From: Psococerastis gibbosa
Taxonomy: Eukaryota > Arthropoda > Insecta > Psocodea > Psocidae
Length of the DNA: 64,000 nt
NCBI GenBank assembly: GCA_963971405.1
Contig: OZ020489.1
Location: forward strand, 32,335,047-32,399,046
Reading direction: 5' to 3'
Shown: piece after piece, positions 1 to 64,000 of the stretch
Layout of the letters: each line of letters begins with the position of its first letter
How positions within the stretch are numbered: position 1 is the first letter of the stretch
Translations under genes and position numbers: made by a program
The notes under the pieces: generated by a model
Databases searched by the model: none
What the model was told of the DNA's origin: nothing
Seen by the model: the letters and a program-made list of their open reading frames with translations, nothing else

Positions 1-1250
1 GCTGCTTGACTTTGTCTATTTCGGGCGATGAAGTGCTTGGAGCTGTTGGCTGTTTTGGCCGTAGCGTTTTAATTAACCGGAAAGGAATTTCTAGCGCCCG
101 AAAAAGTCAAAATTAACAGTAGGGAGTGGCTAATAGGGGACGGGCACTGAAGCAGAACAGTGGAATGTGGAAGTAATTTGAGCTAAATCTGTAGAGGCGC
201 GTGCGTCACATGTGGTGGCCCTTCCCTTTGGCTACTGTTTGGCGTATGGAAAAGAATCGCGTTGTTTCTCGTTTGAACTCTGAAGAAGTAGCCTCTGCAA
301 AATACGCAACTATTGTACAACTGTTGGCACAAAGAGGTAGTTTTACTGGCCCGAATCTGAATCAGGCACTCGAGACTGGCGCATTTACATCTTATGAAGA
401 ATGAGGTGGTGCCCGGTGTGTACTTACTGTTGCTCTCATTTTCCTCTTAGATCACCCTACTAAGGTCCCTCCAGCTGATCTGATCTCCAACATACCTAGC
501 GCAAATTCCCCATTCAAAAATATGTAGTTGCCTGTTGGCGGCCTTGTATTTGTAATGTAATTTACCTGTATTGTTTCTCTAGTCTACTTGTTTAGCTAAT
601 AGCTGAAGCATGAAATTAAATTTTAAGACATAACTGAAATCCTTCGCTTGGAAGTTTAGACGAGGTGAAGTACTTAAAGGCAATAACAGGGCAGTCATCA
701 AGATAAGTTAAGCCCATTCGCCTGCCATTTGCGATCCCATTATCCGCGGCGGTTATACAGCCCTTTCTTTGACGTAATAAACATGAAACTACTCCAATTC
801 TGATTCCTTCAAGTGCAGATGCAATGTTATTTTCTGATTTAACGTTTATTGTTCCGCGCTAGTTATACTTTGTAACGTCTTGCTTTGAAAGTCACTCTTC
901 TGGCTGGAGTCATTATGTTCTCTGCTGTTATGCCATAATCTAATAAGTTCTATAAAACGTCTCAACTAATATTGCTGGAAGCGTCTTCATCAGTGCACAG
1001 GCTTCCTTATCCTGCTTTTGGCGGGAACATGTGCACACTTAATTTGACTGCTTTCAAGAGTTTAAATGGAAATGTTGTTTCAGAAGCATTTTATATTTTA
1101 CAATTAATTAAGAATGTAAGACTTATTGGGACTTTTAATTAGGTTATAATGACGTCTACTGCCTGTTTGAGAATAGAAGGCATGGAAAAATTGTCGGAAA
1201 CAGGTTCGATTATGAGCCTACAACCCATGGCCGTACCAACAATTTGTTTT
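1..1250. other. No recognisable gene or repeat
   Basis: AT-rich sequence with no protein similarity I recognise. One 67-codon frame (201-404, plus) starts with ATG but resembles no known family and is within chance expectation. A T-tract followed by a G-tract begins near 1247. Confidence 0.5.
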
Positions 1251-1435
1251 TTTTTTTTTGGGGGGGGGCAAGAACAATTTTTTTATAAATGATACATCAG
1301 CAATTCACCTGTGTGTGAGGCTGTAAATACAATGACATCCGAACAAATTTGGGGGGGGGGCATGGCCCCCTTACCCCCCACCCCTTGGGTACAGGCCTGC
1401 TACCACCCCGGTAAGGAGGCGACTCAAATCCCTGA

Positions 1436-1582
1436 GGGCCTACTATGCCGTTTAGTATTAAGTTATTCTTGGTGTTAAAAATGCGAACAAAACAATTTTG
1501 AGTAGCACTTTCCATTATAAAATTATCCTGTTTCTATTTTTAATCCCAGGTTAAGATTAAAAATAATCGTCATAGTAGGCCC
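1436..1582. mobile_element. 147-bp TIR element (MITE)
   Basis: It starts GGGCCTACTATG and ends with the exact reverse complement CATAGTAGGCCC. Its interior aligns by eye with 57683-57824 on the same strand and with the centre of 21099-21274 on the opposite strand (shared AATTTTATAATGGAAAGTGC, plus orientation of the 21-kb copy). This supports one dispersed non-autonomous DNA-element family. No target-site duplication was identified, and the superfamily is unknown. Confidence 0.55.
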
Positions 1583-1650
1583 GCTGGAGTTCTAAGGAAA
1601 GTATAGATATCCCATATCATGGCCGTGCCCAGGTGATCCGGACCCCCCTC

Positions 1651-1818
1651 CGAAATAAAAGGGCTTTACACAAATTTGGAGGACGACAGAGGAAGGAGTA
1701 CCTGGAAGATGTCATGAAGGACCTAGGGTGCGACACCTACAAAGAACTGAAAAGGGCCGCACAAAACAGACAAGAGTGGAGGAGAAAAATGCAGCATTCG
1801 CTGCAAACCAATCCTTAG
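1651..1818 (+). pseudogene. LINE reverse-transcriptase C-terminal tail (RTE-like)
   Basis: The frame ending at the TAA at 1816-1818 reads through RKEYLEDVMKDLGCDTYKEL and then QNRQEWRRKM. This is the GRPR..YL.DV..DLG...Y.ELKR.AQDR.EWR ending typical of animal endonuclease/reverse-transcriptase LINEs. Only about the last 55 residues are present, with no reverse-transcriptase core or endonuclease upstream, so this is a 5'-truncated dead copy. A related tail lies at 14330-14515 on the same strand. The clade assignment (RTE-like) is inferred. Confidence 0.7.
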
Positions 1819-3083
1819 ATTGCAAGTCAAGAAGACACAAATTTAATTTTATATTTTAGTGATAGAATATACCATTTTATGTTAAAATCAAATCAAAACA
1901 ACGTTTACAATATTAAAAAATGGAGGGGGCCCAAAGGAAAAGTCCCGTGATGGGCCCCCTTTAAAAGTACAAGTGAAAATTAGTACAAGTAATACAAATA
2001 GAAAAAAAAAGTAAACCTGTGTTGTTTGAAGAATTGAAATAAATGTATTTATCCTGCGCACGTGGCATTAAGGGGAAAGAGGAAGAAAAACAAGAATTTT
2101 AACACTGGATAGAATGAACTTTCATTAATAAAATACGTTAAAAAAAAAAAATGGACACGGCCTTGCCCCAATTGTTTAGTTTGCTGTTCAGTATGACCTT
2201 ATTTTTTGTACACCGTCAGCGTCAGCGGAATAATACAGGCGGGATTATCATTTGCTCATAAAATGCTGAATCTTTGTATATTGGATCAGGATGTGATATG
2301 GATAACGAAATTAAAAAAGGTATTTTTATTAGCGCAATGTAAAATGAAATGTGAATGACAGCAATTCGATTCAAATTCGTTGCAAAGCCACTTAAAACTG
2401 CGTTGATACTTAAACCTTGTGCACAGCGTTTGATTGCATGTCAAGTATAATTTGTTCTTTTGTAGAATATTATTGAAGCAAAATGTATCAATTGGAAACT
2501 GGAGTTGTGGCGTACTACCGTTGCTTAGCTATTATTGAAAATGATAGTGATGTTGGTATTATTTCTGAGTTGTTGTTTTTTTGTTCTAGGTAAGGTTTGT
2601 TTCATCCATGATTTGTCTACTGATGGCTTGTTATTAATAACATAACAAAATAGTTTATTTCGCTAAGATTTCCAGTGCTTAATGTAAGTATAATAAATGT
2701 TTTTTATTCGCAATAACACAATTTACAGAACACAAAAATACAAACTAAACGTACCATAGCGTAGGATACTTCTATAGGACTAACCAGTCAAAAACTTGTA
2801 TCATGCATTTATTTAGTCGCATTTAAGACACAGAAATTGTTTGAAATAATCCAATCTGAGTGAGGAACTTAAGTTAGAAAAAATTAAACCCGAATTTTGA
2901 AGGACCTTTTTTAAATAATGATTGCGTTAAATGTACGGTAAAAAAAACTTTAGGAGTTGGTTAATGAACAATTAAACAGACACACCCTAAGGTCTGGGCT
3001 GAAAGAAGCTATGACAAGAGATAATGGTAACGTAGCAACCGAGTTTATTGAATTGCTTTTGGGTGTTAACGATAATAAAATAG
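1819..3083. other. AT-rich, no gene seen
   Basis: The 3' flank of the LINE tail is AT-rich. It contains a short GC hairpin near 1924-1963 (GGGGGCCCA paired with TGGGCCCCC). No coding or repeat structure is otherwise visible. Confidence 0.4.
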
Positions 3084-3422
3084 AATAGATCACGCCTAAC
3101 CATAAGCTATGTAATGCGGAAATTGCGGATAGCGGGCAAACTTAAAACAGAAAATGGCGAAGGAAATGTGACGAAGTTGTTTGGGGTTGCAAACATAAAA
3201 GAGGAAATATTGGAAAATGAAAAACGAATGAATACGCTCGCAAGGCTGACAACAGAATTACAGGCGCAAGAGTTCCGCGCACATGATCTTGGGTTACAAC
3301 GACGGGTATCGATGGCATGCCTAAGTTGGCTGGCATTCTTAATAGCGCAGTTTTCACTGTATTTGACTTATGGCGTGAACCACCCGCTTACACTCGATCA
3401 CAACTGCGGAATCGTTATTTGA
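3084..3422 (+). other. Open frame with one possible membrane segment; candidate exon, unproven
   Basis: A plus-strand frame is open from 3084 to the stop at 3420-3422 (102 codons from the ATG at 3114). The first 70 residues are charged and helix-prone. They are followed by a hydrophobic stretch, ACLSWLAFLIAQFSLYLTYG, that could span a membrane. The spacing LA....QF.L..LT faintly resembles the first transmembrane helix of the mitochondrial calcium uniporter (MCU), but the diagnostic W-D-x-M-E-P selectivity motif is absent. Candidate splice signals are weak (AAG near 3106; GTGAAC near 3374). It could equally be a chance frame. Confidence 0.2.
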
Positions 3423-3664
3423 CTGAGCCGCGGATAGTCAAGCATTAAGTTCAGTACGTCTTGTACAGTAGTTTCATTTTCATTAACCTTTGTGGGGGCC
3501 CAATATCTACATTTTTTTTAATAAAAAAAAAAAGAGGAACCCATAGTTGACTGCCTAACCGAATTGGTTTTTTTTTTTAAATTGGGGTACAGGTGTTTTC
3601 TGGGTGCACTTAAGCCTATTGGGCCTATTGTGCCCCCTACAACAAAGTATCTACAGTACATCAC

Positions 3665-4249
3665 TTCTACATTACTTTCTCGAGGCCTATCTCCCTCAAG
3701 AGAGCCAGGATCTTGAGGGGATTCAGAAGTGGTAGGTCTTTTACATATAACTGCAAGCTTCCCGAGCATGCTGCTCTTCTTCGTGCGATTGCATCGCAGT
3801 GAAGGAGGATGTGCTCGGGGTCCTCCGCTCCTTCATTGCAGAATCTGCAAGACTGTAGTTGTCTCCCCAAGAGACTCCAGATATTTAACCCCAGGACCAA
3901 AGACGCCAAGGCCTGTTCTTGGTTTTGTACGTCCTAGCCTAGAGCCGTCAGTAAACCACTTGATTGTGTGACTATTGAGAATTCCTGCTGATTCGCAGCA
4001 TTCTTTCATTGTCCCTAATATAGTTTCGAATTCCCTCCTAAAAAAGTATTTTGGACGGATTCTATCGCTTGGCATATCCAGACAGTGGTCAGACGTAGTC
4101 AGGGAGGCTGAGTCTCTCTTAATTCCCTTTCCACTCCTAATAATGCCATTTCGGCTGAAGTTTCCACTGCAACATGGAGGGGTGGGAAGTCCAGTACTAT
4201 CTCCATTGGTGCAGTGGGACAGGATTTCATAGCCCCTGTAAAGAATCAT
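3665..4249 (-). pseudogene. Jockey/R1-like LINE remnant: RNase H start joined to zinc-knuckle C-terminus
   Basis: On the minus strand, 4249-3833 encodes IKWFTDGSRLG...TGLGVFGP...YLESLGETTTV. This is the first part of a LINE RNase H domain, with the catalytic Asp in the TDGS motif. A shifted frame (3909-3667) then reads CRFCNEGAEDPEHILLHCDA, the CxxC...HxxxxC end of jockey/R1/LOA-type LINE ORF2 proteins. The middle and end of RNase H are deleted at the frame shift near 3845, so this copy is dead. The reverse-transcriptase core is not visible upstream. Exact clade is unclear. Confidence 0.75.
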
Positions 4250-4582
4250 GTTAGAGAATACGGGCTTCTGAATTTAGTCATAATTTGGATTATTCAGAGA
4301 AAAATTCTCATGTGGTTTGATTTTGCCGTGTCCATGAAGCCATGACCAATGGTATGGTTATAGCAGGAAAAGACAGGCTGAAACCGAATTGGTTAGTTGA
4401 CTATCTGTCCAACTTTCCTTTGAAGATTTTTTTTGCCAACAGAACAGCACAAAAACATGAAATTAGTGTCAATTTCAAAAGTTTGTATAGTTTTAATTTA
4501 ATTGTCTTTATTTTAGAAATTTTCGATGAAATATTTTTTTCCCTTGCGTCTATTGTGGTGCCCTTTTTAACGGCTTTTGTGT

Positions 4583-5086
4583 GGGGGCCCTGATAGCCCA
4601 GGGTAGATAATTTTTTTAAGACATTAAATTAGAGTAGAATGAAACCCATTGGAAATGGAAGATAATATGACAGACATTAAAGGAAAAATAAATTACGGGC
4701 GATCTGAGTTCAGGAGGGAGGTAGGGGTGGTTTTTAAGGGTGAAATAAGGTACATCTTCATTTCCGACAACTACAAATCCTATGAAAAAACGTCAAATAA
4801 CAAAAAGGTAGGTAATAAGAAGATGTACAACTTTAGTGACTACACTTTTTTCACATAACCTCAAGTTTTATGAGAAAAATGCCAAATACCAAGTTTTGGT
4901 TTTTTATTTTTAACTTTCACCAAAAAAAAAATTTTTACGTGAAATTTGGTGAAAATTTACCGTTTTACGTTCTAAATACACTGTAATTTTTTTGATTTAA
5001 AATATTATTTTTTTTTATACTAAGTTTGACTATATATGGAAAAAGCATCATTAAATTTCAATCGAAAAATCTCACGTCAAAACGTC

Positions 5087-5122
<36 letters not shown>

Positions 5123-6004
5123 GGCTTTTTGTTCGTTGAAATCTCTTCTTTCCGATGGTATAAAAACAATATACACTACTGTGAAAATTTTTCTTAAATA
5201 ATGCAAAATATAGTAGCTTACCTAGGCCCTATATTTATATGTGTCAATCAGCTCTAAAATAAAAATAGTAATATTTTCGTTATTAACTATTATGTTTAAC
5301 GTTACATAACCTAAAATAAATGAAATCGAATGATATTTTAGTTCAATATTAGATGAGAATTATGAAATGAATGAGAATTTCGTTTTTTGCATTTATTAAG
5401 AAAATTTTGCACAGTAGTGTATATTGTTTTTTATACCATCGGAAAGTAGAGATTTCAACAAACAAAAAGCCTACCTTATTTTTTTTTTAAATTTTGACGT
5501 GAGATTTTTCGATTGAAAATTAGGATGGTTTTTCCATATATAGTAAAAATTAGTTGGAAAAAATTTATATTTTAATTCAGAAAAATTATTGTATTTAGAA
5601 CATAAAACGGTAAGTTTTCACCAAATTTCACGTAATAATTTTTTTTTTTTGTGAAAGTTAACAATAAAAAACCAAAACCTTAGTTTTTGGCATTTTCCTC
5701 ATAAAACATGGGGTTATGTGAAAAAAGTGTAGTCACTAAAGTTTTAGATCTTCTTATTACCTTCCTTTTTGCTACTTGTCGTTTTTCAATAGGATTTGTA
5801 GTTTTGTCGGAAATGAAGATGTAACGTATTTCACCCTTAAAAACCACCCTTACCTCTCTCCCGAACTCAGATCGCCCGTAATTTATTTTTCCTTTAATGC
5901 CTGTCATATTATCTTACATTTCCAATGGGTTTTATTCCACTATAATTTAATGTATTTTTTCACCATTTTTCGAGGATCTACCCTGGGCTATGAGGCCTGG
6001 GCCT
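4583..6004. mobile_element. 1.4-kb foldback element with about 600-bp inverted arms
   Basis: The left arm (about 4588-5210) and right arm (about 5395-5999) are inverted copies. TAGCCCAGGGTAGAT at 4593 matches ATCTACCCTGGGCTA near 5976, and the pairing continues in to ACTACTGTG at 5176 against CACAGTAGTG at 5410. A roughly 180-bp AT-rich loop separates them. Both arms keep a similar open frame (4649-4858 plus; 5907-5680 minus) sharing KGKINYGRSEF and VFKGEIRYIFISD. No transposase is seen. A 28-bp poly-A run (5092-5119) interrupts the left arm. No target-site duplication was identified. Foldback or long-TIR MITE is the best description. Confidence 0.75.
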
Positions 6005-6748
6005 CATGGTTAATCCGGCACTGAGTAGTTTCTTAATGTCACGACCTGTAGGGTGAAATCTGCCCTGAGTAGATTGAATTAAGAACTAAAAAGGGAAAGC
6101 TACGTTATCTGACACCGTTATACGTAAGCTGTGAGTTTCGGAGAATTGCAATTTAGCTGAGTGTTGCTACTAAACCCACTAATGCTTAGCCTCTGCTCCC
6201 CCCCCCCCCCCGTCTTGTTTTGTAAATACCTGAATTACAGAATTACATTCCCTTGCGGTCGCCGCTTCCTTTCAAAGGTTCACCTTTGACGAATTGAGTT
6301 TCAGTAGACACTTGACTCTTGAATTTTTTGGGCTTATTCGAGTGTAAACAAGTGGATTTTCTCAGCTTTAGCATTCTTTGCTTGGTAAACTTGTCGACAG
6401 GCTTGATTTGCATCGGAGGTCCATTACAACAAGACCCCGCGTCAGGTCACCAATAATCATGACAGTGAAGTCAACTTATGGTTTTAGAATCCTCCGCACT
6501 CTGTCCGTAATATGAATTCGCTACAGTGCTTAGTGGTTGTCCGTTGATGTGATCATCTCATAAAATTCGGCGCAAAGCGTAAATGGTCACTACAGACACT
6601 ACCTAATTTGCCATCTTGGTGCGGTTAAGTACAAATCGAAGTATATAAAGTCGGTTTTCGCAGGAAATACCCATTAAATTAGCTAAAATGCTACTCTGCA
6701 TTTCGATATATGACATGTGGAATTCACTAACACCAACTAACTATACTA

Positions 6749-6783
<35 letters not shown>
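6749..6783. repeat. (ATT)n microsatellite
   Basis: About eleven uninterrupted ATT units. It lies in otherwise unremarkable AT-rich sequence. Confidence 0.95.
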
Positions 6784-6785
<2 letters not shown>

Positions 6786-7036
6786 CTATAAGTCAAATTT
6801 AATAATTGTGGCCAATCTCTGTTAGAAAGAGGTGCGTATCATGGATAAAAATTCTCCACAAAAAAGTCTTCTGTTTGTCCTGATATTTTTGAAAACTTTT
6901 GACAACTTCATGCATTGTTTGAGGTGGATATATGTAGCATGGTAGAGTAGGAGTTGGTCAGTCGATCCCATAAATACGAGTATATACGACCAAGGTCAAT
7001 AATGAGAGGTACCTTCTAGTGGCGCTCACGCTCAAT

Positions 7037-7172
7037 GTAATGTAAACCGCGCATCAGCCTGGAAGATTGCCAGAACCTGACTCATTGGCATGTACTATAC
7101 ATGTAATTCTGCTGCGCACCAGAATATACAAGTGCATATATCAAGCCAGGAAAGGCGAGTCTATCCACCTAA
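7037..7172. repeat. Direct repeat, copy A
   Basis: This 136-bp unit is nearly identical to 7473-7611 and in the same orientation. The shared block runs from GTAATGTAAACCGCGCATC to TATCCACCTAA. The two copies bracket a TIR element (7173-7470), so this is either a tandem duplication carrying the element or a very short terminal-repeat retroelement. The repeat does not begin TG and end CA as an LTR should. Confidence 0.85.
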
Positions 7173-7470
7173 GGCGCGCATTGCAGAATTGACGGAAATG
7201 TTTATTTTCCTCTATGCCATAGTTAAAATTGATCAATGATCATACAGTAAAATCACAAACAAACAAACTAAAATTAAAAAATGGCGTCATGGGATATGTT
7301 AAGTACAAACATTTTAATAGATTTCTATAAAAAGAAAAATTCTAATTTCCGTCAATGTCATTTGCATTCTGCAATGCGAGGTCGGTGGAAAGGCCACCTA
7401 AGTCTTGAATGTCTGCTACCACGTCACCGTTTTTGTAAATAGCCCTAGCCGGTCGGTGGAATGGGCGCCT
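7173..7470. mobile_element. TIR element (PIF/Harbinger-like MITE) between direct repeats
   Basis: It begins GGCGCGCATTGCAG after TAA and ends GGGCGCC before TTA. An inner pair of inverted sequences (ATTGCAGAATTGACGGAAAT at 7180; ATTTCCGTCAATG near 7346) suggests two overlapping elements. The block at 7220-7275 (TGATCA...AAACTAAAATTAAA.AATGG) matches the interior of the element at 11074-11503, which ties the two to one family. The distal part also carries the TGTCTGCTACCACGTCA motif of the 160-bp MITEs. Confidence 0.5.
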
Positions 7471-7472
7471 TA

Positions 7473-7611
7473 GTAATGTAAACCGCGCATCAGCCTGGAA
7501 GATTGCCAGAACCTGACTCATTGGCATGTACTGTACATGTAATTCTGCTGCGCACCAGAATGTACAAGTGCATATATCAAGCCAGGAAAGGCGAGTTTTA
7601 TATCCACCTAA
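7473..7611. repeat. Direct repeat, copy B
   Basis: Second copy of the 7037-7172 unit, about 139 bp. It differs by a few substitutions and a short insertion near its end. Confidence 0.85.
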
Positions 7612-8192
7612 CTGAACCCATTTTCACAAAAGTTGCGATATTGTTACTACCTACATAAATGTAGGCAGGCATTACGGTATACATGCAATGTAACATCTTT
7701 AAATAGTTTTTTCTGCTGTGAAATAGAAGTAATATGGTAGTCCGCTGTTCAGGTAGGGGGGGGGGGATGTTAGAAGGAAAAAGGGAGTGTGTGAGTCGTA
7801 TATATACTGTATAAATGCACCTCATACATCGCCATGTTTCCAAGCTTCAATTCCTTTCTCTTTTCTCTCATGGCATGAATACATTTCAGCAGTTTTCCTC
7901 GGCAGCAAAGCTTCTTTTAACTGAAAAAAAGTCCACAGCAAGAAATCTAATCGTATGATCAGAATCCTCCTTTTCGACAGACTTGGCAGTTTACTTGGAG
8001 GCTTTGTTATTGTGAGTAAGAAATAAAACAAGATTCTTCGGGAATGTCTTCTTCTTGTTATTGTTTGGGATATAAAATTTGAGAATTTGAACATCCATAA
8101 ATAACTGTTTTTATTATAACTGGTTATGTAAACTAGTTAGTAAAACCCCAATAAACTTTAAAATATTTTCAAACGCCTCACTAAGTAACCTA

Positions 8193-8372
8193 ATAGGTGA
8201 CTCGTAGCTTTACTTGGTTAAGTTATGCTTTCGCCTGTTTCATTGCGTTCATGGTAAGCTTGTCTCAGCTTGTCCATTATCGCTTGAAGCTGGTGTAGGT
8301 TGACATCGAGAACGTATGCCAGTTAGCCAATGACCAAAAATCCATAGGGTCATTGGCATTGGACTTGGGACC
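8193..8372 (-). mobile_element. SINE-like repeat family C copy
   Basis: It shares long blocks with 16222-16440: TACTTGGTTAAGT.ATGCTTTCGCCTGT, AAGCTTGTCTCAGCTTGTC and GGTGTAGGTTGACATCGAG. Further pieces occur at 16133-16198 and, in the opposite orientation, 32538-32640. The strand is assigned from the TTGGCCA...GGCAAACTGG end acting as a 5' head, which is an inference. No coding function. Confidence 0.6.
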
Positions 8373-8397
8373 TATGGGCTGGGTCCATAAAAAGTCC

Positions 8398-8505
8398 ATT
8401 AAAAAGATAAACAACCTAATAGGTACTTGTGTCGAGTTACGACACGTCTCCGATGGCAAGATGTGTAGAGATTCGTACAAGTACAAGCACCACCCGGCCA
8501 TATAA
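8398..8505 (-). mobile_element. Partial SINE family B copy
   Basis: The reverse complement contains the family B core: a GGTGGT.CTTGTACTTGTACGA head region followed by GACGTGTCGTAACTCGACAC. The 3' poly-A part is missing, and the fragment abuts a family C copy in the same orientation. Confidence 0.6.
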
Positions 8506-8816
8506 AATTCTCAAGTATAATTACTGTAATGCGAAATAATATGCATGTCTTGGGTTGCTGACGCCCCGGTAATATAATGTCCGTGTGTCAAAGACATACC
8601 CTGACTTCCAGGAAAGGTTTTGTTCCCACCTGCTTGTTAAGTTTGCTTATTGGGTAAGTTGTTTTTATGTTCCCTTCCCGCTGTTACCATTTTTAGAGAA
8701 AATACCTGAAGTTTAGCGGATTTTACAGCTTACTCAAATAAGTAAACCCGACTTCGTTGTGTTACGCTTCTTTGTGTATCGTTTATTATGAGGCCCGATT
8801 CTCAGTGTTATTTCCG

Positions 8817-9019
8817 TTTTTTTTTTTTTTTTTTTTTTTTTTAAGGGGTTAATAGATAGCTTACAAACAATTTAATGAATGTATCCGATTAACCCCTTCA
8901 ATCGCCTCACTAAGTAACCTAATAGGTACTTGTATCGAGTTACGACATGTCTCTGAATGCAAGGTGTGTTGGGACTCGCACAAGTACAAGCACGCTACCA
9001 CCTTGCCACCGAAGTCGCT
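8817..9019 (-). mobile_element. tRNA-derived SINE family B, with poly-A tail
   Basis: The T-run at 8818-8842 is the reversed poly-A tail. Inward follow ATCGGATACATTCATTAAAT, GGCGATTGA and a degenerate GTCGTAACTCGAT (B-box-like), and the head has TGGCAAGGTGGTAGCGTGC (A-box-like). The complete plus-strand copies are at 28620-28796 and 48155-48334. Transcription by Pol III is inferred from the family structure. Confidence 0.7.
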
Positions 9020-9401
9020 AATTTTATATGTGCCTAAAAAGTTATGAAATGTTGGAGAAGCATTGGATCATTATAATGCGCAGCGTATCTCCGGCAGAAA
9101 GGTCTTGTAGGGTTAAAGATCCGTAAAAATGAAAAGGGATCGAAAAAGAGAGAAAAAAGCGCTTCATCTTCCTGGGAGTCTCCCCAATTATTCTCTAAAT
9201 AGTGATTCAAATTATCATAGCATTAAAAAGTTTCGGGAGTGCTACCTGGAATGAGGATGAATACATTTAAGGAATATGGATTCTTATGAAATGGGCGGCT
9301 GGGAATCTATGCGATATGAAAATTCTTCCTTTTTTTTGCAGTTTTCCGTTTTTTTTAAAGAATTTTTTCATTTCTTTTCCTACTTACGTCTTGATATTAA
9401 A

Positions 9402-9791
9402 GAGTGTACAGGCCGTAGGAAATTGGCAGCCCGAAATTTAATACTTTTTATTTTTTATTTAATTAACCAAGCATGTTATTAAAGATTTGGCCCATCAAAG
9501 TTGTAGATGACTACTTCATGCATCATATTATAAGACATTTTTAAATTTCGACATTGTAGTTTTTTCATAAACAAGCAAATATTTTATAAACAATAACTTT
9601 TCACGTATGATCGATTTTATAAAAAAACTACAATTTCAAAAACTAAAAACACCTTATTATGCTTTTATGATGCATGAAGTAATCTTCAACAACTTTGATG
9701 AACCAAATCTTTAATAACATGCTTAGTTAATTAAATAATTATAAAAAAGTATTAAATTTCCGGCTGCCAATTTCCTACGGGCTGTACACTC
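9402..9791. mobile_element. TTAA-type foldback MITE, copy 1
   Basis: A 390-bp near-perfect foldback. It begins GAGTGTACAGGCCGTAGGAA and ends with the inverse, and the two arms of about 190 bp meet at a short AT-rich centre. TTAA lies directly right of the element; the left flank reads TTAA plus one A. Related copies are at 17554-17936 and 56277-56667. There is no coding capacity. TTAA targets are used by piggyBac and some Kolobok-type transposases, but the mobilising enzyme is unknown. Confidence 0.85.
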
Positions 9792-9867
9792 TTAAACCTA
9801 TAATAGCTTAAGTCTTAGGCCTGGTACACATGGACGACTCTCGCAGACTCGCTTTGTCGAGTGTCGA

Positions 9868-10022
9868 TGTCTTTTCCATGGTAGCCACAGGGCTAACAAA
9901 AGATTTCTTTTTTAACAAAGGGTTAGTTGAACTTACATTGCCTGTTGTGTTAATAATAACCCTTTGTTAAATAGTATTTCACCATTTATTAACCTTTACT
10001 AATAAAAGATTTCTTGTCGATT
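9868..10022. repeat. Short dispersed repeat with internal inverted repeat
   Basis: AACAAAGGGTTAG (9937) is inverted at AACCCTTTGTTAA (9959), and AAAGATTTCTT occurs at both edges. The middle part recurs on the opposite strand near 59830-59880 (AACACAACAGGCAATGTAAG). Family unknown. Confidence 0.45.
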
Positions 10023-10755
10023 TCGGAAGCTGTCGTAAAGTCGACCCCTAGATACGCCAGATCATAGAAATCTTCTGAAGTATATGTATAAATATATCTG
10101 TGGGTTTGCACCATCCATTCAGAAACTTTTGAACAAAACGTATATGCTGTTATCGGCTGAAAATAAAATTATCTTCAGTACTGTATCATGATGTAACCTG
10201 CTGTTCATTTTAGAATGCAGTGCTGGAAATGTGATACAAAACATAATTCAGTGTATCGGGGAGGGGGTTGGGTGGGGAGGGGGGGGGGGGGGGTTTGGAG
10301 TCTCACTGATGACACCTGCAGTATCCGATATCGATCCGTTTACAATTCCAATATGAACCCTCTGCCAGCCAAATGTTTTTATATCGAATAATTTGATTGG
10401 AGTTAAAATTTTGTGGCAGTCAAACTGTTCAAGTCTTCGATTCAACGGATTAATTGCTTACATCGGTGAATAATTCAAAGCTAGTTGTCTAGTTGGTTTT
10501 TAGGGGCTGGTCAATGAAATTTTTTTGTCTTGATAACATTTCCTGCCTGTGCAGATGGATCCTTTGAAATCAACTGTTTAGTTACTTTGATCTGATAAAG
10601 ACTTTTTTTTAAAGTTTTTGAATGATAAATTCGCAAACTGCTGTAGCATTACAAAGCCGTCCAAGCTGCTCAATTTTGGGCAAACCATCAATGCGCGAAG
10701 TAAGTACAGAACACTGTAGGCCTACATAAAATTAAGCCTTCTGGCGCCTTCTTCT
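10023..10755. other. No gene seen
   Basis: AT-rich single-copy-looking sequence with a G-tract at about 10254-10296. No protein similarity recognised. Confidence 0.4.
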
Positions 10756-10758
10756 TTA

Positions 10759-10920
10759 GGCGGGTATTCCACATACGTCAATGGTCAATGAAAAATTGAA
10801 AAAGGACGTTTTAGCAGACATTAAAGACATACTAAAAATTCTGCTACCACGTCAATTTACGTCATTGTTACGTCATTTTTCAATTTTTCATTGACGATTG
10901 ACGTATGTGGAATACCCGCC
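10759..10920. mobile_element. 162-bp PIF/Harbinger-like MITE
   Basis: Terminal inverted repeats of about 50 bp begin GGCGGGTATTCCACATACGT. The left flank is TTA and the right flank TAA. Close relatives are at 49600-49759 and 48570-48703, with a truncated one at 16013-16128. All share a centre containing TGTCTGCTAAAACGTCA or its inverse. The 3-bp T-W-A flanks and GGC ends suggest PIF/Harbinger; this is inferred. Confidence 0.8.
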
Positions 10921-11073
10921 TAAAGTAAAGAGCCCGAGCTACAAGAATGGGAAGCAACGGTTACCCTTCGTTTTGCTAATTGTTCCGCAATTTACTGATG
11001 TTTACCATTCGTATTTATCGCAATTTGGTACTTGACACTGCACTGTTTACTACGTACATTGAACGTCCCCTTA

Positions 11074-11503
11074 GGCGGCTATTCCATCTGTCAATAATCG
11101 ATCATTTGTGCGTCAATAATTGATGAGATTTTTTTACTCTATGATATTGTCCATTTTAACTTCCTCATGTTAAAATTGATCAATTATCATAGAGTAAAAT
11201 CACGCTTTGCAAACAATAACAAACTAAAATTAAACAATGGAGTTGTCTGGAGATGATAAATAATTTAAAATAATTTCTTGAGAACGAACGAATTATTTCG
11301 AAATTTGAATCATAAAATTTCTTGTAGATTATAAAATTAAAAGAAAGACGGTGGGCAAACTTACAGAATTGGAAGAAATTGACAAAATGGTCAAATATTG
11401 AAGACAAGTGGAATGAGGTGTAAAAATATCAATGCAACATTGAAGATTATCCGTCGTGGACAAAATCAAAATTGAAGAAAAATTGACAGATGGAATAGCC
11501 GCC
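11074..11503. mobile_element. 430-bp PIF/Harbinger-like element with exact TTA target duplication
   Basis: Terminal inverted repeats GGCGGCTATTCCATCTGTCA and inverse are flanked by TTA on both sides (11071-11073 and 11504-11506). This is the 3-bp duplication typical of PIF/Harbinger. The interior holds a plus-strand ATG (11237) followed by a frame that soon meets stops. It shares its leader with 7220-7275, so it is probably a deletion derivative of a longer element. No transposase domain is intact. Confidence 0.75.
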
Positions 11504-11523
11504 TTATTATTGAATTAAGATGA

Positions 11524-11578
11524 TTTCACTCATTGTTAAAATTAACTTTGTATAGTTAATTTTAACAATGGAGTGAAA
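11524..11578. repeat. Short perfect-stem palindrome
   Basis: Arms of 24-25 bases (TTTCACTCATTGTTAAAATT.. and its inverse, one bulge) flank a 6-base loop. It sits 20 bp right of the PIF-like element, next to AT-rich sequence. Probably the remains of another small inverted-repeat element. Confidence 0.6.
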
Positions 11579-12230
11579 GCAAGTTTTACAAAGTTACTAA
11601 GGAGACTATTATGTTTAAAATGATTTCGGTCAATATGGCTAATATCATACAGTATCACATTCTTTAAGCACTGGGGCACAGTACAGCATGCCGGGGACGA
11701 TGCGGTGCTTAGAGAAGCATCATTAATTAACACTGCGATTAAAGGTCTTATATTGTATTTAGTAATTTAGTAAAGGTGGCGTGTCGAAGGGTACGGGGCA
11801 TGATGAAGCGAAGCCTTGCAAATCCCTCGGGAAATGAAAGACGCGACTAAAGGCGGGTTATTCCGGGGATATTGAGTCCCCATGTAATCTATATCAATAT
11901 TTGCAAGGCGCTCCGATAACGGGCGATAGCGGACCCCCCAACACATCCAGTCCAACATTTTTCCTCATATTTTTTTTTTCATTTTATCATAAACTGCGGA
12001 CATTTTCTGGTTTGTTAGCTTGCGGTTTCCTTGGGTGTCCTCGATTTTGCTGTCTCGGGAAAAGATTAAAATCGTGTTTGTGCATTTGTTACGGTATTTT
12101 TGCAGGGGGGTCCTAGAAAGTGGCATGTTGGGGAATTTCGCAGATTTATTTAAGGGTTTCTTGCGGTATTCGGCAACAATTTTATTTTTATATTACAAAC
12201 TAGTTACTTATGGTAACCCTTCCGTTATTA

Positions 12231-12389
12231 GTACCGTAAACAGAGGTGACTTTGCTCACTTGTTTTTTGCGATCGTGGGTTGATTCCAATTTTTCTAGCT
12301 ACAAAATAACCGCTGTAATTAACTTTATAGTTTAAATCGAGGTGGGAAATGTCAATTCCTATGAGCAAAGTCACCTCAACTTACGGTAC
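12231..12389. mobile_element. 159-bp TIR element
   Basis: 28-bp inverted ends (GTACCGTAA..., AGGTGACTTTGCTCA and inverse) differ at only three positions. No related copy or target duplication was found in this window. A stand-alone MITE is the likeliest reading. Confidence 0.6.
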
Positions 12390-12689
12390 GCCTGCACCCC
12401 CTCCTACTGGATAAGTCCTAACTCAGTGATTTCAGAAGCGGAATAAATCAGCATGTACACTATGTGGTTTCGCCACCTCAGGTCTATTAAAATTCAAAAT
12501 CCTTATTAATTATTCATCAAAGTTCAAAATTCATCTAATTACAAAACTATCAAAATTAGCAGAGCCCCCTTTCCATCCCCCCTTTTAAATCAAATACCAT
12601 GCCAACCCCCCTCCGTTCAGGGATTAATCCACATCTTTCATAAAATTCATATTAAGTAAATAACGGTTTTTATCGAGCAGTCTCCAGCC

Positions 12690-12850
12690 TGACATGTCAT
12701 GCCACAGCACAACGCGCCCTGCAGGAAAGCCAACTTAGTGAGAGAACGATGTGGACGTTTCGCGAAATACATGCAAGCGTCAAACTACACATCAAGCGAA
12801 ATGACACCAATGGCTCCACATTCTATACGCTTTCAGCGGTTAACTAGTCT
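12690..12850 (+). pseudogene. Tc1/mariner-like transposase remnant (weak)
   Basis: The frame from 12699 begins PQHNAPCRKANLVRE and later reads MAPHSIRF. This resembles the Tc1-type block Q-D-N-A-P-C-H-x-A-x-L-V followed by W-P-P-x-S-P-D. If correct, the catalytic Asp is replaced by His and the second block is corrupt, so it is inactive. No terminal repeats were found. Chance similarity over about 15 residues cannot be excluded. Confidence 0.4.
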
Positions 12851-12977
12851 TCAGGTTGCACGAGGAACAGTTAATCCGTTTCTGCGGTGTTTGTCTGTAG
12901 CTGGTCGTATGAGACCTGGTGAGTGGTCCCAGAAATATAGAGTATACTTTCATTTCACTATAGTACTACAAATATAG

Positions 12978-14320
12978 AACTCTACCCCAAGCCGCAAGAT
13001 ATGGAGAAGAATCTGCCGTGTCGGTGATAAAGCGAAGAGGAAGAGAGACAGAGTGACCTACTGAGCCCGCTGAAAATATGCCTTCCTTTTTTAAAACGGG
13101 ATTGAGACATTTACAAATTCGCATGAAAATACAATTGCAGTAGCTCATGCTAATTGGTCGTTAAAACGGCATATAGCTGAACGATGATTAACAAATTACA
13201 GTGTGAGCTTTTATTATCGTGTGCATTTCCGCCGCTCTATTCACTGTGTCATTCCATAAAGGGCAGTTAGCTGACTAGGGCTTGACTGATGTTTTCACCT
13301 TAATCTTACTGTATGGTGTAAATTACAGGGTGTCCAATCCCTTTTACTTTGCTCCTTCATACTCATTGCCTCCCATCGATTTTATCCACGTTGCTATTAT
13401 GCTATAGCAATGGCGGAAGTTGTTTGGAAAGTTGTAGCGTAGGTCCTTTTTGACAAAGGCACGGAGGTATCTGGTTGTAGCCCAGCCTATTTCAAAAACC
13501 TCCGATTTCCAATTGGCGTGTTACTACAGTTTTAAGAACTTTTCTTAAACATTTTAACCCATCTTGTTATCGTATTGGACTGTGACACTAAACATTAGCA
13601 CATCCTGAAGTTTGCTTTTTGTCTGACATTATTGTTATTGTTTCCGAATGAATTTCTAGCCACTACCACCGACTGCAAGTGCCAATGGTCAAGCTCAGAT
13701 GTGCTTACCATTGACATTGTAACGGGCGTTAGCTCGACGTAACCTAGTATGGTCAAACAATGATACAAGGGGAAGTTAAACAAACTGAAACTTACGCCTA
13801 TGCGTTTGGTACGCATCCCCAAGTACCTGAATTGGCTAGTCCGCTAGTACCTAACGGACAGACTGTTAATTGTACTGCCTTTGAATGCACCGTTTAAATC
13901 ATGCAATTTCGTCGAGGTGCACGTACAAAGTACATTCAGTGCATGACCTGGAGATGTCTCAAACACCGTCATTCCCCCCGTTACCTCTCCCTTACCTCCC
14001 AGGTACTGATATGTTCTGCGTTTGCCAGCTAAACTTACCCATAGAACAAAACCAATGGTGAGAGGGGGGGGGGCAGGGGCTTGCAGATGGCCGCAAGGTT
14101 TAAATGATGTTGACAGGTGGTTTTGTTTCCCATGCATTTACGTTGTTGAACGTCGAGCTAAAGCTTTAAATACAAATTTGCTGTGTGCAGTCTCGTTGAA
14201 AAGGCATTTCTTTTCATTAGTCAATTGTAAATGCAGCTTGCAGTTTTTAGTTGATTATCAGTCAACTACCATGTTTTTTTAGTTTCTTCAGATTAGTAAG
14301 AATTGAACGTTCAAGATAAT
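12978..14320. other. No gene seen
   Basis: No recognised protein. The block CCATTGACATTGTAA..G..TAGCTCGAC near 13710 recurs near 55217, so part of this interval is dispersed repeat. A G-tract lies at about 14063-14072. Confidence 0.4.
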
Positions 14321-14329
14321 ACAATTAGC

Positions 14330-14515
14330 ACAAGCTTCAGCTGCATCATAAGAGGAACCATAGAAGGTGTCAACCCACCTGGGCGCCCAAGAAATGAATA
14401 TCTGCGGCAAGTGATGGAGGATGTAGGGGCCAGTACATACGCGGAGCTGAGGAGGAGGTGCCAGGATCGAGGGGAGTGGAGGCATCGATGCCACATGTTG
14501 CTGCCAACCGGCTAG
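14330..14515 (+). pseudogene. LINE reverse-transcriptase C-terminal tail (RTE-like)
   Basis: The frame ending at 14513-14515 reads IRGTIEGVNPPGRPRNEYLR, then DVGASTYAELRRRCQDRGEW. This is the same domain ending as at 1651-1818, with the better preserved GRPR motif. Nothing upstream encodes the rest of the enzyme, so it is a 5'-truncated fragment. Its strand and family match the 1.7-kb copy. Confidence 0.75.
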
Positions 14516-14754
14516 TGGCTGTAACCTGTAGCCGATTCAGAGACATGCCAAGACGATTCTTACATTTTATAATTGAACCAATGGAACCCCCTGCCCCATT
14601 TTTTTTATTTTTTTATTTATTTTTTTTTAAAGGGAGCCCCAACCTTGCTCCGGAAATGGTGATGGCCGACCCGGTAATGAACCAGCTGGTTTCGAGTACC
14701 AGTGCCATCTCCCGAAAAATCAGAAGGGAAGGAGAAAGAGTCTGCCCGAAGGCA

Positions 14755-15233
14755 TTAGACCCTTGTCTTCATAGGAGAGCGTAACTGTGGTGTGAACAGA
14801 ATAGAGAGAAGGAAAAGGCCTCTAACAACAAAAACAACAGAGATTGGCAGTGGGTTGACACCAATATTAGAAGATGGAGGAGGTCGCAAATCGGTTGGAG
14901 TTACGCCAGGCAACAACGACGTTTGACCAGAGATCCCCAACTGCTGCGTACTAAAGCTTAGCACAGAAGCAATTGGTGGAGGGTTGAAACCAAGACTTCT
15001 TGGGGGAGGCTGGTGAGAGACTGCGTTTGCAATGGTGACAGATTGGCCTCGAAAAGTGGAGCTTGGCTGGTTGAGCTTTGGTATGCCACCGATTTGGGCG
15101 GTCCTAAGGCATCACGTGAATACTGTGAAGGCCTTGCTTGACTTGGCCGAATAGACGAAAAGGTCTCTAGGGCAAAAAAACCTCCTCGTATGTCAGAATG
15201 AGCCTGCATTAAAACACAGCAGTCATTGGGCAA
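14755..15233 (-). other. Two adjacent open frames, unrecognised
   Basis: Minus-strand frames 15233-14958 (91 codons) and 14964-14755 (69 codons) overlap by a few bases in different registers. The first is rich in Ser, Pro, Gln and Leu. Base composition here is more balanced than in the flanks. This may be a frameshifted remnant of a repeat ORF or chance; I recognise no domain. Confidence 0.2.
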
Positions 15234-15654
15234 GGGGTTAAGTTAACCAGGCTGCAGATCGTCATTTATATAAGATCAGAACCTCTCCTCGCCCCGGTAA
15301 TAAAACGCCATATCATCCCTTTTTTGTATAAAAGTCGCAGCTGCTTATACTGTTTTATGGAGTATCGTTAAGTCGGAAATAAAGCGATAAGGAGAACGTT
15401 ACAGAATTTATCGGCCTGGTGAGAGGGAAAATTTAATAGGTGCTCCTTCCATTGCTGATGTTATTACTTTATTAACTTAAATGAGAAAATAGGTTTATAT
15501 CGTATTATCTATTTTCCGGAATGACAACCTTCGAAATTGAAATTATAGGCTTTAATATAAGGGTGGTATGCCTAGACTTTTATTTAGCGAAGATTGCAAC
15601 GCCCCTTAAACACACCTTTCCGTAAATAATAATCGTTTCCTTTTTATGTTTTTT

Positions 15655-15860
15655 TACATATTTTAACAAGATTATATCTTAGTACATATTACGTAAAACA
15701 CGACCGGGTTCGACCTTAAGTCATCGTCAAGTGAGCCTAAAATTAATTTAAAACATGTAATTACAAGCTTACAAGTTTAAGAGTTTTAAGCTTATTTGAC
15801 GATTTTTTTTTGTTGTGTTTTACGTATTTACTAAGATATTATAATCTTATTAAAAATACA
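15655..15860. mobile_element. Foldback repeat with GACGATGACTTAAGGTCGA motif
   Basis: Inverted arms (about 15660-15735 and 15789-15856) share AAGATTATA-TCTTAGTA, TACGTAAAACAC and CGTCAA-TGAGC. The reverse complement of the left arm contains GACGATGACTTAAGGTCGAA. I associate that motif with retroelement untranslated regions in animals, from memory and unverified. Length about 205 bp. Confidence 0.55.
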
Positions 15861-16012
15861 CCTTTACGTTACTTTCCAATAGGAAAGTGCATTTGAAAAG
15901 CGTTTTCTTACTTGTTATAAGGGAATCTGGAAAAAATATTATATTGCTATCGTATGAATTTTGGCCATGGACTGACTGGTATGCAAGCTAATAATATAAT
16001 GCACAAGCTGAG

Positions 16013-16128
16013 ACAATGAGAAATATGGTTTTGACGTGGTAGCAGACATTTTTAGTATGTCTTTAATGTCTGCTAAAACGTCAATTTCATATTTCTCATT
16101 GACCATTGACGTATGTGGACACCCCGCC
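16013..16128. mobile_element. Left-truncated PIF/Harbinger-like MITE
   Basis: It carries GACGTGGTAGCAGACATTTT, TGTCTGCTAAAACGTCAAT and the right end ACGTATGTGGACACCCCGCC followed by TTA. The left end is cut off inside the inverted repeat and replaced by family C repeat sequence (from about 15955). Confidence 0.7.
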
Positions 16129-16221
16129 TTAGCACAATCTAACAGGCGACGACATGACCTAACCCAATACAGATACGAGTCTGGCACCCGCTCTTAGTCA
16201 TTAGTGTGAACACTTACTGTT

Positions 16222-16440
16222 GGAGGTGACTCGTATCTGTACTTGGTTAAGTCATGCTTTCGCCTGTTACATTGCCTCGGTAGTAAGCTTGTCTCAGCTT
16301 GTCTATTATCGCTTGTAGCCGGTGTAGGTTGACATCGAGGACATAATTATACCAGTTTGCCAATGGCCAAAAATGCTTACGGGAACAATATAAATAATGG
16401 CCGAAATCCATGGGGTCGTTGGCAATTGACCAATTGACCA
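16222..16440 (-). mobile_element. SINE-like repeat family C, longest copy
   Basis: The fullest copy of the family seen at 8193-8372. On the minus strand it runs from GGCCAAT.GCAAACTGG through GATGTCAACCTACACCGGCT and GACAAGCTGAGACAAGCTTA to ATGACTTAACCAAGTACAGA. A fragment (16133-16198) lies just upstream in the opposite orientation. Function unknown. Confidence 0.6.
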
Positions 16441-16591
16441 ATTGGCCGCTTTAAGTAGGTTTAGGTTCACAAAAAGTTCTTCTGGACATTATTATTAAAT
16501 ACTGTTGGAGGTATGTTGGAGTATTATATGGTATTACTGGCATTAAACTAACTTTGGTTGAAGAAAACTTCTCGTTATAACCGAAATTAGA

Positions 16592-16689
16592 GGCTGGATT
16601 CTAGCCCACGATCTGCACCTATCCGGGGCATCGTCTTAACCGCGTGACGATGCCCCGGGTAGGTGCAGATCGTGGGTTAGAATCCAGCC
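16592..16689. repeat. Palindrome of a tRNA-like SINE head (44-bp arms)
   Basis: Arms 16592-16635 and 16646-16689 are inverted copies with a 10-base loop. Each arm contains GATGCCCCGG, GATCGTGGG and AATCCAGCC, matching the anticodon-to-T-arm part of the tRNA-like sequence at 33640-33711. To the left (16535-16590) lies a copy of the repeat tail that forms the palindrome at 33324-33494. The transcript would form a long hairpin. Confidence 0.8.
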
Positions 16690-16714
16690 AAGTCCAATTT
16701 CGGTTACTGTTTTA

Positions 16715-16858
16715 GGTGACTCTAGACGCCATGCGATCGGAGACGTGTCGTAACTCAATACGGGTACTAACCTACCTTAGAGGCGACTGAAGAGGTCAAT
16801 CGGATACATACAATTAATTGTTTGTGTGCGATTAATCTTTTTAAAATAAATAAATAAT
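16715..16858 (+). mobile_element. 5'-truncated SINE family B copy
   Basis: It contains GACGCCATGCGATCGGAGAC, GTGTCGTAACTCAATACGGG, AGAGGCGACTGAAGAGGTCA and an A-rich tail, all matching the copies at 28.6 and 48.2 kb. The head is missing. Confidence 0.75.
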
Positions 16859-17553
16859 GTAGCAACCGTAAAATTTGCGCCATGTTGTACGGATTGGACA
16901 GCAATAGGTTAGCAAAACAATGCCTATGTGTGGATTCTTAAAGGAAAAGGGGAAGTAAGAGATTTTAGGAAAAGTTGGAACTCTTATCCCCAATATTTCA
17001 AAATAGTTTGTGTTGGCTGAGCTTGCTCATCAAGTACTTTCTGTCCAAACTTTGAAATTTAGTAAGAAGTTTAAGATGTCTGTCCCTTAAAGCTCTAGCT
17101 TCATTTATTATAGAGCTATCTTTTTTTTTGGGGGGGGGGGCAACTTCCAAGTTCCAATCGTTGACCTTTCCTGCGAATTTTGACAGTTTTTACCTATTCT
17201 GCCTGCTACACTATACCCCAGTTAATAGAGAGGTGAATTATGAATGCGATGGTGGCCTTTCGGATCCAGTCGGAAGTTTCCGTAACGGCAGCAATTTTTC
17301 TCTCTCTCTGGATGCGCTTTATTTATATTAATCGTTGTCTAATTTTTTCAGGTTTGGGTAAATGCTGCTGTCGTTCATAGTTGCTATTTTTCTTACCCCT
17401 CAAATCAAAAGATCTTCTACCTGGCTTCAGGCCTGAACCTGTTACGAGTATACTTTTAATTAAGCCTACAGGGTTTTTAGTACCTTTAGTGCTTTACCTA
17501 CAGTCGAAAGAGGGCGGAATGGAGCTCCCCCGCCAGTTATGGTCTACCCTTAA

Positions 17554-17936
17554 GAGTGTACAGCCCGTAGGAAATTGGCAGCGCGAAATTTAACACTTTT
17601 TATTTTTTATTTAATTAACTAAGCATGTTATTAAAGATTTGGCTCATCAAAGTTGTAGAAGACTACTTCATGCATCATATAATAAGGTATTTTTAGTTTT
17701 CGAAATTGTATTTTTTTTTTAAATCGATAATACGTGAAAATTTATTGTTTATAAAATATTTGCATGTTTATGAAAAAACTACAATTTCGAAAACTAAAAA
17801 TACCTTATTATATGATGCATGAAGTAGTCTTCTACAACTTTGATGAGCCAAATCTTTAATAACATGCTTAGTTAATTAAATAAAAAATAAAAAGTGTTAA
17901 ATTTCGCGCTGCCAATTTCCTACGGGCTGTACACTC
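17554..17936. mobile_element. TTAA-type foldback MITE, copy 2 (best preserved)
   Basis: A 383-bp foldback beginning GAGTGTACAGCCCGTAGGAA, flanked by TTAA on both sides (17550-17553 and 17937-17940). The arms (about 185 bp) are nearly identical inverted copies down to the central AT stretch. The exact TTAA duplication makes this the clearest family member. Confidence 0.9.
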
Positions 17937-17955
17937 TTAACTGTAATTTTTTTAT

Positions 17956-18040
17956 ATTTTTTATAAGAAGATTAATCACATACAAACAATTTAATGAATG
18001 TATCCGATTGACCTTTTCAGTCGCCTCTGTAGTGATGAGT
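17956..18040 (-). mobile_element. 3' fragment of SINE family B
   Basis: Reverse complement holds AGGCGACTGAAAAGGTCAAT and ATACATTCATTAAATTG, the 3' part of family B. It directly follows the TTAA foldback element. Confidence 0.65.
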
Positions 18041-18486
18041 ACGACAGTGCCCGTACCTGATGGACATTGCACAGGTAGGGGTAGTTGAGAGCGCGATCTG
18101 CGACTATGGCCTATGGGTCACTACACAGATAATTGGACACCACGCCCCCCAGAGATCTTTTCCTATTGGGTTGCGAATAGCCACAACACCTTCTAACCCC
18201 TGATGCCATCCAATACCTAATGTCTGGAATGTTTTACTTCTTTATAATGCTGACGTACCTACGGTACATTTATCTATTTATCTATATACTTGACGTGTAT
18301 TTCTTGTACTAGTTTGTACTACTTGTGCGTGCTATTTATACATTGTGGTATTTTGTTTAGTTGACACTGTGCTTAAAAGCTCTTGTATGTTAACTCTATC
18401 ATAATATATACTATGGAAAATAATACTATTAAGCATTGGTTCTATAAGTTTTGAAACTGCGCTTACAATTAATCAATGCGTAGATT

Positions 18487-18768
18487 CAGGGGCGTGAAGT
18501 TGGTAGGGGCACGGACCATTTTGACCCCCCCCCCCCTGCCTCGAGCATTGTAAGACGTGGTTCAATGTTCATGGAGACCCCCGGGCCCCTTTACAGTTAT
18601 ATGAATATAGGCATTCCTTTTTTAGCATTGTAAAATCTACAGCTATACTTTACTACTATTAAAATCCGTAAAACCTTACTATTTTTAATTTTTCCTTATC
18701 CTGCCTGATGACGTCATAAGGTCTACTCAGTTTTGCCCCCACCATCATTCTAAAACTTTACGCCTCTG
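18487..18768. mobile_element. Possible hAT-like MITE
   Basis: The ends CAGGGGCGTGAAGTT and AACTTTACGCCTCTG are inverted copies (13 of 15 match). Target duplications are imperfect at best. A C-tract lies inside (about 18526). Confidence 0.4.
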
Positions 18769-19189
18769 CCTGCAGATTACGACAAAAGGCCCTATTACGA
18801 GTATAAGTTTAAAATGTGTAGGGCCTACGCTGCATAACTTTAAGATGTGAGTCTATAGGTTAAATGATAGCAGTAATCTCCGTTAATGGCTTAGCAATAT
18901 CTTATCATACGGGATGTCACCGTTTAAGATTCGGGTTTGTGTTGACTCACCTCTATCTAAACTTACCCGCCGATTAGTGGTAAATTAACATTTTTTATCT
19001 TGCTTGTGGGTGTCAGACTGCATTGAGTCAGTTTTATTTTGTTTATTTTTACATTTTCTTTATCTAGTAGGCTCGTCAGTAACCAATAATTGGTATGATA
19101 TTTTTCCCACGGAACAGGAAGTGTTTTGAGGACATCCTCTCCCAACCATAAGGCCATATCAGTCAATGTATCAGTAAATATAAATACTC

Positions 19190-19955
19190 CGATACTCCGC
19201 AAGGTGTATGGACCAGTGCAAAATCAGGGAGAGTGGGAGGGACAGAGAGAGTGGCTTACTTTTTACTTTCTCGTGTCCAGGCGAACATCCCAAAATCGGG
19301 TGAAGTCGTAGGCAGCACTGTTGGCCTGCCATAGGTCATCCCTCGTGCATTGGACCGGGCATAGGCTGCACTGGAACAGGTGGTCCATATCCTGCCTCTG
19401 ACCACACGAGCACATGGTGTTGCTTTCGTCTGTCTGGCCCCATCTCGCCCTATTGGTTTTCACAGGGGCTGCGCCGGAGCGGAGTTGGTTCAGCACCGCC
19501 CACGTTCTCCATTTAAAGTGGATCCCGGTGGTGCTGACGGGCGCGGGTGGGTACCAGGTTGGAGGTTCCACGGTAACATGGCTGAGGAATGTTCGCCTGG
19601 ACACGAGAAAGTAAAGTAATGTAAGAGAGAGTGGTGTATCTGTAGAAATGACGAGCTCTACACTATATCCCGAGAACCTGCGATAGTAGCCGAAATCAAG
19701 AGAGCCCGCATCAGGTGGCTAGGGCACGTGGAACGAATGCCAGACCATAGGGCAACAAGAGCAGCCTTACACAAGGTGCCCCAAGGGAGAATACCAATGG
19801 GACGACCACGGATGCCATGGCTGGACGATGTCGAGGTGGATCCGGCGATCCATGGCGTCAATGACTGGCGAAGAAGTGTGCAGGACCGCGCAGGCTGGGG
19901 CGATGTGGCAAAGCAGGCCAAGGCCGCACGGGCCGTAGTGCCAAGGAGTAACTAA
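19190..19955 (+). pseudogene. RTE-like LINE C-terminal fragment, split by a TIR element
   Basis: The frame reads ILRKVYGPVQNQGEWEGQRE up to 19254. After the insertion it resumes at 19635 with CICRNDELYTISREP, AEIKRARIRWLGHVERMPDH, GRPRMPWLDDV and DWRRSVQDRAGW, ending at the stop 19953-19955. These are consecutive blocks of a LINE ORF2 C-terminus. Removing the element 19255-19625 plus one 9-bp duplication joins both parts in the same frame, so the split is due to that later insertion. The reverse-transcriptase core is absent. Confidence 0.85.
19255..19625 (-). mobile_element. 371-bp TIR element containing an inverted LINE fragment
   Basis: It is flanked by the 9-bp repeat AGAGAGTGG (19246-19254 and 19626-19634). 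Its ends are inverted repeats of about 37 bp sharing TTTCTCGTGTCCAGGCGAAC. The interior (minus, 19604-19263) is open for 113 codons and reads RTFLSHV, RTWAVLNQLRSGAAPVKTNR and CSCGQRQDMDHLFQCSLCP. This is a LINE C-terminal tail of the type also at 39357-39545. Nine-base duplications with long inverted ends recall Mutator-like elements, which can capture host sequence. A relative with only one end is at 35334-35490. Confidence 0.8.
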
Positions 19956-21095
19956 GTATGGGATAACTATAGTACCATAAAAAATTAAAATACATACCCT
20001 ATATGTCTTCTACAACTTGAGCCAACCAATCTTTTATAACTTTCTTTGCAAAATAAACAATAAGTACGTTCCATATCTTCTTAACTAAAATACCAGAAGC
20101 CCGAACGCACATCACGCCACATGGCTAAGCCCAGCCCTCAACACTCTGGTAGAAAATAGTATGTTGATTTTGAGAGTCAAAATTACCATACCGTTTTGTA
20201 AGCGAAATAGTTTACAATTCTAGGTTTTAGTCCTTCATGACTGAACAATATTGCAATGGCAAGCTGATTTGATACATGGCTGTCTTAGCAGCAATTTACT
20301 GCAGATGGTTACAAAATGTTGAATGTTTCCCAGCTGATGCCTAGGAGCAATCCATCACAATTGTCTCCAATTTGGTAAGTTCGAAAATTAATATAAGATC
20401 CGTGGCATTATCAGTCTGGAATAATCTTCTTTCTTATCTATTATTACTGTTGCATGACTATGAGCCTTGGGGTAAAAAACACCTATCATCATCTTTTAAA
20501 TGGAAACATTAATTATTTTTAATATTTTGTATTTTTTTAAAGAACTGTTTGATCTATTATGAAGTGAACTTGTACTTTCCTCGACATGCGAAAATCTTTT
20601 CCCATAAATATATCGTCCCTTTCTCCAGCATTACACTGTTCGACGAAACTTAGTTTTCGAAAAAAAAAGAAAAAAAAATCTGGATTGTACATCAGAAAAT
20701 GATATTTTATAAACAATTTTAGCCTTATCATTTTCTCTTAGAAACTTTTTTGATTATTAAGTTTTCGCTGAATCTGTTACATTAAAGCACCTCTGTGAAA
20801 TTCTGCGATGGTGGGGAATGTTCATCCAGAGGTTTTTGGCTTAGTTTATGCTAACTGTTAGCAATTGAATTACCAACTATTACCGACTGTCATAACCGTT
20901 ATGGGGTGTCTTTCCAGTTGTAAATATACCCTCTAACATGTCATCTATCGCAGGATCAGGTGTAATCGTATTAGCAAACATGGTTCAATCAATTAATATA
21001 ATATAATTAATATAATAAACACTCCCCATTAGTAGTAAATATGGTGTCCGACATAGTCCGAATGCGACAAATACCCAAATGTTAATTAATACTCG
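19956..21095. other. No gene seen
   Basis: AT-rich, no protein or repeat match found within the window. A short tandem ATTAATATA pattern lies near 20992-21015. Confidence 0.4.
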
Positions 21096-21098
21096 ACT

Positions 21099-21274
21099 CC
21101 AGCAGCCTGATCATGGCGATTATAATACCGGTATTTATTTAATCCCCTGGTATTAAAAATGTATACAAGGTAATTTTATAATGGAAAGTGCTATTCAAAA
21201 TTTGTTGTTTACATTTTCAAAACCAGGGGATTAAATAAATACCGGGATTATAATCGCCATGACCAGACTGCTGG
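21099..21274. mobile_element. 176-bp TIR element with 52-bp arms
   Basis: Arms 21099-21150 and 21223-21274 match at 49 of 52 positions as inverted copies, beginning CCAGCAGCCTGATCATGGCG. The same end (ATCATGGCGATTATAATACC) begins the 521-bp element at 58369. The centre matches 1436-1582 on the other strand. Non-autonomous DNA element, superfamily unknown. Confidence 0.8.
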
Positions 21275-22215
21275 TATGCTGCCTGCATGCCTTCTTCCTT
21301 CCAGTCGTCAGTCTTCCTCTGTCCTCTGAAATCCGTTTTGGGTCTATTTAACGCGTCACAAAATAGGCCGTCCAGTCCCTGCCATCCGCCATTCGCAGAA
21401 AGTGTCAGCACTTTTGGGTAGTAGACCAGACAGCCATTCAGTCGCCAACAAGTCTTCCATAAATATGCTCAAAACGTAGTGCCGAAGGGGCAGAGGCTAC
21501 CAGCGTCTGATATACCTAATGGCTGTAGATCTGAGTTAATTTACCCCCCGAAGAGCGATTGAGCCTGCAGGAGTATACGTAGTTGTATAATCGATGACGT
21601 GCCGATTATATGCAATGCAACAAACTGCAGGAGAGACATCAACGCGATACTACTGAATTCGAAGACAAAGTTGGGAAAGTAAAGTTCTTTAAACTAAAAT
21701 GAAATTGCAAAGTGAATAGCTCAGGTTTGTTTGCTAATGGTAACTGGAACGTCTTATTTTGTAAACTCTTGAAGGTGTTCAAAACTTGTTAACCCGCTCT
21801 GCTGAAGTCATATTGAAGCACACAGCACTTTCATAATTGCTCTCTCAGCAGTCACTATTAGCAGTGTAATATTATATGAGAAAAATTCTGGGCTTATGCT
21901 CAATTTTTGGGCGGAGGAAAATATTACATATTTTGTCAAGTTACATGATACTTTTTGGCCATTAAATACTTGAGTGAGTCGTTTAGTATGCTGAATAGCA
22001 TCGTGTGTCAGGATTTTCTCTCTTGATTTGAAGTCTAGGCATGTCTGCGGAGGTTTCATCTGTAATTTAGCTATCACACGTCTGTTCTGAAGGGTTTTTT
22101 CAAAAGTTTTTGAAGTTGTACGATTGCTGACAGGAATTTCTGGTCTCAGCTGAAGTTAATATTGCAGGTAGATCCTTTTTTAATATTCAGTAAGGTTAGG
22201 GAGCATATATGAAGA

Positions 22216-22440
22216 CCACAGGGGAAGAATGATGAATGTCGAAAAAAGTCACTTTTGCAAACTTAACTCTTTTCTTCGTAGTTTTTCCTGAGGAATCCGA
22301 TGGTGCATTGATAATTGGCTAAAACAATGAAACTAAAATGATGCAGCCTTTTGAAGAATCCGCGGTCAGGCGAAAAATGATGAGAGAAACCTTAAACCTG
22401 AAACGTACTTTTATGGACATTCATCATTCTTCCCCTGTGG
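22216..22440. mobile_element. 225-bp TIR element with perfect 25-bp ends
   Basis: CCACAGGGGAAGAATGATGA plus five more bases at 22216-22240 is exactly inverted at 22416-22440. No target duplication or second copy was seen. The perfect ends suggest a recent insertion. Confidence 0.7.
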
Positions 22441-23317
22441 ACTAGTAGAACTTGGTAATACTTAATATTACTACAATTACTAGCTCTTTTATTTGAGTCA
22501 AGGAGTGAAGAACAACAAAAAAACTGGAATATCTCAATATTCTAACTTACAAACACTCCTGATTTTGTTTATAAGAAGTGGTAGGCTTAAGGCTATATTT
22601 ATTTAGAGTTATTGAGACGCTTCCTAAAATTAATGAGTACTGAGGCCCCTCCGTTCTTTGAGGTAGTGCCGACTTTACGACCTTCGCAGTATATGAAGGA
22701 GATTTGGAGAAAACCAAGTCAAAGGGAGATTTTGGATGAAAAAGCTTGTGGTTCTTAGAGATGTTCTCTTTTGTACACATTTACTCAATCAAGCGTGTTC
22801 CCCCTTCTCCTTGCTATCATAATAACTTTCTGCCTTCATCCCCTTAGAATATTTTCCTAGCATAACATACTGTAAGTTTCTCCCTTTATTTTTATTTTCT
22901 TGTGTATATTCAAGTATGGAATGGTAGGCATGAAGAATTGAATAAGAGCAGGATTCGCTCCCAGGGGACGCCCGATTACAAAAGCAAACACCCCGTCTAA
23001 AAGTACCGATTGCCGAAATACCCATGTCGATCCAGATATGATGAGCGCTATAGCAGAGGCTTCAAGAACTTTACTCGTCCGAGGAACCTGGGTTCTTATG
23101 GATTCATCAGGGGAACTACACCAGAGAATAGTCGCGCCTACGTTACCCGGCTCGGGTGACTATTCCTCATATTTATTTTAGCGACACAAAACTAAATGGG
23201 TGTTCCTACCACTGACCAAATCGGGTCAAACGAAGCTTATAACATAGCCGCGGCTTTTGATTACACTACAGTGATTATACTCGCTACGGAGCCACTGAGG
23301 TACAACCTTCGAAGTCT

Positions 23318-23412
23318 ACCCACTGAAGATGTCGACCGCAGCTGTTGACGAAACGTTTGAAAGTTCACTTTCATACCAACCACAGTCCATCAGCCCGGAT
23401 TCTACTTGTTCT
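23318..23412 (+). mobile_element. Penelope-like element 3' fragment
   Basis: The frame reads DETFESSLSYQPQSISPDST after ACTGAAGATGTCGACCGCAG. The SISPDST block recurs in the foldback copy at 46275-46408, which continues to GRESLCSYII. I associate this ending with Penelope-like retroelements, from memory and unverified. The segment CTGAAGA-GTCGAC-loop-GTTGAC-GAAAC also recalls a hammerhead ribozyme core. Confidence 0.45.
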
Positions 23413-23831
23413 TCTTTCTTTTGTCCTATATGTGTATTGTCCTCGTAATGAAAATAACTTCTAGCCTTAGCAACAAGCTTGAGATAGCAATGTGATAAAG
23501 GATATGGCCTTCTCAAATCTCAATCACCCTCATCCTCGCCGGTTTTTTCTCTCTTTCTTGGGCCACTTGAGAACTACTCAAAGACTGGACTGGAGCATCC
23601 GTTTCCAATTGTAACTTATAAGGATTCCAATATTTCGCTGCTCCTTTCCTTCTCCCTCCAATTTTCTATTCTATTTTTTTCAGTATTATTTTACACGGTA
23701 TGCAGTATAATACCTAGGTACAGGTGCCGGAAGTGTGATGACAAGTTAACCGATTTTGAGAAATTTTACGGTACAATACTACCAATATCGTATAATTGGA
23801 AGAAAATAACCTTTGTAAATATTATTGTAGT

Positions 23832-24024
23832 ATTAGTAGTGGTACAGACTCCGACTTTCACCCGAAAGATTGTTGGTTCGAGTCCAACGCTTGCTACATT
23901 TTCTATTTTCTGGCCATGTTTCAGAGGGCATGGCGGTTCCGGGCCTTCCTAGTTGAGTGTAAGAGAGGGCTTTATAGCCCTTGATAACTCCGCTAGGTTG
24001 ACTTAGTAATAATACAAAAAAATT
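23832..24024 (+). mobile_element. tRNA-derived SINE family A
   Basis: Head: GTAGTGGTACAGACTCCGAC, then CTTTCACCCGAAAG and the B box GGTTCGAGTCC. Body: CCGGGCCTTCCTAGTTGAGT, GAGAGGGCTTTATAGCCCTT and GGTTGACTTAGTAATA, with an AT-rich end. The CTTTCAC loop followed by the B box resembles tRNA-Glu(TTC), so a tRNA-Glu origin is inferred. Other copies: 25862, 26878, 31490, 43905, 56936, 57523 and 62229. Confidence 0.8.
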
Positions 24025-24299
24025 CAATTTTAAAAAATATTACAATTTAATTTTTTTTAATATTATAATAATAAATAAATAACCGTGTATTTTTCCTAAA
24101 ACAATTTTTATCCAAATACAAATACAGTTGAAGTGCCCCCTCATGCAGATATATATATTTGTAATGGTTGTTACATATCATCGACTACCGCATGGCGACG
24201 CCCGTATGCAGTTTTTACATCTGACTATATCATATTGGCTAAATATACATCTATACAGTCATGCAGTGGTTCACATACGGTGCAAAATTTAGTTATTCC

Positions 24300-24702
24300 T
24301 ATTGGTAAACTGCAAGTTGAATCAAGCGTCGTAGCAGAAAAATCACTGTAAGTTGACTGTGGCATACTGTACAAGTGTTACGCGAACAACGATCATCTTA
24401 GAAATTATTTATAAGAAAGCTCCATCGCATATATAATTTTTAAGATACCTGTTGTTCGCGTAACAGGACCGCTTTAAGGACGAACTAGAAACCGACCTCC
24501 GCGAGTTGGGAGACTGTGGATGATGGAGCGTGGTACAAAGCGGAGATGATTGGAGGAGTGTTATTGTTGTGCAGGCCGAAGCCCAGACCGTAGAGCCCGA
24601 AGAAGAAGTTGTTCGCATAACACTTGCACAGTTTACCTCAGTCAACTTACCGTGATGTTTCTGCTATGACGTTTGATTCCCCTTGCTGTAGTTTACCAAT
24701 AT
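24300..24702. mobile_element. Foldback element interrupted by a retroposon
   Basis: Left arm 24300-24390 and right arm (24451-24464 plus 24622-24702) are inverted copies containing ATTGGTAAACT, AGCAGAAA.ATCAC, TAAGTTGACTG and AAGTGTTA.GCGAACAAC. The right arm is split at GTTGTTCGC.TAAC by the SINE-like insert described next. The original element was about 245 bp. Confidence 0.75.
24465..24607 (-). mobile_element. SINE-like repeat family D, with 14-bp target duplication
   Basis: It is flanked by GTTGTTCGCGTAAC (24451-24464) and GTTGTTCGCATAAC (24608-24621), a 14-base target duplication as made by LINE-type integration. On the minus strand it begins TTCTTCTTCGGGCTCTACG and contains ACACTCCTCCAATCATCTCC, ACGCTCCA and CCCAACTCGCGGAGGTCGG. 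Relatives: 40883-41026 and 54037-54425. Confidence 0.75.
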
Positions 24703-24709
24703 GAGAAGT

Positions 24710-25855
24710 GTTAATATTAGAAGTTTTACATCTTTACCTTTGTCTATCTTCACTTTCTAGCCTTGCTCTTAATTTGAATAATTTCGTTTTCTCTGTAAAT
24801 TTTAAATTATAATTTAGATTGATCATGATGTTTTGGTTTTGGCTGAATTGCAATATTCTGTTCCTATCTGTCTGCTCACCATGGTGATTTATAAGGACTG
24901 TCACTGTGGTGGAGAGGAGGGAGGTAAGTCTGGCAGGTCCTGAATCCCCTCCTCTCCCTTCTCCTAAAAACTCTGACAGTTTGGAAGATAAATAAAAAAT
25001 AGCCAGATTATATTTCTCCAATTAAATCTGTGCAATCGATTCGCTGAATTAAATATTTGCTATGTTTCACGTGACACATTACTGAACTTACAGTTCTACA
25101 GGCTATTAAATTAAAGACCGCAATTATTTATTTTCGGCAGCCGTAGCACGAGGTACCAATTTAACTTATTATCGGGGTGATACAATATATATAATAATAC
25201 GACTGCAGAACTTTTAGGCCTATATAAGCAGGCAACCACTGATTTTTTTAAAATGTTTATTTAATGTATTCCAAATTCAAATGCAATTGTATTGTATACC
25301 CTGTATTATACGTTGCTGAGAGCCGGCCCTGTTAATTTATGAGATGTTTTTAAAATAATCCTTAGTATTATATACTGTGTGTATCCGGATTGGGCCTTAG
25401 TTTTTTTTCTTTTTTTTTCGAAAAGAGGTGACGCATTTCATAAATAACGCCCAAGTCAAACAACTAATCTTTTCCTTCTCTCAACTTCATTTTCACCTCA
25501 TGTTTTTAAATAGGTTAGGTGCGCGCCTGAGGCTCTTGTAGCTCCTTCCCATTTTTAATTTACCTCTTCCTAAGGCCCAAATGCTTTTAATAAAATACAA
25601 ACCTATTGCGACACTGGTATGAAATAACTATTTATGAATTATTATAAGTTTCAGTTGCAGTCGAAACATTGATAGAAAAAAAAAAACTGACCATTCTGTA
25701 AATAAGTACAGTTTATTTGCTCAAGGGGAATCTAATGTGTTTTTGTTACATTACTGAACCAATACACAATCTAGCGGTGTGGGTCTAGCGGTTGTTGTTT
25801 TTTTAACCAGGGGGGTTTGTTGAAAATAAAAAAAAATGGTTTTTGTTCTATTATA
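24710..25855. other. No gene seen
   Basis: No protein family recognised. AT-rich apart from a purine-rich patch near 24910-24960. Confidence 0.4.
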
Positions 25856-25861
25856 CTCGTA

Positions 25862-26041
25862 TTATGAAGCCAGTTAGGGCTATAATGCCCTCTCTTAAAC
25901 TCAACTAAGACGGCCTGGGATCACCTGCTTTACATGTCCTCCGAAGCATAGCAAGGAAATGAAGCAAGTGTTGGGGCTCGAACGAACAACCTTTCCAGTG
26001 AAAGTCTGTGTTCTCCCTGTCCTGACACTGTGCTGTAGCTT
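25862..26041 (-). mobile_element. SINE family A, minus strand
   Basis: Reverse complement shows GAAAGGTTGTTCGTTCGAGC (degenerate B box), ACATGTAAAGCAGGTGATCC, AACTAGCC-type body and AGAGGGCATTATAGCCCTAA. More diverged than the 31.5-kb copy. Confidence 0.7.
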
Positions 26042-26155
26042 GGAAGGTTTCAAATATCAGCCATCGTCCTCAATGGGGAAAATGCTATATACACCTAGCC
26101 AGTGTTATAGCAGACTATAACACTGTAGGATCCCAAGGTGGCTGAGTATGAGTTA

Positions 26156-26798
26156 AGCGGCCCATAGACGGTCAATATTATTGTGCAATGTTGGTTGCTC
26201 AATGTTTTGACGGCGGCCCCTAGACGTTCAATATTTTGGTTTGTCCAAAAAGTGGTATCATATGGAGGTTGTGCAATATATGGCACAACTGTGAGCACAG
26301 ACGAACAACCACATTGTGCAAACAGTCCCCAGCAGAATTTCTTGAAGTCAAGATGTTCAGTGAAAGTGAATTGTGTTGCGTGATAATTGCTGTGGCCGCA
26401 AGTGAAAAAATAAGTAAAAATAAAAAGGGCTCGAAGAAAGGTAGAAAATGGGCTAAACAGTGGTTTCTTGATAGGGAGAGGTACACTCACGAAACGTTAC
26501 TCAATGAACTGAGAGTAATTGGCAATTGCACCAAATGATTCATGATTTCCGCAACTTTTACGGATGGACGGGAAATTATTTGATGAACTCCTCGAGACTT
26601 GAACTCGAGACCAACTGAAGGGATATTGCGCAATACTGCATACAGATGATGCAATATTTTCCAGGTTGTAGAATATATTTTCAACTCTTCGTCAATCGCA
26701 CAATATATTGTGCAACCTTTCAATATCGTCTACACACGATCAATTTTATTGTACAACCTGGGATATTGCGCAATAATATTGACCGTCTACGGGCCGCT
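26156..26798 (+). mobile_element. 643-bp PIF/Harbinger derivative
   Basis: Ends begin AGCGGCCC.TAGACGGTCAA and match at 32 of 34 positions as inverted repeats. TTA flanks both sides (26153-26155 and 26799-26801). The left end is partly duplicated (GGCGGCCCCTAGACG.TCAA near 26211). The plus strand encodes part of a transposase N-terminus (next entry). The catalytic domain is missing, so this copy depends on enzyme supplied elsewhere. Confidence 0.85.
26353..26538 (+). pseudogene. PIF/Harbinger transposase N-terminal remnant
   Basis: The frame from the ATG at 26353 reads ELCCVIIAVAASEKISKNKK, then GRKWAKQWFLDRERYTHETL, then LNELR, stopping at 26536-26538. The pattern R-K-W-x-K-x-W-F/L...R...T/G-x-x-x-L-L-N-E-L-R is the conserved start of HARBI1-type nucleases (usually R-R-W-W-V-R-P-W-L...LL.ELR). 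After about 60 residues the frame ends; the DDE nuclease is deleted. It lies centrally in the 643-bp element and shares its orientation. Confidence 0.7.
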
Positions 26799-26877
26799 TT
26801 ACTCTGCGTGTTCTCTTGAAAATCTAGGAAGTGTGAAACTCGAGCCACCCACTAATCGGCTGCACGTCATTTCTCTT

Positions 26878-27087
26878 AAATAAATAAATAAATATTGACT
26901 TTTGATTCTATTACTAAGCCAACCTAGCGGAATTAGGGCTGTAAAGACCTCTCTTACAGGAAAGCTCGGGACCGCCTGCTTTACATACCCTCCGAAACAT
27001 GACCAGAAAATGTAGCAAGTGTGGGCTCGAACCAACAACCTACCTGGTGAAAGTCGGAGTCTTTACCACTGTCTTTCCACTACACTC
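26878..27087 (-). mobile_element. SINE family A, minus strand
   Basis: The AAATAAATAAATAAATATT run at the left is the inverted tail. The body holds the inverse of CTCTTTACAGCCCTAATTCC, and the head has the inverse of GACTTTCACC and GTTGGTTCGAGCC. It starts 80 bp right of the PIF element. Confidence 0.75.
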
Positions 27088-27094
27088 CTTTTTG

Positions 27095-28615
27095 ACCTGA
27101 CGGCTTATTGAAAATCATATTTAGTAGGAATTTAGCAGAGTAAATCAACTTGGCTTATAAAACCACAGTTTGACTTTCCCAGATAGAGCGGGGAGCTGCG
27201 TGTTTTCACAAGTTTTTGCTTTCATTTGCATGCATTAATGGCTTCCCGTTCTCTTGTATATTTCGAGATTAAATATCTGAATTATAATTTTGAGCCCTTT
27301 AGTTTTCGGGTAAAATAATCTCGAGTGCTATTGAATTTCATGGTGGCATGCAACGTGACGGGCTTGTTAAGACTATAAAAAGAGTATATTGGTTCAAATT
27401 TGGAATTCATTTTTCGTTATCGATACGTCCAGTCTCTGAATGGCACAAAAAAACCGTGGAACCCGGTCAGTGGCGCCAACTTTTTTTGGTTTTTGTTAAT
27501 CCTGGGCTTCCTGAGCTAGGTATGGATGGTCTAGTTTTTTTCTATGGAAACAGCCGAAGCAATACCTTCAGAAACTACATTCAAACGGACTCTATGAAAT
27601 GAAGTTTTGGAAAAACATAACTCTTAAAGCGCACACTAGGCAGATGGTGAATTCTGGTGAGTTTTAAAAAATAAGGCTTATAGGTTTATAGTATGTTGTA
27701 TTTTTCATTGTTCTTTTTTGTTTATGTTTTTTTTTTGGAAGTTTGTAATGGAATATCATAGCAGGAATAACCGCACTTCCATTCTCATGTTTTCTTTGAT
27801 ATTTTGTTATTTTTTTGTATAGTTGTAACTGGTGTAAACTGTACCTGTACAAATATAAATATAAATAAATACGACTAGAAAAGAATTGAAAAATTTAGAC
27901 CTTCAATCTTACTTCCATGCTGTGAAAAAACTTATGCAAGTTTGGAATAATCAATGTTCTACGATACCATACGACTACTTTTCTGTTCGTGCCATGTCCA
28001 TGTAAGTTCAAAAAGAAATTTACCCAGCGCCGTAAGATAAAATTGCAAGGAATTACCTTACTGAAGAAGTAAAAATTATTTTAATTACTGAGTCTGTTGA
28101 AGAAGCATTGGATTTCAAGTTTGCCGCAATCGATTCGATATTCGGCTTCTAAAGTTTAAGTTCAGAATTTTTAACGAGTTGTTTAATTTCAGTCATCTCT
28201 TTCTTAAACTTCTTAGAACTGAAAATTAATTTGAAGAGACGCGAGGAAAAATATCGCCAACCTGTCTTAGAATTTTTTCCTGGTGACCTTTTTAATTTTG
28301 AAAAAGGTTGGGTTCCTTTCAGGGGAAGGTTTCATTTGGGAGTTATCGAGTTTTGACCGAGGTTTCGCTTATCTTCGTTCGTAATCGTTTTGGCTGGTTT
28401 CTATTTAATTTTCCACGCCTTACAAACCTGTTGTTTTTTGGATGAAAAATTGTACTTTTATAGCTATTTTGGTGCTTAATCTTTTTGGGTGTTAAAACGC
28501 CCTGTCTCCCTTTCTAACACAATACGATAGTTTTTTTTTGTATTGAATAACAAATTGTTCAAGTTTTGAGAACATAATCGGAACCTTTGGCACCAACAGT
28601 TAATTCATATGTATG
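27095..28615. other. No gene seen
   Basis: No recognisable coding or repeat sequence. The frames present are short and AT-biased. Confidence 0.4.
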
Positions 28616-28619
28616 TATC

Positions 28620-28796
28620 GACTTCGATGGCCAGGTGGTAACGTGCTTGCACTTGTGCGAGTCTTTACACGCCATGCAATCGGCGACGTGTCGTTCTCAT
28701 CACGGGTAATAACCTACAGAGGCGACTGAAAAGGTCAATCGGATACATTCATTAAATTTTTTGTATGCGATTAATCTTTAAAAAAAAAAAAAAAAT
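28620..28796 (+). mobile_element. SINE family B, full-length
   Basis: Head CGATGGCCAGGTGGTAACGT (A-box-like), then GTGCTTGCACTTGTGCGAGT, GACGTGTCGTTCTCATCACG, AGAGGCGACTGAAAAGGTCA, ATCGGATACATTCATTAAAT and a poly-A tail. Close to the copy at 48155. Confidence 0.8.
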
Positions 28797-28799
28797 GTA

Positions 28800-29735
28800 A
28801 TAAAAATAAGTACTTGCATACAGACATATGTCACTGTCTTTAATTTTAATATCGCTATATGGCACTGTTTCTTCAATTTGAGAAACGCATGAAAAATTAT
28901 TGCTAGCGAGACAGCAATAATAATTTATGCTGCTTTAGTTATTTGTTTTTATTATTATTACACTAAATAATTAAATGTATATTAATTATATAAAACTGTA
29001 TTGAGTATTGAATAGGAAGCAATATAATAAGCACCTGTATATTAGTCACGATTGTAAAATATTTAATTGCAATGTCACGACTGAAATGCAAACAATGAAT
29101 GTGTCATATCTCGACCATACTATAAATTGAGCTGTTATTACTCGCCACTATGACTATGACAAGAAACATGTCTGTCGCCAATGAGGCAATGACATAATGG
29201 TTATCATAGAATGTAGATGCGATATGAGTTGGTTCATTCATTTGATTAAAACGTAACTCAGTAACACTATTGCGAAGAGAATGAATGCAATTTGCTACCT
29301 ACCGTAATAATTACATTTTCCTTTCCATTGACATTGATAATAATCACTAGGGTCTGACCTTTTTCCTCGGTATGGGATTGATATTATAATTTACTACATA
29401 AGAAATCCATGAAACATTAGAAGGCAAATTGTGTGGTGATCCCAACGCGCCTTTTTGGCTTTGTGGCACCGGTTCAGTATAATTTGTTATGTTTTTTTGA
29501 TAAATACACGCATTATTATTATTATTACAAATGAAAAAATTTAAACACATGGGTGAGTTAAAAGCGGGTATAAAAAGATGGTTGGTCAATGGGAGGTAAT
29601 AATAAAAAAACTGACTAGGCTATAATAACATTAAAATAACAAGTAAAAAAAAATATATATATATATATATAAACATTATAAATAAGTAACAAAAATAAAT
29701 GATTAAGCGTTGTTTAGCAGCACTGTATGAGTCTT
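28800..29735. other. No gene seen
   Basis: AT-rich, with short (ATT)n and (AT)n tracts near 29514-29526 and 29652-29671. Confidence 0.4.
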
Positions 29736-29743
29736 ATGTCCCA

Positions 29744-29890
29744 AATAAGCGCTAGCTTGGGGATGCGGGATGTTATTATTATGTAACTTATTATTATAAT
29801 ATTATGGTATTATTATGTAAGTTATTGTATTTTGTAAATATATGCTCCTTGTCCAGGGGATACTGGACAGGGAAAAGAAAGAAAGAAAGA
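29744..29890 (+). repeat. Dispersed repeat ending TTGTCCAGGG.ATACTGGACA
   Basis: The 3' part (GTATTTTGTAAATATATGCTCCTTGTCCAGGG, read in pieces, to GGACAGGGAAAAGAAA) recurs inverted at 62715-62780. A small stem, TGTCCAG / CTGGACA, sits near the end. SINE-like; head unidentified. Confidence 0.55.
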
Positions 29891-29898
29891 AGATCTAT

Positions 29899-30416
29899 AG
29901 GAGTCTTCACATTGTTTGTGTTATCGAGTTATCGAGTTAGATGTGCGATCCAAGTTAACACACAATCGTGAGTGGACCTCGGGAGTGAGTTATCATGCTA
30001 TATCGAAAACATATAACAGGGTAAACAACGTGGTAGTAGTCAGATCTTCGTGGCACGGGTTTAAAGAAAGTGGCAGAACTCTATTCTAGTGCCACATTTG
30101 TTTACATTTTTTGTTCATTTTGGTTAATATAATTTTAAATATTTACAGTAATTGCTTGTGATAATAGGTTATACAAATAAATTTAAATACTACAAAATCT
30201 TAAACGCGTGTTTCAAATCAATCGACAAAAACTAAAATGGCGGCGGTCAAACCTGAGCTATCGATCGCAGCGCAAGGTAACACTTAACCAACTTGGAAGT
30301 GCGTTTAGGATAGCACGCTGGTTAGCTGGTTATCGGGTTATCGGTGTGTTAACTTAGCTTGATATAACATACTTAACTAGGTACAACTCGATAACACGAA
30401 CACTGTGAAGTCCCCT
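29899..30416. mobile_element. 518-bp TIR element
   Basis: Inverted ends AGGAGTCTTCACATTGTTTG and AGGGGACTTCACAGTGTTCG (reverse complement of the right end) continue into TGTTATCGAGTT; 28 of 32 positions match. TAT flanks both ends. No transposase frame is evident. Possibly PIF/Harbinger or Tc1-like in origin. Confidence 0.6.
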
Positions 30417-30419
30417 TAT

Positions 30420-31480
30420 ATTTGATGAGTTTTTCGTCCGTAATCTCTGCACACATCCCCAATATGGTCGGTTTCATCTCTGGATGTCTGATTGCATATA
30501 TATTTGACCCGGTATTAAGGACATTATCAGCATTCTTCGCAACGTCTTCTTGGCCAATGCTGTTCCACCAGTCTGTGAAGCAATTTTTTTTTTTAATGGC
30601 ATATTCCGAAAGCTTTTGTTCATGGAGGCAGCAACAAAAGGGAAGCAGAGACAAAATGGAAAACCATACTAAACACATTCTTTCCAAGCCACACCTGGCT
30701 TTGGTACATCATCTTCTGCTTCAGCACGACAGCTCAGGGGGGGTCTCTCCAGACATCCCTCTGCCAAGCCGCTGCTGACATCTTCCGCATGTCACTTTCC
30801 ACCTCAATCAGTTCCGTGGTGTGCCGCTTTCTGCCCTCCCTTCTTGCTCTATATTATATACGGAGTTTGGAGTTGCTGAGGTAAGTGTGAGCTCTAGGAC
30901 CAAATTTTGAAGGGCTGAAGCGTCACAGTAGCTTGACATCTACACTATGGGGAAGTTTGTGAAGCTCGTCGTGAAGCCTGGTTCAGCCATATTAAGAATC
31001 AAGCTTTACGGTCCCGTTGAGCATGCAGCGGAAGGTTACCACGGCCTGGCCGTTCATCATGTCCAACATCCCCCGTAATGGGGCAATCCTTCAGCGCTCT
31101 TGCGGTTAACCTCTCCCCCCAGCCTCCATCTTCCCCTGTACCCCTACCTACTCCCTATCATTCCTCCCGGTCGGCCATCTTTCATTCGGCCTTTTCCATG
31201 ACCTATGCTACGATGAACAGTATAACCTATGTGCGTCAATAGGTAATAGTGTAAACAGACTGGAATGTTTAGGAAAATACTGTATGCAACCCTCAGTGGC
31301 ACATGTCCTTTAAGTGGGTCATTGATGAGCTCTTCTCTTAGTTGACTCCCGCGAGACAATTAAATCTGGCGGTCAAAATTGTCTGCTGTCGTGGTTTATC
31401 CTATGTCAAAGTAAGTGCTGCAGGCAAATTGTCTGGTTTGGTTGGAGTCGACCCTAATGGAGTCAAAGCCTCATACAATA
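30420..31480. other. Open frames of unknown origin
   Basis: Overlapping frames on both strands (30422-30778 plus, 118 codons; 30687-30373 minus, 104 codons) are the longest here. The minus frame contains IYAIRHPEMKPTILGMCAEI. I recognise no family for either, and neither extends into a second exon that I can identify. Region 30780-31140 is richer in GC. Confidence 0.25.
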
Positions 31481-31489
31481 CTGAAGCCA

Positions 31490-31693
31490 TGGCATGTAGA
31501 GTAGTGGTACGGACTCTGACTTTCACCCGAAAGGTTGTTGTTTCGAGTCCTACACTTCCTGCATTTTCTGGCCATGCTTTGCATGTAAAGCAGGAGGTCC
31601 CGGGCCTTCCTAGTTGAGTATAAGAGAGGGCTTTATAGCCCTAACTCCGCTAGGTTGGCTTAGTAATAGAACAAAAAGTCATTATTTATTTAA
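31490..31693 (+). mobile_element. SINE family A, reference copy
   Basis: GTAGAGTAGTGGTACGGACT, CTTTCACCCGAAAGG and TTTCGAGTCC (B box) form the tRNA-like head. TGGCCATGCTTTGCATGTAA, CCGGGCCTTCCTAGTTGAGT, TTTATAGCCCTAACTCCGCT and GAACAAAAAGTCATTATTTA form the body and tail. Confidence 0.85.
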
Positions 31694-31749
31694 TACTTCC
31701 AGCGAAAACGTTCGCTGGTAATTTGAAAAATGACGCTGACGGATATGTA

Positions 31750-31860
31750 TGATCGTGGCTAGGTGGTAGCTTGCTTATTCTTGTGCTAGATCTGCTCGCT
31801 CAAAACGGATACTAACTAACGTGCAGAGGCGACTGAAACGCATCTACATTGTGAAAGGAA
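31750..31860 (+). mobile_element. SINE family B, diverged
   Basis: GGCTAGGTGGTAGCTTGCTT head, GATACTAACTAACGTGCAGA and GGCGACTGAAACG match the family order with many changes. It lies just right of a family A copy. Confidence 0.55.
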
Positions 31861-31869
31861 ATGGCCTTT

Positions 31870-32535
31870 ATACAATAAATAGGTTTCTACTTTTTCGCGT
31901 TTAAAATTAAAAAATATATTCTTTTTTAATGTATATCAATATCATAATATATATTTTGTAATTGTTAATTCGAATTGATTATCTCGAAAATATCTGGAAA
32001 TCCCTAGCGGGAAATTGACTGCAATGTGGTTAGCCTAGCGAAAATACGTGGATCGTGAAAATGCTTGCCAGAGCCATTAAATTATTTAAATTATCCCCTT
32101 TGGACTCTTAAATCAAAATGGGCTCACGTTCATCATTTCATCTGTGTGGCTCACTGGCTAATCCTGTTTTTACTGCTAGTTTATTATCACTTATGCAATG
32201 AGCCCTGTATTTTTGTTCTTGCTTCTCAATTGAATTTTCATACTGATACACTGTTCGTAGCTCGACAACTCATTACGGAGAGTGGCGTCATTTGCTTAGG
32301 ACTCTATAAATATAAAGTTATGGACCCACAGGCGCGTAAATTGAATCAGGATGGCTCCCGCCAACTAGGAGTAATTGTTCCTACGGGTAAGCACAGATCC
32401 TACCGACAGTTGCCTTAACTTCTGCTTTTGACAATGGCGACTGTACGGCTGTTTATAACTAATAATGTCCTGAAGGAATTTTTTATGAATCCTAATACTT
32501 ATTATTATTATTATTAGATTTTTTTGTATTGTTTG
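31870..32535. other. No gene assigned
   Basis: A 117-codon plus frame (32065-32418) has a hydrophobic stretch (WLILFLLLVYYHL) but no family resemblance and no supporting splice or promoter context. Confidence 0.3.
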
Positions 32536-32537
32536 AG

Positions 32538-32640
32538 CATGCATTTTTGGCCATTGGCAAAGTGGTGTCCGTCTATGATGTCAACCTACACTGACTACAG
32601 GGGGTAATGGACCAGCTGAGACAAGCTTACCATTGGCCCA
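32538..32640 (+). mobile_element. SINE-like family C fragment
   Basis: TTGGCCATTGGCAAAGTGGT, GATGTCAACCTACACTG and AGCTGAGACAAGCTTACCAT match the family C order of 16222-16440 on the opposite strand. Confidence 0.6.
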
Positions 32641-32644
32641 ATGT

Positions 32645-33320
32645 ATGTAGTCTTCTTCAACTTACATACAACTTACTTACTCTTGCTTTGTTAATTGATT
32701 ACAAAATAAAAAGTAAATAAAAACAACAAATTTTGGGGTGTTAATTTTCTACGTCCTCTTAAAGGGGGGCTTAATTATTGTTGCTTGTGTTGAAGTAGGT
32801 TAGAATGATAGTAAATCACAAGTCTCGGAAGTTGTTAAAACATATATTTTCTGATTGATAAATTTAAATTAACGTCTGCTGAAACTCAGATTCGAGATTC
32901 ACGAAAAGGTCAGAGGAAACGGTAAGTGACTTTTTCAAAGGGCTGCCCCCAAGCTTAACTATTTTTTTCAGTCCCGCAAAGGCTGTGTAGGGCACATTAT
33001 TATCAGCATTCTTGAGACAGAGACGTAGGCCCCCTCCTCTGTCAAGTCACCCCCCCCCCCCTCTTTACTGTAAACATCCCTCGTCACTTTTGCTACCAAC
33101 TCTTTTGTAACTCAATCTGGGATTCTAATTAAAAGTACAAAAAGAGGAAAAGTCTGTACAATGGGGAATTCAGGCCTTCTGTTTTTCATCTTCTATATTC
33201 CCATTGGGATAGGCTTTGGGAAATTTTAGAAATGGGCCCTAAAGCAAATTTGAAAATGTTGTATGATGGAGCCTACTCGGAGCCTACTCTTCAAATACTT
33301 TAGTGGTATAGCCTATTAAA
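32645..33320. other. No gene seen
   Basis: No coding sequence recognised. A C-tract lies near 33047-33061. Confidence 0.4.
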
Positions 33321-33323
33321 TCT

Positions 33324-33494
33324 TTACACTGTAGTATTATATGGTACATATAACACTGACATTAAATTAACTTTGGTTGAAGAGGTAACCTCCTCGTTAT
33401 ATCCTCTAATTTCGGTTATAACGAGGAGGTTACCTCTTCAACTAAAGTTAATTTAATGCCAGTGTTATATGTACCATATAATACTACAGTGTAA
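33324..33494. repeat. Palindrome with 78-bp arms (repeat tail)
   Basis: Arms 33324-33401 and 33417-33494 are near-identical inverted copies around a 15-base loop (TCCTCTAATTTCGGT). The arm sequence (GAGGTTACCTCTTCAAC, AATTTAATGCCAGTGTTATA) is the tail that follows the tRNA-like head in the 16.5-kb copy. TCCTCTAATTTCGG occurs again right of the tRNA-like sequence (33723-33738). Confidence 0.85.
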
Positions 33495-33639
33495 TGAATA
33501 AAGCATTGCCTTTATGCAATTAAGTCAGCTCAGAGACCTGTTCGGTTAGATAGTTGTGTAGTTGTGCTAACCTGTCTAGCAACACGAATCATGTCAATTA
33601 GAGCATAAGTAGAGGATTTGGCATTTACTGGACTTGTCG

Positions 33640-33712
33640 GGGCTTGTGGTCCAGCGGTTAAGATGACGCCCCGGTTAGGCGTAGATCGTGGGTTCGAATC
33701 CCGCCAAGCCCA
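33640..33712 (+). tRNA. tRNA-like cloverleaf (Thr-GGT pattern), probably a SINE head
   Basis: Acceptor stem GGGCTTG/CAAGCCC pairs 7 of 7. D stem GTC/GAT pairs as in tRNA-Glu. Anticodon stem ACGCC/GGCGT pairs 5 of 5 around loop CCGGTTA, and T stem GTGGG/CCCGC closes loop TTCGAAT. The A box (TGGTCCAGCGG) and B box (GGTTCGAATCC) fit the Pol III consensus, and a T6 terminator follows at 33714. Against a working tRNA: C instead of T at position 33, an anticodon (GGT) rarely used in eukaryotes, and related repeat copies at 16592-16689. No intron; CCA is not encoded. Confidence 0.6.
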
Positions 33713-34007
33713 GTTTTTTCCATATCCTCTAATTTCGGCTATTAAATCTTAATGATTACATTTCTTTGGATGGGGAGAATAGTGTTAAGGTGAGTACGAG
33801 GTAGATTCGATAAAATGCATGACAGACTAACTGTCAAATAACAGATTGCGGTTTCCAATGAGAGACAAAAAATGGTTACCAATTTGTTCTTTCCGCTTAT
33901 TGGCTACAACAATTGTTTGGTTACTTTGGTTGGAGTACGAAGTGCGGTATCTTTACATTATGTGTTTCAGCACAGCTTATACATGAACTAATTGTACCAT
34001 TGTTGCT

Positions 34008-34190
34008 GCTGACAAGTATCGCTTTCTGCATGTAATAATCCAAGGGATGATAAAAGGAATGTGGGCACAAGGCTGAAGAAAAACATCCTAGTTGAAAAAC
34101 CCGAAGTAATGGTTTGGCATGAGGACGACTTCCCTTTTCATAGCAGCAGTCTCTAAGCTCCAAATTGCCATGATGACTGCTCATCTTGGA
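34008..34190 (+). pseudogene. RTE-like LINE C-terminal tail with three in-frame stops
   Basis: A single frame reads DKYRFLHVIIQGMIKGMWAQ, then RKTS, LKNPK and WFGMRTTSLFIAAVSKLQIA followed by MMTAHLG, interrupted by TGA, TAG and TAA. This is the ending ..YRLLHLIIQGKIEG..GRRRTSWLKNLR.W...ELFRAAV.K..IAMM.A. common in insect LINEs. The same family is at 43562-43792. Dead, 5'-truncated copy. Confidence 0.8.
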
Positions 34191-34209
34191 TTAAAGGTGA
34201 ATTTAAAGA

Positions 34210-35330
34210 CTCTTGTCATTCATTGGTTACCGCAGTGCGGGAATTGTAGAGACCTGTGCAAAGAGGCGTTATGTCGCATTTTCTACCTCCCCGACTTTGG
34301 AAGAATGGAAGAAAGTGTTATTCCCCATTCTTCGATGTTTTTTTCTCTATGTGATAGGGTGATGTATGGTACTCATTCTACCAGGATAAATTCTGAAGTT
34401 TTATAATATGCGCCTTAACACCTTCTTCCGCCGACCCCCCAATTTTTAGTTAGACGATACACTTATCGTAAGTACTCGTGGTTTTATATATACAGTCTAT
34501 ATATTTAGCTATTTCCATTCTATTTGTTATACCTCATTGGTCCGATTTGGTCAGGTAAAACTGCTATCAGAAGCGCACTGGACAACGATAGGTTGTCCAT
34601 GGACCGTCTGAAAAAGTTTGTCTATCTTTCTACCACTTTTGGCCTCCTAGTTAGAATGCACTCTTCGTGAGGGCAGCGTCGCTATGGCCAATCCCATCAA
34701 ACGTAGTATTGATTTTTTGACCAACGTCATGGGATTTTGTTTTCAATCACTAGCCAGTGACCGCTTCTGCTATTGGGGGGTTCGAAATACCGTTCATTTG
34801 GCTAACTGGCAATACCCGAGTGGCCTTACCCAATAATAGTTACTGCCGTCTAGCGGAAATGAAACTATTTCCTATGCTAACGCATGGAGACCTGATGTTG
34901 ACGCTCCGTCTTCGCCTTTCTCTTATTCATTTACAAGTTGACGGCTTATAGAATTGACTTTGAATGCATCATATACAGGGCCCGTACGAATAGTCTGATG
35001 ATCCTTCAAAAATAAATAAGTTTTATAAGTATAAAAATAAAATAAAACAATAAGCTATCACTTGACTAGCTCGAGCCATGACCGAACTCGTAATAGAGAT
35101 CGGAGATCTTTCCTTTAGGTAATCCAAAATGATGGGCCTCTGTCTACTGTGATAGGCGCAGCGCATCCTCATACTCATCTTATTGAAAGAGGTACAGTTC
35201 AATGTTTAGTTGTTGTAGGAGAACTGCACTTCCCTCCTTAAGATTAGTATGGAGATGCGCCGCGCCAATCACAGCCCACCATGCTGGATTTTCCGCAGGA
35301 AAGTTCCCCGAACGCAACCCAGTTTTGGCT
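34210..35330. other. No gene seen
   Basis: Mixed composition; no family recognised in any of the frames under 100 codons. Confidence 0.4.
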
Positions 35331-35333
35331 AAA

Positions 35334-35490
35334 GACACTTTACTTTTTCGTGTCCATGCGAACGTCCCAGAACCGGTTGAAGTTGTAGGCAGCGCTGTTG
35401 GCCTTAGGCTGGTCATAAGCTGTACTGGAACCAGTGGTCTGCCTCTGACCACACGAGCACTGAGTGTTGTCTGCGTCTATCTGAAGGCAA
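35334..35490 (-). mobile_element. Truncated relative of the 19.3-kb TIR element
   Basis: It begins ACTTTACTTTTTCGTGTCCA, then GCGAACGTCCCAGAACCGG and TGAAGTTGTAGGCAGCGCTG, paralleling 19255 onward. It is collinear through CCTCTGACCACACGAGCAC and then breaks off before the second inverted end. Confidence 0.75.
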
Positions 35491-35704
35491 TATTATTATT
35501 ACACTCTAAAGAGGCTTGTAACGTATACTTAACAAGTGGAGAAGGGGAGAAATGGGTCATTCAATCAATACTAACAGAATCCTAGGCAATGATGCACAGA
35601 TATTTACTATATGAGTAATCATTGATAAGTGGGAGTCCTTTCGAGTATAACTAAGACTTTTCTAGTTATATCCAACTACCATATCGCCATATTTTATGGC
35701 TTTA

Positions 35705-35850
35705 TATTTATTTATTGCTTTTCTATTTATAAGTTAGTATAAGGAAAGATGGTCGAAATTATCGATTTCGAGTTTTCAATGAATTTACATGTTTTCAGGT
35801 CCCAGGAACCTATAAAGTGTTTATTACGAAATTTCTGTATGTCAGATAAC
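35705..35850 (+). repeat. Partial copy of the TGCTTTCC repeat family
   Basis: TTAGTATAAGGAAAG.TGGTCGAAAT, TTTACATGTTTTCAGGTCCC and TTACGAAATTTCTGTATGTC match the start of 41030-41637 and 44564-45944. Confidence 0.6.
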
Positions 35851-35856
35851 TCTACG

Positions 35857-36026
35857 TAAGGCCGTAGCCAGGATTTTTCTTCGGGGAGGGGGGGGGGTTT
35901 AGAAATTTCATTGGATATTACATAGTGGTTTTTATTTTGCCTCTCAAAATCCGATTCTATTTAGTATCATGCCATTTCATTTCGGGGGGGGGGGGGGGGG
36001 TGAACCCCCCTTTGGCTACGGCCTTG
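35857..36026. mobile_element. 170-bp hAT-like MITE
   Basis: Ends TAAGGCCGTAGCCA and TGGCTACGGCCTTG are inverted copies (13 of 14). The 8-base flanks ACTCTACG and CCTCTACG differ at one position, matching the hAT duplication length. Long G-tracts lie inside (about 35882 and 35985). Confidence 0.75.
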
Positions 36027-36699
36027 CCTCTACGATCAAATTTTCGTGAGAGATTTGAAATTTGGATTTTTTACAAAAAATCATATCCCACTTATGGTAC
36101 AGTCGACGACAATGCTTAAATTCCTTGATATAATAGGAGCGATGCGGTGAACCAGATATAATGAACGCTTAGCGGTTTATCATTAATGTACCAGCAACTA
36201 TTTAATATCATAGTTATTTGGTGAATATTTAGGAATTAATGCATGTTTATTATGTCTGCCCCCCCCCCCCCTGCATAAATCTAGCTTATAAAGCTATTTG
36301 ATTTGAACGAATGAATGAGTTTATTAACTTTGCATGAATAAATTAACCATGATTGGCAAGCTCTTTGTTTTTCTAGTATTTTCAGTCTGAATTTACTGCT
36401 TTGAACTGAGCATTGATGAGCTATAAATACGGTGAATAGAATACTCCATATCATTTTCTGTATTATTAGCTAGTAGGATCAAAATTATTATATGATGCAC
36501 AGTATCTCTTGCGGTAAGCGGTATTATTTTTATTTCCCCCCGAAAACCACTATTTCATTAGCTGGTGTTTTAGGTATAATAAAACGTTTTATACTACAGT
36601 CAGCAATATTCTATATATTATTTTTGAATGGTTGCCGATTGTGGTCTTTAATCTGTCTTTTTCAAGCAGACTTAATTTCCATTTGTGAAATGAGCAATT

Positions 36700-36905
36700 G
36701 AGGAGGCTGCGTACAAACATGGCCAATTCCAAGTTGTAGAATTTTTCAGGAGAGTATGATTAACCCTTGACTTCTCAGCGCTTCTTTGCGCAATCTGGCT
36801 GTTTTTGTCACTTTGTTTTACAATGTGTAGGTAGGGATTAAAATGTTCTGCAGTGTCGGATCAAAACCCAATTTTGTGAAAAAAATGGAGTTGACCAAAA
36901 TATGC
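36700..36905 (+). mobile_element. TIR element family E, right end lost
   Basis: GAGGAGGCTG..TACAAACATG, CCAAGTTGTAGAATTTTTCA, CTTCTCAGCGCTTCT and GCGCAATCTGGCTG match the intact copy at 38211-38457. The right inverted repeat has been replaced. Confidence 0.7.
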
Positions 36906-36909
36906 TTCG

Positions 36910-38205
36910 TTTACAAAATATTTGACACGCCTGGAGGCCACGGGGTGCAAGTGACCAAAATAAGCATAGAATATTATTGAGCCTAAAGTTTCTATCTCAA
37001 TTGAAAATGTACAGGTATACTCTTTTTCCATGAATTCTATCATTGTCGAAATGACAAATCCTGATGTTATTGTTGGTTTCTGGGATAAAGAGTTAGTTAG
37101 TTAGAGTAACAGCATGGTGTACTTAACTAAAAAATGCAAAATATGACGCTTGCGGTTCATTTGCAAATCTCTGCCTTCATTTCATACTTAATACCGTTTG
37201 GCTGAAAATTGCGAAAAACCAGTTTTTGTGATCATTGACCCAGTGTAAAATTTTTTCCAGGTATCGGATCAATGAGGACTTTTTTTGATTTAATTTATTA
37301 TGGTGTTTTGTACAATCCTGCCAATTTTGAGCTTATTGCGAATTATTGTTACCTCGCCTATTTTTTTGGTCTATTTTGACCGGGATATAAAGTCTCCAGT
37401 TGGTGGATAGAAGTGTGAAGCGCAGAACACGAATGAATCAATACTGTCTCGTAATCATTTAGCAAATATTTATCTTGACTGTAACGATATTATCACTCAT
37501 ATTTGCCGGAATCTAGTCCACGCGTGTTTAGTGTTTTTTCACTTAATTAACAGCACGCAACACCAAACTGAAGTTTTAAGCTTGGGTTTGGATTTTTTTC
37601 ATAACTGTTAAGTGTATAAAATTCACTACAAAGCTCACCACTTCAGTTGAGTTTCCAGGTCCAGCAATGATAAATGCATTACTTATTGATTGCATTTTAC
37701 TGGATGGTAACTAAATTAACCCGTTTTTATAGGATAAATCAAAGTATACTAGTAGCACGTTCTTTTATTTGGTGACTTTTGAAGGAAAAGGATGGATCTC
37801 TGTTCACCTTGTGATAAATTATGTCAGCCAACTGTAAAAGGCGGAAAAACATGGTTTTGCTTTGTTTGAAGCTTTTTAGAATGTTTCGTAGGCCGGAGCA
37901 GGAAACCGCAGTCACCTAACCGCCTGAATAATAAAACAAACCTTTGACTTTACTATATTCTCTGTTAAATCCTCAGCAGTCCTCCTGGTAGCAACCCCTT
38001 CGATCCGTGATGTACCGTACTAGTAAATTTTATTGCCAGTACCTGTTTCGTAATTGCTTTTATCAATCAAAATATTTAAGTTTAATGTCATAGGTACAGT
38101 ACTGGCCTATGTGCACTGTTTTAAAAATATTTGATGTTGTTGAAGAATGATCCACAGTAAAATAATTATTAATATAGCTGGCATCGTATTAAGTATGAAC
38201 TTCTA
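36910..38205. other. No gene seen
   Basis: No coding or additional repeat structure recognised. Confidence 0.4.
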
Positions 38206-38210
38206 TAAAT

Positions 38211-38457
38211 GAGGAGGCTGTTTACAAACATGGCCAACTCCAAGTTGTAGAATTTTTCAGGAGAGTGGATTTTCTGTTGGAAACTACATTAAGTTTATAG
38301 CTAACCCTAGACTTCTCAGCACTTCTGTGCGCAATCTGGCTGCTTTTTTTACTTTATTTTACAACGTGCAGGTGGACATTAAAATTTTCTGCAAGGTCGG
38401 ATCAAAACCCCACTTTGTAAAAATGTGGAGTTGGCCACGTTTGTAACCAAGCTCCTC
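38211..38457. mobile_element. 247-bp TIR element family E, intact
   Basis: Ends GAGGAGGCTGTTTACAAACA and the inverse of GAGCTTGGTTACAAACGTGG continue into GGCCAACTCCA, giving inverted repeats of about 32 bp. AAAT flanks both sides (38207-38210, 38458-38461). Non-autonomous; superfamily unknown. Confidence 0.75.
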
Positions 38458-38917
38458 AAATTAGATGTGTTCACGTGTAAAGCAAATACTACGTTGTGAA
38501 TCGAAAATAAGAGGTTTCAGTGTAAGCGCAAAACTTAAAGCTTTGATCCCTACAATAGACATTCAAGAGCAATAAATTAGGGAAGCTATGGGAGGCTTTC
38601 GAGAGGTCCTGTAATAAATGATAGTGTTTGGTTGTATTGTGCTGGAAAGGTCACGCTTGTGTTTAATTGGGAAAGATCCTTTCGATTCGGAGATAAATTC
38701 ATTTTCAAAATTAGTGGTTATTATTGACTCGCTTAATTTGCTCAGGCTAAACAGCACGTTCATCACACCTATTTTTATTTTTATTCATGTTACGTGTCCG
38801 GGCCAAGGACGCTTTGATTCAAAACATTGCGGCCTGGATGGCCGCGTCATTGGCATCTGAAAGATCTGTCTAGGGCACAGCTTCTTCTAGTTTCGGGCAA
38901 ACCAGAAGGTGGCAGGC

Positions 38918-38955
<38 letters not shown>

Positions 38956-38956
38956 G
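38918..38956. repeat. (TTG)n microsatellite
   Basis: Thirteen consecutive TTG units. Confidence 0.95.
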
Positions 38957-39356
38957 CATTCGCAAGTCTTCCGCCAGTCCCCACCTACACAAGTTCGCGC
39001 GACATCTTGTAACCCCCGTTCTTAGCCTATGTGGTTCATTTGTGGCGTCATTTTGTAGAAGGCAGCACCAGTTGCAGTGATATCAAAGCGTTGATTTTTC
39101 CATAAGCCTCAATACTATTTTAAAATGATTTTTAATTACGTATTATTTTAAAGTGATATTTTTCTATAAATCATGGAGAATATATATATTAAATTATATG
39201 CAGCGAAATAAGGTCCAGGCATAGTAAAAATACTATAAAAAATATTAAAAGAATTAATTAGATGCTAAGAGCTTAGTTTTCGCATGCAAACGGCGGCCAT
39301 TTTGAATAATATGGATATCGGTTTGTCGTCAGCGAACCTAGTGACCAAAACTGTCC

Positions 39357-39545
39357 CTACAGAACCTCATTGAGGCTCCGCCAGGTAGGGTACGGTAGTT
39401 GATCTCCGGGTGCCATATCTTCCTGTTTGTTTGGAGTTAGGTTCTTCCACCTGTCGATGCGATTTGAGCTGACTGTTCCCTCCAGTAGTGTGGTTCGGCT
39501 GAGGAAAGTCTTTCTGGACTTCAGGCGGTTGCGCCCAGTTGGCTG
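39357..39545 (-). pseudogene. LINE C-terminal fragment
   Basis: The minus frame reads GRNRLKSRKTFLSRTTLLEG, then NRIDRWKNLTPNKQEDMAPG and QLPYPTWRSLNEVL, then a stop. The RKTFLS...W..LN order parallels RTFLSHV...RTWAVLNQLRSG in the 19255-19625 element, so both derive from related LINEs. Truncated on both sides. Confidence 0.65.
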
Positions 39546-39549
39546 TTAG

Positions 39550-40875
39550 TGAAATGGATGCCGGGGGTCGTCCTCATGCTACAAACAAAAAAGTAAGTAA
39601 TGGAAAGTTTGTGAAAATGAAAATGTACAGTAGCTGCGGTTGCTATTCTTAAGGGAGTGTTCAAGAAGAAAATAAAGATGCTTGGAGGGGATTTGGTGAA
39701 AATGTAGTAAGTAAGCGTAGTTGTACGGTTAGGGCTTGGGGCAACCAAGTACTTAGAAGCTCGTGCGGCTTCTACAACATCCCCGATCACACGAAAAGAT
39801 ACAATGAATTTTTGGTTCATCTATTGTTAAAGATTTTGAACTACGGAGAATAACGCAAAGGTTAAGTACACTGAAATCTGTTACGCTGCTAAATACCAAA
39901 ATACTCGTGTATCGTGTATTGGCGTTTGCAATAAGTAAGACCTTGCGTTTGAACTTTGACGGCTGAGACTGGCTACGTCAAAAAAATCGTATTTAGGAAG
40001 CAAATCAGCTTTCTCGTTTATAGCAATTTCCACATGGCTTCGAATCCACTTGCTGACTCCCCCCCCCCCCCCCCCTTTCTTGATGACTTGGTGGGAAGAG
40101 CTATTCAGTAGAATATAAAATATTTGCTTCAAGAGTACCCTAATTACTAGTAGTAAGCCGCTTAACTCCAAAATAGTGAATTTTCAGGAGAGACAAAACA
40201 CCGTTTTAAAAAATTAATATTCTTTTTGAAATTGCACTACGATTGTGGCAAATTCATGTCCTGTCGTGCCCCTATCCGACATAGGTAGCAGCTTTGTTAT
40301 AGCCATGTTTACTGCTGGAGTTCATGCTATTTCCGCGCCAAATCGAACACCTTGGAGTTGGGTTCTTTTCTAATTCAACAATAGAGGCTTAAAAAACCTT
40401 AAACAACTTCGTGACGTAAAAGGCTAAGGTAAGATCCACTTATTGCGCTTGGTCTGAAAGGTTCTGACAATTGGACAAACCCTCGTTTCCATACTATTTT
40501 CTAGTTCTGTTAACTAAAGCACGTGTTCAAAATCAATCATTAATCACATTTTTCTTTTCCTGCCGTTTTCTTATTACTAGCAGAGATGAGCGGCTATAAA
40601 TAAAAAACTCGATCCCAGTGGAACATTGCTGAGTGTTAGCCTGGAGCAGTAATTGATTCATTATACCGTTTTAATTAATGATGATCCTCCTATGGGGGTT
40701 TATTGTTCCCATTTTCATCAGTGCGTCTCTTCGTCTTCAATTATTCCCTGGGATTTTCCAGATATAGGGAGGATTATGGAGGATAGTCAGTTGTATGTAT
40801 TCGTGGCGTGTTAGCAGATTCTTTGTGGTACCTTGAATGGGATCATCGTTGAAAATGTTATTAATGTTAAAATGA
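39550..40875. other. No gene seen
   Basis: A C-tract lies at 40060-40075. Otherwise AT-rich with no recognised coding sequence. Confidence 0.4.
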
Positions 40876-40882
40876 AATAGAT

Positions 40883-41637
40883 CTTCTTCTTCTTCTGGCT
40901 CTGCAACCCTTCATGGGCTTTGGGTCTGCTAGACAACACTCCTCCATTCATCTCGGTTTTGAACAGCGCTCCACCACCTATGGACTCCCAACTCCCGAAG
41001 GTTCGTTTCCAACTCATCCTTCCAGCGTTTTTTGCTTTCCAATAAAATTTATACTTAGTATAAGGAAAGCTTTGTGATGGTGGAAATTTTCGATTCCGAG
41101 ATTTCAACGGATTTACACATTTTGAGGTACCAGGAACCCAAAAAAGTGGTTCTTACGAAATGTCTGTCTGTCTGTCACTCTGTTTGTCTGTTCATCGATT
41201 TTGATTAAATTTGGCATGTAGGTTCACAAAATTCAAACCTCGGGGCAATTTTTTTAATTTTGGGCTAACTCAATTTGGGGGGTTTTATTCTCAAAAAACT
41301 CCAAAAAAAACGTCTAAAAAAATTATTTCTCAAAAACGGCTCCAACGATTTCTTTTAAATTCACATATATTTTAGCCGTTATTAATGTTAAAAAAATGCG
41401 GGGGGTCGCTTGCCCCTCGATAGTTTGCTTCTGGGGGTAAAAAAATAAAAATAACTAAATTTTAATGAGAAATGACTAAAAAATAATGTTTCTGCGAAAC
41501 CTTTCGATCGATGATTTCTACATTCAGGCATGTTTTAGGTGTTAAATTGAGTAACGAAACCGGAAATTACTCATTTTCTCTATCAACTAATTGATAAATT
41601 GGAAAGCATGTTCGAGTAAACTCGGACCGGTTCTTTT
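40883..41637 (+). mobile_element. Composite: SINE-like family D plus TGCTTTCC repeat, one 13-bp duplication
   Basis: AAATGAAATAGAT occurs exactly at 40870-40882 and 41638-41650, bracketing the whole 755 bp. The left 144 bp (40883-41026) is family D (CTTCTTCTTCTTCTGGCTCT, ACACTCCTCCATTCATCTCG, TTTCCAACTCATCCTTCCAG). The rest is a copy of the TGCTTTCC family with GAAATTTTCGATTCCGAGAT, a CTGT repeat and TAAATTGGAAAGCATG near its end. The simplest reading is the second element inserted in the 3' end of the first. Confidence 0.75.
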
Positions 41638-41730
41638 AAATGAAATAGATAAAAACTATTCTCTGAATACAGAAGGTAGGGTAGTTTAGTTGATTAGTCT
41701 TATTAACAATATTACAACTATGATTTGGTA

Positions 41731-41975
41731 GCCGGCCGCCTTACCAAGTTGAATCCAGCGGACCAGAGCAGGTTCAAAGATGCAGATAACTTGGTAGTGT
41801 GGACAGTGCCGGTAGGGAAACATGGTAGGACTTGTCCTGGTCACCTCCGAACTAATCGTGTGACTTCACTGTGTTTCCCAAGTGGTTCGGAATCCACTAT
41901 AATCAGGAGGTCCCCTGTCCTATGGGCCCACACCGTGGCCTGGGACTGTGTCCAACCATACTACTACTACTATGA
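41731..41975 (+). repeat. Dispersed repeat with (CTA)n end
   Basis: The frame TKLNPADQSRF.DADNLVVWTVPVGKHGRT is mirrored by IKLNPREQSVFQTAANLVVCTALAGEHDGT on the minus strand at 54938-55046. The copy ends in a short (CTA)n run (about 41960-41972), as many LINE 3' ends do. It may be a LINE 3' region; family unknown. Confidence 0.55.
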
Positions 41976-42324
41976 TTTGATGGATTTGAACCTGTCATTA
42001 ATATAGCAGAACTATCAAAACACAAAAAGAGGGAACCAATGCGTATGCTTTCTTATTTGTCAATTAGTATAGGTGCCGAGATAGATGATATGAGTTAGTT
42101 GCATGGTGCTACTTCCATACCTATGGAAAGTGGAATTCAAAGTCTCGTCCCTTAGAATTTTCCCCCTAATCCTATCCTGTCCCCGAAATTGCCGCGGGAC
42201 GTCCATAATTTATTATTATTATCATTATTTAGGGAGTTGATCTGAATAGGTCTTGAGACCCTTTGAACAGCATAATTATTGGGATCACAACCCAATCATT
42301 CATACTATCACCATTGCCAATTAA

Positions 42325-42615
42325 TCAACTGTTGAAAAACATCAGCTTGTTAGCAAAGACAATGATGTCCTTCAATGACAAGTCAATCAGATCGACCTGG
42401 TCGATGTAGGCAGCCCCAAAACAGTCCAACCGTACCCGCTTTAGGGCTGGACAGTGGCCAACCACGTGTTCCGCGGTTTCCTCGGATCCATTGCAGTGCC
42501 GGCAGGTGGTAGGACCTCCAGTTTGGCCATGTGGGCTCTGAACAGAGCATGACAAGTAACCGGGGCTGCGGTCATTCGAGCCCATCATTTCTGAGGGGAG
42601 ATGAACAACCGCCAC
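42325..42615 (-). pseudogene. LINE C-terminal zinc-knuckle fragment
   Basis: The minus frame reads CRHCNGSEETAEHVVGHCPA, then LKRVRLDCFGA and DLSLKDIIVFANKLMFF. CxxC...H..xHC followed by LSLKDI.FA is the end of jockey/R1-type LINE ORF2 proteins. The sequence upstream on the same strand (42620-42850) is a local duplication. Truncated, non-functional. Confidence 0.75.
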
Positions 42616-42846
42616 ACCATATCAAGCTCTTTAGGCTGTTGACAATCCATACTTCGAGGATTATTGGGTAGCTGTGGAAGGGCGAGGTTCAGCTATGTGA
42701 CCCCCATCCTTTCTGAGGGGAGATGAACAATTTCGATACACACAATTCGGGAGGTCACCGCCATACCATTTCAAGCTCTCTAGGCTGTTGACAAGGCGTC
42801 CATCCATACTTCGAGGATTATTGGGTAGCCGTGGAAGGGCGAGGTT
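42588..42846. repeat. Tandem duplication of about 100-135 bp
   Basis: TTTCTGAGGGGAGATGAACA, AGCTCT.TAGGCTGTTGACAA and ATACTTCGAGGATTATTGGG occur at 42588-42690 and again at 42710-42846. The first unit lacks two internal pieces. It lies just upstream of the LINE fragment on the minus strand. Confidence 0.8.
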
Positions 42847-43561
42847 GCACCTGGTTGTCATGGGGACGTGACGGTAGTTAGTAGTCGTGAGCGGTGCCAT
42901 GTACACTGAACAGGGGGACGTGTCTGCACGTCAAATCGCCCGCCCTGCCATCGGCCCACGTACCTTCCAATGTCTTTATTTATTTGCATTGTTCGCATCT
43001 TCCCCGACATATGACATGTTTGACAGCTTACATATGAATGATTGGGGATTCCCACATTAACGATATATTTGGTGATCTTATTTTTAAAACTGGGATCAAC
43101 TTTTTGGTGTGTGATATAGCCTTTTCTTAGTTGTTTACAATTTTTTTGTAATTTTGTGAGGTTTCATATTGTGTCCCTCTCGCTATAGGTGTTAGCCCAT
43201 GAACTAGGTCTTGTTTTTGCTTCGTTATAGTAAGGGTGTCATTCGTCCCTGTAACGGTAGTTACTGAATGCCTTATGCCTAATTTCCTGTACTTTTTTCC
43301 CTTTTTTATAGCCTAGACCGGTCGGGTTTGCGTAGCTTTTACTGCAGCGTGAGGTTTTACATTTTGTTCCTCTCGTTACAGGTGTTAGAACATGAACTAG
43401 GTCCTGCTGTTGCTTCGCTGTGGTACAGGTGTCATTCGTATTCCCCATCGTTCTATGTAGTACGTTGATCAGTAATAATAATAATAATAAAATAAACGTG
43501 TATTTCCTAAATCTAATGTTTATATAATTACAGTGCATTTGAATTGTGGATATACAGATGA

Positions 43562-43792
43562 ATAATGCGCATATCTTGGAGAGATCGTGTCCCTAGTGCC
43601 GAGGTCCTGAAAATAGATGGTTTCTGCTGACGGTTAAGAAGCGGAAACTTACATGTGGTGAGGAACGAAAAATATCGTCTTCTGCATGTTACAATCCAAG
43701 GGAAGCTAGAAGGACTGGGAGCGCCCGGGAGAAGAAAAACATTCTGGTTGAAAAATCTTAGGCAGTTTTTTTTCAGAATAGCAGTCGGCTAG
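43562..43792 (+). pseudogene. RTE-like LINE C-terminal tail, one in-frame stop
   Basis: One frame runs IMRISWRDRVPSAEVLK, then VVRNEKYRLLHVTIQGKLEG, then APGRRKTFWLKNLRQFF, and stops at 43790-43792. A single internal TGA lies at 43628. R-I-S-W-x-D-R-V...E-V-L, R-N-E-K-Y-R-L-L and I-Q-G-K-x-E-G are consecutive LINE blocks. Part of the K-R-R-K-L...G-H-V segment is missing. Same family as 34008-34190. Confidence 0.85.
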
Positions 43793-43904
43793 GTCCGAAT
43801 TCTTCGCTAAAAGATGCATATTAAGAAGAAGAAACTTCCTCTGAATGAATCTGAATATTCATTAATTGACAATAATTGTATCAAATCTGCATTTGCATGC
43901 CAAT

Positions 43905-44040
43905 TTTTTAGTGTTTTATATATTCTGGCCTAACTTGAATGGGCTTGTCAAGCAGGCGGTCCCGGTTGTGTGTAAGAGAAGGCGTTATTGCCATAATTTA
44001 GGTCCGCTAATTATTTCGCTTATTGATATTAAAATAATAA
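43905..44040 (+). mobile_element. Diverged SINE family A fragment
   Basis: TTTTATATATTCTGGCC, CAAGCAGGCGGTCCCGGTTG, GTGTAAGAGAAGGCGTTATT and TTAGGTCCGCTAA follow the family A order, head missing. Confidence 0.5.
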
Positions 44041-44563
44041 TGTGGGACTAATATTATCAGGGGACTAATCTATTTCTTGACAATTATTTGTAAACCCAAT
44101 GCAGAAGTGTTATAGTGGAATATCACAACATGGGAATTAGAACACAAAATTATACAACGGCGGAGTTTATCTCTACTGTATGTTCTACCAGACGCTGCGA
44201 GTTTTTGGACCGTCCGAGCCCTCTTACCCCTTGGGGCTGGCTTGGAATGTCCTTTAATTTCCCCTGCTGAAATAGAATTAATTATCACGCTGTTTCCAAA
44301 AAAAAGTCTCATGCTTAATACTTTGTGCGAATTTCCTCTTTTGTTTAATTATGCAGTTTGTCCACTTTCATAGACTCCACTTGTAGGAAACAGGAGACTG
44401 GTCAGTCAGCCAGAATGATATTAATTTAATTTCTTTGAAATTTTTAGTGCTTGAGTAAGACAGTGTTCTCAAGTTTGACCGTTGTTAATCTATGACGTCG
44501 CGGGTGAAGGAAAGCTTAGAAAACACAGGTTCTCAATTTGGTTCTACGTTTTATTGCTTTCCA

Positions 44564-44713
44564 ATTTATACGTAGTATAAGGAAAGCTTTGTGACGGTCG
44601 AAATTTTCGATTCTGAGATTTCAACGGATTTACACGTTTAGAGGTCCCAGGAACCCAAAAAAGTGGTTTTTACGAAATGTCTGTCTGTAGCTCTGTCTGT
44701 CTGTATGTATGTA

Positions 44714-44744
<31 letters not shown>

Positions 44745-45944
44745 TCATCGATTTGCGGGCAAACTACTTAACCGATTTTAATGAAATTTAGCATGTAGGT
44801 TCACAAAAATCATACCTCGGGACCATTTTATTTTTATTTTGTTTGTTTTATGTTTTATCCGCGCCTTATCCCTTCGAAGGGGTCGGCGACTTGGATCTTC
44901 TTCTTCCACGCAATACGGTTTTCGGTGTCCTCTAAGGGGGACGCCCTAACCGTATACTCGCTTCTGTTTCAATCCATGCATAGTGATTGGCCACCTTTTC
45001 AGCCGGCTGGCCAGGCCTGACGCCTTGGTTTGACATCGGAGTACCTTCTCGTAGATGCTTGCCTTACTAGGCTAACGGGCACATCCACCCGTGGAGCACG
45101 CTTTTAGGGCGGCGTGTACTCGCCCTGACACCAGCTCGTCATTGGTTCTGTGGGTGCTTCTGGACAGTCAGGCTTCTGCCCCCCACACCTGGTAAGCTGG
45201 CCGCTGCATTGTCAGGGATTGCTTATTTGGTAAACCTTATTCGCAACTACCCACTATATCTAGTGGGCGTCCCCCTATCCGCAACCTGGGGACCCTGCCG
45301 GTAGCCTGCAGCTCGGCCTCGGCTGCAGCTCGGCCTCGGCTTTATTTTGGGCTAACTCAATTTGGGGGGGTTTTATTCTCCAACAACTCCAAAAATTATT
45401 TCTCAAAAACGGCTCCAACGATTTCTTTTAAATTCACATATATTGTAGTTGTTATTAATGTTGATAAAATGCCGGGGGTCGCTTGCTCCTTGATAGTTTG
45501 CTTCTGGGGGTAAAAAAATAAAAATAACTAAATTTTAATGAAAAATGACTAAAAAATATTTTTTCTGCGAAACCTTTCTACCTATCATTTCTACCTTCTG
45601 GCATGTTTTAGGTGTTAAATTGAGTAACGAAACCGGACAGGTTGCTTTCCCAAAAAAAATTTTGGTTTTGTGCAAAAAATTATTTTTTGAAAAAATTATA
45701 GAAAATTCGCGCTCAAATGCTTTGCGCGTCCTGCCATTATTGCTGTGTGGTAATATGTTGGTCTGACCTGTCTAGAATTTATATCCCCTCCAGTGCCGTC
45801 AGCTGGACTACGCCCCCCCCCCCCCCCCGAGATGCCTGAAATTTAACTATAGGAAAATTATTTACCATGAAACTACTCATTTTCTCTATCTACTAATGTT
45901 GATAAATTGGAAAGCATGTTCGAGTAAACTCGGACCGGTTCTTT
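44564..45944 (+). mobile_element. TGCTTTCC repeat family, interrupted copy
   Basis: It starts TTGCTTTCCAATTTATACGT and carries the inverse TAAATTGGAAAGCA near its right end (about 45904). It is collinear with 41030-41637 (GTATAAGGAAAGCTTTGTGA, AGGAACCCAAAAAAGTGG, GGGGGTCGCTTGC, AACTCGGACCGGTTCTTT). A (CTGT)n tract lies at 44689-44744. A 499-bp insert (44842-45340) interrupts it. Confidence 0.8.
44842..45340 (-). mobile_element. 499-bp GC-rich retroposon-like insert with 9-bp duplication
   Basis: It is flanked by TTTATTTTG at 44833-44841 and 45341-45349. On the minus strand it starts with two copies of a 17-bp unit (GCCGAGGCCGAGCTGCA) and ends in an A-rich stretch (AAAACATAAAACAAA). This order, GC-rich 5' repeats and an A-rich 3' end, suggests a SINE or LINE-derived retroposon inserted in minus orientation. 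No protein is encoded. It is clearly richer in GC than its surroundings. Confidence 0.7.
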
Positions 45945-46274
45945 GGTAAGGGACAGATTGCAAAATAATCTACACAGCGTTGGCAGACCCCTGAGGTGAA
46001 GGAGTCTGCGCTTAGGGTTAGCCTGAAGCTAATAAATAGCCTCTCTACCCCCACTAGGCTGACAGGGTTCCTTAAAGCAGAAATGCTAAAAGCAGGCGTT
46101 GAAAAAAAAACTAATAAAGCAAGCTTTGCATTGGAACATGGGGGCGCCACCTTTTACTGTATAACTAAATTCAGAATTCTTTATCGTGTTTTTAGTTAAG
46201 CAGTAAGACGGCACCCCCATATTCCAGTACATAGCGGTGCGCTACTATTCCTCATGGAAACATATCTAAGGGTG

Positions 46275-46408
46275 AAGAACCAGTAGAATCCGGGCTGATG
46301 GACCGTGGTCGAATTGAAAGTGAACTTCTAATTCGACCACGGCCGATCAGCCCGGATTCTACTAGTTCTTCATTTGACTCCGGCCGTGAAAGCCTTTGCA
46401 GTTACATT
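46275..46408 (+). mobile_element. Penelope-like foldback copy with 11-bp duplication
   Basis: ATCTAAGGGTG at 46264-46274 and 46409-46419 brackets the element. It contains an inverted pair (46274-46315 and 46330-46371, 39 of 42 match) centred near 46322. The direct half continues to a frame reading IRPRPISPDSTSSS and SGRESLCSYII followed by TAA in the right duplication. An inverted 5' part is a known outcome of Penelope-type insertion. Family assignment is from memory of that protein ending, unverified. Confidence 0.6.
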
Positions 46409-46419
46409 ATCTAAGGGTG

Positions 46420-48005
46420 GTGTGGGACCGGCCTTGGAGTAGCGCTGGACTCTCATTAAAAAAATTGGTTTCACTGCTTTAATGAATCAACGCCTAATTG
46501 GAGTCATTATAAAATGTTTTTGCAATTCGAACGAAAACGTTTCTGTGTAATTATGAAAGTTAGAGACAGGATTTTACTCGTAGAGTTTGTGAGAGGAAAA
46601 AAATGCTTGTGACGTTATTAGCCCATGTGGTTGATTATTCACTACAAAAAAAATCTTTATTAATAATTTCTTTGGAACTTTTTAAAACATTGGAAGCAGT
46701 TATTTTACTCGATATAAAACAACGAACAAAGCAATCATTGAAAGGACAGTAAATTACAATTCCCCTGTTGCCATCGTTATTTTGTAAAAGAAAAAACAGA
46801 GATAGAAATCACACGTTTTGTCCCCACTGACCGTGCGAGGGTAATTTCTTTCTAATTCTCTTACCTTTATAGCGTCGTAAGTGTCTCTGCGATTGATTGA
46901 AAAGGGTCACTGGGACCCAAATCTACTCGGTTTCTCGTTATCCCGCTGACTGTAGTTGGAAACTGATACAATTAATCGTTGTGGTTTTTCTCATTACGTC
47001 TTACAAAATTTACAAGATTTCTGTAGTATTTACGTTAGTTCTTCTTGTGTGGTCAAGTGTGGTTTTATTAGGGGACTTGGAAATTTGAACGTATTTTCGT
47101 AGGAAACAGGTAGGGACCGTGATTTCAATCGTAGTATACTGCTCTATAAGAAGGTACACACGTATCTGTGGGGGAGGGGGTGGAATGCCAAGGTCCAGAG
47201 AAGATTAAAGTCGAAATGAAACAGTAATTATAAAATGTAGTGGAAGTTTTGTTTATTCATTTAGCCTATTTTTTTCCCACTTTATCAATGGCACGTGAAT
47301 TATGTTTATATCATATTTAATTTCGCCCTGAGGTTTCGTTAAAAATGTACTCAAACTATTTTAAAGCAAGTAACCACGGTGTTGTAGTATACTGAGCACG
47401 CATGCGCATCTTGATAGAGATAGCAGCAAGTGAAGCCTGATGAGTCAGTCGAATTCCAGGACTCGGTAAGCTACGTTAGCTACTGCAGGTGTAATGGTTC
47501 ATTGGGTTTTAAAATACTTCATTGATTAATTGATTGAATCTCTTATTAAGTTGTTATATTGTATTACAAAACACCTGCTTATCACTGACAATTTCATCTG
47601 TACCTACTAGGATTTATTGCCTTAAGATTTTTGTATACCTGTATAAGCAACGTCTTGTTGAAAACTTTTGAAACGTAACGCGTGAGCATATACTACACAT
47701 GTTATATACATATGCATATAATTTTTAAATTAAAAAAGCGGGAATAGGTATTTCCTGCAGAATTACGATTATGCAACTGTGTTCTTACTTCTACCTCACC
47801 TATACATCTGCACTCTCGACAGCTTTTTTTACACCAAAGATGAATTTATAAGCAGACTAATGTCAGTTAACCAAAAAGCACGACATAACCACGTCTTAGG
47901 GTCCTAAAATTCCCCGAAGATAGCCCGTTAAAAGAATAAGCTGCAGTGCTTGGTAGTTTCGTATAACATGGTCTTATTAAAATTCACCTTCACTGCGAAG
48001 TGAGA
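46420..48005. other. Single-copy-looking, no gene assigned
   Basis: No repeat from elsewhere in the window matches here, and no protein family is recognised. A purine-rich tract is near 47170. Confidence 0.4.
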
Positions 48006-48010
48006 CTGTT

Positions 48011-48084
48011 GATTATTGTTCATGTTCATATATGTTCATATTGTTCATGTTCATATATGTTCATATTGTTCATATATGTTCATT
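48011..48084. repeat. Tandem repeat of TGTTCATATTGTTCATGTTCATATA
   Basis: Units of about 25 bp built from TGTTCAT and ATATATGTTCAT repeat about three times, the last incomplete. Confidence 0.85.
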
Positions 48085-48154
48085 ACTTTCATATCGATTG
48101 GATTGCGGAATGGCTACGTCGCGAGTTACGACAATTTCGTGAGTATAATTGCAA

Positions 48155-48334
48155 CGACTTTGATGGCCAGGTGGTAACGTGCTTGCACTTGTGCGAGACT
48201 TTAGACGCCATGCGATCGGAGACGTGTCGTAACTCAACACGGGTACTAACTTACAGAGGCGACTGAAGAGGTCAATCGGATACATTCATTAAATTGTGTG
48301 TATGCGATTAACCTTTTTAAAAAATAAAAAAAAA
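48155..48334 (+). mobile_element. SINE family B, full-length
   Basis: GATGGCCAGGTGGTAACGTG head, CTTGCACTTGTGCGAGACTT, ACGCCATGCGATCGGAGACG, TGTCGTAACTCAACACGGGT, GGCGACTGAAGAGGTCAATC and an A-rich tail. It is the best match to the copy at 28620. The B box is degenerate. Confidence 0.8.
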
Positions 48335-48337
48335 CCC

Positions 48338-48545
48338 TTCACGGCCGGGGTGAGATGATGAAACAGTAGAATCCGGGCGGGTCGATCTGAAAGTGGACTT
48401 CCAAATGTTTCGTCATCATCTGCTGTCTACATGTTCAGTTGCACTGTGTGGACTAAGTTGCCACCGAGATCTACGAGTACCACTAAAGATGTTGACAAAA
48501 CGTTTAGAAGTACGCTTTCCTATCGACCAAGACCAAGACCTATCA
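48338..48545. mobile_element. Inverted pair of Penelope-like fragments
   Basis: The left part (48338-48425), read in reverse, contains GATGACGAAACATTTGGAAG and CCGGATTCTACTGTTTCATC. The right part has GATGTTGACAAAACGTTTAG and TTTCCTATCGACCAAGACC in the forward direction. Both match the 23.3- and 46.3-kb copies. It lies directly after a SINE tail and before a MITE. Confidence 0.5.
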
Positions 48546-48569
48546 TTCAACTGCTTCATCAAGTGTTGA

Positions 48570-48703
48570 GGCGCTTTTCCATCTACGTCAATAGTCAATG
48601 GTAAATGAGGTATTGACGTGGTAGCAGACATTTTCAGACTGTCTTTAATTTCTGCTAAAACGTCAATACCACATTGATTATTGACGTAGGTTGAATAAGC
48701 GCC
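48570..48703. mobile_element. 134-bp PIF/Harbinger-like MITE
   Basis: Inverted ends GGCGCTTTTCCATCTACGTC and GGCGCTTATTCAACCTACGT (reverse complement of right end). The centre holds GACGTGGTAGCAGACATTTT and CTGCTAAAACGTCAAT. The right flank is TTA and the left TGA. Confidence 0.75.
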
Positions 48704-49293
48704 TTACAAATGTTGGCAATCCTATTTGTAGATAGTTTCTGAATTTGGTGTCAGCATTCGACTGCTATTTGTATTTGATTCGATATTTCGGCATTGCGCC
48801 TGTTCACAGCCCTAACCACAGCCGCTATTTATCATCCAAAATCAAGTTCTTTTTATTAGCGTTGTCTGGCAGACCTCCAGCGGGGAGTTGATATGGACGC
48901 GAGTGGGTACGCTTTGTTACTGAGGCTAGTGATACAGTTTTTTTTAATGTTCTCCATATTTCACTTTCCCATCGTAACTCGTTTCTCTCTCTCGCCGGAA
49001 TTTCAGTAATCCTTTTTGATAGGAAACATCTTATATAGAGCGAGCCAAAGAAAGCCGGGGTTTGACAGCTGCCCTTTTATGCAAGATGGATTTTGAAAGG
49101 CTCAACACGGCCAAGATCAGAGTAGAGACACAGGCTGAAAAAAGTTTTTTATATATAAAATGTCTGATGCTTATCCTGCCATTTTTTGCTTTTCGTATTG
49201 ATTTCCCGTAGGTGTCGATGGGGTGGTAACATTTTATAGAATTAATGTTTGCTCGTCTACTGCCACTAAACATCTGGCACGACAATACAGGCC

Positions 49294-49365
49294 TGGGTCT
49301 GAGAGTCCTCTCTCTTGACTACTGCACTATTTAGGATGTTGTGGTCAGCAACATGCCCTGTGAAA
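49294..49365 (-). repeat. 3' fragment of SINE family F
   Basis: AGGATGTTGTGGTCAGCAAC and GAGAGTCCTCTCTCTTGA match the left part of 53098-53312. Confidence 0.55.
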
Positions 49366-49599
49366 TGCCGCTAGCACAGCCATAAATGAGATGTCATGAA
49401 GTAATAAAAATCTTCCTCTGCATTTTGATGCATAGTATTTGACCGTTACCAACACCAGTTAGCCCCAGTTTTGCAATTTCTGTACTATGTACTTCGTAGG
49501 TACTCTGCACACCTTTGGTGGCGGCCTACAATATCTGTTAATGTTAAAAATGTTTAAAAAAACACGAATTATTATTATTATTATGTTCCACATCACTTT

Positions 49600-49759
49600 G
49601 GCGGGTATTACACATACGTCAATCGTCAATGAAAAATTGAAAAATGACGTAACAATGACGTAAATTGACGTGGTAGCAGAATTTTTAGTATGTCTAATGT
49701 CTGCTAAAACGTCATTTTTCAATTTTTTATTGACGATTGACGTATGTGGAATACCCGCC
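49600..49759. mobile_element. 160-bp PIF/Harbinger-like MITE
   Basis: Ends GGCGGGTATTACACATACGT and GGCGGGTATTCCACATACGT (reverse complement), arms of about 60 bp including CAATGAAAAATTGAAAAATG. It is nearly the inverse of the copy at 10759-10920. The right flank is TAA; the left TTT suggests one mutation. Confidence 0.8.
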
Positions 49760-49764
49760 TAAGA

Positions 49765-52700
49765 AATGCTTCCTCATAGTAAAATAAACAAGTAAAATTA
49801 CTTTGTCAAGTATTACTAACAGTTTTTAATATTTGGCCAGTTTCGGCACGTGTTTAAACACGCTTGAATCACAGATGAGCCAATTGTTGGTGAGCTTTGT
49901 TATATCGTATAAACCTATGGTGTTTGTGCGCGAACATCTTATATTTTTCATTTATATTGGCTGTAAGTAGTACCCAAACTAATCCCACGTGATAACAGAG
50001 GCTTCTTGTGTGTTAGTGCCGACGCTACATAGTTACATTTCATTTTTAGTTGGAATTCAAGTTAATAAAGCGCGATGTTACTGAAATTATTATGTCGCTC
50101 CTTTTTTATATTGTGCATGTTGTACATTATAACTTCCAATTTCTAGAAATATATTTATGAAAGTAAAAAGAGTTTCAGTTCCAATATCTGCTATAAAGAA
50201 TCAAGCAGCTAAAAATTCTTTATTTGCTGTTTTTACCGGGTAAGTTAGCCATCGATACAGATTCATTGATATTACTTTTTCATTTCATTCTTGGAAGTTC
50301 ATTTTCATTTCCTAGATTGCCGTCATCTTCTGCTTGAAGCATTGGAAGATGCCACTACTTCGTACCTCAAGTTTTGCAAGTTACATGAAAAATTTCTCAT
50401 TCTTCAAACTTTGCGAACTTTAAGAGAATAGCTGATTTTGTTTTGATTTTTTTTATTACGAATATTTTAGTCAGACGTCTTTTCCTTGTAATTTTGAATG
50501 TTTATCATTAAATGTGATAACGTGATTGTATTGAATTATATAGAATTATAGTATAGAATTACGCGTCTGTCAGCATGTAAATTATAACGGTGAATCATGT
50601 TAACATTTATTATAACATCCAAGAGTTTTTTTTTTAATAAGGAAATACTTTAAACTGCATTGTGCATTGTGTTAATATTTAAATTTATTATTCTGTATTA
50701 TTAATTAAAAAATTAATTGTAACGCTATTGTATTGAAAATCGGTGCAATATAGATCTTATTTTATCACAAAAATATAGTTGCCGTCATCTGGCAGAAACT
50801 AACCCCTACATGCAGCAGCCAACCTTGGTTCTGATTGGATGTACGATAATATCATGAGTGATACTACGTCTGATTAATTTGTTTAAATTACCAGTTTTCT
50901 AAATTATCAGTGTTTTATAAGATTGCATAAGGTTTAACATTCCATTTACAAAAAAATCGTTCATTTCTGGCAAGCCTGAAGTATTTAATTAAATCTCATG
51001 TAATTTATAGATATTATTGTATTATTTGATACAACACCCTGCTTGTTTAGTGTGGTGGAGGTGTGGGTCCATTGAGAATGTCCTTTATTGTAAATACAAG
51101 CATTCTCTCCAAGCACGGAATATTTGCTTTTTCAGTGATGTAGTTGCTTCAGGCTCTCATTCTGCTCATGCTTCTGCTGCTGCTACGCTAGTGATAATTT
51201 TCTAATGAAGCTGCTGAGCGAAAATATCATTAGTTGGGAGCGAAGAAATAGAACCTAAAATTATGCATTCAAAGCTTATTTTATGCATCACAAGGTTTAC
51301 TATGGTTTTTTGTATTTCTTTACGGTTTATAATACTGTTTCAGTTGTAACTGTTCACTTTTGTAGTTTGTATGAGTGGAAAATACATTCAACAAGTCACA
51401 TACACTTTATAACCAACTCTTACCCCAAAAAATGCTATTGCACATAAAGTGTAAATAGCATTGCGTACATTCATTTGGTAAACCCATCATAATAAATTTG
51501 CGAATATACGGTGTATTAATCCCCTGAATCTCGGTTGTCAATACAAGACAGGTAAAGAGAAAAAATTAGTGCCAGATTCGCAGCGGAAACTCTATAAAGT
51601 GAAAGGTTCGCGCAGCTGTGTATAGCATTTTGGTCACCCCTGGCAGCCTGCCCGCTGAGCCGCAAGCTCGAAGATGACAATTGAATGTTGGGTCAACAAT
51701 TCACCACCCTATGGTAAGAGACTTAATAATTATTTTGATGGCAATGCCTCGGAGTTTCTCTATCAATAAAATCATAAAAAAACACAAGAAGCTAAAATTA
51801 GCCTCACAAGATAATAAAAATTACCCTTTCCACAAGGTAAGAAAAGGAAAACGCAAAGCGAACTTCTCACAAAAGTGCTAATCAATTTCAAGATTTCTTG
51901 CGTTCTTTTGTTTTTCGAACAAACCCCACAAATACCGTGAAAATAACCAAACAATAGTAAGTCTGATTGTTCATGCAGGCCTGAGATTAGCTTATAAACT
52001 GCTGTCAATGACTTATATGGTTTTGCATCGAAAAAAAGACTTGTCATAGTCATTTGAAATGCTCTAAAACCTTCACAATTCAGTTTGTTGAGTTTCGTAA
52101 TTACCTCAGCATTCATATCCAGGCTACAAGAGCTAATGTTTAGGCTTTGAGTTTTTAAGTCTATCGTATACAAAAATGAATTTCATTTCTCTATGTTACT
52201 TAATCCGAATTTGATATAAAATTTGGGCAACCTCCAGCAATGCTTTTTCTTCCGGAAGGCAAGTTTTCGCCCGCAAGTCTTTCTGATTCGTTTCTTGTCG
52301 AGTGTACACACTTATTCTTTGGTTTAGTTTCCAAATCTTTTTCATTTCTAGTAATGGTGCTTGTTCTACTACAATAAATTACAAGATTCTAGAACTGTTC
52401 CAAATTTTTTTTTCGTTATTGATTCTTGTCAGTTTGTTTGACTTTCAGTAGTTGAGAAAAGAAATCTGATCTTATCATCTTTTTCAGGGGATGAATTCTT
52501 TTGAGATGCGGTATTTTGCTTACCATATGGTGGCATGAGCTACAGTATGTACGAATAATAAAATAGCTGGCAATAACACCTAATTTTATGTTAGAATGTG
52601 CTCGTACTAAAATTATTATTATTATTATTTTTTTTCAGGTAAGCCAATTGCCAAGTAAAATCACTTCAGAGGCGTTAACCAAATCCAACCGCCACTGAAG

Positions 52701-53090
52701 AAATATTCCTCATCGCTCCGATGTAAATTAAGTATCTCATTACTATTCATAGTTTTTATGTACACAACTAGGCCTACATACATATAAAAATAAAAAATAA
52801 AAAGTTTTAGTAGTAGTGCTTCTTTTTAGAAATTATTTATGACTTCTCTGACAAATGGTATCCAATTTTATGTGCATAAAAACGTCATCAAACCCAATAA
52901 TTTTCTTCTTATGGCATCGCGATGCTTCAGCATAAAATGCAGTAAAAGTTATTGTTTGGCATAGTGACAAATTGTTGTTTGTTTTAAATTGTGCTTATGG
53001 TTTAGGAAAGTTCATATGATAATAACAATGGCTTGGTAAATCAAGAGGAAAGTTCATATGGTAATAACAGCGCCGTGACAACATCACAGT
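49765..53090. other. Longest stretch without recognised elements
   Basis: About 3.3 kb with no repeat shared with the rest of the window and no recognised protein. The largest frame (52173-51772 minus, 133 codons) begins MYTIDLKTQSLNISSCSLDM and resembles nothing I know. The region is AT-rich and could be unique intergenic or intronic sequence. Confidence 0.4.
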
Positions 53091-53097
53091 AAGGGTC

Positions 53098-53312
53098 TAG
53101 ACCTGAGAATCCTCTCTTTTGATGACTGTTTTATGTAGGATGTTGTGGTCAGCAACATGTCCGGCAGTCGCGTTTTTCCCTAACAATGAAGGCAATGTAT
53201 CCATTAGAGTTGGGAGGACCTGGGTCCAGCTAAACTTTTTTCGGCCATGCTGAGTTCCGAACGTCAACCTTCCACTTCATAGTCTAGTTCACTACCACTG
53301 GACCATTTCTGA
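53098..53312 (-). mobile_element. tRNA-derived SINE family F
   Basis: On the minus strand the head has TGGTCCAGTGG (a good A box), then GGTTGACGTTCGGAACTCAG (degenerate B box). The body ends with GTTGCTGACCACAACATCCT and AGAGAGGATTCTCAGGTC. Part of this 3' end recurs at 49294. Pol III origin is inferred from box spacing. Confidence 0.6.
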
Positions 53313-53742
53313 CGATGTTGCCCAGTTCAAATCCGAATGTTTGTATGCTATACGTGTACTGCAGTACTTTTTTTATTCTTTAAGTGAAAAATGTATATTT
53401 CTTGACATAGTTACAAAAGTAGAGTAAACTTAAGTAATTTAACCATTTAATGTCTATGAATGGGATTTAATGAATGATAGTTAAAATCTATGTTGTTTCG
53501 AACTTAGAATATTGAAATTTCCCTTGAAAAGTAGTCGTAACTCGTCTGCTCGAGATGCAAGTTTTGATAAATAGGGGTAGTTAGGAGGTTTTATAATTGG
53601 CTTCTCTGCTAAGACCTTGACAAATTTAAGCTGCCTGTTCTGAGATGTACTCGCTATTTCTTGAGTCAGTTGTGGTTGAAGACCTACCTCGACAGACACC
53701 ATAACTCCATTTGTTTCTTAACTTCTTGTCGTGAGTGTTGCG

Positions 53743-53860
53743 TTTTTGCTTTCCTATGTATTCGTTAGTAGAAAGAAAGCTTTGCTATAGTAATTTTCTG
53801 TTTCAAGATTGCATTGGATATACATTTTTTAAGGTGTCTAGGATACAAAAATATTTTTAT
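53743..53860 (+). repeat. Diverged TGCTTTCC family fragment
   Basis: TTGCTTTCCTATGTATTCGT, AGAAAGCTTTGCTATAG and CAAGATTGCATTGGATATAC follow the start of the family at 44564 with many changes. Confidence 0.4.
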
Positions 53861-54036
53861 AAATAGTTTTGTTTACATTTTTTCTAACCCCAGAATAGGT
53901 ATTCTTTAAACGCCATAATACACTTGATTACAGCCCCTTATAAAGATTTACATATACAGTATGTACACTGAAGAGGTCATACCTTTACAAGGTCTTAGAT
54001 AGCGCACACAAGTCAGTAAATGCTGTTGTGCGCTAT

Positions 54037-54425
54037 CTTCTTCTTCTGGCTCTACAGCCATTGCTTTGGCCTGTTTGACAACACTCCTCCAGTCAACTCG
54101 GTTTTGTACAACGCTCCACCATCAACAGACTTCCAACTCGTGAAGGTCAGTTTCCAACTGAAGCGTGTAGAAGCCAAAGAATATAACTGCGGTCAAAGCT
54201 CGTTTTGAGATAAACGCACTTGAAGTTAAAAAACTTTAACCTTTTTCATTAATGAACAGTTTTTCAAATGCATTTTATTCAGGAACTGAGCATGCTGCAT
54301 TGATACTGATTGGCCTCTAAACAGATAAGTGATTCAGGAAGACCATGGTGCAGTTATCTCAAAATTTAAAAAAAAAATCAGTTATACGCTTTAGCTTCTA
54401 TTCGCCTCAACTGATCATTCCAGCG
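54037..54425 (+). mobile_element. SINE-like family D with 11-12 bp duplication, split by a TIR element
   Basis: GTTGTGCGCTAT occurs at 54025-54036 and 54425-54436. The element begins CTTCTTCTTCTGGCTCTACA and ends TCATTCCAGC, as in the 40.9-kb copy. It is interrupted at CAACTGA by the insert at 54162-54407. Without the insert and one duplication the element is about 137 bp and collinear with 40883-41026. Confidence 0.8.
54162..54407. mobile_element. 246-bp TIR element inside the SINE
   Basis: The ends AGCGTGTAGAAGCCAAAGAA and AGGCGAATAGAAGCTAAAGC (reverse complement of right end) are imperfect inverted repeats. CAACTGA flanks both sides (54155-54161, 54408-54414); the base before differs, so a 7-8 bp duplication fits a hAT-like element. 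No coding sequence. Confidence 0.7.
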
Positions 54426-54937
54426 TTGTGCGCTATAGTATGTAGAATTTCATTGTCATTCACTTCACTAGTGATGTGACCCATCAACTATTACGATTCT
54501 GGCACTTTTCAGACCGTATTTTTGCATAGTCTGCACTATTCTTCATTGGACCACTCAGCTGGAGGCTAGCTGCCAAATAGTGTCACTAGTACTAATGTAG
54601 GGAGGAGACTCGCTCATGGAAATAAAACGAATGCACCACCTCCTCGTCAGCACATAAAACAAAAAGGCGGTCATGCAAAAGCGGGAAGCTTTTATGGGGG
54701 CAATGGTGAAATTACGGGGTCGTACTGCTCGTATGAAAATATTATTTTATGTTAGGCGACTATAGGGTGACTAATAGCTGAAATTCAATGGAATTTTACT
54801 AGTTGAGGGGTCCGGTGGTAGAAGGTATTAAGTCTCATTTTTAAAACGCTAGATTTAATTGTGGAAGATGGTTTTTTTTTCTTCTAACGCTTCCTTCGTA
54901 GACTGACTGGTATACCTAGGTAGTCTCAGCGTGTTAT

Positions 54938-55046
54938 CATGTCCCATCATGTTCCCCTGCCAACGCTGTGCACACTACCAAGTTTGCCGCAGTTTGAAAC
55001 ACGCTCTGCTCTCGTGGATTCAACTTGATAAGGCCGTTGGCGACGT
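54938..55046 (-). repeat. Second copy of the KLNP repeat
   Basis: Minus strand reads GLIKLNPREQSVFQ and AANLVVCTALAGEHDGT, matching the plus frame at 41731 onward. Confidence 0.55.
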
Positions 55047-55346
55047 TGGAAGAAGGTGTAACACAATTTACTTGGTAGTACGCACATAGAAAAAATATTA
55101 TGAGGAATAGTGTGATGGGCAATAACACCTTTATTCCATAATAAATCTGGCGTGTTTTTTAAATTCGACTTAACTCCTCCTACCACTACCTTTCATTTGA
55201 CAAAGACAACATATACCATTGACATTGTAAAAGGTTATAGCTCGACTGAACTGAGTATGATCTCGAGTCCACAACGGTGACATCACCTGATATAATAGGA
55301 AATTTATTCTTTCATGTAGAGTCTCTTTCCTTGGCCTTCCCGGATT

Positions 55347-55510
55347 CAGGGACGGATCCAGCCCATTTGGGGAGGGGGGTAGTTGTGGGTCAAAATAGGA
55401 AAAAACATATGTAGGATAGGTTAAAGCAGAGCGTAATAAATTAATTAATTTACAATAGATTTACCAAATTTGGGGGGGGGGCAGCTACCCTGTATCCTAT
55501 ACAGTCCTTG
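55347..55510. mobile_element. 164-bp hAT-like MITE with exact 8-bp duplication
   Basis: CCCGGATT flanks both ends (55339-55346, 55511-55518). The ends CAGGGACGGAT and CAAGGACTGTAT (reverse complement) are short imperfect inverted repeats beginning CA-R-GGAC, as in hAT elements. G-rich tracts lie inside. Confidence 0.8.
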
Positions 55511-55519
55511 CCCGGATTC

Positions 55520-56270
55520 ATAGTCAGGTTCTCCACCAACTGGAGTATGGCGGTGCCTTAATGAATTGATTCACAAAATAATCCATGTTCATCATGCCGA
55601 TATTTTCATGTACACTCTGTATCTTTGTATCTCATAAAATTTGAAATTTTGAAACCACAATTTTAGAAACCGGGGAATCTTTTCTCTCAATGGAACATTG
55701 CTAAATTCTACATGCATACTGCTGACGAGTGCTCAAGACCCCATCAAGTAAATTGGAAAAAGAGGGAAAATGCAAGATTTAACGCGAAAGTGCTTATTAT
55801 AAGCAACAGCACGTACAAACTCCAGGAAATTGTTTTGGACCGAGGCGCTCGACTGGAGAACATGATATTTCAACTGAGCATTTTCAAAGTTTGCGATTGC
55901 CGTTATACATTGTAATTATTGTCTATTCTGTATTATTACCGTTATTCGAGCGCAATGTTATTATTAAACTTTTCGGAGGATGCGGACGGGTAGAGATGGT
56001 TAATCGTATTTAGCGAGGGTAATAGTGCTGAAAAACATCGAGGCCATATACTATTTTTTTTTTGTTACGGTAAACACTAGGTAACTTGGGGCTAAAGCTT
56101 ATAATAAGAAGTGGTACTAATCGGAATAAAATACTCCGATATCAGACTGTACCCAATGACTTTATCACTTCAAATGCAACTCGTCCAATCTAATGGCAAA
56201 TTTAAATGTTTGAAGAAAAATTAGAAAAATATTTAATTTTTGGAAACCTTTGAAATTATAAGTAAGGTAA
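55520..56270. other. No gene seen
   Basis: No recognised coding or repeat sequence. Confidence 0.4.
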
Positions 56271-56276
56271 CGGTAA

Positions 56277-56667
56277 GAGTGTACGTTCCGTAGGAAATTG
56301 GCAGCCCAAATTTAATACTTCTTACTTTTTATTTAAATAACTAAGCAAGTTATTAAAATATTGCTTCATTTATGTTGTTGAAGACTACTTTATGCATCAT
56401 ATAATAGGGTATTTTTAATTTTTTTTTTTGTGTAGTTTTTACATGGCATTCATTTGTACGCAAAATTTTAGCCTTGAATCATTTGTATGATTTTTTTCAA
56501 AAAAAATTGAAAATACCCTGTTATATGATGCATGAAGTCTTCTGCAACGTAAATAAGCCAAATATATAATATATATTAATATCTTACTTTTTTGATAAAA
56601 TACAATATGAGAAGTCTGTAAAAACAACGGATTTTGGGGTGCCTATTCCCTAATGGAGCGTACACGC
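56277..56667. mobile_element. TTAA-type foldback MITE, copy 3
   Basis: 391 bp, beginning GAGTGTACGTTCCGTAGGAA; the right end is its inverse with changes. TTAA follows on the right and GTAA precedes on the left. More diverged than copies 1 and 2, so older. Confidence 0.75.
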
Positions 56668-56935
56668 TTAAAATATAAATTAATTGCAATGGAATATGAG
56701 CACGATTGGTGTGGTAGTAGCGAGAAAGAAGTTCAAGAACTGTGGCTAATTTTCGTTAGTGAAGGCCATATGTCATGTATTGAAATGTAGAGGAGCATTT
56801 CATCTAATTCAATGGATATTTATGTCGGCTCTACGATCGATATTTCCTTATAATTCCAATAATAATAAAAAATAATAAATAATAATTCTTATAGTTCCAA
56901 TATACTTTGTATAAAAAACGAGTAGTGGGGGTACT

Positions 56936-57096
56936 AAATAAATAATAAATAAATAAATAAGGACTTTTTTTGTTTCTATTACTAAGCCAACCCAGCGGAG
57001 TTAGGGCTATAAAGCCCTCTCTTACACTCAACAAGGCCCGGGACCGCCTGCTTTACATGCCCTTCGAAGCATGGCCAGAAAATGTAGGAAGTGTAC
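56936..57096 (-). mobile_element. SINE family A, minus strand, head missing
   Basis: It contains the inverse of CTGGCCATGCTTCGAAGGGC, ATGTAAAGCAGGCGGTCCCG and GAGAGGGCTTTATAGCCCTA, with an AAATAAATAAATAAG inverted tail at the left. Confidence 0.75.
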
Positions 57097-57522
57097 TCTG
57101 ATTTGCTCTTAATTTCATAAAAAGTATGCAGTAATCCCCTTGAATGTGATTATAAAACGCTGTCAACTAACCCCATCGCTTTTCCTCGGATATTTTCGCG
57201 ATTTTTTGCACGTTCGTTGCGCTTTTAATTATTTTCCAGATTGTAGGGAACATCCTGTGACTTGTGCAGATTTCCCCAGTAGCGCTATTTCTGAACTCGG
57301 GCCAATCTGTTTTTTTTTCCTGCTGAAAATTACATTCAGTTAGTTTTTTTTAATTCACCCCAATTCCATTAGATTGCATCGAATTTAAAATTATTCTATC
57401 ACATTCACGTTTTTAATGGTTTTTACGTTCTGGAAGCGAGTACTATGGAATTTCGAATTAGCTTTCTCATTCGTCTACCGTCTGCGTCGGAACTAAAACC
57501 TGCGAAGAATCTTACTGACTTA

Positions 57523-57648
57523 CTTCGGAGGGCATGTAAAGCAGGCGGTCCTGGACCTTCATAGTTGAGTATAAGAGAGGGCTTTATAGCCCTAACTCTG
57601 TTAGGCTGGCTTAGTTATAAAACAAAAAGTCATTATTTATTTATTTCC
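57523..57648 (+). mobile_element. SINE family A, 5'-truncated
   Basis: TTCGGAGGGCATGTAAAGCA, TTGAGTATAAGAGAGGGCTT, TATAGCCCTAACTCTGTTAG and ACAAAAAGTCATTATTTATT match the 31.5-kb copy. Confidence 0.8.
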
Positions 57649-57682
57649 GCTCGAATTGCCTTGATTCCAATTTTTCCTGAGT

Positions 57683-57824
57683 GGGCCTACTAGGCCGTTC
57701 AGCATTAACTTTTTCTAGGGGGTTAAAAATTTAATTAAACCAATTTTGAATGGCGCTATCCTTTTTAAAATTATCATGTTTACATTTTTAATCCCAGGTT
57801 AAGATTGAAAATAATCGCCGCTGG
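57683..57824. mobile_element. TIR-element family copy, right end lost
   Basis: GGGCCTACTAGGCCGTT..GCATTAA, AAAATTATCATGTTTACATT and TTAATCCCAGGTTAAGATTG match 1436-1582 in order. The right inverted end is missing. Confidence 0.55.
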
Positions 57825-58368
57825 TGGAAAGGGTTGACGAGATGCCCCCTCAGCCCCTGTTCCTCGAAATCTGTTGCTGTAAATTTGTCAATAATATGAC
57901 ATACCAATTAAAATAAGACAGCATAATATATTTTTTTAGTAAACGTTTGCTGCAGTGCGAATAGAGGGAAGATACTTACAAATTAATACTACGCAAACCC
58001 CATATATGCAAACACTTAAAAACGTTTCTCGTAGGCTGCGCAGTAACTTCTTGCACTTAGGTGTGTTTTAGGTGGTTTGCAGAGTGACTTAATTTGGCCC
58101 AGAAACAATACAACATACACAGCATCAGAAGATTTAAAGCTATTTTGTTTCTTAAAATAATTGTTGATTAAGCATTTGCAAGCTTGCATATTAACAGTTT
58201 TAATGTAGGTCTATTGTTCTTTACATAAAAGGAAAGAAAAAAGAAAGCAAATTGTCTTTGTTTTCAATGTGGGCGAATTTTGGGCCTTTTGGCCCACTCT
58301 TTCAACTAACCCATAATACTGTATAGTGTGGAGTTTTCAATCCTGTAAGAATCGGAGCTTTAATGTTA

Positions 58369-58889
58369 CTGCAGCCTGATCATGGCGATTATAATACCGG
58401 GGTTAATATAATACCATGTCACGTGATGGTATTCATTCAATTGTTTAAAATACATGAACAGTATATTTTAGAATTTTTTAATTTTTGATGTTGGTAATCG
58501 TCGCAAGAGTGCTAAGCGTGGAAAATTCAAATTGTGTCTATTTAAACAATTGAATAATCTTCAGCTATATTTTTGGTGAGTTTCTTCATTTTTTTATTTT
58601 TTATTTTATTTATTGCCTTAGATTTAGACAAATTATTTATAATCCTTAATATATTCATTTAAAATACTAAAACATGTTTATTTCTGGGGCGATATGTGTT
58701 TATATTTGCTATATTTTACATTTGCTACGGCAGCGTCGGTTTAGTTCAGTTCTTGAGTATTGCCAACATCACAATTTAAAAAATTCTGAAATTGGCTGTT
58801 CATTTATTATTAACAATTGAATTAACACGATCACGTGATATGGTATTATATTAACCCCGGTATTATTATCGCCATGCTCTGGCTGCTGG
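58369..58889. mobile_element. 521-bp TIR element with about 80-bp arms
   Basis: Inverted arms share CATGGCGAT.ATAATACCGG, GGTTAATATAATACCAT and TCACGTGAT, then TTCAATTGTT. The outer end matches the 176-bp element at 21099. The interior is AT-rich with no transposase frame. Probably the longer member of the family. Confidence 0.75.
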
Positions 58890-59610
58890 AGTAGACATGC
58901 GGCTACTGGGAAAATCAATGTTTTTAGTGAAATTAAAATAAAGAGCAGTGCCTTGAAAATGACACCAATAACCCGTGTAATTTGGAAAAACTAGTTGAAA
59001 ATTACCTACCTGGGCGCCACGTGGAGGGATATTAAAGGTTAGGGAGGACAAGAAATCTAGTCGTTTTTCTCGTTAGAACATGTTCGCCTGCCTACAGTTA
59101 AGGGTTCATAAAGTGAACGCAGGTGGAAATAATTGAGAGGAGTACCATGCTCGGCGGGGGGGGGGGGGGTTTGGAGGGAGGGGGGTTAGGTGGCCCAAAG
59201 GGAATGCGGAAATGCCGACTATATGGCTCAGCAATATCGTCAACGCTCCAATTTTTGCGTTTTCATTTTTACTATGCAACGTGTACTTTAAGGAAAATCT
59301 TTGACTAAAGTAGAAAATAGCACGGAAAAAAAATTTCGTTACTAGTGAATTCCTTGAGTTGAAATTTTCTGTTTATTTCTACAGAAAATAGGAATATGTT
59401 GGATTTCCAAAGTTCTTTGTATTTGCTGTAAAGCCGTGCTACGCGCTAACCCACAAACTGCCTCCGTTCCCATAGTATGTGGCGAGCCTACTGCTTTTAC
59501 GTACACATTCTGATTGCTTTGAACTTTCGAATTTCGTTTATTTTGCCAGTACAACTTCATTGGGAGTCTTGTGAACTTGTGTTTTTGATAATTACGTGAC
59601 CATAGGGGAA
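58890..59610. other. No gene seen
   Basis: Contains a G-tract at about 59154-59169. No recognised coding sequence. Confidence 0.4.
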
Positions 59611-59614
59611 AAAC

Positions 59615-59697
59615 CGGCGAATGAGAGCGCAGACTGGCGCGATATGGCAGAACAGGCCTAGGTCCTTCGCGGGCTGTAGCGCCAAGGAGTAAGTAAG
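59615..59697 (+). pseudogene. Short RTE-like LINE 3' end
   Basis: The frame NESADWRDMAEQA then stop, VLRGL, stop, RQGVSK, parallels DWRRSVQDRAGWGDVAKQAK...VVPRSN at the end of the 19.7-kb LINE. TAGCGCCAAGGAGTAA matches TAGTGCCAAGGAGTAA there. Confidence 0.6.
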
Positions 59698-59954
59698 GAG
59701 AAAAACGTTATAGGTGTGCAAAATCATATCTATAGTACGATAGAGCTGTCATTGAGAATCTATTTCCCTTCCCCTGACAATGGGCTCCGCCCTAATTGTT
59801 CGATGACTATGAGATCCATGCCTCTAGTGACTATTAACACAACAGGCAATGTAAGTCCAACTAACCCTTTGTTAAATATCATTGAGAAATTATTAAGAAA
59901 ATGAATGATGGAGATGATCAGTAGTATCCTATGTGTATGAGTATGTGTTTGATA

Positions 59955-60401
59955 CGAGGGCAGTTTAATGAGTCCTTAGAAAAAGGTAGAAAACAAATTA
60001 TTTTCACACAATTCTGTCTTATTAATTAGTATAATTTTTTTTCCTGTAGGCATCGCTTGTTTTTATCATCGCTTGATTTGGATGTTGTTGTTTGTTTTGT
60101 AAAATTCAAAATGGCTAAGTTTCGGTCTTTTGGGCTGTTGGATCGTAATCCCGATTTTTCATGTTGACTGGCTCAAGTAATTTCTTTCTATTTACACATT
60201 TGAAAAATTGACCCAGCTACAATTAGTTAATTAGTTATTACCCTGTTTTGCAGACCTTCCGAAAAAAATTATCGATGGGTAGAAATAGTTTGAGAACCGC
60301 TTAAAAATTATATAGATCTAAAGGGTGATTGTGCTGAGGAATATAAAAAATGCCATGCGCAAATAATTAATTTTTATACCCTTTTCTAAGAATTTCCCTC
60401 G
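59955..60401 (+). mobile_element. Deleted mariner element
   Basis: Ends CGAGGGCAGTTTAATGAGTC and the inverse GAATTTCCCTCG lie next to TA on each side (59953-59954, 60402-60403). Inverted similarity continues over about 35 bp (CTTAGAAAAAGGTA). Near the right end the frame reads RWVEIV, stop, EPLKNYIDLKGDCAEEYKKC, the C-terminus typical of mariner transposases (..C(I/V)(D/E)L.GDY.E). At 447 bp it lacks about two thirds of a 1.3-kb element and is inactive. Confidence 0.8.
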
Positions 60402-60409
60402 TACATACG

Positions 60410-61040
60410 TTGTTCAGTCTTTTATTTAGCCTCGGCACGAGTCTAATAGCTAGTATCGAAGAAAGAGAAGTGGAAAAAAGAGATAATAGATGTAAAGCAA
60501 TAAATTTACAGTTGAATCTAGGTGGTAGGCGAAAAATTCGTTATAAGACGAAGAAAAGGATCGGAAGATAGAAAAGATTATTCAATAATGTTACGGCTAT
60601 GGAAAATTGACGCTGTAGGTCAATAAGCGCCAGCTGAAAATACTGACGGCCAGTAAATCGCGAAAAGTCGCAGACTCTTTAGTATTCCGCTGTTGGAGCT
60701 GTATAAATGAGGTGCAATTAAAGACTGTAATGATGCTCAGAAGGACCGTTTAAGCGGCAGTAAAACAGGACGGCCGGAACAGCCAATTTGGCACGAGTTC
60801 AAGTGTCAAAATATTGCGCTGTCGTCGAGCCCCTAATAAGTGTCCGTTAGCTAAATGGAAATAATTCATCTGTCATGTCCAAATGTCACCATTAATTAAC
60901 GCATTGCTGTTGTAGATTTTACGTTTCCCATTTCACCTGGTCGTCTCTCCGCTGTGTTTTGTTCTGTTTGCCTACATTGTTTTTGAGCCACTATTGGCCA
61001 AGGGCGTTATAATAAAACTGGATACGAAGCTTGGGTTTAA
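60410..61040. other. Single-copy-looking, no gene assigned
   Basis: More even base composition and no repeat match. It could hold conserved non-coding sequence (for example around 60850-60940, with ATTAATTAAC), but this is only a suggestion. Confidence 0.3.
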
Positions 61041-61050
61041 TGCTCTACAC

Positions 61051-61375
61051 CAGGGGTTCCCAAGCTGTGGTTCATGGGTTACCAGTGGTCCACAGACATA
61101 TTTCAGGTAGTCTACGGACCAAAGTAAGAAATAAGAAAATAACTCAGCTGAGATATTGGAAATTTGAAGTAAAATACAGTAAGGTTTGGCACTGAACTAT
61201 AAAATCCCATCGATACCAGTCCTTAACATTTAATCAAGTATTAGCATGTAATTGTAGGCATAAATCATCCTAGAATTTGAAGATTTTCCTGTCGCAGCTA
61301 TGGTGGAAAATCGGAAAAGTGGAAAATCATAAAATAATCTAGTGGTCCACGGACAGAAAAGTTTGGAAACCCCTG
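61051..61375. mobile_element. 325-bp hAT-like MITE
   Basis: Ends CAGGGGTTCCCAAGCTGTGG and CAGGGGTTTCCAAACTTTTC (reverse complement). Both sides also contain AGTGGTCCAC near the ends. Flanks CTCTACAC and CTCTATGC agree at 6 of 8 positions. A piece of a related element (GGTTGGGAACCACTA) lies at about 61500-61514. Confidence 0.75.
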
Positions 61376-62228
61376 CTCTATGCTAAGCATACGTGTTTGT
61401 ACCGGGCTACACCCAGAACTTTAATTAACTACAATGTTAAAAAACATTGTTTTAATTAATTAATTAACAATAAAATTGCCGATTCACAGACCGTCACCGG
61501 TTGGGAACCACTAATTTAAATATTATGTTTACCCTATTCCAAAGCATCGGTTATTCATCGGAAAGAGCCGCCAGTTTCATGATTAATCAGAAAAAGTACA
61601 GGTATTTAGCTTACATCATGTTTTAACTTCTAATTGTGCGTGCATAATTTTAAATATTTTAGCTATTTCATAACATAGACAGTCCCTTGTCTGGGAATTA
61701 GAACGATATATTTGTGTTGGAAAGTTAATTTTAAAATATATTATTTAAATGAATGGATTATGCAGGAAAAGAGATTGATTTTTTTTTTTATGGACAACGA
61801 CTACTTCAATGTTCATCCTCGGCACTTGAAGCTCGATAAATCAGAGAACTCTTTGATAAGATGGCAAAAAATGGGCTCTCAGTACACGAATGTAAGTGGT
61901 GGACAGTTCAGTCGACTAAGCACCGATTTGTTTTCACTTCGTTGATTGTTATATCTTTGACAATTTGCTGTGAGTAGAATGAGCGAGAGGGGGGGGGGGT
62001 TCAGCATAGAGATCAATAAAAGGTTATTGCTTGTTAACTGATGATATCTCACGACCGTTAGATTGGTTAGAACTAGAACATTTCCGAATTTTTCGGTTTG
62101 CTGACTTTCGGTTTTTTCAACTGATAGTGGTGAACTTTCATATCAATAACACGCTCATTGTTAATGTTGTACTTTTTTCTCTTTGGTAGCTAGAAATAGA
62201 TATAAAGATATCTTCAGAACATTGCCAG

Positions 62229-62445
62229 GACATGTAGAGTACGGACTCTCTCTGACTTTCACCCGAACGGTTGTTGGTTCGAGTCCTACACTTGCTATAT
62301 TTTCTGGCCATGCTTCGGAGAGCATGTAAAGCAGGCTGTCCCGGACCTTCCTAGTTGAGTTTATGAGAGGGCTTTATAGCCCTAACTTCGCTACATTTGC
62401 TTAGTAATAGAACAAAAAGTCCCTATTTATTTATTTATCTTCTCA
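62229..62445 (+). mobile_element. SINE family A
   Basis: ATGTAGAGTACGGACTCTCT, CTTTCACCCGAACGG, TTGGTTCGAGTCCTACACTT (B box), GAGAGGGCTTTATAGCCCTA and a (TTTA)n tail. The tail is long and regular, so it may be a younger copy. Confidence 0.8.
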
Positions 62446-62564
62446 AGTCACATAATAATAATAAGTAATACGTTTCTATATATAGGAACATTAGAAAATG
62501 GTTATCCCTTATAAGCAATTATATTTCTTTCATAATATAATTAAGAGCAATGAGCAAATTGGAG

Positions 62565-62665
62565 TCAGATGAGTGAACTGGAGAATCAGGACTGTTGGGC
62601 TTTGTGGCATCATCTTCTTTCTATCGCTTTCTATCGACCCATTAATCCGGATTCTCCTGTACCAT
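62565..62665. repeat. Possible Penelope-like fragment pair
   Basis: GTGAACTGGAGAATCAGGAC on the left and TATCGACCCATTAATCCGGA, TTCTCCTGTACC on the right resemble the inverted pairs at 46.3 and 48.4 kb, more diverged. Confidence 0.35.
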
Positions 62666-62714
62666 TAAACTGGAAATTAATCAGGGCACCATAAAAATAT
62701 TTTTTTTTTTTTTT

Positions 62715-62790
62715 TTTCTTTTCCTTGTCCAGTATTCCCTGGACAAGGAGCATATATTACAAAAATACAATACATAATAAGCTATAATAA
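62715..62790 (-). repeat. Inverted copy of the 29.8-kb repeat end
   Basis: TTTTCCTTGTCCAGTATTCC, CTGGACAAGGAGCATATATT and ACAAAAATACAATA are the inverse of 29821-29880. A T-run of about 20 bases precedes it. Confidence 0.6.
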
Positions 62791-63387
62791 TAATAATTAT
62801 AATAATAATAATGCCTCTTCTATAGACGATTGAAGACCGTCATGGCAATTTGGACCTTGGAGACTGCTGCTCTGAAGAGGGAAGTCATGCTCTTGTCAAA
62901 CCACTGCCGAAGAATGTTCTTCTTCTGCCAGGAGCCTTTAGTCCTTCTACCTCAATGTAGACGATTTTGAGTCTCTTAGGCGGTGCTGCAGATAGGCTAC
63001 ACTGACCTTAGGGCTAGCCTATGATCACTCTTGTTTACTGATTGCTTGCTGCTTGACATAGGAGCTTTTTATTGAGCTAGTCAGAGGGCAAACCTTCCAT
63101 CAGCTACCTATTGTCACAGTGGACCTATTTAGTAAGCAAGGTTGTAATTAGTCATTTATCCGAGTAGTACATAATTTCCTATAAGTTCCAATATTAAGTT
63201 ATCAGTATATTTACATTTAAGTTACAATTATTACAGAAAGCGATAATTTTCGTTACTCATCACATAGTGTAATAGTGTAATTATTATAGTTTATTTTCTT
63301 ATTTACTTTCTTATTTATCTTTCTTTACTGAATTCTTACAACCATTGAGGATATCAACATAGATTCTATCCAAGAGAGTAAAATAAC

Positions 63388-63800
63388 GTGAAAATCTTTC
63401 GGGATAATCTCGATGACCACGAACTGGATAAAACGGTCAGAGGAAGGTTGGAAAGGGTTGTGTATGACCACCGATATAAATCATTAGACCAACGAGTGAG
63501 AGGGCAGCAGTGGAGGCTCGTCCCATTCATGGTGACGGGGGATGACTTAGAAGAGGGGGCCCATCTAACAAATCAATCCTGGTGACGTCTCGCTGGCAAA
63601 GAAGACCGCACGCCGCTGGACCCCCAGATAAATCGCGCATCATGTCCGCGGCGGCGGAATACAATTTGCGGGGACGGGGGGATGAGACGGGTTGAAATTC
63701 ATACGGGCTGTCAGAATGACATGGCCTGTAAATAACGGGGCTCCCTGACCCCGTCGGGCCCCACCAATAATTGCTATGTGGGAGATGGGGTCGACACTTT
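63388..63800 (+). other. GC-richer block with a 65-codon frame
   Basis: The frame 63388-63585 (MKIFRDNLDDHELDKTVRGR...) is charged and unlike the flanks. From about 63500 to 63800 GC content rises, with CGCGGCGGCGG and CCCCGTCGGGCCCC. No domain is recognised. Candidates are an exon near the window edge, a CpG-rich regulatory region, or an unknown repeat. Confidence 0.25.
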
Positions 63801-64000
63801 GCTACTGGTTCACTCTTCTTTTATCCCGTTCTCTGTAGACTTTTGTAATTTACGTCTGTGTGCGTGCGGACAATATGGCGAATTGTACATTGTTGACAAT
63901 GTTAGTACTGGTTATTATGATAGTTTCGATTGAGAACTCTTTGTATTAATGGGCATGCTGTGTATATCTTTTTGTTTCTTATCAAGGTACGAAACGTACG

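Follow-up and report, generated by a model that had tools for sequence, protein, structure and literature searches.

A 371-bp insert at 19255-19625 of the 64,000-nucleotide window (the whole stretch of DNA analyzed here) looks like a small DNA transposon and is very probably one recent, faulty LINE insertion, made by target priming, in which both nicked strands primed in the LINE tail. Both of its "terminal inverted repeats" are simply the 3′ terminus that the inserted LINE normally has, made up of last codons, stop codon, and GTAA-type tail. The inverted repeats are seen because two copies of this 3′ end face each other, not because the insert has transposon ends.

The inverted ends and the exact 9-bp target duplication given in the initial annotation were both confirmed in the sequence. 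The duplication, AGAGAGTGG, lies at 19246-19254 on the left and 19626-19634 on the right, and is likewise exact at 10 and 11 bp (19244-19254 and 19624-19634 in the 11-bp reading); all three lengths can be read because two bases are assignable to either tail or target. An inverted-repeat search placed the arms at 19262-19291 and 19586-19615, with 30 nt that are 97% complementary. The arms are more exactly 19255-19288 (34 nt) on the left and 19589-19625 (37 nt) on the right, identical over 27 nt, beyond which their short tails differ. These 27 nt are also the longest exact inverted match in the element, compared with at most 14 nt in 100 order-1 Markov resamplings of it. The single mismatch within the 30-nt arms sits at 19589, the internal join, and stems from the antisense piece.

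The insert comprises two pieces of LINE that overlap by 1 nt. The antisense piece (19255-19589, minus strand, 335 nt) starts in the LINE tail at 19255, with its coding stop at 19263-19265; its first 34 nt, the left arm, consist of the 26 nt up to the stop and an 8-nt tail. The sense piece, which is the right arm (19589-19625, plus strand, 37 nt), also ends in a tail, with its stop at 19612-19614 and the tail at 19615-19625. An open antisense frame had been described as running into both inverted ends. It does represent the LINE C-terminus, and it continues through the right arm into the host as a frame of 151 aa; the right-arm and host stretch of this frame is partly chance, and the true LINE coding sequence stops near 19589.

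The relationship between the element and its relatives was examined by a genome search with the element (409 Mb, 68 contigs), which returned 223 candidates, of which 40 were scored and fetched. Among these 40, the element alone matched over its full length (1-371), and the many copies with shared ends that, according to the initial annotation, would have supported a capture family did not appear. In the 39 other scored copies, the one-piece match reached at most position 339 of 371, at 92-99% identity, and 30 of them also match the right arm (332-371), with their own 3′ end and on the opposite strand. These 3′ ends read TTCGCCTGGACACGAAAAAGTAA or near it, followed by short GTAA or AGTAA repeats and then by unrelated flank. 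The LINE 3′ end with its GTAA/AGTAA tail was recognizable in all 39, with L032 diverged, and this LINE tail is what forms the CTTAC/GTAAG tips of the putative transposon. The suspicion that the ends might themselves come from LINE sequence was therefore right. A second, inverted LINE piece was present at just one of the 40 scored loci, that of the element itself, over a search span covering approximately the last 1-1.4 kb of the LINE. The same window also holds an older, 5′-truncated relative of the LINE 3′ end (35339-35483, minus strand), where the left-arm sequence is the single 3′ end and there is no second arm.

The family is an ordinary LINE, with a 3′ end at its own tail, variable 5′ truncation, short duplications, and a reverse transcriptase. 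Its copies start at varying 5′ points, ranging from within the query to over 1 kb upstream of it. Of 38 copies, 17 have direct repeats of 8-14 bp close to their two ends (some slightly off the ends), versus 23 of 1406 mismatched flank pairings; the count left out the element and L032, which does not carry the search motif. The remaining 21 of the 38 showed no direct repeat of at least 8 bp. One longer copy, L004, has a 472-aa open frame with the same C-terminus that contains RVT_1 (reverse transcriptase, E 3.5e-27), which bears out the initial view of the antisense interior as a LINE C-terminal tail. Compared on its own with curated families and solved structures, the LINE tail gave only zf-RVT at E 0.051, below Pfam's cut-off. 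Pattern searches for relatives of the tail gave 2 matches in viral_contigs and 14 in genome_contigs, collections that may both omit the window's own genome, and none was confirmed.

The 3′-terminal motif GGACACGARAAAGTAA with a GTAA-type tail had 639 genome-wide matches within one mismatch, against 12 for a reversed-pattern control. At 28 loci (L041-L070 without L045 and L046), it ended two unlinked repeat groups of 15 and 7 loci, with 6 loci single. The motif forms the last codons in the group of the inserted LINE and mostly follows the stop codons in the other group, and it may be a 3′ signal common to several LINE lineages. No tRNA genes were found in 17 loci with the terminal motif. Among 92 one-mismatch places (C1 and the start of C2; 100 of the 639 matches listed), there was no inverted pair of LINE 3′ ends less than 20 kb apart, and the only pair within that distance was in the same orientation. 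At L056:1428-1853, three LINE 3′ ends follow in a row with 168-bp spacing, as if the tail had become a short tandem array.

We then compared the internal join and the individual bases of both pieces with the other copies. Twenty-four other copies were inspected across the inner limit: ahead of TCAGCC or a variant of it, 20 have AAGTTTCC, 2 have nearly this sequence, and 2 (L015 and L021) differ. On the LINE strand, the element has GCGAACATTCC at this point. Therefore, the sense piece starts and the antisense piece ends at 19589, where 1 nt fits both pieces and there is no filler. At 334 of its 335 sites, the antisense piece agrees with the base most common among the 39 other copies. The one exception is a G on the LINE strand (19270, minus strand), at a site where all 39 others carry A, and the same G occurs in the sense piece (19607, plus strand). 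Judged from these sequence comparisons, the insertion is most likely young and both pieces most likely derive from one source copy. Neither an exact 16-mer nor a tolerant pattern search of the assembly revealed a source copy carrying the private G; these searches cover the two patterns in this assembly, and copies altered outside the patterns or missing from the assembly escape them. The exact 16-mer with the private G occurred at six further loci, of which five did not match the query and one did so at 70% identity, and the tolerant pattern keeping the G added one further locus, at 79% over 102 nt.

The insert lies in a second repeat, which continues to its right (19635-19956, plus strand) and has further copies genome-wide. 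As initially claimed, removal of the insert with one duplication restores the host frame and leaves a single open frame across the host. A search with the host repeat gave 1541 candidates, of which 39 others were scored and 24 of these aligned across the site. The uninterrupted target, AGAGAGAGTGG[C/T]GTATC, was present in 9 of the 24, and in two of these (L072 and L094) the match to the host, by our reading of the alignment, extends to the left side as well. The 109-aa end of the host repeat had no match in Pfam or NCBIfam. The claim of an insertion into another LINE thus holds as far as the insert sits in another repeat; that repeat has a LINE-like look and may be a LINE. We also considered whether the 18 bp to the left of the insert, marked by a 12-nt direct repeat (19225/19243), could be part of the insertion and rejected this, because other host-repeat copies carry the same stretch. 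Elsewhere, at G000:C15:4909044-4909700 (part of L079), two extra partial host-repeat copies (query 2-156) precede a longer one, in a row and about 170 bp apart.

Taken as a target-primed event, the insertion would have proceeded with each nicked target strand serving as a primer for reverse transcription that started in the 3′ tail of the LINE RNA. One strand would have given the 37-nt sense cDNA and the other the 335-nt antisense cDNA. The free cDNA ends would presumably have been joined through the 1-nt overlap, and gap repair would have produced the 9-11 bp duplication. The order of nicking and priming is conjectural, as is whether one RNA was copied (tail-primed twin priming) or two (dual priming). 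The shared private base is compatible with a single RNA and with two RNAs from the same source, and speaks for these. The tails after the stop, 8 nt on the left and 11 nt on the right, are not collinear, and favor either two RNAs or slippage in the tail; because they differ, two copies of one RNA tail would need slippage. A fuller version, in which this is a natural case of non-L1 tail-to-tail double priming whose private base marks one source, possibly a single RNA altered by editing or by an error in transcription, is put forward tentatively, as a possibility we would not call probable. Several observations count against priming from both strands in the tail: the microhomology at the join is only 1 nt, the tails are unequal, the source of the private G was not found in the searches above, the event was seen in only 1 of 40 loci, and 21 of 38 other copies were without a direct repeat of at least 8 bp.

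In Mutator-like capture elements of the Pack-MULE kind, foreign sequence is enclosed by inverted ends and flanked by a 9-bp duplication; the insert is like them in its inverted ends and, where its duplication is read as 9 bp, in that feature too. The initial annotation had likened the insert to Mutator-like capture between DNA-transposon ends, and had named beforehand ordinary LINE sequence at the ends, shared by every copy, as a finding that should overturn this comparison; the 39 other scored copies yielded that finding. A Mutator-like or other DNA transposon, or a MITE, with 9-bp duplications that had taken up part of a LINE inside its terminal inverted repeats would explain the inverted ends and the exact 9-bp duplication, but each end consists of the 3′ terminus of the LINE itself, with coding sequence as well as tail. 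Unlike in the Pack-MULE kind, no family with shared ends was found, and no second full-length copy occurred among the 40 scored of 223 candidates. The duplication is also readable as 11 bp, and the repeats of other LINE copies span 8-14 bp. We therefore discard the capture reading as having almost no chance of being correct.

The remaining alternatives accept that both ends are LINE. Two LINE 3′ ends with unlike tails would be expected had an antisense copy inserted first and a 37-nt sense copy then landed exactly at its 5′ end. Such a pair of separate insertions is improbable, as there is a single duplication pair with none at the inner join, and a base absent from 39 of 39 other copies is common to both pieces. 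Alternatively, an ordinary antisense LINE insertion could have acquired its right arm afterwards, if repair copied its left end in inverted form, and the identity of the arms over 27 nt with the private G in both would agree with this. The right arm, however, has its own, different LINE tail abutting the duplication, which is unexpected for a copied arm, and we rate this course of events as more improbable still. Double priming in the tail is the reading that we retain.

Tail-primed double priming is uncommon among LINE insertions but has been described before, for primate L1. Meyer et al. (2010) proposed dual priming for 39 primate L1 loci, beside a tail-primed variant of twin priming; in their account, twin priming with short non-inverted parts was the most probable model and the models were indistinguishable (PMC2837659). 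Double tail priming could not be separated there because the short sides were homopolymers (PMC2837659). The insert in the window resembles these primate L1 variants in its truncated opposed pieces and one duplication, in fitting a single event, and in that both nicks may have primed in the tail. It is unlike the loci described by Meyer et al., in which the short side is homopolymer tail only (PMC2837659): its own short side includes 26 nt of LINE sequence other than tail, and this LINE has a tail unlike that of L1. For LINEs besides L1, the open-access literature searched yielded no tail-to-tail case.

Two opposed LINE pieces in one duplication pair are described as the mark of twin priming, which in L1 (Ostertag and Kazazian 2001, as cited) involves an antisense cDNA primed inside the LINE (PMC12016303, PMC2912911). 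The window's insert has in common with L1 twin priming that a single pair of target duplications encloses two opposed LINE pieces, and sense and antisense L1 cDNAs are reported to be able to overlap (PMC12016303, PMC2912911). It differs in that its antisense piece starts in the tail and not inside the LINE; both cDNAs begin in the tail, as in dual priming. Because the antisense cDNA starts in the tail, the entire sense piece is also contained in the antisense piece. In cell assays with L1, ZfL2-1, and Nimb-2_DR, duplication length depends on the LINE, with a peak for Nimb-2_DR at ~12 bp, and the inversions described in that report, ascribed to twin priming, came from human L1 in human cells and otherwise from one Nimb-2_DR insert (PMC4245944). 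Unlike those inversions, the present insert is natural and comes from a different LINE. Inversions are carried by 18.4% of human germline L1 insertions (PMC12016303), compared with an inverted piece at 1 of 40 loci in the LINE family here.

The locus offers a readable example of double tail priming, and the distinctive non-poly(A) 3′ end makes this a good family for counting double-priming events. It also illustrates that a LINE insertion can pass for a small DNA transposon, complete with inverted ends and a clean 9-bp duplication, which is a trap for automatic repeat annotation. If the proposed origin is true, LINE 3′ ends flank the insert on both sides, and a transcript of either strand could therefore end in a LINE tail and template further moves.

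Finally, we also note two further inverted structures in the window. A long hairpin repeat at 17545-17945, with 179-nt arms that are 97% complementary and 43 nt apart, has two relatives at 9397-9796 and 56274-56445, with ends resembling AAGAGTGTACAG; this is probably a foldback or MITE-type family. A large inverted repeat at 4618-5956 has 153-nt arms (4618-4770 and 5804-5956) at 93%, with more paired segments inside.
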